A stretch of 34,647 nt of DNA from assembly GCA_040756435.1 (NCBI GenBank), contig JBFLZD010000040.1, forward strand, positions 1 through 34,647. The letters are read 5' to 3'. Below, one piece after another: positions 1 through 34,647 of the stretch (within the stretch, counting starts at the first letter, position 1; the number at the start of each line of letters is the position of its first letter). The notes beneath the pieces are model-generated. The model saw only the letters and a program-made list of their open reading frames with translations. It did not search any database and had not been told where the DNA came from. A program made the translations under genes and the position numbers. The DNA is from Spirochaetota bacterium (GTDB lineage Bacteria; Spirochaetota; UBA4802; UB4802).

Positions 1-283
1 ATGATAAATAATCAATTTTTTTGTTTATTAAATCAATTTTCTTATTAAATCTTATAAATGACAATTCATCAAGCCTGCGTAAGTCTGCATATGCATGGAA
101 TGAGAATGGACCATATTTATAGGGTAGAAAAAAGTAGTTTCGGTTTATATTCTCTTCGTTTTCTATTAAAAAAAGATATTTAATAAAATCTGTTTTATTA
201 AGAGAATATCCGAATCTTTGCAATAATCCAAGTAAAAATTTTTGTCTATAATATTTAGGAAAATCGTTAACTTTTTTATACAT
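1..283 (-). CDS. Partial small helical protein, N-terminal 94 residues (runs off left edge)
   Basis: An open frame starts at an ATG (281-283) and stays open to the window edge, giving 94 residues with no stop. A Shine-Dalgarno-like AGGAAG lies about 9 nt upstream. The product begins MYKKVNDFPKYYRQKF and contains LLGLLQRFGY, TDFIKYLFLI and LPYKYGPFSFHAYADLRRL. The pattern RQK-LL-LL--FG---TD--KYLF followed by PYK-G-FSF is one I associate with the helical N-terminal module found with DUF488-type proteins or Panacea (DUF4065)-like proteins, which occur in toxin-antitoxin and defence contexts. The family call is from memory and tentative; the open frame with a good ribosome site is directly visible. 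The C-terminal part lies outside the window. Confidence 0.6.
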   Translation of the reverse strand, partial: MYKKVNDFPKYYRQKFLLGLLQRFGYSLNKTDFIKYLFLIENEENINRNYFFLPYKYGPFSFHAYADLRRLDELSFIRFNKKIDLINKKIDYLS

Positions 284-462
284 GTATTATGCTTCCTACT
301 ATATATCACGTAATTTAGTAATAAAAAGAAATTAAATTATGTCAAGAAATTTTATTGGACAGTACCAACTATTTTGCATAAAAGATGCTTATAATAGCAT
401 TGCACTCCTGCCAGATAATATAAAATTTCACTTTAAATATTGATTTGAAGAAGAGGTGCTTA

Positions 463-831
463 ATGCTACATGCATACGGTAAATATATAGAAAATTATTG
501 CAATAAAAGCATTAGTGCCCCGCATATTAGAAGAATATATTGAAGAGTCATTATAAGAATTTATTGCCAAAAATAGAGGCATGCTAATTATATGATCAAT
601 CGATGGTATAATAGTAAAAGTATATTGGAATTGATACCAATATAGTTCATATAGGATGATAGGAAAAATATTGATAAGCAATACATGATTACCACATAAT
701 AGAGCAGGAGTATTTATACCTGACCGATTGATGTGTAAGCGTAGACTGACAGGGGAGATAGCACTGTGGATAATTTCAATATTCATCATTTCCAGTGTGT
801 TATCGGAAAACAATACGAAACACAAATTTGA
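463..831 (+). pseudogene. Decayed reading frame, family not recognised
   Basis: An ATG at 463 has a good ribosome site (GAGGTG, 5 nt upstream) but its frame stops after 26 codons. A second frame reads protein-like from about 497 to 831 but is broken by four internal stops; its last open piece contains AGVFIPDRLMCKRR and GEIALWIISIF. A healthy ribosome site followed by a broken frame suggests a recently inactivated gene. I cannot name the family. A 119-residue opposite-strand frame across the same bases (466-825) is low-complexity and has no ribosome site, so I did not call it. The rest of 284-938 is AT-rich and shows nothing else. Confidence 0.3.
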
Positions 832-938
832 GTGAAAATGTTATTCTTGAATCTGTAAAGCCATTAGAGCAATAAGTATTTTTATATGTTTCTGGTAGAA
901 TTACACACTAAATTAAACTTGACCATTGTATAAATGAT

Positions 939-1670
939 TTATGAATTTTTCTTTAAAAACTGCAACAATTTTTCGGCTATCAGCATACCCTGATCAATAA
1001 ATTCAGGGCCGTAATCCATCCCTGTTTTAGACCTGAATGTATGACGAATGGTATTGATGTGCGCTACTCCTCTGGGGAAATGGGCTACAATATCCTCAAT
1101 TGAAATATTCATGGTAGCAATCATGTCCCATATTGTGTATATGAAGTTATCCGGCCCCCACCTGAATTTATCAGCATCATATAGCGCATTAGACAATAGC
1201 ATGATATCACTGTTATCTACTGTCTGGTATTCCTTAAATGCTTCGTGATTGCGTATGGCAAATGCAATGGCGTCAATATCACTTTTTGGCATACAATACA
1301 AAAGATGCGTTTGCACATACTCTGCAGCTTTTGCAGGGTGGTCTTTTTTTTCCCGATAGTAATCGTGCAGAAAACCTGCAGCAAGTGCCAGCATTGCCAG
1401 GTGTATTGACTGGCTGGAAATGCCTTTTTCCTTAAGAACTATCGCCGCTGATTCAATTGCTACTTTTTCTGCATGATAATAGCTGTGTCCTAACGCGCTT
1501 CCTTTTTGACGCATGCACGTGGCACAATACGCAATGACTGATGATACGGTTGATATTTTTTTTGCAAGGGCTAAATACCAGTAACTATCGGCATAAAACC
1601 GTGGGGCAGGCAGTGTTACAGCAAAGGACTTTACAAACTGCCTCCCCCTGCTGATTACATCCTGCTGCAT
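939..1670 (-). CDS. HD-domain metal-dependent phosphohydrolase
   Basis: This 243-residue protein has the ordered residues of the HD superfamily: His62/His66 in GHSYYHAEKV, the doublet His102-Asp103 in GFLHDYY, His142 in IRNHEAF, and Asp165/Asp167 in ALYDADKFRW. HD proteins bind one or two metals and usually hydrolyse phosphate esters such as nucleotides or cyclic nucleotides; the substrate here is unknown. No membrane segment or extra domain is seen, so it is probably cytoplasmic. The ATG at 1670 has AAGGG about 7 nt upstream. It lies 30 bp downstream of hisG on the same strand, so it is likely the last gene of the hisI-hisG operon, although no known histidine step needs an HD enzyme. It could be a house-cleaning phosphatase. 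Confidence 0.75.
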   Translation of the reverse strand: MQQDVISRGRQFVKSFAVTLPAPRFYADSYWYLALAKKISTVSSVIAYCATCMRQKGSALGHSYYHAEKVAIESAAIVLKEKGISSQSIHLAMLALAAGFLHDYYREKKDHPAKAAEYVQTHLLYCMPKSDIDAIAFAIRNHEAFKEYQTVDNSDIMLLSNALYDADKFRWGPDNFIYTIWDMIATMNISIEDIVAHFPRGVAHINTIRHTFRSKTGMDYGPEFIDQGMLIAEKLLQFLKKNS

Positions 1671-1700
1671 GTATTACCCTTTATTGTAACAATTAAGCGT

Positions 1701-2597
1701 TTATTTTAAGCACACATCTTCCTGTGAAACAACTTTATTGAGCGGGTATTCGATGATTCCATCAGCTCCGGCATTAATGAGTTTAGGAATAAGATCCCTA
1801 ACCACCGATTCCTGTATAACGCTTTCCACTGAAAACCATGTTGCATTATATAACTTGGATACCGTTGGGGAAGTTAAACTTGGTATCAGCTTAATCACAT
1901 CAGCTAACTTATCTTCGGGGACGTTCATTTTAATGCCTACAAGATTATTGGCATTCAAGGCGCCTCGCAAAAGCAGCGCAATCTGCTTGATTTTTGCGCG
2001 CTTGGCTGAATCTTTCATACTTTGTTTGTTGGCAATGAGCTTGGTATTGGTTTCAAGCAATGTGTAAATAATTTTGAGTCCGTGTGCTCTTATTGTAGAA
2101 CCCGTTTCAGTAACTTCAACAATGGCATCCACCAGCCCCTCAACCACTTTTGCTTCAGTAGCACCCCATGAAAATTCAACCTTTACCGGGATGTTGCGAT
2201 CGCTAAAATATTTTTTAGTAAAGTTAACAAGCTCCGTTGATATGGTCTTGCCTGCACAGTCTTCTAATGTTTTGATGGGGGAATCATTGGGTACTGCCAA
2301 AACCCATTTTGCTTTCTGGGTGCTAACCTTGGAATAAATCAGGTCAGATATTATCTCTACATCAGACTCATTTTCCAGTATCCAGTCAAGTCCGGTAAGA
2401 CCTACATCAAGCACACCGCTTTCCACATATTTTGACATCTCCTGGGCTCGGACCAAGGAACAGCTAATCTCGGGATCGTCTATGCTGGGGAAGTAATTTC
2501 GTGATGATACAGATATTGAAAAACCTGCCCGCTTAAAAAGTTCTATTGTTGCACTTTCTAAACTACCTTTAGGAATTCCTAACTTGATAAGGCTCAT
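1701..2597 (-). CDS. hisG: ATP phosphoribosyltransferase, long (HisG-L) form
   Basis: The enzyme catalyses the first committed step of histidine synthesis, joining ATP and PRPP to give phosphoribosyl-ATP. The 298-residue length is that of the long, self-sufficient form, which carries its own C-terminal ACT-like regulatory domain (here about residues 195-290) and needs no HisZ partner. The N-terminus [10 protein letters not shown] and the PRPP-binding loop [14 protein letters not shown] (161-174) are diagnostic, as is the segment DVGLTGLDW near residues 64-72. Its start overlaps the hisI stop in an ATGA junction (2594-2597), so translation is probably coupled. Feedback inhibition by histidine through the C-terminal domain is known for the family; no attenuator is visible upstream of the operon. 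Confidence 0.95.
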
Positions 2598-2977
2598 TTT
2601 TTATCTCCATATTTATCTTCAGGATTAAAGATTTTTACACCATCCACTTTTAGATCACCACCTTCAACAACCCGGTAAAAGCAACTACGATAGCCAGTAT
2701 GGCATGCTGCATCACCTATCTGATTAATTTTAAGCAACACACAATCGTTATCACAATCAATGCGTATTTCTTTTACTTCCTGCACATTGCCGGAAGACTC
2801 GCCTTTTTTCCACAATTGCTTTCGTGATCTGCTCCAGTAATGGACTATACCTGTTTTCAACGTCAGTTCAAATGCTTCTTTGTTCATAAATGCAACCATT
2901 AAAATTTCGCCGGTTTTATAATCCTGTGCTACTGCTGGTACCAGCCCATCTAACTTAGTAAAATCAAGCTCAATCAT
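2594..2977 (-). CDS. hisI: Phosphoribosyl-AMP cyclohydrolase
   Basis: HisI opens the adenine ring of phosphoribosyl-AMP, the third step of histidine synthesis. The protein shows the family signature: [18 protein letters not shown], then [11 protein letters not shown] with metal-binding cysteines and [15 protein letters not shown] with the final catalytic Cys and His. It has only the cyclohydrolase domain; the HisE pyrophosphohydrolase domain is not fused. I start it at the ATG at 2977 because GAGG lies 8 nt upstream. An in-frame ATG six codons earlier (2995) has no ribosome site. It is the first gene of the hisI-hisG-HD set. The upstream 2996-3263 region is very AT-rich and holds two copies of the ACTATCGC octamer. 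Confidence 0.93.
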
Positions 2978-3212
2978 TGGGGTATCCTCTATCATAGTAA
3001 ATTAATATCATGAACTATCGCCAAAAATAAAAAATAAATTTAAATTTATATATACAATACTATCATTGGTATGCGATAGTGTATTAATATCACAGTATAA
3101 TTTAAAAATCATTAAAATGTATTCATAAAATAGTAAAATTCTATTGACAAATGTTTTTTTGAAATATCACGAGTATTTATTCCTTAAATAGTGATGTAGC
3201 GCCGTCTACTGT

Positions 3213-3230
3213 CCCACAACGTTACGTGGG
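3213..3230 (+). other. Short hairpin in the ileS leader
   Basis: CCCAC (3213-3217) can pair with GTGGG (3226-3230) around an 8-nt loop, 33 bp before the ileS start. The stem is only 5 bp and no T-run follows, so it is not a terminator. No T-box consensus is present. A regulatory role is speculative. Confidence 0.25.
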
Positions 3231-3263
3231 GTTGACTTTGATATTTTTTGTGCGAGGGTTTCA

Positions 3264-6026
3264 ATGGATTATTCTAAAACCGTTAATCTTCCTGCTTCTG
3301 ATTTTCCCATGAAGGCAAATCTTCCTTCCCGTGAACCTCAGATATTGCAGAAATGGGAAAAAGAGGATATTTACAAACTGATACAGAAGTCTCGTGAAGG
3401 CAATGAACTATACATTTTACATGATGGTCCACCGTATGCTAATGGACATATACACTTAGGGCATGCTTTAAATAAAATTCTCAAAGACATCATTGTAAAA
3501 CACAAGACAATGAGTGGATTTAAAGCGCCATTTGTGCCAGGGTGGGATTGCCATGGTCTGCCTATTGAATTGCAGGTTACAAAAGAGTTAGGTGACAAGG
3601 CAAAAAAACTTCCTAAACAGGAAATCCGAAAGCTGTGCAGGGACTATGCTCAAAAATTTATAGATATTCAAAGGGAAGAATTTAAACGCTTAGGTGTCTT
3701 TGGGGAGTTTGATAATCCTTATTTAACCATGTCACTGGATTATGAAGCCACCATTGTGGAAATTTTTGGATCACTCTTTGAACGGGGATTTATTACTAAA
3801 GGGAAAAAACCTATTTATTGGTGTCCAACCTGTGTTACAGCTTTAGCCGAAGCCGAAGTTGAATACCATGACCACTCATCTCCGTCAATTTTTGTTAAGT
3901 TCAGAGTGGACCCCGCATCAGTAACATTTAAAGGGGTAGATCCTAACAACCTGTATGTGGTGGTATGGACCACAACTCCGTGGACCCTGCCTGCTAACTT
4001 AGCTGTATGTTTTCATCCTGATTTTGACTACTCGGCACATACGTCAGGTAACGAGTATTTTATTATGGCTGATGGTCTTGCAGAATCATTTTCTGCCATA
4101 ACGGGAAGAACATTGGGTGAAAAGATACCTTTAACCAATGACATAATTCGCTCACTGAAGGTATCCCATCCTTTTATTGACAGGGAATCAAAAGTCATCT
4201 TTGGCGATTTTGTTACTCTGGATCAGGGTACCGGCATTGTACATATTGCCCCGGGGCATGGACTTGAAGACTATATTGTTGGCCTTGAATACGGGCTTGA
4301 TGTGTTCTGCCCTGTTGATGATGAGGGCAAATTTACCGATGAATTTGCCCTCATGAATGGTGTCAATGTCTTTGATGCCAACCCAAAAATAATAGACCTT
4401 TTAAAAGAAAAAAATGTTCTGATTTTTACCAATGATATTGAACATTCATATCCACACTGCTGGCGCTGTAAACAGCCGCTTATCTTCAGGGCTACCGCTC
4501 AGTGGTTTTTACTTATTGACCACAATGATATGCGACAGTTAGCATTAGATGTAACAGAAGATGTACAGTGGATACCTGAATGGGGCAAATTGCGGTTTAA
4601 AAGCATGGTGGAAACACGCCCGGACTGGTGTCTTTCACGGCAGCGTTCATGGGGAGTTCCTATTCCATCCTTCTACTGTAAAAAATGTGGTAAAAACCAG
4701 ATGAACGCTGAAACCATTTTTTATTTTGCAAAGATTGCACGGGAGCGCAGCATTGAATCATGGTATACCGATGAGATACACAGCCTTATTCCAGACGGCT
4801 TTACCTGCGAATGTGGTAATGATATCTTTGAAAAAGAATATGATATTCTGGACGTATGGTTTGACTCAGGCGTTTCACACTTTGCGGTTCTTGACAGTAG
4901 AGATGACCACCGCTGGCCATCGGACCTGTATTTAGAGGGAAGCGACCAGCACCGAGGCTGGTTCCAGTCTTCATTGTGGCCGGCACTGGCATTACGCCAG
5001 CGAGCACCCTATAACACCGTATTGACACACGGATTCATGTTAGACGATCAGGGGCGGGCAATGAGCAAATCGCTTGGGAATGTCATCCCGCCTGATGATA
5101 TAATCAACAAGTTTGGTGCTGATATCCTGCGTCTGTGGGTTGCTTCTGAGGACTATCGCAATGACGTCAGGATTGGCTACGATATGATACAGCAGATTGC
5201 TGATTCATATCGTAAAATCCGAAACACCTTTAAATTTATGATTGGTAACTGTGCTGATTTTACAGCTTCACAGTGCATCCCTTACGATGAGCTATCAGAC
5301 ACCGATAAGTGGATATTGCACAAACTCTATACACTTTCCAATCAGGTGCGCCAACACTATGAACAGTACGAATTTCACCTGGTATACCGTCGAATACTGA
5401 ATTTCTGTACGGTAGATTTATCATCACTGTATTTTGACATTTCAAAAGACATCCTCTATGTGGAAGCAAAAGATTCAAAACTGCGAAGAGCAAATCAGAC
5501 TGTCCTGTACCATGTTACCGAAACACTGCTTCGACTGATTGCACCGGTACTGGTGTTCACTGCCGAAGAGATATGGCAATTTTTGGGCAAAGACTCTTCC
5601 GTGCATGCTGATGTATACAGTGAGCTACCTTCCCAATGGCACAACGAAACACTGGCAAAGAAGATGGATGCTCTTATAGATATCAAGAAAGATGTATTGA
5701 AGGCTTTAGAGATAGCCCGAAAGGAAAAGAAGATTGGTAGCTCGCTTGAGGCGGATGTTCACATATATATTGCTGGTGCTTCATCAAAAGAGCTATTACA
5801 GTCGATGAGCGATAGTAAACGTTTTTTCCAGGTGGCAGAAGTTCACATTGAAGATCAAAAACTGGATGGCATGGCTGATTATGATAATAGTTCAATACTG
5901 GTAACTAAATCCACCGGGAAAAAATGTGTCAGATGCTGGAATTATTCACATGACATTGGAACACATCCTGAGCATCCAGAACTCTGTAAACGGTGTACTG
6001 ATATTGTGCTAAAACTTGATGTATAA
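3264..6026 (+). CDS. ileS: Isoleucyl-tRNA synthetase
   Basis: This 920-residue class I synthetase charges tRNA-Ile and edits misactivated valine. Visible signatures are DGPPYANGHIHLGHALN, with the HIGH-type motif HLGH at 64-67, GWDCHGLPIE, the editing-domain segment WTTTPWTLPANLA, and the KMSKS-type loop AMSKSLGN near residue 600. At the C-terminus four cysteines (888, 891, 908, 911) form the zinc finger of the bacterial (type 1) form. The ATG at 3264 has GAGGG about 6 nt upstream. Length and domain order are normal. The lspA gene follows on the same strand after a repeat-filled gap of 363 bp; ileS-lspA adjacency is common in bacteria. Confidence 0.98.
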   Translation: MDYSKTVNLPASDFPMKANLPSREPQILQKWEKEDIYKLIQKSREGNELYILHDGPPYANGHIHLGHALNKILKDIIVKHKTMSGFKAPFVPGWDCHGLPIELQVTKELGDKAKKLPKQEIRKLCRDYAQKFIDIQREEFKRLGVFGEFDNPYLTMSLDYEATIVEIFGSLFERGFITKGKKPIYWCPTCVTALAEAEVEYHDHSSPSIFVKFRVDPASVTFKGVDPNNLYVVVWTTTPWTLPANLAVCFHPDFDYSAHTSGNEYFIMADGLAESFSAITGRTLGEKIPLTNDIIRSLKVSHPFIDRESKVIFGDFVTLDQGTGIVHIAPGHGLEDYIVGLEYGLDVFCPVDDEGKFTDEFALMNGVNVFDANPKIIDLLKEKNVLIFTNDIEHSYPHCWRCKQPLIFRATAQWFLLIDHNDMRQLALDVTEDVQWIPEWGKLRFKSMVETRPDWCLSRQRSWGVPIPSFYCKKCGKNQMNAETIFYFAKIARERSIESWYTDEIHSLIPDGFTCECGNDIFEKEYDILDVWFDSGVSHFAVLDSRDDHRWPSDLYLEGSDQHRGWFQSSLWPALALRQRAPYNTVLTHGFMLDDQGRAMSKSLGNVIPPDDIINKFGADILRLWVASEDYRNDVRIGYDMIQQIADSYRKIRNTFKFMIGNCADFTASQCIPYDELSDTDKWILHKLYTLSNQVRQHYEQYEFHLVYRRILNFCTVDLSSLYFDISKDILYVEAKDSKLRRANQTVLYHVTETLLRLIAPVLVFTAEEIWQFLGKDSSVHADVYSELPSQWHNETLAKKMDALIDIKKDVLKALEIARKEKKIGSSLEADVHIYIAGASSKELLQSMSDSKRFFQVAEVHIEDQKLDGMADYDNSSILVTKSTGKKCVRCWNYSHDIGTHPEHPELCKRCTDIVLKLDV

Positions 6027-6069
6027 TCATGCTAAATAGTGGCTAGTGATAGTATACTGATAGTATCGC

Positions 6070-6310
6070 AAGTCATCCTGGGCTTGATTCAGATTCTATG
6101 AAGGTGGGGTGTAGATTCCGGATCAGGTCCGGAATGACGACATGGGATGTTATCCTGAACCTTGGGCTGAATTTATTTCTGGATTGATTCAGGATCGTTG
6201 ACGGTGTAGTGTAGATTCCGGATCAGCTCTGGAATGACAGCAAGGGATGTCATCCTGATCTCCGTCCTGTATTTATTTCAGGATCTTGGCATACTAGGAC
6301 GGGGATTCCG
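6070..6310. repeat. REP-like palindromic repeats between ileS and lspA
   Basis: A sequence beginning TGTAGATTCCGGATCAG occurs at 6110 and again exactly 100 bp later at 6210, each followed by GGAATGAC, GGGATGT and ATCCTGA. Within each copy ATTCCGGA can pair with TCCGGAAT (6114-6138) or a mismatched version of it (6214-6238), forming a hairpin. Partial copies of the flanking arms (TCATCCTG, TTGATTCAGGATC) lie at 6072, 6184 and 6250-6287. This type of element, built on GATTCCGG and CCGGAATGAC, is a dispersed palindromic repeat in many bacterial genomes. It may act as a weak terminator or mRNA-stabilising structure downstream of ileS. Nothing coding is seen in 6027-6389. Confidence 0.75.
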
Positions 6311-6340
6311 TGTAAACTTTACGCTCATAGTGTAACTATA

Positions 6341-6370
6341 TTGACAATTAACATCTAAAAAATGTAAAAA
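6341..6370 (+). promoter_or_regulatory. Candidate lspA promoter
   Basis: TTGACA (6341-6346) is a perfect -35 match. An 18-bp spacer leads to TAAAAA (6365-6370), a poor -10. It lies about 20 bp before the GTG start and downstream of the repeat block, so lspA may be transcribed separately from ileS. Confidence 0.4.
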
Positions 6371-6389
6371 TTTTTAATGGAGAAATATT

Positions 6390-6896
6390 GTGCCAATGAC
6401 GAGGGAAACTAGAAATACGTTAATTTCAGTTATAATCTTTATTATTGTACTTGGAAGTGATATTCTTACAAAAGCGCTTGTGGAAAAATATATTTCTATC
6501 TATGAACGGGTCAATATACTTGGCAGCTTTGTACAACTCACACTCATCTACAATCAGGGTGGAATATTTGGTATATTACAGGGCTATCAGCAATTTTTCC
6601 TTATTGTTTCAATCATTGTGTTTTTGCTTCTTGTTGCATATTTTATACTGGAAAAGAATAAAACGCTTATTTTTACCTCAAGCATGGGGCTAATCTGCGC
6701 AGGCGCCATAGGCAATATCCTGGATAGAATTACTGGCAAACCTGGCGTCGTTGATTTTATATACATTGGTAGTGATGAAGTTTTCCGCTGGCCAGCGTTT
6801 AATGTTGCTGATTCTTCAATTGTGGTTGGTGCCACGCTTCTTGTCATTCACCAACTTATGGAAGAGAAAAAACGGAAAGCTAAAAAACAAATATAA
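6390..6896 (+). CDS. lspA: Lipoprotein signal peptidase (signal peptidase II)
   Basis: LspA is an inner-membrane aspartyl protease that removes signal peptides from prolipoproteins. The 168-residue protein has four hydrophobic segments and both catalytic motifs: AGAIGNILDR with Asp112 and FNVADSSI with Asp141. The family motif NxGxxFG is present as NQGGIFG. I keep the GTG at 6390 because GGAG lies 8 nt upstream; the in-frame ATG at 6396 would be 14 nt away. Its substrates in this window would include the lipobox proteins at 6897-7295 and 22762-24738. Its stop codon directly abuts that of the convergent lipoprotein gene (6896/6897), with no terminator between them. Confidence 0.95.
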   Translation: MPMTRETRNTLISVIIFIIVLGSDILTKALVEKYISIYERVNILGSFVQLTLIYNQGGIFGILQGYQQFFLIVSIIVFLLLVAYFILEKNKTLIFTSSMGLICAGAIGNILDRITGKPGVVDFIYIGSDEVFRWPAFNVADSSIVVGATLLVIHQLMEEKKRKAKKQI

Positions 6897-7295
6897 TTAA
6901 TACGTATCTATAACAGTTATTTCACCGTTAGCTATCTCTTTATCTTTCACTATCACTTTCACAATATACGTGCCCTCAGCATACAGGGAAAATGGGATCG
7001 TGGCAGTATTAATATCAGGATTTATGGTATAGTCAAAGCGGGTATACTCAGGCTGGCTATATTTCTTTTTTTCATACACTAGTATCGTTGCCGTGTTACT
7101 TCCAAAAGGCTCCTGTGCAGTAACATACAGGGTCATATCACCTGTGGTGAACTCTTTTCCACAATGAACGGGTTTGCCATCCTTATCAACACCTTCACAA
7201 AACTGCAGTGGTGCTTCTTTGCCACAGGTTACCATGCTTATAACAGCCACACACAGTAACAGCTTACAGAAGTGAACCCTGTATATCCTCATCAT
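6897..7295 (-). CDS. Small predicted lipoprotein, unknown function
   Basis: The 132-residue product starts with a basic, hydrophobic leader and a lipobox-like VTC followed by Gly near residue 25 (VISMVTCGKE), so the mature protein would be lipid-anchored. The remainder is beta-rich and looks like one Ig-like sandwich: YVTAQEPFGSNTATILVYE, then YAEGTYIVKVIVKDKE. No catalytic motif is visible. Two adjacent ATGs (7295, 7292) lie about 10 nt after AGGGG. The first 32 bp overlap the 3' end of xseB in another frame, so it is probably co-transcribed with, and coupled to, the pyk-xseA-xseB row. Its function is not recognised. Confidence 0.7.
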   Translation of the reverse strand: MMRIYRVHFCKLLLCVAVISMVTCGKEAPLQFCEGVDKDGKPVHCGKEFTTGDMTLYVTAQEPFGSNTATILVYEKKKYSQPEYTRFDYTINPDINTATIPFSLYAEGTYIVKVIVKDKEIANGEITVIDTY

Positions 7296-7551
7296 CTTCT
7301 ATTTCCCCTGTATCCTCTTTAACTTTGACCGATTTTTTTTGTACCGTACCATCAGGCTGCTTTTGCAACACTTCAATCTTACGTTCTGCTTCTTCTAATT
7401 TTTGCCGGCAAAACTTTGCCAGCTCAACACCCTTTTCATAATATTGAATAGATTGTTCCAGAGTCAGTTCACCGGACTCTAACTTTGAAGCTATTGCTTC
7501 AAGTTCTTCCAGCGCATCCTCAAAGGTTATTTTTTTAGCCTTTTTTTCCAA
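7264..7551 (-). CDS. xseB: Exonuclease VII small subunit
   Basis: XseB is the small helical subunit that binds XseA to form exonuclease VII, which degrades single-stranded DNA from both ends. The family core is clear: TFEDALEELEAIASKLESGE, then LTLEQSIQYYEKGVELAKFC. At 95 residues it is slightly longer than usual because of an acidic tail (EDTGEIEDDEDIQG). The start is a TTG at 7551, supported by the strong site AGGTGAG a few nt upstream; it overlaps the end of xseA by 17 bp. The 3' end in turn overlaps the lipoprotein start. Confidence 0.93.
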   Translation of the reverse strand: MEKKAKKITFEDALEELEAIASKLESGELTLEQSIQYYEKGVELAKFCRQKLEEAERKIEVLQKQPDGTVQKKSVKVKEDTGEIEDDEDIQGSLL

Positions 7552-8842
7552 AGCTCACCTCTTCATGTACCATCTGGACATCACACTGCATTGACCCGTC
7601 ATATACAATAACTCTGACGTTATCTCCCTGTTGGACCTTCTTGATTGAAGAAATTACCTGTGAATCTTTAAGTGTAATGGAATACCCACGCTTCAGCACG
7701 CTTACCGGTGAAAGGTGCTCTAACTTACTTGCTTGCATCATAAAGATGTGCCAGTAGTTTTGCAATCTATTTTTTATAATAAGCTCTAAATCCTTAACCT
7801 TACTTACACGCTCTTTTGTTTCTGCAATTCGTTTTTGCATCAACGACTGTATTTTGTTTTCAATGTCAGCCAAAGTAAGTTCGTAGTATTCAACCAGACT
7901 CATTGGATTTTGAAAGACTCTGCGTTTGGTAACGAGCATTATGCGATTAGCAAACGACTGGACCATCATTGAAAGTCGCCGCGTCATACGCAAGGTGTAA
8001 TTGTCAATGGCAGCCATAAGCTCTGCTTTTACTGGCACTGCAATCTCGGCTGCGGCTGATGGTGTTGGTGCAGCAACATCTGCTGCTAAATCGCTTAACG
8101 GGTGGTCAATCTGATGCCCCACAGCCGATATAATAGGTACTGCTGAATAAGCAAACGCACGCACTACCGCTTCCTCATTAAATGCCATCAAATCCTCAAA
8201 AGAGCCACCGCCACGGCCAGCAATAATGACATCCACTCCCCACTGTGGATTATTGAGCTCCTTAATCCCTGTAACTATCGACTCAACTGCACCTTCACCC
8301 TGCACCTTTGCCGGTGCAAGTATAATCTCAATATTGGGAAAGCGGCGCATTGCCACTTTAATAATATCACGGATAGCTGCCCCCGTAGGTGAGGTAACCA
8401 CACCAATTCGCCTGGGTAATACCGGAAGCGGTTTTTTGCGTTCAGGCGCAAACAACCCTTCTTTATGTAATTTTTCTTTAAGCTTTTCAATCTTCTGTAA
8501 AAGTTCGCCCAGGCCTTCTTTGCGGATTTTATACACAATAAACTGATACGAACCGCGTTTTTCAAATACCGTCACTCCGCCAAACACCACTACGCTCATG
8601 CCTTCTTCAAGCCTGAAATCCAAATGCTTGTTGGCGTGCTTGAAAAAAACAGCCTGCATTACCGCACCCTCATCTTTTAAGGAAAAATAAATGTGCCCTG
8701 ACGAATGGTAAGTAAGGTTTGAAATCTCACCCTTCACCCACACACCATTAAGCTGCGGTGTTGACTCAATCAGCTGTTTCAGTATTCCCGTAATATCGCT
8801 TACGGAATACACTGTTTCATGATTTTCTATCTTTTCTATCAT
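7535..8842 (-). CDS. xseA: Exonuclease VII large subunit
   Basis: XseA is the catalytic subunit of exonuclease VII, acting in mismatch repair and recombination. The 435-residue protein begins with the OB-fold ssDNA-binding domain (VWVKGEISNLTYHSSGHIYF, about 35-54). It continues into the catalytic domain with IGVVTSPTGAAIRDI, IIAGRGGGSFEDLMAFNEE and SAVGHQIDHPLSDLAADVAA, the hallmark motifs of the family, then PTPSAAAE and a long coiled coil where XseB binds. The ATG at 8842 is only 3 nt after the pyk stop, with no strong ribosome site, so translation is probably coupled to pyk. Confidence 0.96.
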   Translation of the reverse strand: MIEKIENHETVYSVSDITGILKQLIESTPQLNGVWVKGEISNLTYHSSGHIYFSLKDEGAVMQAVFFKHANKHLDFRLEEGMSVVVFGGVTVFEKRGSYQFIVYKIRKEGLGELLQKIEKLKEKLHKEGLFAPERKKPLPVLPRRIGVVTSPTGAAIRDIIKVAMRRFPNIEIILAPAKVQGEGAVESIVTGIKELNNPQWGVDVIIAGRGGGSFEDLMAFNEEAVVRAFAYSAVPIISAVGHQIDHPLSDLAADVAAPTPSAAAEIAVPVKAELMAAIDNYTLRMTRRLSMMVQSFANRIMLVTKRRVFQNPMSLVEYYELTLADIENKIQSLMQKRIAETKERVSKVKDLELIIKNRLQNYWHIFMMQASKLEHLSPVSVLKRGYSITLKDSQVISSIKKVQQGDNVRVIVYDGSMQCDVQMVHEEVSFGKKG

Positions 8843-8845
8843 AGA

Positions 8846-10576
8846 TCACTCAAAGGGCAAATGAACAGTTCCTTGATAAATGGTTCCCCGCAAAATATCA
8901 AGCGTTACCTCCTGGCCCTGTTTCAGATTGATTTCATTAATAGCGATCCCACCAATGACAGGAATTTCGTGCTCCCTGCAGTAATGGATGATGGGTGCAC
9001 TGATGCTACATTCACTGGTTATCACAGCCTTTGGCTTTGTGCCTTTAATGTGCGCTATATCATGAGTCACAACAATAGTATTGGGCGATAGTTCAACGGA
9101 TTGACTTGTTCCTATGATACCATGAACCACCCCTTCGCCAAATCCTATGCCGCGCGCTAACTCCTGAGCTGCCACATATATACGCATGACATTTGTTCCA
9201 CCGGTTACACCCGCCAGAATCCCTGCTGTAATGACAATCAGATCTCCATCATGGATAAGATCGTTTACTTTGCCTATTGCTATTGCTTCATCGACAAGTT
9301 CGTTAATATCGTTACATTGTTTTATATGCAGTGGAATAACCCCATACGATAACGCTAACTGATGGACCACCTTGTGATTGGTTGTTACGGCTATAACCGG
9401 TATCTGCGGTTTGTACTTTGAAATCTTTCGTGCAGTATAGCCCGACTGTGTGGCAGTGAGAATACAATCAGCACCTAACGTTTTTGCTGACTCATGCGCT
9501 GACAGTGCAATAGCATCGGTAATGGTGGACTTTGTATAAATCTTTTTTTCAGCAATTGCAGCTTTATAGATAAATGTCGTTTCAGCAAATTCGGCAATGC
9601 GTGCCATGGTTTGCACTGCTTCCACTGGATACTGCCCAAATGCCGTTTCCCCCGAAAGCATGAGAGCATCGGTCCCATCAAATACAGCATTGGCCACATC
9701 GGTTGCCTCTGCCCTCGTTGGTATGGGATTACGTATCATGGAATCCAGCATCTGCGTTGCAGTAATCACCGGAATAGCCTGCTGGTTACATTTTTCAATA
9801 ATCATCTTTTGTACTATCGGCACCTGTTCAATGGGGATTTCTATACCTAAGTCACCCCTGGCCACCATAATCCCCTGCGAAGAAGCTATAATTTCATCAA
9901 TATTGGCAACCGCTTCATGCTTTTCAATCTTTGAAATGATGGGTAATGTCCCACCAAATTCTTCCATAATGCTCCTAAGCTGTATTATATCATGAGCACT
10001 GCGCACAAATGACAGTGCTATCATGTCAACATCCTGCTTTATGGCAAATTCTAAATCACGTATGTCCTTTTGTGTAATAGAACTGGTCTTTATTGAAGCA
10101 TTGGGAAGATTAATTCCTTTGTTGTCTTTTAGCTCACCACCCCGTATGACGGTAGTATAGATATCGGTATTGTCCACCTGGTCAACACGTAGTTCAAGCA
10201 AACCATCATCAATCAGTATGGTCTGCCCTTTGTTTACTGATTCAGGAAGTTCTTTCAATGAAACGCTAACTGCCACCGAATTGCCCGGGACGCTTCGGGT
10301 GGTAAGAATAAATTCCTGCCCCGGCTCTAAGATGACTTTTTCTTTTAATGTACCAATGCGAATTTTTGGCCCCTGAAGGTCAGCCAATATCCCAATGGGA
10401 ACATGTAACTCTTTTGACACTTCGCGGATGATAGCAATGCGCTGTGCATGTAATTCCTGTGTAGAGTGCGACATATTGAGCCGCGCAACGTTCATGCCGG
10501 CTTTGACAAGTTTTATAATCATTTCTTTTGTTTCACTTGTTGGTCCAATGGTACACACTATTTTAGTTTTACGCAT
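8846..10576 (-). CDS. pyk: Pyruvate kinase with C-terminal phosphohistidine-like domain
   Basis: Pyruvate kinase makes ATP and pyruvate from phosphoenolpyruvate, the last step of glycolysis. The 576-residue protein opens with KTKIVCTIGPTSE and contains NMSHST, the active-site strand ISKIEKHEAV, ARGDLGIEIP and the Mg/PEP segment ITATQMLDSM followed by PTRAEATDVANAVFDGTDA. About 100 residues beyond the usual end form a PEP-utiliser-like mobile domain, as in Bacillus-type enzymes (EIPVIGG, QEVTLDILRGTIYQG). At the place where phosphotransferring members have a TSH motif this one reads SAP, so no phosphohistidine is expected. It heads the pyk-xseA-xseB-lipoprotein row. The start follows GGTG. Confidence 0.96.
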   Translation of the reverse strand: MRKTKIVCTIGPTSETKEMIIKLVKAGMNVARLNMSHSTQELHAQRIAIIREVSKELHVPIGILADLQGPKIRIGTLKEKVILEPGQEFILTTRSVPGNSVAVSVSLKELPESVNKGQTILIDDGLLELRVDQVDNTDIYTTVIRGGELKDNKGINLPNASIKTSSITQKDIRDLEFAIKQDVDMIALSFVRSAHDIIQLRSIMEEFGGTLPIISKIEKHEAVANIDEIIASSQGIMVARGDLGIEIPIEQVPIVQKMIIEKCNQQAIPVITATQMLDSMIRNPIPTRAEATDVANAVFDGTDALMLSGETAFGQYPVEAVQTMARIAEFAETTFIYKAAIAEKKIYTKSTITDAIALSAHESAKTLGADCILTATQSGYTARKISKYKPQIPVIAVTTNHKVVHQLALSYGVIPLHIKQCNDINELVDEAIAIGKVNDLIHDGDLIVITAGILAGVTGGTNVMRIYVAAQELARGIGFGEGVVHGIIGTSQSVELSPNTIVVTHDIAHIKGTKPKAVITSECSISAPIIHYCREHEIPVIGGIAINEINLKQGQEVTLDILRGTIYQGTVHLPFE

Positions 10577-10794
10577 ATATTTACACCGTTTGTTATTGAA
10601 TTATGGAAATGGAATGCAATGTTTCTTTAGTTTACAGAATGGCATGCATGGGTTTCTTTTTCAAGATATTTTTAAAGACCATTTACGCACCTTCTTTTGT
10701 CCAGACTATAAGTTTAATGGAAAATGTACACTTACCATTTGTCAATTACACCTGTGGTTTTATGCATAACCAATACCGTATGTATTTTTTTCCT

Positions 10795-10994
10795 CACGCA
10801 GAGTTCGCTGAGAGAACAAAGAGTCTCATGAGATTGTAAAGCTTTTCTCTTACTCCTTTTCTCCATATACCCTGTGTTCTCTATGTGTTGCTTCATTTTG
10901 CATCACACAAAGTTCGCTAAGAGAACACAGAGTCTCATGAGAGTTGGAAAATTTCTCCTTTCTATCCTTTTTTCAGCGTTCTCTGCGTGAAAAT
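10795..10994. repeat. Two hairpin-type repeat units (CGCAGAG...CTCTGCG family)
   Basis: Unit 1 begins CACGCAGAGTTCGCTGAGAG (10795) and unit 2 ACACAAAGTTCGCTAAGAG (about 10907); both continue GAACA(A/C)AGAGTCTCATGAGA. Each is followed about 60 bp later by a rough inverted counterpart (TGTGTTCTCTATGTGTTG near 10872 and GCGTTCTCTGCGTG at 10976-10989), so each unit could fold into a long imperfect hairpin. Repeats of this GCAGAG/CTCTGCG type are dispersed in many bacterial genomes. A 78-codon frame over this area (10603-10839) simply reads through the repeat and I do not regard it as a gene. The rest of the 10577-11086 gap shows nothing else. Confidence 0.65.
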
Positions 10995-11086
10995 CTTTTT
11001 ATTACTATCTTCAGCCTATAAATACCTTGCAATTTGTAACTATTGATTTCACACTGTCCACACAGTTGTACGCTAATATATCATTT

Positions 11087-11803
11087 ATGAATAATCCTTT
11101 ACTACATTTTCTGTGTATTCACTACACAACCATATCACCACAAGTCAAAGAATATCTTTTTTCATTACTTTCAGATACTGAAAAACACAAGTGTAATTCA
11201 TTTCAATCTGAGATCAAAAAGTCTGAATTTTTAGTATCCAGGTGTTCATTGAAAGCACTGGGAATACTTTCAGGCTTTGATATACCAAACTATAATCCCA
11301 CCACACCAATCGTGTCGGCTAATGATCAAACAGCGTATGTATCGCTTTCACATACGCAGAATGCAGTTGCCGTATCGTTATTTCATACTCCTCACGGTAT
11401 TGACATTGAACCATGCAAGCGTCATGTAGCGTATCGCAACACTATTATAAAGCGCTATTTTGCACCATGTGAGCAAAAATTTATTAATCATCTGCCATGG
11501 GGGAAAACAAGGCGCTTTTTACACATATGGACCCTTAAAGAAGCAATTGCCAAATTACAAAAACTATCGCTTACACAAGCTTTACTGTATGATACCTTTA
11601 CAAATACCGACAAATTATTTTTAACAAATTTTTTGGTAGGGAAGAACTATATATGTGGCGTTGCAGTGGGCGATAGTTATTGTCAAGAAGTCACCATCCG
11701 CATATATACCTTGAAAGATAATGACCTTGCTGTATTTCTCACTGGATGTGGGCGATACCGGATTCGAACCAGTGACCTCCTGCATGTGAGGCAGGCGCTC
11801 TAA
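11087..11803 (+). CDS. 4'-phosphopantetheinyl transferase, Sfp type
   Basis: These enzymes move phosphopantetheine from CoA to a serine of carrier proteins in fatty-acid, polyketide or peptide synthesis. The magnesium-binding motif GIDIEP (about 104-109) and the motif WTLKEAIAKL (about 148-157) are both present, with YVSLSHT before them, as in the Sfp/EntD/AcpT superfamily. I take the ATG at 11087 (238 residues); a TTG 60 bp upstream (11027) is in frame, and neither has a strong ribosome site. The last 18 codons (from 11749) are the antisense strand of the tRNA-Val gene, giving the tail GRYRIRTSDLLHVRQAL. The native C-terminus may therefore have been lost or extended. No carrier protein or synthase lies nearby. 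Confidence 0.85.
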   Translation: MNNPLLHFLCIHYTTISPQVKEYLFSLLSDTEKHKCNSFQSEIKKSEFLVSRCSLKALGILSGFDIPNYNPTTPIVSANDQTAYVSLSHTQNAVAVSLFHTPHGIDIEPCKRHVAYRNTIIKRYFAPCEQKFINHLPWGKTRRFLHIWTLKEAIAKLQKLSLTQALLYDTFTNTDKLFLTNFLVGKNYICGVAVGDSYCQEVTIRIYTLKDNDLAVFLTGCGRYRIRTSDLLHVRQAL

Positions 11804-11822
11804 CCTGCTGAGCTAATCGCCC
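11749..11822 (-). tRNA. tRNA-Val (anticodon CAC)
   Basis: On the minus strand a full cloverleaf is present: acceptor GGGCGAT pairs with ATCGCCC, the D arm is GCTCAGCAGGTTAGAGC, the anticodon stem CCTGC/GCAGG closes the loop CTCACAT, and the T arm is ACTGG-TTCGAAT-CCGGT. The anticodon CAC reads GUG (valine). The discriminator base is A, and CCA is not encoded. The 3' two thirds of the gene lie antisense to the end of the phosphopantetheinyl transferase gene. Confidence 0.97.
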
Positions 11823-11895
11823 TTTGTTTATGCTAACAATTTGATAGCTAAAATATGTTTTGTCAAGAATATTTGATAGTGAATGTGATTGAAAC

Positions 11896-12534
11896 CTACA
11901 AAAGCAGCCCATCTTTTATTAAACATTCCTGTAAAAAATTACGTATTTCTTTTTTTGAAATTACTTCAACAGGTTCAAGATGCGCAATAGAATCATCCTC
12001 TATATCATCAATATAGAGCAAAGCCATACAGAAAAGTTTTAGTGTAAGTCCTGGAATTACATTTTTTGCTGTATGAAAAATATTTTTTACTCCAAGTTTT
12101 TTTGTTAAAAAATAAAGGTCATAGTAATCTCTATATTTTGCGCGCAGAAAAAGTACATGTATTTTCATGGAAGTAATTGCTTCTAGGCTGGCAATATTAA
12201 ACTTTGTGATAGTATCAGGTTTCAAAAATTTCCAGCCTGCATTAAAAAATGTCACTTTTGTAGTGGTTAGACGTAAATCTATAATGTCAGCATCTTCATT
12301 TAAAATTTCTTTTTCATTAAATCGGTCTATATACTGCAAAATCTGGCGTTTGTTAAATTGTTCTTTATCCCACGTGAAGAAGTCTAAATCTTCACTTTTC
12401 CGGTGATTCAAATACAATGCCAAAGCAGATCCACCTACAAAAACAAAATTTCGCAAAAAATCTGCTGTAGAAATAAGTTCATTAAGAACTTTTGCTGCAT
12501 CACTGGTTAAAGCGTCTGAATACTGGTTCTTCAT
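11896..12534 (-). CDS. AbiEii-like nucleotidyltransferase (toxin component)
   Basis: The protein has the core of the AbiEii/AbiGii nucleotidyltransferase family: FVGGSALALYLNHRKSEDLD, where GGS and the D-L-D pair form the nucleotide- and metal-binding site, then SLEAITSMKIHVLFLRAKYR and RDYYDLYFL, typical of these toxins. Family members can modify tRNA or other nucleotides and act as abortive-infection toxins. The frame is open from 12600, but I start at the ATG at 12534 (212 residues) because AAGG lies about 7 nt upstream and the longer version would add a 22-residue tail deep inside the partner gene. It overlaps the upstream partner by 35 bp. A defence role is inferred from family and gene order. 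Confidence 0.82.
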   Translation of the reverse strand: MKNQYSDALTSDAAKVLNELISTADFLRNFVFVGGSALALYLNHRKSEDLDFFTWDKEQFNKRQILQYIDRFNEKEILNEDADIIDLRLTTTKVTFFNAGWKFLKPDTITKFNIASLEAITSMKIHVLFLRAKYRDYYDLYFLTKKLGVKNIFHTAKNVIPGLTLKLFCMALLYIDDIEDDSIAHLEPVEVISKKEIRNFLQECLIKDGLLL

Positions 12535-12835
12535 GGATTGCCTTTTTAATATCTTCTCCTTCAATATCCAATCCAAAGATAACCCGTGCCAAGAAAACAC
12601 TAAGTTTGATAAAACGGCTATCGTATTTTATTGATTTTTCCCACACTTTTTTTAATGTTTCTTTGCCATATATTTCGCAGGCTATATATATATCATCAAC
12701 ATCACCGTATTTCATCACATGTTCTAAAAGTATATCATCGGGTAAATCTGTTACATGGTGAGTATCATACGACCACAATAATCCGCGCTTTCTTAGATTA
12801 TTGCAAAGCTTTTGTTTTTTTTCCAGCATATCCAA
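12500..12835 (-). CDS. Small partner of the nucleotidyltransferase, putative antitoxin (DUF6922-like)
   Basis: This 109-111 residue helical protein reads RGLLWSYD, then DILLEHVMKYGDVDDIYIAC and YGKETLKKVWEKS. The layout (short helix with LLW, then a helix with MKYGD-DDI, then YG-E-LK-V) matches the small proteins often encoded just upstream of AbiEii-like toxins (DUF6922-like); the family name is from memory. Gene order (antitoxin first), the 35-bp overlap and shared strand suggest translational coupling. The start is either the TTG at 12835 (AGG 5 nt upstream) or the ATG at 12829 (11 nt). The role as antitoxin is inference. Confidence 0.7.
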   Translation of the reverse strand: MDMLEKKQKLCNNLRKRGLLWSYDTHHVTDLPDDILLEHVMKYGDVDDIYIACEIYGKETLKKVWEKSIKYDSRFIKLSVFLARVIFGLDIEGEDIKKAIHEEPVFRRFNQ

Positions 12836-12985
12836 GGTTACCTATTTCTCATTAATGTACAACACTTGCATTGCAATCTAATGTATATAGTACTATTGTA
12901 CTATACTTTATAAGAATATCAAGACAAAATAACAAATAATACTATGAGAATGCTATTAGTATATTTATCATCTTTTTTTTACTAA

Positions 12986-13062
12986 TTATTCCTAAATGTG
13001 TAAATTTGAACAAAATATAAAATAGTGTATACCGCCGCCGAAGTCGGCGGGGGTATACACTA
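12986..13062 (+). repeat. Dispersed element with GC-rich hairpin, copy 1
   Basis: The element begins TTATTCCTAAATGTG, passes through AAATTTGAAC and AAAATATAAAATA, and ends in a strong hairpin: TAGTGTATACC (13023-13033) pairs with GGTATACACTA (13052-13062) around an inner GCCGCCG/CGGCGG stem. An inverted second copy lies at 28681-28755. No ORF is inside. It sits in the 343-bp gap between the toxin-antitoxin pair and marR. Confidence 0.8.
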
Positions 13063-13117
13063 GTATTCATTATGAAATTTATTAAGGAATTATTACTGAT
13101 CTTTTTTTAAAATATTC

Positions 13118-13156
13118 TTGACTTTATTACGTATACGTATTATTTGTATACGTAAT
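13118..13156 (+). promoter_or_regulatory. marR promoter with palindromic operator
   Basis: A perfect inverted repeat, ATTACGTATAC (13126-13136) and GTATACGTAAT (13146-13156), is separated by 9 bp. It lies just after a -35-like TTGACT (13118-13123) and covers the position of the -10 (TATTTG, 13141-13146). The MarR start is 23 bp downstream. This is the expected layout for an autorepressing MarR-family operator. Confidence 0.75.
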
Positions 13157-13178
13157 AGTATATTGTAAAAGGATTACT

Positions 13179-13664
13179 ATGGAATCACTGCATCCAAACG
13201 ATTGCCTGTACTACCTTGTAACTCGCGTATCGCTGGGGCTTACATCACTGTTAAAAAAACGTCTGGTTGAATCAGGATATGATTGTGTTAAACCAGCATA
13301 TATTGGTATTCTTTTATGGCTATGGATGGATGATGGCATGGGAACGATCCTTGGAAAATTTGGGAAAGATGAAGGCATTAAGATTAATGATTTAGGGAAA
13401 CTTGCGGGACTGGAGCCTTCCAGCATGACAGGCCTTATTGACCGTATGGAAAAGGATGGCCTTATAATGCGAGTTAATGACCCCAAAGACCGCAGAGCCA
13501 CCAACATTCAACTTACCCAAAAAGGCATAGATGTCAGAAAACCCATCCTTACCATAATAGATACTGTTATAAAAGATATAATTGCCACTATCCCAAAAAA
13601 ACATGAAAACATTGCAATGGATGTGTTAAAAAAAATTTTAATGAATGCCAATACCATAGAGTAA
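13179..13664 (+). CDS. MarR-family transcriptional regulator
   Basis: This 161-residue protein has the MarR winged helix: IKINDLGKLAGLEPSSMTGL forms the helix-turn-helix, followed by IDRMEKDGLIMRVNDPKDRR, the wing motif D-x-R-D-R-R characteristic of the family. Helices at both ends would form the dimer interface. The ATG at 13179 has AAGGA about 6 nt upstream. A perfect inverted repeat over its promoter suggests self-repression relieved by a small ligand. The next gene, a hotdog-fold protein, starts 26 bp downstream, so they are probably one operon; the convergent SDR may belong to the same regulon, but no second operator was seen near it. Confidence 0.9.
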   Translation: MESLHPNDCLYYLVTRVSLGLTSLLKKRLVESGYDCVKPAYIGILLWLWMDDGMGTILGKFGKDEGIKINDLGKLAGLEPSSMTGLIDRMEKDGLIMRVNDPKDRRATNIQLTQKGIDVRKPILTIIDTVIKDIIATIPKKHENIAMDVLKKILMNANTIE

Positions 13665-13690
13665 TTTTAAAATTATACGGAGGTTACTGC

Positions 13691-14152
13691 ATGTTCCCTT
13701 CAATAAAACCTTTACTCTTGAAATTATTTTTTAATTTTATCCCCTTTTATAGAAGAACAGGCGGAAGAGTAATCTACATATCTCCTGACGAAACAGAAGT
13801 GCATATAAAGCTGCCCCATAAATGGAACACAAAAAATTTTGTTGGCACCATTTATGGAGGACATATCTACAGTGCAATTGATGGCGTACACTTTACCTTA
13901 TTTTTAAGGAAATTTAAAAACAAATACATACTGTGGGACAAGTCATCAACTATTCGCTTCATTAAACCAGCACGTACAGCCCTTATTGCAAAAATAAAAA
14001 TTCCCCTGCAAGAGTTTGATTATATACAAAATCAGCTGCAGCATAATGAATCAATTGAAAGAACGTACACCATAGAGTGGAAGGATATCGCTGGTAATAC
14101 AGTTGCACATATTGAAAAAGTATTGTACTTTAAGAATAAAAAAAATTTATAA
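13691..14152 (+). CDS. Hotdog-fold protein, DUF4442 / thioesterase-like
   Basis: The 153-residue protein contains IYGGHIYSAIDGVHFTLFL, the central-helix motif of hotdog-fold acyl-CoA thioesterase-like proteins of the DUF4442 group, preceded by strands (EVHIKLPHKW) and followed by STIRFIKPART and strands to the end. Such proteins hydrolyse or bind acyl-CoA or acyl carrier substrates; activity here is not proven and the substrate is unknown. A strong GGAGG lies 8 nt before the ATG. It sits directly downstream of marR, which suggests control of a lipid or aromatic-acyl function by that regulator. Confidence 0.75.
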   Translation: MFPSIKPLLLKLFFNFIPFYRRTGGRVIYISPDETEVHIKLPHKWNTKNFVGTIYGGHIYSAIDGVHFTLFLRKFKNKYILWDKSSTIRFIKPARTALIAKIKIPLQEFDYIQNQLQHNESIERTYTIEWKDIAGNTVAHIEKVLYFKNKKNL

Positions 14153-14181
14153 ACTTAAGAGTAAGGATTGCAACCTGTTCT

Positions 14182-15024
14182 CTATTTAAACTTCAGGGAT
14201 GCCAGCTGTAAGCTTAAATCCCACAGCTTTTCACGCACTGAAATTTCCATAGCATTTTTTGCATACGTTTTTTGAGTGAACCTTTCAAAATATTTTCCAT
14301 TGATGTTTTCAACTTCTGTACTTGTAGCAAGCCAAACAGGTGCCTGAGCACCATACTCAGGTTCTGCAAAAGTGCGTTTGAACAATCGCAGCAATGAGCC
14401 CCATACACCAGAGCTATCGCCAAGATTTGTCCGTATAACGCCTGGATGTACTGCATTAATTGTTACGCCACTATTTTCAATAATTTGTGAAAACTTTTGT
14501 GTAAAATAGATATTACATAACTTTGTATTCATGTATGTTGAAAAGCTTCCAAAATCTTTCCCATAAGGGGTTTTTTCCACATCGACCCTGCCAAAAACGT
14601 ACAACCCTGCATTTACATTGACTATTCGTGATGGTTTATTTTTTTTCAGCTGCTTATACAGCATTATACTCAGGATAAGTGGTGCCATGTGATTTACCAT
14701 AAAAGCCATCTCGAGCCCATCACTATTAATCTCAAGCTTCTGTGGCCATATTCCAGCGTTATTGATTAACACAGAAACATCCGGGAATTGATGTATTATT
14801 TTTTCAGCTATTGTTTTTACTGAGGGTATAGATCCCAGATCGCCAACAAGCAGCTTAACCTTATTGTTGCCTGATACCTGTTTTATTTCATCCAGTGCTT
14901 TCTTGCCTTTTTCAGGGTTGCGTGATATTACTATTACTTGATGTTTTTGACCTGCTAATGAAACAGCAATTGCTTTACCAATGCCAGTGTTGCCACCGGT
15001 AACTATTATTGTTTTTGATTTCAT
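14182..15024 (-). CDS. Short-chain dehydrogenase/reductase (retinol-dehydrogenase-like)
   Basis: The 280-residue protein has the SDR nucleotide-binding motif TGGNTGIG (residues 9-16), then VLINNAGIW and the active-site pair TYMNTKL (Tyr and Lys of YxxxK). The arginine after the first strand (VISRNPEKG) suggests NADP(H). The closest style is the RDH/WWOX-like SDR group. Where the catalytic serine is expected, 25 residues before the tyrosine, the sequence reads VNVNAGLY, so the serine is replaced by alanine. This may reduce or redirect activity. The gene converges on the hotdog-protein gene with a 29-bp gap. No clear ribosome site precedes the ATG at 15024. Confidence 0.88.
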   Translation of the reverse strand: MKSKTIIVTGGNTGIGKAIAVSLAGQKHQVIVISRNPEKGKKALDEIKQVSGNNKVKLLVGDLGSIPSVKTIAEKIIHQFPDVSVLINNAGIWPQKLEINSDGLEMAFMVNHMAPLILSIMLYKQLKKNKPSRIVNVNAGLYVFGRVDVEKTPYGKDFGSFSTYMNTKLCNIYFTQKFSQIIENSGVTINAVHPGVIRTNLGDSSGVWGSLLRLFKRTFAEPEYGAQAPVWLATSTEVENINGKYFERFTQKTYAKNAMEISVREKLWDLSLQLASLKFK

Positions 15025-15365
15025 GGCTAAATATTAGAATAACTATTACGGTTGTGTCAACAATTTTAAATTAATGAAAAAATTTATAACAATATACTCC
15101 GTCTATAACTAAAAAAGTGATGAAAAGATTATGTTTTCATTTATAAATAAATTGACTAGTGTTATGATACCAGTAAAATCAGTTGATCTTTTTTTATATA
15201 TGGAGTAACGTACTGGAAAATTCTTGAATAATATTCAGATATCAATCCAATAGAGGTGAGTATCTCACTTTTATAATAAGAAACGATACTTTATTATCCT
15301 TTTATAATTGGGACTCCTTCATAAGGACATTATCATATAAATTTTATTGCAAGAGGAATAATACC
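15025..15365. other. Intergenic region between SDR and sugar symporter
   Basis: This 341-bp AT-rich gap separates two divergent genes. It holds one small inverted repeat, GTGAG-TAT-CTCAC (15256-15268), about 100 bp before the symporter start, which could be an operator. No convincing promoter pair, terminator or small ORF was found. Confidence 0.35.
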
Positions 15366-16730
15366 ATGCCTTCACCTTCACAACTTTCAAATAAAGAAAA
15401 ATACTCTTTTGCTATTGCCGGATTTGGGCAAAATATGGTCATCACGTTTACAGTAACCTTCATGCTGGTGTATCTGTATGAAGCAGTTGGGTTTAGCCTA
15501 TCTGGCATTGCTGCACTCACTGCAATTATAACCGGTGCCAAGATATGGGATGCTATTAATGATTTTATCATGGGCATGATTGTTGACCATACTCGTACCC
15601 GATGGGGCAAATTGCGACCGTATATTTTATTCACTTCTTTCCCTATTGCACTACTGACAATTTTGCTTTTTTCTATTCCACAAACTGCTGAAACGTATAA
15701 ACTAATCTATTTTGGCATTGTCTATGTTTTATGGGGAATGATATACACCATAGCTGATGTTCCCTACTGGGGGTTGGCAGGTTCAATTACTGTTACCATA
15801 CCTGACCGGGTAAGCCTTATTGCCCTTGCGCGAACATTGCAGGCTATAGCATTAGCAATCACAACCATTGCAAGCCCGCTTTTAGCACATTGGTTAAGCT
15901 TTGCAGAAAAAACCACTGCTAGTGGCTGGACACGCACTGCTATTATTATATCAGTACTTGGTATGGCACTTTTTACGTTAGCATTTTTTAACACGGAAGA
16001 AAAAGTACCCCTTCCACAGCAAAAGCAAACCATACAGCAAATGATTAGAGCGATAGTTACCAATAAACCGTTCCTCTTAGTATTGATTGGCAGTGCATTA
16101 AATTTTGGACGTAGTATTGTCCAGGTTGGTGGAGCTGTGGTAGCAGCGATAGTATTTGGGGATGAAAAAATATTTACTCTGCTTGGCGGTGCACTCATTG
16201 TAGCAATAATTATATCAAACCTCATTACTCCATTTGTTTTACAGTATATGTCAAAAAAAACCTTAATGATAGCTTCTAGTATTGTTGCAGCGTTTGTGTA
16301 TTTAGTGATGTACTATATTGGCTATGGCAACCTTTGGATTTTTGTTATTATGCTGTTTGTTTCAGGTTTCTTTACTGGATTTTTTATTGTGGTACAGACA
16401 GCCATGATAGCTGATTGTGTTGATTATTATGAATATAAAACTGGTGAGCGCAATGAAGGCGTAAGCTTTGCTGGACTTACATTTATATCAAAGCTTATGG
16501 GTGCGCTTGCAACAATGGCATTTGGTATGGTGGTAGTGGCTATTGGCTATTCAAAAGGTGTGACTGTTACACCTGAAATTCAAAACGGCGCTTTCTTCTC
16601 AATAACTATCTTGCCAGCAGCAAGTTGCCTCATTGGTACCATACCGTTTATTTTTTATCCTTTAACTGATCAAAAACTTGAAAGCATACTCAAAACACTG
16701 GTTGAACGAAGAGCTGCAACAACGACATAA
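15366..16730 (+). CDS. GPH-family sugar:cation symporter (MelB-like)
   Basis: The 454-residue protein has twelve hydrophobic segments and the signature of the glycoside-pentoside-hexuronide family: WDAINDFIMGMIVDHTRTRW (starting near residue 61) followed by GKLRPYI. The paired Asp residues here bind the cation in MelB. It would import a sugar, glycoside or related compound with Na+ or H+ across the inner membrane. AGAGGA lies about 9 nt before the ATG. It converges on the alpha-mannosidase gene (34-bp gap), so uptake of a manno-configured glycan fragment followed by cytoplasmic cleavage is a reasonable inference, although the actual substrate cannot be read from sequence. Confidence 0.9.
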   Translation: MPSPSQLSNKEKYSFAIAGFGQNMVITFTVTFMLVYLYEAVGFSLSGIAALTAIITGAKIWDAINDFIMGMIVDHTRTRWGKLRPYILFTSFPIALLTILLFSIPQTAETYKLIYFGIVYVLWGMIYTIADVPYWGLAGSITVTIPDRVSLIALARTLQAIALAITTIASPLLAHWLSFAEKTTASGWTRTAIIISVLGMALFTLAFFNTEEKVPLPQQKQTIQQMIRAIVTNKPFLLVLIGSALNFGRSIVQVGGAVVAAIVFGDEKIFTLLGGALIVAIIISNLITPFVLQYMSKKTLMIASSIVAAFVYLVMYYIGYGNLWIFVIMLFVSGFFTGFFIVVQTAMIADCVDYYEYKTGERNEGVSFAGLTFISKLMGALATMAFGMVVVAIGYSKGVTVTPEIQNGAFFSITILPAASCLIGTIPFIFYPLTDQKLESILKTLVERRAATTT

Positions 16731-16764
16731 CTTTATTGTATTTCAAGTGAACACAGTATATTTA

Positions 16765-19713
16765 CTATAACCTGAACAAAAGGGTTTTAATTTCAAATCC
16801 CGTAAAATGAACAGTATTCCCTTCTATTTTTCTGACAATAGTTTCAAGTAAATTGGCTTCATACGCCTCTTTATATGTAAAGCCAGTATTAAATGTTGTA
16901 GATATATCATTACCAAAACATTCATACATCCTGATAACAATAGCATCGTCATTTTCAGCTTTTTTAATGGTTTCCACAACAATTCCCTTATTATTCACAA
17001 TAATTAATGGTTTTATTTCCACCTGTTTTTTCACTACAATTGGAGGATAATTGAAGTGATAACCATGCTGTATGGTTTCAGTATCTTTCAGTTTTCCCTT
17101 ATGCGGATACAGGGCATATCTAAATGTGTGCCTGCCCTTATCTGCTTTAGGGTCAGGATATACAGGCGAGCGCAACAAATTAAGGCTGATAATGCCATCC
17201 TTAACCCTGTGTCCATATTTGCAATCATTGATTAATGATATTCCATAATCATTATCTGAGACATCAATCCATTTATGCGCACAAATTTCAAATTGTGCTT
17301 TTTCAATTGATGTAGTATTCTTGGTGCTTCGTGCAATAGTACCAAACTGAATATCGCAGGTAACGGTATGGCTGTACACTGATGGGGAAAAATCAGCTCT
17401 CAGCATCTTAAACGTTTCATGGTAATCACATTCAGTGGAAAATTCAATATAAGGCCTTCCCTCATACAGAATAATATCCTGTATAAGGCTTGTCCTGCCA
17501 TGCCGATAGTAATTGCGCCTGAAAACTTTGGGACCATCAGCATGTGTTTCATAATCTACAAGCTTCAGTTCTCTTTTTCTTTTTTTGAGATAGTTACTGT
17601 CTATGTCCCATGCATTATAAAATCTGAATCTGTCAGTATACAGCACAAGTTTATTCAGATAATCTTTGCAAATCTCTTTCCTCTGTATTTTATCAAATAC
17701 GGAAATGATATGGCCTTCTTTTGCAAATTCAACTCGCAACAGTTCATTTTCAATGAAATTATCGCCACCGGTGACCATGAAATGGATATCAACAGGTTTC
17801 ATGGGTGCACTTGAATATCCTTCCATCTGGCACCAATACCATGAACTATCGCCCTTACTATATGCTATACGGGCAAATGGTGTGGTATTGATACACGTTA
17901 TGCCCTCGTCAGATTGTGAGAGATAATCAAGCAGATTGTCCATGATTGTGCGCAATTGTTGTTCAAGAATATTATAGCGTTCTATGCTCTCATCATACAC
18001 CCTTTTAACACTTGAGCCTGGCAGTATGTCATGGAATTGATACAACAACACTTCTTTCCACACATCTTCAAAAAATTTATGAGGATACGCAAATCCTTTA
18101 AGGTAAGCATACGTTGCTACAAACTCGCAATTATGAAGCATGCACTCTAACAAGCGGTTATAATACTTGCTACGTGCCTGAGTGGTGTAGGTCCCCTGAT
18201 GTTTTTCCAAGTATAGTTCACCATGGTAGGCAGGTAGCTTATGTTTAATAGCATCCAACCGTTTAAAATAATCTATAGATTTGCCAAACTTCACCTTTGG
18301 CAACCATTGCAGCTTTTGCTGACGCTTGATTAGCTCAATATGTGTTTGAGTGGGGCCACCACCGCCATCGCCGTTGCCATAAATCATAAGAGCACTATCT
18401 AATACATCTTTTTCTTTGAAATTTTCTAGTGCAACTTTTGCACACAGCGGCGTTGCCCCACTTGTGTAGTCACCTTCGGGAGGCATGTGAGCTATTACAC
18501 TGCTGCCATCAATCCCAGACCAATTAAATGTTGTGTATGGAAATTTATTGACTTCATTCCACGCAAGCTTGATGGTGCAGAAATAGTCAATCCCGGATTT
18601 TTTCAAGATCTGTGGGAGATTACCGTTAAATCCAAATGCATCAGGAAGCCAGCAGGTTACAACATCATAATTAAATTCTTCTTTAAAAAACTTTTTCCCG
18701 TAGTAAATCTGTCGCACAAGTGATTCACCACCGGGAAGATTAGTGTCACACTCAACCCACATACCACCCTGCAATTCAATTGCACCAGTATTCACTGCTT
18801 TTTTTATGGAATCATAAAGTTTAGGATAATTTTCCTTTATCCATTCAAACATCTGCGGCTGACTTGCACCAAACACAAATTCAGGGTATTGTCTGCTATT
18901 CTGAAGTGCATTGGTAAGGGTACGCACGGCTTTACGCTTTGATTCCCGCACTGGCCACAGCCACGCTAAATCCAGATGCCCTTGACCCACTGCAGTAAGG
19001 AATACTTCAAAGGGCTTATGTTCAAGAGCATACATCTTTGAAATAATCTTCTTAGCTTCGGCAACATGCTGCGGTAAATAATTTTTTATTGCAGCATAGG
19101 ATGTATCAAGCAACAGCTTGATGCTTTTTTTTATATGCTTTTCATCGCAGGCACAATAGGCAAATGCAAGCGTCAGGTAGTCAAAATAAAAATCTTTAAC
19201 GTCATCACGGCATAGTGCAAGATATGCATACTTAAAACGGGCATTCCCAAATGGCTGAATTATCTTTCCATTAAATCCAGCATCAACCCATATATCAATT
19301 ATACCTGCATTCCTTATGTTTTCATCAATGTTAATAACACGCATATCCCAGGTTGGCTGCAGGTAATCCATAAATGTGATCCGGCTGTTGATTGCACTTA
19401 GGGGCTGCCTGTGTTCATTGATTACCAGCCCTTCTCCACCGAGATCAATACAGCACACAATAGGGGATTGCCTGTACTGCTGCGGAATCTTGCCTTTAAA
19501 ATGAAACCAGGCACAGGTATATGCTTTCCCCCACTTATGGCCAGGTTTTATATTGCTAAAGCGTATGTGATTGATCTTTTCAAATGGGATTGGTTCATCA
19601 CTGGTAGCAATGAATGCATCAAGATCTACCATTTTCTGGTAAATATGCTTTTGTATAGCATGTAACCTGTATACCAGAAGTGGATAGTGATATATTCCCC
19701 ATTCAGCTTTCAT
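16765..19713 (-). CDS. Alpha-mannosidase, glycoside hydrolase family 38
   Basis: GH38 enzymes remove alpha-mannose from glycans by a retaining, zinc-dependent mechanism. In this 982-residue protein the zinc ligands His246 and Asp248 lie in GQGHLDLAWLWP, the nucleophile Asp358 in WLPDAFGF, and a further metal-ligand His in YQFHDILPGS. The N-terminal about 230 residues are a beta domain (WFHFKGKIP) and the C-terminal half is the large beta-sandwich of the family. No signal peptide is visible, so it should be cytoplasmic. The ATG at 19713 lies 5 nt after the stop of the upstream MCP gene with no ribosome site of its own, indicating coupled translation. Length is normal for the bacterial/class II-like group. 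Confidence 0.95.
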   Translation of the reverse strand: MKAEWGIYHYPLLVYRLHAIQKHIYQKMVDLDAFIATSDEPIPFEKINHIRFSNIKPGHKWGKAYTCAWFHFKGKIPQQYRQSPIVCCIDLGGEGLVINEHRQPLSAINSRITFMDYLQPTWDMRVINIDENIRNAGIIDIWVDAGFNGKIIQPFGNARFKYAYLALCRDDVKDFYFDYLTLAFAYCACDEKHIKKSIKLLLDTSYAAIKNYLPQHVAEAKKIISKMYALEHKPFEVFLTAVGQGHLDLAWLWPVRESKRKAVRTLTNALQNSRQYPEFVFGASQPQMFEWIKENYPKLYDSIKKAVNTGAIELQGGMWVECDTNLPGGESLVRQIYYGKKFFKEEFNYDVVTCWLPDAFGFNGNLPQILKKSGIDYFCTIKLAWNEVNKFPYTTFNWSGIDGSSVIAHMPPEGDYTSGATPLCAKVALENFKEKDVLDSALMIYGNGDGGGGPTQTHIELIKRQQKLQWLPKVKFGKSIDYFKRLDAIKHKLPAYHGELYLEKHQGTYTTQARSKYYNRLLECMLHNCEFVATYAYLKGFAYPHKFFEDVWKEVLLYQFHDILPGSSVKRVYDESIERYNILEQQLRTIMDNLLDYLSQSDEGITCINTTPFARIAYSKGDSSWYWCQMEGYSSAPMKPVDIHFMVTGGDNFIENELLRVEFAKEGHIISVFDKIQRKEICKDYLNKLVLYTDRFRFYNAWDIDSNYLKKRKRELKLVDYETHADGPKVFRRNYYRHGRTSLIQDIILYEGRPYIEFSTECDYHETFKMLRADFSPSVYSHTVTCDIQFGTIARSTKNTTSIEKAQFEICAHKWIDVSDNDYGISLINDCKYGHRVKDGIISLNLLRSPVYPDPKADKGRHTFRYALYPHKGKLKDTETIQHGYHFNYPPIVVKKQVEIKPLIIVNNKGIVVETIKKAENDDAIVIRMYECFGNDISTTFNTGFTYKEAYEANLLETIVRKIEGNTVHFTGFEIKTLLFRL

Positions 19714-19718
19714 TACAG

Positions 19719-21269
19719 TTAAACAGCAGTGATTTCAGATTCCAGACCTCGGGCAAGTTTCAATAATTCAACAGCATTTTCAGATAATTTAATTGAGCCT
19801 GCTGCATTACTCTGTGCAGTATCATTGACTGCTGCAATGGACTTGGCAATTTCTGTGGCAGCTGTCTTTTGCTCTTCAATTGCAGCAAGAATGCTATCTG
19901 AAAAATTCTTTAAGGTTTGGGCATCACTGCGTACCTGCTCATTATTGGTAAGCTGCTCCTGCATAGAAGTGTATAATTCTTTCATTTCTGTTGAAATGGT
20001 TGCTACTGCACCAACCATATTCCGTATGCTATCGGTCATTGTTTCAATATTTGCAAATCCACTCTGTATTTCCTTCACATTTATGGTAATAAGCTGTGCT
20101 ATCTCCTTGATACTGGTAGTTGTCCTGTCAGCCAATTTTGATATTTCATCGGCAACAACTGCAAATCCACGTCCTGCGTCCCCAGCACGCGCTGCTTCTA
20201 TTGCAGCGTTGAGTGAAAGTAAATTTATTTGGTCAGCTATATCATTAATAATTTCTATGATATTGTTCATATCCTGCGAGCTTTTTAGGATGCTCCCCAT
20301 ACTGGCATTCATGGTATTGAGTGATCCTTCAACCGATGCCCCCTGCTTTGAAACATCTTCAGCTTTTGCTGATGCTCCAGTCACTCGCTTCCCCATGTTT
20401 TCAATAAAACCCGATAGCTCATTTATGCGATCAATAAGACGGGTAATCATATCAAACTGCCTGGTAACTGAATCGCTTATACTTTCCACACCTGCGGTCA
20501 TCTCTTCCACCGTTGATGTTATTTCTTCTGCTGAAGCCGCCTGTGACTGAGCACTGTTTGAAAATACCTCTGACGACTCTGAACTTTCTTCAGCTAATTT
20601 TGTTAACTGTCGCGTTAAATCCTGTACCGACAGTAATAAATTTTTTATCACATCTCGCTGTTTGAGGTTTTCTAATGATTCTTTTTCCAGCTGCTCTATA
20701 TTTCTTGCATTTAAACGAACTATAAGCAAACACAATATAAAAGAAAGAGTAATTGAAAAAATATAGTCAACCGATAGCTCCTTTAATACTCGCAGGTACA
20801 CATCAGTTAATATGTTGCTCATCATTACTGTACATGCTACCGTACTTACAATAAACAAAACACTGATGCCAATTACCCATCGTACACGGCTGAACAATGC
20901 GGTAAGGATGATAATCACTGGCATATAAAAAGTAAATGATAGGTGGTCAGTATTTTTTACCTGTAATCCATTATAAAACATTGTCACCACAATGGAAAGT
21001 GCTGCAATTGTTGCCAGCAGGTTGGCACTGGCATTATAGAGTCCTTTTTTTAGTAATAACAAACCAACAATGACTGTCACCAGTAGTGTAACCATTATGA
21101 CATTTGCCGTCCCAAATATTCCCTGATATTGAACAATATTAAATGCCCCCATTGCAATAGGAATAAGTACAATAAATGTCATAAGGAAATAATATAACGC
21201 TCTGGCTTTTTCCTTAATTATATAAGAACGTTCATCATACCGGGATAGAAAATACTGGGATAATTTCAT
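19719..21269 (-). CDS. Methyl-accepting chemotaxis protein with polytopic membrane N-terminus
   Basis: The C-terminal half is a complete MCP signalling coiled coil with the highly conserved tip [20 protein letters not shown], followed by [16 protein letters not shown], which binds CheA and CheW. The N-terminal 200 residues contain about six closely spaced hydrophobic segments instead of the usual periplasmic sensor between two membrane helices, and no HAMP domain is obvious. The receptor therefore probably senses membrane state or a ligand within the membrane. I prefer the ATG at 21269 (516 residues, GGGGG just upstream); an in-frame ATG at 21305 would add 12 residues. The gene is directly upstream of, and coupled to, the alpha-mannosidase. 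Confidence 0.9.
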
Positions 21270-21305
21270 AAAGCCCCCGCAATTGGAATCATTACAATAC
21301 AGCAT

Positions 21306-21709
21306 GATACACTTCAGCTCTTAATAATAGCAATATTTTTTTTTATATTTGGGAATAATAATTTTAATTTGATTTTTTTGTTGTATATAGATATTTTTTG
21401 AATTGCACTTTATATGTTTAATACTTTATTTTGCACGATATTGCTGTAATGTTTTAGTAAAAACGTTACCCCTGACACTTTCTTGAATGTATTTGTAGCA
21501 TATCAAATGGCTTAAGGGGGGACTCCTAATAAAGTTTGAATTAACACTATCAGGTTCGTAGGACAGCTTTGACGAGAAGGTATTGGAATTTAAAATCCAG
21601 ACCACTATGACTACAACAATATTTAAATTGTGACAAGTGATAACAGGGAGTTCTGAAATCTTGCGTATAACGATAGTATTACATTCCTATAAATAATTTG
21701 GAGGTCCAT
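21306..21709. other. Intergenic region upstream of the MBL-fold gene
   Basis: The 404-bp gap is AT-rich up to about 21450, then less so. The stretch 21500-21660 (AAGGGGGGACTCC, GTTCGTAGGACAGC, GACGAGAAGG) has a different texture from the rest, but all six frames are broken and I match it to no RNA or mobile element. One octamer-like ACGATAGTATT lies at 21670. Confidence 0.3.
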
Positions 21710-22435
21710 ATGAAAAGATTAATATTAATGGTACTTATAGTAGTTACACTTCTTTGCATCTCTTTATATTTTGGAATTATTGGTAGTGCAAATACCCCAA
21801 AGGAGGTACATGCTATGGTAAATGCTATTCACTGGTTAGGGCATGACTGCTTCAAAATTGTCAGTAATGTAACAATCTATACTGACCCATACAATATCAA
21901 GAAACAAGACAAAGCAGATATAATACTGATTACCCATGAACATTTTGACCACCTATCACCTGATGACATTAAAAAGATTCAAACTAAAGACACTGTTATT
22001 GTTGCACCTGCTGATTGCGTAAGCAAACTAACAGGCACAGTAAAAACAATCAAGCCAAACGAAACAATAACGGTTAAAGGGATTACTATACAAGCTATCC
22101 CTGCGTATAATACCAATAAGCAATTTCACCAAAAATCAAAAGGATGGGTAGGATACATTATCACAGCAAACAACACCAGAATTTACTTAGCCGGGGATAC
22201 CGATTACATACCTGAGATGAATTCGCTTCACACTATCGATATCGCATTGCTACCAGTTTCCGGTACATATGTGATGACCGCTGAGGAAGCCGCTCAGGCA
22301 GCAATGGCTATAAAACCAAAAGTGGCAATCCCCATGCACTATGGCGCAATTGTGGGAACTATCGCCGATGCTAAAAAATTTGAAAAGCTATTGAAAGGTA
22401 AAATTGAAGTTGTAATTAAAGAAATTGAACAGTGA
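21710..22435 (+). CDS. Metallo-beta-lactamase-fold hydrolase with N-terminal membrane anchor (UlaG-like)
   Basis: The metal-binding motif THEHFDHLSPDD is the H-x-H-x-D-H of the metallo-beta-lactamase fold; GDTDYIPEM supplies the bridging Asp and PMHYG the last His. The short size and the pattern IHWLGHDCFKI at the front are those of the UlaG/YtkL-like subgroup, which includes lactonases and phosphodiesterase-like enzymes; the substrate is unknown. Unlike most members it begins with a basic, hydrophobic stretch (MKRLILMVLIVVTLLCISLY), an uncleaved anchor or signal peptide, so the enzyme should face the periplasm. The ATG at 21710 follows GGAGG by 5 nt; the TTG at 21698 is upstream of that site and is rejected. 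Product: 241 residues. Confidence 0.88.
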   Translation: MKRLILMVLIVVTLLCISLYFGIIGSANTPKEVHAMVNAIHWLGHDCFKIVSNVTIYTDPYNIKKQDKADIILITHEHFDHLSPDDIKKIQTKDTVIVAPADCVSKLTGTVKTIKPNETITVKGITIQAIPAYNTNKQFHQKSKGWVGYIITANNTRIYLAGDTDYIPEMNSLHTIDIALLPVSGTYVMTAEEAAQAAMAIKPKVAIPMHYGAIVGTIADAKKFEKLLKGKIEVVIKEIEQ

Positions 22436-22722
22436 CCCCTTTATTGAACATTTTCTTGATAAACACCCAGAATTTAAAAATGTAAGCCCTCTATGGGTCA
22501 ACAATTCACATAAATACTGGTATACATTCTACAGCAAAGAATTAAAAAGGCGTAGGCAGTGATAAGGTATCTCAAAATGGCATTGTTTTACTAGATGTTG
22601 ATCCAAATGAAATATAACTACACCAAAGATCAATTACCTATGCAGACTATCTTATGATTAAAATGTATTCTGATATGGTAAAGAAAAATAAAAAAATATT
22701 TGACCAATTCAATCTTTCATGA
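22427..22722 (+). pseudogene. Frameshifted gene remnant, unknown family
   Basis: Two protein-like segments lie in different frames between the MBL-fold gene and the ceramidase-like gene. The first (22427-22561) reads DPFIEHFLDKHPEFKN, then VNNSHKYWYTFYSKEL and stops. The second (from about 22555 to 22722) reads VSQNGIVLLDVDPNEI, one stop, then SITYADYLMIKMYSDMVKKN and stops at TGA. The change of frame near 22555 plus an internal stop point to a broken gene of at least 95 codons rather than two genes. I do not recognise the family. Confidence 0.45.
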
Positions 22723-22761
22723 AATAGTGAGCGAACACTCATTTTATATATGGTGATCACT

Positions 22762-24738
22762 ATGCGTCAATATATTATTACGCTGTTATGCTTATTATCA
22801 TTCATATTTCTTTTGCACTGCAGTTCAATACAAGAAGTACATATCTCCTATGAGCATCCTCCTTTATCAGATTCACACCTGCTGCTAGCAGGGGCTTCAA
22901 AAATTGATATTACACCTCCTCCCGGGATGCCGCTTGCAGGGTATTCTTCCAATGCACATTTTGCTCAAGGATTTAGAACACGACTATATGCTCGTGTCAT
23001 CTATTTGAAATCAGGCAACTGTGCAATAGCGCTTGTACAGTGCGATTTACTTTCAGGTTCAAGCCTTGTTCAGAAAAAAATTGCCCAGCTTGTAAGTAAA
23101 ACCACTGATCTTTCATATGAAAGCATTATGATGGCTGGAATTCATACACATTCTGGCCCCGGGAATTATTTTGAGAGCAATTTTTACAACAGATTTGCTT
23201 CCAACGCATCGGGATTTGATCAAGAATATTTTAATTTTTTAAGCAATCAAATTGCAACTGCAATAATTAAGGCATATTCAGCACGTAAACCTGCAAGAAT
23301 TGCTTATGGTACCAGGCAACTCTACGGATTCACACGTAACCGAAGCCTCAATGCATTCACAGCCAACTCTAATGTTTCAACAAACAATCCTTTGAAGGCA
23401 GTAAACCCATTCATGCACATGCTAAGGGTGGATATCATTGATGAAGGAAAGCAAAAACCATTGGCTGCGTTCACTGTGTTCTCTATTCATGGCACAGCAA
23501 TACCCAATACCAACACATTATACAGCGGTGATGTATTTGCCTACATTGAGCGTGAACTGGAATGGGAAATACAGCGACTGGGAATCAATGGATTTGTGCA
23601 TGCTGTATGTAATGGTACTCACGCTGACAACGCACCCAACATACCAAAAGGCAGGCAGGGATTTGAAGAAGCAAAACAATTGGGAATTCAACTTGGGAAA
23701 CAATCAATCATACTGTATAACGAATTACAAAGCCAATTTACAGAGCATACCAGCATTAAAAGTATTCTCCGGGAAATTGATGTATATAAGGAACCAGCAA
23801 TTGGCACAGTAGCATTATGCACACCAAAAGTTGGTAATACATTACTTGCAGGCGCAAGTGATGGTGGCCCAACACCATTTGTAAGCAGCATACCATTATT
23901 CAAAGAAGGTTCAAAAAGCTGTGTGCCAATAGGTTGCCAGAAGCAAAAAATTATTACAGGTGGTCCATTGCAACCATTAATCCTGCCTAAAAATGATTTC
24001 CCCCATAACCTCATATTTCAGGCAATAAGGATTAACAATATACTTCTGCTTCCAGTACCATTTGAAGTAACTTTTGAATCAGGGAACCGAATCAGTACGG
24101 CTGTAAAGCAATTATCTGCATCAACTATTATCCCTATCATTATAAGTTGTGCCAATGGATACACCGGGTATTGCACTACACCTGAAGAGTATTCAATGCA
24201 GCGTTATGAAGGCGGGCATACCCTCTATGGACCCAACACACAGCCTTACCTGGCATTACAGTATGCAGAGCTAACAAAAACTATGAATTCTTTTATGGGC
24301 GATAGTAACTGGGTAAAAATTTATTCTTTAAAGAGTAATTCTTTTTTGAAAAAATATCCTTTTCCTGCAGCTTGTGTACGAAAAGCAGTAACACAACCAC
24401 AGTATATAGTTGACCCTGGTATTGACGAACCGTATGTATCATTTAGATGGGAAGACATCCCACCTGATAGATTGGAATTCCATAAGCCTCTTGTGACAAT
24501 TGAATATAGCTCTAACACAAATGCTACATTTACGATATTTACTCAGAATGGTATCCCTGTAGATGATACGGGTTATGATATAGCAGTGATATTCACAGAC
24601 ATCATTACAAAAGAAGGCATGGCAGTATATGAAGCCCGCTGGTATAATCCACCATTAAACACAAACTACCTTTTCAGATTTGTAATACAGCCAAGAGAAA
24701 ATATTCCTACTTTGGTTTCTAGCCCATTTTCGTGGTAA
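22762..24738 (+). CDS. Neutral/alkaline ceramidase-like lipoprotein
   Basis: Neutral ceramidases are zinc amidases that release fatty acid from ceramide. Motifs seen here are ASKIDITPPPGMPLAGY at the start of the domain, AGIHTHSGPGNY with zinc-binding histidines, FSIHGTAI and CNGTHADNAPN, then a C-terminal beta-sandwich from about residue 560. The N-terminus is a signal peptide ending in LLHCSS, so the enzyme should be a lipoprotein in the periplasm or on the outer membrane. The ATG at 22762 is chosen because GGTGA lies about 5 nt upstream; an ATG four codons earlier (22750) would place that site inside the gene. The 658-residue length fits the family. The true substrate could be another N-acyl lipid. 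Confidence 0.85.
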   Translation: MRQYIITLLCLLSFIFLLHCSSIQEVHISYEHPPLSDSHLLLAGASKIDITPPPGMPLAGYSSNAHFAQGFRTRLYARVIYLKSGNCAIALVQCDLLSGSSLVQKKIAQLVSKTTDLSYESIMMAGIHTHSGPGNYFESNFYNRFASNASGFDQEYFNFLSNQIATAIIKAYSARKPARIAYGTRQLYGFTRNRSLNAFTANSNVSTNNPLKAVNPFMHMLRVDIIDEGKQKPLAAFTVFSIHGTAIPNTNTLYSGDVFAYIERELEWEIQRLGINGFVHAVCNGTHADNAPNIPKGRQGFEEAKQLGIQLGKQSIILYNELQSQFTEHTSIKSILREIDVYKEPAIGTVALCTPKVGNTLLAGASDGGPTPFVSSIPLFKEGSKSCVPIGCQKQKIITGGPLQPLILPKNDFPHNLIFQAIRINNILLLPVPFEVTFESGNRISTAVKQLSASTIIPIIISCANGYTGYCTTPEEYSMQRYEGGHTLYGPNTQPYLALQYAELTKTMNSFMGDSNWVKIYSLKSNSFLKKYPFPAACVRKAVTQPQYIVDPGIDEPYVSFRWEDIPPDRLEFHKPLVTIEYSSNTNATFTIFTQNGIPVDDTGYDIAVIFTDIITKEGMAVYEARWYNPPLNTNYLFRFVIQPRENIPTLVSSPFSW

Positions 24739-24744
24739 ATATTT

Positions 24745-25773
24745 TCACGGCGCAACTAAAATCTTTATGGCATCAAAAGATTTATTGTAAAGTTTTGTCA
24801 TTGTATACGGCAACTCTTCAAGCATTACTGTATGGGTAACTAAAGGTGCTATGTCCAGCACTTTGCTTTCAAGAGCATCGATAACCGCATCAAATTCTGA
24901 CACAGTATATCCCATGGATCCAATCTGAGTTATTTCTTTTGCAATCAACAATAACGTTGAAACCAATTGATTATGAAAATTAATACCCGCCAGAACCAGC
25001 CTCCCTTTAGGTGTTAACGCTATAGCAGCAGTATGTATGCCAGCATCCGTTGCTGATGTTTCAATGGCAACGGTAAATCCTCCATCTGAAATTGATTTTA
25101 ATTTTTTTCGTATATCAGGATCATTTCCATCAACAACTGCAGTAATTCCCGGCAATGAAGACGCAAATGATTTTCTATAGATATCTCTCTCCACAATAAC
25201 AATACAAGCAACACCTACAGCCTTTGCCCATAATGCACTCAATAATCCAATTGGACCACCACCTATAATTAAAACTATGTCATCTTTTTGGACTCTGGCC
25301 ATAGTTATAGCATGAAGTGCTACTGCTGCTGGTTCAATTAGAGCAGCTTCTTTATTACTTACAGTATCCGGTAACTTCCGTACCATATCAGGTCTAACAC
25401 TTACATATTCAGCATACGCTCCATGAACAGTATTGCCAATAATATTCCGTTTATGGGCCTTTGAGCAAATGTTATGAGCACCCATACGGCATGCATAACA
25501 TTGACCGCAGGGATCAATAGGTAATGCAGTAACCCTATCACCTGCCTGCAAATCACTACGGTTGCCGGGTGAATATACCCTTCCACAGAATTCATGCCCA
25601 AGGATAATATTGCTTGAACCGTGCATGCCAATGCCACTTTCCCAGTAATGCAAATCAGATCCACAAATACCGCACGCATTTACCTGAATAATCACATGAT
25701 TGCTATCCTCCCGTGGCATTTCACAAGTAACGTATTCCATCTTTTTAGGGCCTGTGAGTATTACTGCATGCAT
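24745..25773 (-). CDS. Zinc-dependent medium-chain alcohol/polyol dehydrogenase
   Basis: The protein is an MDR-family dehydrogenase close in pattern to sorbitol, threonine and butanediol dehydrogenases. Catalytic zinc ligands are Cys37 in CGICGSDLHYW and His60-Glu61 in ILGHEF; the structural zinc site is the four-cysteine set DPCGQCYACRMGAHNIC (89, 92, 95, 103). The NAD-binding loop is IGGGPIGLL. I start at the ATG at 25773 because AAGG lies 7 nt upstream; the frame extends to a TTG at 25803 inside the previous gene. It lies 13 bp downstream of the molybdopterin enzyme and is the last gene of a tetR-controlled operon, so both probably act on one alcohol/aldehyde or hydroxylated substrate pathway (inference). 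Confidence 0.9.
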   Translation of the reverse strand: MHAVILTGPKKMEYVTCEMPREDSNHVIIQVNACGICGSDLHYWESGIGMHGSSNIILGHEFCGRVYSPGNRSDLQAGDRVTALPIDPCGQCYACRMGAHNICSKAHKRNIIGNTVHGAYAEYVSVRPDMVRKLPDTVSNKEAALIEPAAVALHAITMARVQKDDIVLIIGGGPIGLLSALWAKAVGVACIVIVERDIYRKSFASSLPGITAVVDGNDPDIRKKLKSISDGGFTVAIETSATDAGIHTAAIALTPKGRLVLAGINFHNQLVSTLLLIAKEITQIGSMGYTVSEFDAVIDALESKVLDIAPLVTHTVMLEELPYTMTKLYNKSFDAIKILVAP

Positions 25774-25786
25774 AACGACACCTTGG

Positions 25787-27871
25787 TTATGCCATTTTTT
25801 CAATTCTACATAGCAAAGCTTTTATAGGCACCGAAGCACTGGCAGGACATAATGGTTTATCATTAGTTATCATATTTATATTTATACGTTTCCATCCATC
25901 TTCAATCCCATACCAAAATCCATGCGGTGCATGCACAACCCGTGGATCTATCCCTTCAAAATATCGCACTTTAATTTCAACTTTTCCTCTTGGAGTAGCA
26001 ACATATATCCACTCACCATTAGCAACGTTCAATTCTTTTGCTGTGTCAGGATGAATTTGCAATTCAGGGTCAGGATGTTTTTTGTGTAACGAAGGGATGT
26101 TCCTGTGTGAAGAATGGTAGTATTCAAGGATTCTTCCACCAGTAGTAAGGATTAATGGATATTCTTTATACAAATCTGGAGAAGCAATAGGCCCCTCATC
26201 TGGCTCACGAAATACTGGGAGTGGCGAAAGATTCCACATTTTTAGAAATCCTGCATAAATTTCTACTTTCCCGGAGGGTGTTTTAAATGTACCTTTTTTT
26301 TCATACCGTTTATATTCAACCGGTGTTGCATACACCCCAGTTTTTTTAAACTCTTCAAATGTCATGCCTATTGGTTCAAGCCTATAGTTTAGCATTTCTT
26401 CAACTGATTTCCAGTATCCCGACAGATTCATTTTTGCTGCAAGATCAACAAGGATTTGTTTTTCATCCCTGCACTCCGGTATTGGATCAACAGCTTTTTG
26501 CTGGCAGAATACATGGTTTTTCATTAACAGGTCTTCAATATCATCACGCTCGCTCCAATGTGCAGGCGGAAGAATTATATCCGCAAGCTGGGTAGTGGGA
26601 GTATGGAAATAGTCAACTGCAAACAAGAAATCAAGACTTTTTAATGCTTCACGCACAAATGCAGAATTGGGGTATGCACACACACTGTTATTTGCAAAAA
26701 GTCCTAAAGCTTTCACAGGGTATGGCTTGCCTTCAACAATTGCTGGCCAAACCACTTGAGGAGGACATGGTATTTGCATCAATAATGGATATTGATCAAC
26801 CCCTAATTTCTTTCTTCCAATGTCTTTTGGAAGATTACGTGCAGCATCAAAATCAGGTCCGTAACAGCTTCTTTTCCCGGTTGGTGGTGTACAATTAAGA
26901 TTACCACCTGGCACTTCAAGATTACCGGTTATTGCGCTTAATATGGTTAATCCTCTTGTTAGATCAAATGCATCGTTAGCCTGGCAAACCCCTCCCATAC
27001 CCGGGCCAATACTTGCGGGTTTAGTTGTTGCAAACATCATTGCTGCTTCAATAATTTTATGAGCAGGTATCCAGGTAATTGTTTCGCATCTTTCTGGAGT
27101 AAAATCCTTAACATGTTCAATCAATGCATCAAATCCATTGGTCCATGTTTCCACAAATTCTTTATCGTACAGTTCATTGTTAATAATAACATGTATCATT
27201 GTAAGCAACAGTGCCACATCAGTTCCAGGACGTATTTGCAGCCAATGGTCTGCTTTTTTTGCAAAATTGGTTTGACGGGGATCAACAACTATAAGTTTTG
27301 CACCATTTTTTAATCCCTGATTGATATCATACAAATACAAACCTGGCCATGATGCTTCTGGATTATGAGCCCAAAGAAGGATACACTTGCTCTGCGCATA
27401 ATCAGGATCAACAAGTGAAAAGCCGGCAGTAACAGCACCTCCCAAAACTATTGGCCCACCACTCATGTTAGAAGGCGCCATAAAATTGGGTGAACCAAAG
27501 CATGATAAAAATCTGTTAAGATAAGGAGCCATCCCCCGTGTAGTACCTGAACCAAATACCACCGATTCGGCACCCCATTTTTCTTTACAATCAAGTAATC
27601 GTTGGGCAATTATTTCAATAGCTTTATCCCATGAAATTTTTTCAAAACGCGTACTTTCCTTCCCCCCAACCTTTACCAGTGGGCTTACAATCCTATCAGG
27701 ATGATATACTATCTCCATACATGCTCTACCTTTTGGACAGGTATACCCATGGCTGAAAGGGTGATCCTTATCGCCCTTAATCCCGGTAATTTTACCACCA
27801 TTCACTTCAAGAATAACCCCACATCGACAATGGCATTCAAAGCAGATTGTTTTTATGGATGTTGTGCTCAT
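25787..27871 (-). CDS. Molybdopterin-dependent oxidoreductase (DMSO reductase superfamily)
   Basis: The 694-residue protein is a catalytic subunit of the Mo/W-bisPGD superfamily. Cys10, Cys13, Cys17 and Cys45 (CFECHCRCG then YTCPKG) bind a [4Fe-4S] cluster. Cofactor-binding segments follow (LLWAHNPEASWP, VVDPRQTNFAKKADHWLQIR, then GTD), and the C-terminal domain has LILTTGGRILEYYHSSHRN and NGEWIYVATPRGKVEI. There is no twin-arginine signal, so it is cytoplasmic, and no electron-transfer subunit is adjacent. At the Mo-ligand position, where relatives usually show NMC, this protein has NMSGGP (Ser137). AGGAGG precedes the ATG, 13 bp after tetR. Substrate unknown. Confidence 0.92.
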   Translation of the reverse strand: MSTTSIKTICFECHCRCGVILEVNGGKITGIKGDKDHPFSHGYTCPKGRACMEIVYHPDRIVSPLVKVGGKESTRFEKISWDKAIEIIAQRLLDCKEKWGAESVVFGSGTTRGMAPYLNRFLSCFGSPNFMAPSNMSGGPIVLGGAVTAGFSLVDPDYAQSKCILLWAHNPEASWPGLYLYDINQGLKNGAKLIVVDPRQTNFAKKADHWLQIRPGTDVALLLTMIHVIINNELYDKEFVETWTNGFDALIEHVKDFTPERCETITWIPAHKIIEAAMMFATTKPASIGPGMGGVCQANDAFDLTRGLTILSAITGNLEVPGGNLNCTPPTGKRSCYGPDFDAARNLPKDIGRKKLGVDQYPLLMQIPCPPQVVWPAIVEGKPYPVKALGLFANNSVCAYPNSAFVREALKSLDFLFAVDYFHTPTTQLADIILPPAHWSERDDIEDLLMKNHVFCQQKAVDPIPECRDEKQILVDLAAKMNLSGYWKSVEEMLNYRLEPIGMTFEEFKKTGVYATPVEYKRYEKKGTFKTPSGKVEIYAGFLKMWNLSPLPVFREPDEGPIASPDLYKEYPLILTTGGRILEYYHSSHRNIPSLHKKHPDPELQIHPDTAKELNVANGEWIYVATPRGKVEIKVRYFEGIDPRVVHAPHGFWYGIEDGWKRININMITNDKPLCPASASVPIKALLCRIEKMA

Positions 27872-27884
27872 GCAACTTTCCTCC

Positions 27885-28490
27885 TTAAGGATTTTTTAAG
27901 ATGGAACAAGCAGCCTTTACCATTGACCTGTGAAACTCATCCCTTTTTTCATCAGTAATGAAAAAGTGGCTGAAATGGCGCGATCCTTCAACCATTGCCA
28001 TAATTACTTCAGCAGTTTCTTCTATGTTATTTACTTTTATTACATTTTGTTTTTGTAGTTCCGATAGTTCCTGAAAAAGGAATCGCTTAAAAATATAATA
28101 CAACCTTTCCAGCCTTTGTTTTACCTTTTTATTTCTGAAACTAATATCAATCACCGCAAATGAAGATGCTATGTGTACCGCTTCGTAATATTCGCGACTC
28201 CATAATGCATTCAGCAAATTGAGCAAACGTTTTTCAGGATCGTTTGTATTGGGGATATAACGCTGCAAGAGATTAGAATATTCTTCGATTGCTCTATCTA
28301 CACATGCTATTGTCAGGTTTTCCTTGTTTTTAAAATAGTGAAGTATCAACGTCTGATTCAAACCACATCGTTTAGCAACCTTGGCAAGTGATGCTCCTTC
28401 AAATCCTTCTTCAATAATAGTTTCGTAAAATGCTTTTATGATCTGCGGCTTTCGCAAAGATGCATTTTGCCTTTTGTTGTTTGTCTTCAT
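27885..28490 (-). CDS. TetR-family transcriptional regulator
   Basis: The 201-residue protein carries the TetR N-terminal helix-turn-helix: IIKAFYETIIEEGFEGASLA, then KVAKRCGLNQTLILHYFKNK followed by ENL, with the usual Y-F-K-N-K-E-L ending. The C-terminal ligand-binding helices resemble the BetI-like subgroup (MAMVEGSRHFSHFF). It is the first gene of the tetR-molybdoenzyme-dehydrogenase operon and its promoter is covered by a 40-bp perfect palindrome, so it most likely represses its own operon until an inducer related to the enzymes' substrate binds. The ATG at 28490 has no good ribosome site, which may keep repressor levels low. Confidence 0.92.
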   Translation of the reverse strand: MKTNNKRQNASLRKPQIIKAFYETIIEEGFEGASLAKVAKRCGLNQTLILHYFKNKENLTIACVDRAIEEYSNLLQRYIPNTNDPEKRLLNLLNALWSREYYEAVHIASSFAVIDISFRNKKVKQRLERLYYIFKRFLFQELSELQKQNVIKVNNIEETAEVIMAMVEGSRHFSHFFITDEKRDEFHRSMVKAACSILKNP

Positions 28491-28501
28491 ATAACATTAA
28501 C

Positions 28502-28548
28502 TTTTGTATAATTTACTGAATATTCAGTAAATTATACAAAATTGTCAA
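28502..28548 (-). promoter_or_regulatory. tetR-operon promoter with 40-bp palindromic operator
   Basis: A perfect palindrome spans 28502-28541; its left arm is TTTTGTATAATTTACTGAAT and the right arm is the exact reverse complement. On the minus strand a consensus -35 TTGACA (28548-28543) borders it, and 17 bp later GAATAT (28525-28520) at the palindrome centre can serve as -10. The transcript start would fall inside the palindrome, about 25 bp before the tetR ATG. Confidence 0.85.
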
Positions 28549-28680
28549 CAATAATTCTTTAGATTTTTTTTAATTTTTTTAACTTCAATTTTTAGTGAAT
28601 AATGTAATTTTTTTTAAAATGTCCCGCTTCCCATAATTTTTGGGAATATGATCGTATAATAAAAATTTAATAATGAATAT

Positions 28681-28755
28681 AGTGTACACCGCCGCCGCAG
28701 GCGGCTGTGTACATTATTTTATACTTTATTCAAATTTCCACATTTAGGAATAAAT
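28681..28755 (-). repeat. Dispersed element with GC-rich hairpin, copy 2 (inverted)
   Basis: Read on the minus strand, this segment begins TATTCCTAAATGTGGAAATT, continues AAGTATAAAATAATGTACAC and ends with a GC-rich hairpin (GCCGCC/GGCGGC around GCA, flanked by GTGTACAC and TGTGTACA). It is an inverted copy of 12986-13062, with the A/T half well conserved and the hairpin preserved by compensating changes. It sits between the tetR operon promoter and the double-RHH-like gene. Confidence 0.8.
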
Positions 28756-28835
28756 AGTGAAAGACCTCATATTCTACATCCAAAAATTAATATATAAAAC
28801 CCCATTCTAAAATTCCCCAAAGTGGAAATTTATTG

Positions 28836-28865
28836 TTGAAATTTATTTCACCATTCTTGTAAAAT
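28836..28865 (+). promoter_or_regulatory. Candidate promoter for the RHH-like gene
   Basis: TTGAAA (28836-28841) and TAAAAT (28860-28865) are separated by 18 bp and lie 28 bp before the ATG. Both boxes are close to sigma-70 consensus. No palindromic operator overlaps them. Confidence 0.45.
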
Positions 28866-28892
28866 ATTGTTCAAATACTTTGGAGGGTACAT

Positions 28893-29339
28893 ATGAATAT
28901 AGAGACAACTACCTGCATTACAGTAGAACATTTAGCGCTTTTAAAAGAAAATGCCGCTATCCGTAAACTATCGCTTCATACGTTTATTATAAATTTCATA
29001 AACTATGTGCTGTCGTATAAACACATCCCTGTAAAAAGCTACACACGGTTACAGTATAGAAAGCGGTACCAAACGTGGAAGCGGGTGCATCTGTATTTGT
29101 ATGAAAATGAGTATGAGTTTGTGATGGATGTGCGGAAAGTTTGCAAGATGTCTTTGGCAAAGGTTATTGCTTATTGTGTTGAGAATTATCTGTATGATTA
29201 TCTTGCCGCATTAGACAGTGAAGATAATACCGATAACTATCGCTTTAGTGGTTACACATTTTCATTTTATTTAGAAGAAGGCATCCCGTGTTGTCAATTT
29301 TACTGGGGGCCACCGCCGGAATTGGTGAAAATGGCATAA
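28893..29339 (+). CDS. Unknown protein resembling two tandem ribbon-helix-helix units
   Basis: I do not recognise a named family for this 148-residue protein. Its first 42 residues read as a short strand (TTCITV), a helix (EHLALLKENAAIRK), a turn (LS) and a second helix (LHTFIINFINYVLSYK), the order of a ribbon-helix-helix (RHH) DNA-binding unit. Residues about 64-105 repeat it: strand RVHLYLY, helix ENEYEFVMDVRKVCK, turn MS, helix LAKVIAYCVENYLYDYLA. Fused RHH units can bind DNA without separate dimerisation. The tail (YRFSGYTFSFYLEEGIPCCQ) is short and beta-like. GGAGGG precedes the ATG. It stands alone between the hairpin element and the outer-membrane gene; its gene includes two ACTATCGC octamers. 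Confidence 0.65.
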   Translation: MNIETTTCITVEHLALLKENAAIRKLSLHTFIINFINYVLSYKHIPVKSYTRLQYRKRYQTWKRVHLYLYENEYEFVMDVRKVCKMSLAKVIAYCVENYLYDYLAALDSEDNTDNYRFSGYTFSFYLEEGIPCCQFYWGPPPELVKMA

Positions 29340-29485
29340 TTTACGCAACAAAAGTTAACAAATATATATTACTCAACAATAGTATCAACATGCTCACAAT
29401 AAGCATACACATGAATATTTATAAAGCACCGTGAATCATCCATACCAACCATAAAATTATGTGTGGAAATTATGATAAAAAGTCA

Positions 29486-30535
29486 CTACAGCTGTACACG
29501 CACCCCACCCTGCAATGTTACATCGCTTCGGTTATAAAGGTTTACCATAGTGTCAGCGGTAAGTTTGATAACAAAAAGGTTTATTTCAACACCAAAGATG
29601 AAGATGGGAATAATATAATTTGGCATGTAGCTATTGACCGATTCAAATTCCATTGTTCCTATTAGTCCATCAGCTTTTACAGCAAGGAAAGCAGGATCAT
29701 CCGACGTCAGTTGTCCATCTCCATTAAAATCAGTACTGAAAAAACCCAAATTGGTGGCAAGCCCAAAGCCTGTGTAAAAACTAAAAAGATACATCACATC
29801 TATATATGCAAGTGCCTGCGCGCTGAGAGTAAACACCGTCCAACTAACTGTTGCACCATAAGTGCTATTAAAATTTGATGTTAATTGCCCATTATATGCA
29901 CCACATTGAATGGTAATATCTTCATATTCAGCATCATATTCGCCTGATACATCCACATTGCCCATCATGATATCGCCACCAATGCTGAAAGTTACCCCTC
30001 CAAATGAAAGCAAGAATGGTACTATAGTTGTTTCTTTTAGATAGTTGTATCGTAGCTTTGCTCCAAATGATATAAAGTTAAAATCCTGCAATGTGGCAGT
30101 ATCTGTGTCTATACCAGGGTCATAGATACTTTTTCTAAAATAAAAAAGCTTCCCAATAATATCAAAATTGCCAGCAAGTCCAAAGCCTGCATGAACAACC
30201 GGGTTTGCCATAACGCCCGGGAAGGTGCCGTCTTCGGCTTTATCATCAAAATATTTTGCATTGGTAAGCGCTACACCCGCCGCAACGCCTGCTTCCATAT
30301 GTGGAAAATGCCCAATAGATGATTTACCAATGGGATACCCTAACATATTTGCCAGTGCAAAAGAATTGGCAATAAATGTACCGTTTTTATCGGTAATGTC
30401 CTGTAACTGCTTTTCAATGGAATCTGTTGAATTTGGTGGTACTGTTACACCACCATCAGGTGTAACAGTAATTGTTGTACGCGCATAGGCAGCGGTGCAT
30501 ATAAACACAAGTACAATGATAATAATCTTCTTCAT
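29486..30535 (-). CDS. Predicted outer-membrane beta-barrel protein with Ca-binding-like loop
   Basis: The protein starts with a clear signal peptide (MKKIIIIVLVFICTAAYA, cleavage before RTT). Its remainder is rich in alternating aromatic/hydrophobic strands and glycines (AGFGLAGNFDIIGKLFYFRK, FLLSFGGVTFSIGG) and ends with a strand-like terminus GGVRVQL, as in barrel proteins. A loop DFNGDGQLTSDD has the D-x-N-x-D-G-x-L-x-x-x-D spacing of EF-hand or dockerin calcium loops. I choose the ATG at 30535 (349 residues): GGAGG lies 5 nt upstream, and the frame open to 30580 would hide the signal peptide. No homologue family is named. It is monocistronic as far as seen. Confidence 0.75.
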   Translation of the reverse strand: MKKIIIIVLVFICTAAYARTTITVTPDGGVTVPPNSTDSIEKQLQDITDKNGTFIANSFALANMLGYPIGKSSIGHFPHMEAGVAAGVALTNAKYFDDKAEDGTFPGVMANPVVHAGFGLAGNFDIIGKLFYFRKSIYDPGIDTDTATLQDFNFISFGAKLRYNYLKETTIVPFLLSFGGVTFSIGGDIMMGNVDVSGEYDAEYEDITIQCGAYNGQLTSNFNSTYGATVSWTVFTLSAQALAYIDVMYLFSFYTGFGLATNLGFFSTDFNGDGQLTSDDPAFLAVKADGLIGTMEFESVNSYMPNYIIPIFIFGVEINLFVIKLTADTMVNLYNRSDVTLQGGVRVQL

Positions 30536-30992
30536 AGCATCCTCCACACTATATACTCCCAAAAAATAAAAAGATGTCAAACATTATTATAAAGCTTTTT
30601 TATTTTATCAGTGTTTTAGTGAGCACTTCGCCTCCCATGTGACTACTTTCATTTCTTATTGTTTTCATTATCCAGAGGATTTTCTGACATCATTGTATCA
30701 GTCTGGATTATTGTATCACAGCAATGAGTTTTTACCAGTAACTATCGCCCATACTAACATCTTTCCAGAGATACGTTATAAGGGAACTTTTAAAAATTGT
30801 TTTTCCGGATGTTCCCTTGTGTGCACTATATTTAGGATAAAACTGCTTTCTTTTTATTGCATCCGTAATGGTGAAAGCGGTTTTGAGAGGTACCCATAAA
30901 ATTTAAATGACAATATAAAATAATTGACAATGATATGAATTTGCATATATACTTCATTGGTATGTTTATAATTATAATCCTGAGGCTGTTCC
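30536..30992. other. Intergenic region between divergent outer-membrane and sensor genes
   Basis: The 457-bp gap contains one AACTATCGCC decamer (30740-30749) and no ORF with a ribosome site. Open frames of up to 86 codons lack protein character. No clear promoter pair was found, though it must carry starts for both genes. Confidence 0.3.
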
Positions 30993-31742
30993 ATGACACT
31001 GAAAAATAAAATTTTAATTATTTTAAGTCTTTGCCTGTTACTGTGCGTTGGTGCGTATTTCATCATATCAAGCACATTTGCCAACTTTGAAAAGCAGCTT
31101 TTTGAAAAATGCCGCATTGAGGCACTGGTTGGTGCACGCGTCATGAGTGAACTGATTGAGATGATGATTGATACACACATCCTTACCAAAGAACAGATTT
31201 TTGACCGAAATTACATCCCCATACCAAATACAAACCCACAGAAGTTCAGAACCAGATATGACGCCATATTTGACCGCTATATTCAGAAAATTGAAGACGA
31301 ATTTTTGAAAGATGAAGATCTGGAATTTGCAGCACTTGTTGATATAAATGGATATCTACCCACACATAATAGCAAGTATGCAAAACAAGAAACAGCTGAC
31401 CCTGTTTACAACCTAAAATACAGCCGATCAAAACGCATATTTAATGACATGGTGGGAATAAATGCTGCTCGCTTTATTGGGCCGGGTACTTTAAAACAAC
31501 TGTATAACCGCGATACTGGTGAAGTTATGTGGGACATTGCTGCACCTGTCTTTGTTAAAGGAGAACATTTTGGAGCTTTTAGAGTTGGAGTGTCATTAAA
31601 GCGTATTAATGAATTAAAAAATCAAATGATTATTATTGTGGGTATGACCATACTTGTCATTTTAAGCATAACCATGCTTATGCTATTTTTAATTTTGCCC
31701 CGAAAGCTTTACGATACAGATCTGGATATACCACAGTATTAA
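30993..31742 (+). CDS. Orphan chemoreceptor-type sensor domain (no signalling domain)
   Basis: The 249-residue protein has a membrane helix near 7-27, a periplasmic domain of about 180 residues and a second helix near 213-235, then stops after 14 more residues. The periplasmic part has features I know from chemoreceptor (MCP) Cache-type sensors: RNYIPIPNTNPQKFRTRYDA, VDINGYLPTHNSKYA, SKRIFNDMVGINAAR and DTGEVMWDIAAPVFVKGEHF followed by GAFRVGVSL. HAMP and the methylated coiled coil are absent, and there is no sign of them out of frame downstream, since the next gene is convergent folE2. GAGG lies 7 nt before the ATG. It could pair with a separate signalling partner or act as a decoy receptor. 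Confidence 0.85.
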   Translation: MTLKNKILIILSLCLLLCVGAYFIISSTFANFEKQLFEKCRIEALVGARVMSELIEMMIDTHILTKEQIFDRNYIPIPNTNPQKFRTRYDAIFDRYIQKIEDEFLKDEDLEFAALVDINGYLPTHNSKYAKQETADPVYNLKYSRSKRIFNDMVGINAARFIGPGTLKQLYNRDTGEVMWDIAAPVFVKGEHFGAFRVGVSLKRINELKNQMIIIVGMTILVILSITMLMLFLILPRKLYDTDLDIPQY

Positions 31743-31766
31743 TCTAAGCTTTTTTTGTCTTAGATT
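31741..31766. terminator. Possible weak bidirectional terminator
   Basis: AATCTAAG (31741-31748) can pair with CTTAGATT (31759-31766) around a T-rich 10-nt loop, exactly between two convergent genes (stops at 31742 and 31744). The stem is AT-rich and partly coding for folE2, so its function is doubtful. Confidence 0.25.
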
Positions 31767-32541
31767 TATCTATTTCTATCTGTGCATACGCAGAGTGATT
31801 GTGTATTGACTCCATGCTCTCGGTTTCCACAAGAAACCATAATACCTTTGGATGCGATAGCAACCGTAATGCTACATTGCGTACAATATCTTCAACAAAT
31901 ACAGGATTTTCATACGAACGCTCGGTAATGAATTTTTCATCTTCACGCTTTAGCAGTGCATATATCTGGCTTGAACCGCATTCTTCAACCAGTTCAATTA
32001 GCTCTTCAATCCAGAGTATTTCTCGTGCACGTACCGAAACACTAACTACGCTGCGTTGATTGTGTGCACCATACTGGCTTATCTCTTTTGAACATGGGCA
32101 CACGGAGAGAAGCGGCACCTTCACCTGCAACGTGTAGTAATCAACCGAAGAATCACCCTGCAGAATACATATATAATCCATTTTTGATTTTTCACCACTT
32201 ACCGGTGCCACCTTTGTTATGAAATAAGGAAATTCAATATTGACATGGGATGTCTTTGCATTAAGCTCTTTCTTTAAATCTTCCAGGATGTCACGGACAT
32301 TTTTGGTGCTTATACCACCCTGGTATCGGTTAAGTACCTCAACAAAGCGTGACATATGTGTTCCACGGAAATGCTCTGGCAAATCCACATACATGTTGAT
32401 GCGTGCAACGGTATGTTGCAACCCATCAGCACGATCAAGCACCACAACCGGATAGGTAATGTCCTTAACGCCAACCTTGTTAATTGGCAAATTTCTGTCA
32501 TCCGGCTGTGATTGTATATCTTTTAAACTTCTTCGCGGCAT
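31744..32541 (-). CDS. folE2: GTP cyclohydrolase IB (FolE2)
   Basis: FolE2 converts GTP to dihydroneopterin triphosphate, the entry step of folate (and queuosine-precursor) synthesis, using metals other than zinc when zinc is scarce. The 265-residue protein shows HFRGTHMSRFVEVLN, the metal/active-site segment SVCPCSKEISQYGAHNQRS (Cys148, Cys150, His160) and SIHNHSAYA near the end, all typical. It lies 12 bp after recA on the same strand and has no strong ribosome site, so it is probably co-transcribed with recA. No Zur-like operator is visible immediately upstream. No folE1 is seen in this window. Confidence 0.95.
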   Translation of the reverse strand: MPRRSLKDIQSQPDDRNLPINKVGVKDITYPVVVLDRADGLQHTVARINMYVDLPEHFRGTHMSRFVEVLNRYQGGISTKNVRDILEDLKKELNAKTSHVNIEFPYFITKVAPVSGEKSKMDYICILQGDSSVDYYTLQVKVPLLSVCPCSKEISQYGAHNQRSVVSVSVRAREILWIEELIELVEECGSSQIYALLKREDEKFITERSYENPVFVEDIVRNVALRLLSHPKVLWFLVETESMESIHNHSAYAQIEIDKSKTKKA

Positions 32542-32553
32542 TATATTACTTTG

Positions 32554-33582
32554 TTACGCTTTTGCTTCTTCTTTTTCAAGCAAACCAGCCTGCTCTTTAA
32601 TCTTTTCCTCTATTTCTTTAGCAATATCGGGATGCTGATCTAAAAAGCTTTTTGCATTTTCCCTGCCCTGGCCAATACGTTCATCCTTGTATGAATACCA
32701 GGTGCCAGCTTTTTGCACAATATTATATTTTACACCCAGATCTAAAATACCTGCTGTGCGCGATATGCCACTTTCATACATGATATCAAATTCAGCCTGC
32801 CTGAATGGTGGCGCAACCTTGTTTTTCACAACCTTCACACGCACCCGATTACCCACGGCATCTTCGCCCACTTTTAAAGTATCAACCTTGCGTATATCAA
32901 GCCGCACCGATGCATAAAATTTCAGCGCATTACCGCCGGTAGTAGTCTCTGGCGAACCAAACATAACGCCAATCTTGTGACGAATCTGGTTAATAAATAT
33001 CACACTTGTTTTTGATTTTGATATTACACCGGTAAGCTTTCGCAGTGCCTGGCTCATAAGACGTGCCTGCAACCCCATGTGGGCATCACCCATCTCGCCT
33101 TCAATTTCGGCACGCGGCACCAATGCAGCAACCGAGTCAATCACAACAATATCTATCGCCCCCGAGCGCACCAACGATTCAGTGATTTCCAGCGCCTCCT
33201 CACCCGTATCCGGCTGCGATACTAAAAGCTCGTCGGTATTGACACCCAATTTTTTTGCATACACTGGATCAAGCGCATGCTCAGCATCAACAAACGCAGC
33301 AATCCCACCTGCCTTCTGTGCCTCAGCAATGACATGCAGGGTAAGTGTGGTTTTGCCCGATGATTCGGGGCCATAGATTTCGGTGATACGCCCCCGCGGT
33401 ATTCCGCCAATACCCAGCGCAATGTCAAGCTCCAGCGACCCCGTTGATATGGCTGGCACCTTCATCTTTGCATGTTCATCGCCAAGCCGCATGATGGAGC
33501 CTTTGCCAAACTGCTTTTCTATCTGCAAAATAGCGGATTCCAGCGCCTGTGATTTTTGATTAAGTTCTTTTTGTTCACTCAT
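32554..33582 (-). CDS. recA: Recombinase RecA
   Basis: RecA forms filaments on single-stranded DNA, drives strand exchange and triggers the SOS response. The 342-residue protein has Walker [11 protein letters not shown] (71-80), the segment [31 protein letters not shown], Walker B region [20 protein letters not shown], loop L1 [16 protein letters not shown] and loop L2 [20 protein letters not shown] with [11 protein letters not shown]. The ATG at 33582 has GAGGT about 7 nt upstream. The upstream gap (33583-34051) contains no LexA box that I recognise. recA leads a two-gene unit with folE2. Confidence 0.98.
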
Positions 33583-34051
33583 GACCGTACCTCATTGTGT
33601 GGTGTATACCAATATATAACGCTCATACTTTAAAAAAAATAAAAAGAAATAACAAAAAACTTTAAAATATTTTTATATGCGATAGTTACCCTGGAATGTC
33701 CTGATTATGTCATATTATAGCGTATGCTAATAAATTGTCAACTGATATACTATTAGTATGTGTAGATACGTATTTTTTATTTGTGACTATGCAATAAGCG
33801 ATAACCATTATTTTTCTATCATCATTACAACTATAGAAATAAAATCTCTACAATCATTAAGCATAGCCAGCATTTCCTTCTTGTTAAATCTTTCTTGTTA
33901 AACTTGAGTATAGCAAAATAATAGCTCACCATTCGTTTATCAAATGACAATAATTTTTGCAAACCTATAGTCCATTAGTCTCGTTTTTATAAATGTTTTA
34001 TCAAAACACCCTACAAGCTACACATGCTTTACCGTTTGGTAATCTTTTTTG
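33583..34051. other. recA upstream region
   Basis: The 469-bp AT-rich gap contains one octamer, GCGATAGT (33679-33686), and no protein-like frame. I see no clear -35/-10 pair and no known SOS box, but LexA sites differ between phyla and cannot be excluded. Confidence 0.3.
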
Positions 34052-34243
34052 CTATTTACATTTTTCCCCGGTAAATATCCAACACGTTTCTGAACCACAT
34101 GTTTCACAGATCCAGTAATATCCATCATCTTCACACGATTTTTGACCAACCACACAACCGGACCACCCTTTATCAACTAAAGCTACTATACTTAAAGTAG
34201 CTGTAATGACTAAACTAATCATGATGATTATTACTCGTTGCAT
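34052..34243 (-). CDS. Small secreted cysteine-rich peptide
   Basis: The 63-residue product begins with a signal peptide (MQRVIIIMISLVITATLSIV) and its about 40-residue mature part contains seven cysteines (GCVVGQKSCEDDGYYWICET, then CGSETCWIFTGEKC). The dense cysteines suggest a disulfide-knotted or metal-binding exported peptide. GAGGT about 8 nt before the ATG supports real translation. No family is recognised. It lies between recA and an IS end and has slightly different base use from the housekeeping genes, so it may be accessory DNA. The odd number of cysteines leaves one free or implies dimerisation. Confidence 0.6.
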   Translation of the reverse strand: MQRVIIIMISLVITATLSIVALVDKGWSGCVVGQKSCEDDGYYWICETCGSETCWIFTGEKCK

Positions 34244-34445
34244 AAGTTCATACCTCTAAAAAAAAAATTTATTTCTTCTATAAAAGATAGTGTATAAGGC
34301 TCCTTTCCCTATAAAGTCGTAATCCTATTTTTACAATATATCCTTTTTACTAATAAAACTTCAACAACTTTACTATTTTTTTCCCCTTAATAGTTCATAA
34401 AAAATCACTAATAATTCCTTAAAAATTTCATAAAGAATAAAGGGG

Positions 34446-34478
34446 CCGTCTCAAAACAAACTATGGACGGTTTTTTTT
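34446..34478 (+). terminator. Terminator-like hairpin at the IS end
   Basis: CCGTC at 34446-34450 can pair with GACGG (34466-34470), followed by eight T residues. The stem is short, but the T-run gives it the look of a rho-independent terminator for transcription entering the IS from outside. Confidence 0.4.
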
Positions 34479-34532
34479 ATTTTAAGTACTTGATACTGAA
34501 AAAAATTAAAAAATCCCATCTACTACTCATTT

Positions 34533-34647
34533 TCATGCAGGAATTTTCATCATATTATGGGCTAAACTCAATAATCCCCATTCAATTTTCACTTTATCAA
34601 GCCCACGTAATAGAAAGCGTTTAAAATTTCTGTTCCACTTGATATGC
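34533..34647 (-). CDS. Transposase C-terminus (IS1182-like), partial
   Basis: A frame open from the window edge reads HIKWNRNFKRFLLRGL, then DKVKIEWGLLSLAHNMMKIP and ends at a TGA (34533-34535). The pattern R-F-L-L-R-G-L-x-K-V followed by E-W-G-L-L-x-L-A-H-N is the C-terminal signature of DDE transposases of the IS1182 group. Only the last 37 residues are in the window, so whether the enzyme is intact cannot be judged. It reads toward the IS end at 34442. Confidence 0.75.
   Translation of the reverse strand, partial: HIKWNRNFKRFLLRGLDKVKIEWGLLSLAHNMMKIPA

Follow-up and report, generated by a model that had tools for sequence, protein, structure and literature searches.

The dispersed repeat of the window, by which is meant the whole 34,647-nt stretch of spirochaete DNA analysed here, is an IS4-family MITE present in high copy number. 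The best reading of it, to which we give a probability of about 0.9, is that of an IS4-type MITE moved in trans whose GC-rich central hairpin serves as a landing pad for IS1182-type elements. The element is short (~120 bp), palindromic, dispersed and without coding capacity, has imperfect terminal repeats, is bordered by a 9-bp target duplication, and its ends are common to an autonomous element. An earlier note, made by reading the window alone, had suggested a small non-autonomous element or else an RNA/protein recognition hairpin. The former suggestion is borne out: the element is repeated many times, has terminal repeats and 9-bp target duplications, and has an autonomous relative in the IS4 family whose ends match.

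Copies of the MITE in the window

The window holds two copies in inverted orientation and the right half of a third (Table 1). Copy 1, the ends of which were set from the 9-bp duplications seen across the family, consists of a left arm, a GC-rich hairpin in the centre and a right arm that ends in TTAAGGAATTATTACTG, and ATCTTTTTTT is present on both of its flanks. Copy 2 lacks roughly 18 bp at the end of its right arm, and the remainder aligns to copy 1. The inverted pair pointed out in the earlier note is real: the two copies form 74-nt arms that are 84% complementary. Folding of the whole elements as single-stranded DNA gives z = -7.7 for copy 1 and -5.5 for copy 2, with no shuffle as good. 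The third copy breaks off abruptly into GGGGCCGTCTCAAAAC..., which belongs to the terminus of an IS1182-family element. The transposase C-terminus of this element (PF13751, E 7.8e-7; NF033551, E 7.8e-8) is encoded on the minus strand and runs to the contig end, and the junction type seen at 34442 recurs on other contig ends. The earlier note had placed the first element at 12986-13062 and had counted two copies; the location and both copies stand, while the right arm of copy 1, and with it the true extent of the element, and the half copy had been overlooked.

Table 1. Features of the MITE copies in the window
Feature	Position	Strand	Description
Left target-site duplication, copy 1	12970..12979	+	ATCTTTTTT plus one slippage T; matches 13099-13108
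Complete MITE copy 1	12980..13098	+	119 bp, left to right end; aligned with 29 other genomic copies
Central GC-rich hairpin, copy 1	13023..13062	+	DNA fold -19.8 kcal/mol, z -8.4; family covariation
Right target-site duplication, copy 1	13099..13108	+	Read directly in the sequence
MITE copy 2	28661..28759	-	Right end lost; alignment and sequence
Central hairpin, copy 2	28680..28716	-	Apex GCA; DNA fold
Third MITE copy, right half	34406..34441	-	Interrupted at centre; end-motif match with 1 mismatch, and sequence
IS1182-family element end inside centre of third copy	34442..34647	-	Transposase C-terminus 34533-34646; contig ends within element

Copy number and target-site duplications

With copy 1 as the query, 40 places above the E 1e-20 threshold were found in the source genome (G000, a draft Spirochaetota assembly of 3,609,771 bases in 126 contigs), the other 39 being 80-90% identical over about 90-150 bp. 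Searches with the end motifs gave 71 + 72 matches for the right end and 44 + 30 for the left, and the reversed controls gave 23 and 0. Clustering of these ends yields 117 MITE elements or fragments, 48 of which carry both ends. Two of these 48 are about 90 bp in length, 30 are 110-129 bp and 16 are 250-309 bp. These counts are lower bounds, since many contigs end inside a MITE hairpin or an IS1182 copy (e.g. C6, C20, C24, C32, C35, C42, C47, C79 and C93), and the same breaks account for the absence of a full IS1182 element from the assembly.

The 9 bases on the two flanks are identical in 31 of 42 copies tested, and 8 or 9 of the 9 match in 37. Exact flank repeats of other lengths were seen 0-1 times among the 42 copies, and pairing of left and right flanks from different copies, used as a control, gave no 9/9 match. 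The duplicated sites are mainly A/T. Thus both further copies, the absence of which the earlier note would have counted against its proposal, and the target-site duplications it had suggested mapping are present. There were no matches to the MITE end or to the hairpin core in viral contigs, and none to the end in GTDB contigs, from which the source genome is possibly absent.

Related MITEs that have this type of ends, the hairpin and 9-bp duplications, whether exact or at 8/9, are found in genomes G003, G023, G039 and G041, and a copy with a decayed hairpin is found in G036.

An autonomous relative of the IS4 family

A search for the PF01609 transposase domain gave no match in the source genome, and there is no intact IS4-family transposase in its assembly. 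The same search in relatives led to a partner element in G023, a genome of the same order. This element is 1232 bp in length, reads AAATTAATT / CACTGTTAATTCCTAAAC ... GTTAAGGAATTAATAGTG / AAATTAATT, and has MITE-type ends, a perfect 9-bp duplication and a single open reading frame of 371 aa. The predicted protein scores 163 bits against the NCBIfam IS4 model (IS4_1, NF033592; cut-off 115), matches PF01609 with E 1.5e-24, and carries YRERWNIEVVFYWIK at position 281, i.e. Y(2)R(3)E(6)K, the YREK signature of the IS4 family. The DDE transposase with YREK, a duplication within the ~8-13 bp range and the one reading frame are those of the IS4 family. By its size, CA ends and duplication length, the element appears closest to the published IS4Sa subgroup. 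It is not filed there because the subgroup's ends are listed with a T at position 9 (CA------T; PMC2266710); the element has the CA, but its position 9 is A.

Similarity between the MITE and the autonomous element is confined to the ~18-bp ends. A protein search found related transposase pieces in four of four genomes of the same genus. G004 has a near-complete transposase copy, 57% identical, with the right end GGTTAAGGAATTAATGGTG, and G001 has an internally deleted copy with the left end CACCAATTATTACTAAAC and the right end as in G004. The source genome has only a stop-ridden transposase relic, on contig C47, where the terminus GGTTAAGGAATTAACAGTA is still present. Long elements bounded by MITE ends proved to be chance pairs only at the loci examined. 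Two other candidates for the autonomous partner were rejected: locus L257, where there is no transposase, and the IS1182 element at the window edge, which has half a MITE beside it and is placed inside the MITE by its flanks.

An IS4-family transposase acting in trans would bind and cut the two short imperfect terminal repeats of the MITE, and cut-and-paste insertion into AT-rich intergenic DNA would create the 9-bp target duplication. In the source genome the supplier of this transposase appears to have been reduced to the relic, and therefore the MITE family is probably static now, or is served by an unassembled or lost copy.

Pairing in the central hairpin

The 19-pair stem of the hairpin is 93.6% paired across 30 aligned copies. 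Five stem pairs, in nine cells, are changed on both sides, and none of 500 shuffles reaches these values. Most of the double changes fall in the basal GTGTACA arms, and changes in the GC core are mostly single and unpaired. The observation that the hairpin arms differ and that each keeps its own pairing, made from two copies in the earlier note, holds family-wide, and the compensatory changes it named as a check were found. It had also read selection for structure into this pattern; the covariation is there and may reflect selection, but templated quasi-palindrome correction would also keep arms matched. The stem pairing may be kept because it is helpful to mobility or to use of the hairpin as a target.

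The apex occurs in both orientations among the copies (GAA in 18, TTC in 7). C-GAA-G is the GNA triloop of extra-stable DNA mini-hairpins. Half of the apices other than GAA are also GNA (17/34, in G033, G041 and G000), a count inflated by shared descent.

Two MITEs, L060 (C35:24431-24520) and L307 (C74:6361-6450), have no core and show a single AGTGTACACT where other copies have GTGTACAC-core-GTGTACAC. This is as expected from slippage deletion of the hairpin between its arms, or from a pre-hairpin state. A reading of the GTGTACAC arms round the core as an 8-bp target duplication was dropped because the arms of other families are complementary and are not direct repeats.

Replacement of the hairpin by IS1182-type elements

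The 250-309-bp class consists of MITEs with an insert of about 160 bp, the ends of which, GGGGTGTCCCAAAAGACACC / ...GACGGCCCC, are those of an IS1182-family element. Copies of the full IS1182-type element are found in the same MITE position at many contig ends. By coordinates, 31 of 78 IS1182-type ends are near a MITE end; two of these (C35:24551 and C63:316) were removed after the loci were read, as they are adjacent to a MITE rather than inside it. Thus 29 of 78 ends are inside a MITE, all of them at its centre, where 0.3 would be expected by area. The GC core is gone in every composite that has two flanks (25/25; 21 aligned automatically and 4 read by eye). The stem lengths retained on the two sides, which were read by hand, correlate (r 0.71, permutation p 3e-4). 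Inserts are found in both orientations and form 12 junction classes, and elsewhere in the genome they often split short palindromes (ATGTATG/CATACAT, TATAC/GTATA). N- and C-terminal pieces of the IS1182 transposase are found at contig ends only, with E values of 1e-10 to 5e-4, below the NF033551 cut-off; every IS1182 copy is cut by contig ends, and the transposase was scored as pieces.

IS1272 and TnSha1 of the IS1182 family target inverted repeats, and the stem-loop is lost without target duplication (PMC5678879, PMC4923244). The composites likewise have an insertion at an inverted repeat and have lost the stem-loop, and the IS1182-type element appears to work the IS1272 way here. The GC-rich hairpin would then be a landing pad for a second transposon, at which the IS1182-family element, and likewise the non-autonomous ~160-bp form derived from it, would remove the stem-loop and insert in its stead, in either orientation. 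Since a composite may sometimes have moved whole, there may be fewer replacement events than copies. It can also be noted that the ~160-bp insert (L061, L104, L108 and similar loci) carries a GTCATTGCGAGGAACGAAGTGACGAAGCAATC motif that is itself repeated; some inserts have extra units and reach ~300 bp.

The hairpin core in other elements

The hairpin is found, with at most one mismatch, in 12 of 148 relatives, with a maximum of 92 in G039, and control matches were 0 in all. The exact 23-mer is present in 107 stretches of GTDB contigs that come from few genomes, i.e. three spirochaete MAGs, the Phycisphaerae genome RS_12_20, and singletons. It lies in the middle of four or more elements whose ends are unrelated, and the complementary basal stem that carries it is a different one in each; these are the IS4-type MITEs, the TAGACTTGTTGCAA element, the TAACTATTCAGCA element and a REPIN-like Phycisphaerae element. 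Besides the MITE of the window, at least three unrelated palindromic families, from Spirochaetota and Planctomycetota, bear the core. Nearly every core hairpin in a survey of the relatives' loci was itself a search anchor, so that survey carried no information.

Given the many genomes scanned, the match across phyla could be coincidental, but chance is a harder explanation for three unrelated families in one order. Perhaps the 23-nt hairpin CCCCGCCGCC-GAA-GGCGGCGGGG forms a discrete module able to pass from one palindromic element to another, unrelated one; this idea is speculative and we consider it rather unlikely. No element split by the two halves of the core was found. The core sequence was not found in the literature searched, and a published intrastrand-triplex motif is a different one. 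The exact core also occurs twice in a very AT-rich patescibacterial genome, Candidatus Campbellbacteria (L139, L201), without palindromic flanks and with no obvious MITE.

Genomic context

None of 40 elements is inside an open reading frame of 90 aa or more. The MITE sites are found between divergent genes in 21 of 39 cases, between tandem genes in 17 and between convergent genes in one; the element-free intergenic bases are 28% divergent, 48% tandem and 24% convergent, a comparison based on crude gene calling and 45 control gaps only. Both copies had been described in the earlier note as lying upstream of regulator genes. This is correct for copy 1, which is beside a MarR gene (PF01047); for the gene downstream of copy 2 no Pfam match was found, and a TetR regulator gene is on the other side of this copy. 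The position upstream of regulators appears to reflect a preference of the family as a whole for AT-rich intergenic sites upstream of genes, and the association with regulator genes looks incidental.

Other features of the window are separate from the MITE. A 14-pair inverted repeat (TTATTACGTATAC...GTATACGTAATAG) at 13124-13158, just upstream of marR and outside the MITE, is a likely MarR operator. A second kind of intergenic repeat, of the GATTCCGGATCAGGTCCGGAATGAC type, is present at 6081-6280 between the IleRS gene and lspA as two tandem 100-bp copies that are 78% alike. At 10787-10963 a CACGCAGAGTTCGCTGAGAGAACA repeat forms two 68-bp direct copies, 76% alike and 109 bp apart. In the region 11027-11822, a phosphopantetheinyl-transferase-like open reading frame (11027-11803, plus strand) overlaps a tRNA gene on the opposite strand (11749-11822, minus strand); probably the last residues of the reading frame are not real, or the two genes do overlap.

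Alternative explanations

A regulatory RNA or protein-binding hairpin, selected at regulator promoters and with the spread of its flanks secondary, would account for the stem covariation and for the bias to divergent and tandem upstream regions. Such a gene-regulatory device, the other suggestion of the earlier note, is not supported: a search of Rfam with the element gave no match, a terminator scan scored no terminator-like site at the copy 1 hairpin, unpaired changes accumulate in the GC core, and the neighbouring genes are diverse. Moreover, the hairpin is gone at about 40% of centres, those with detected IS1182-type inserts, and the MITE is not lost. We regard a regulatory origin as very unlikely; the hairpin is recognised in another sense, as the target that IS1182-type elements replace. 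Hardly credible is a REP/REPIN-type element with an HUH (TnpA-REP) transposase that recognises the hairpin. The repeated GC-rich hairpin with its conserved GNA apex does recall these elements, as does the occurrence of the same core in the REPIN-like Phycisphaerae element, but the 9-bp target duplications, absent from REPs, contradict movement of the whole element in this manner, and the terminal repeats are common with a DDE IS4-family element.

The remaining two alternatives concern parts of the process. The 250-309-bp composites and the IS1182 copies might all go back to a single ancestral composite, or a small number of them, moved as units by the MITE ends, in which case the hairpin would not be a recurrent target. 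The composites carry their own outer 9-bp duplications, still intact, so at least some possibly moved whole; yet common descent of all of them is improbable given the two insert orientations, the 12 junction classes, the several insert subtypes, the full-length IS1182 copies at the same position and the inserts elsewhere that also split palindromes. A possibility of more weight, though short of probable, is that the matching arms come from templated quasi-palindrome correction during replication and not from structural selection. The two apex orientations would fit, and the coreless copies resemble slippage between the GTGTACAC arms; however, the core, which should be easiest to correct, has many uncorrected mismatches, and double changes are found in the basal arms.

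Relation to known systems and significance

The autonomous relative resembles IS4-family elements, IS4Sa being nearest, in its CA ends, 9-bp duplication, single YREK reading frame and 1232-bp length, whereas the window element is non-coding, 119 bp long and has a GC hairpin mid-element (PMC2266710). With RUP and the Correia/NEMIS MITEs it has in common a 100-200 bp size, intergenic location, palindromic sequence, about 100 copies, terminal repeats shared with an IS, and target duplication. RUP is IS630-linked and has a TA target (PMC2229807), but the window MITE is IS4-linked, has a 9-bp duplication, and its shared GC hairpin core is recurrently replaced. The IS1182-type insertions are similar to those of IS1272 and TnSha1 in their inverted-repeat targets, stem-loop loss and both orientations (PMC5678879, PMC4923244). 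They differ in that they repeatedly hit the hairpin of another mobile element, that a ~160-bp non-autonomous derivative inserts as well, and that the host is a spirochaete. A repeated, GC-rich intergenic hairpin is also a property of REP/REPIN sequences (PMC3116915, PMC2817692), but the window MITE has 9-bp duplications and DDE-type ends, and no HUH transposase is implied. MITEs and stem-loop-replacing IS1182 elements are already known separately; the open-access papers searched describe no case in which a MITE hairpin is a recurrent landing pad, replaced some 30 times within a single genome both by an IS and by the miniature derived from it.

About 30 hairpin replacements in near-identical sequence within one genome permit a statistical reading of the rules of structure-directed transposition, i.e. 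where the stem is cut, how symmetrically, and which ends are used. The occurrence of one exact GC hairpin in unrelated mobile palindromes poses a puzzle. If the core is indeed a shared module, the 23-mer would represent a minimal element of the stem-loop-replacing kind, or else would have spread by conversion between hairpins. The findings also suggest that the hairpins of MITEs offer a second transposon a safe place to land and thereby keep it from entering genes.
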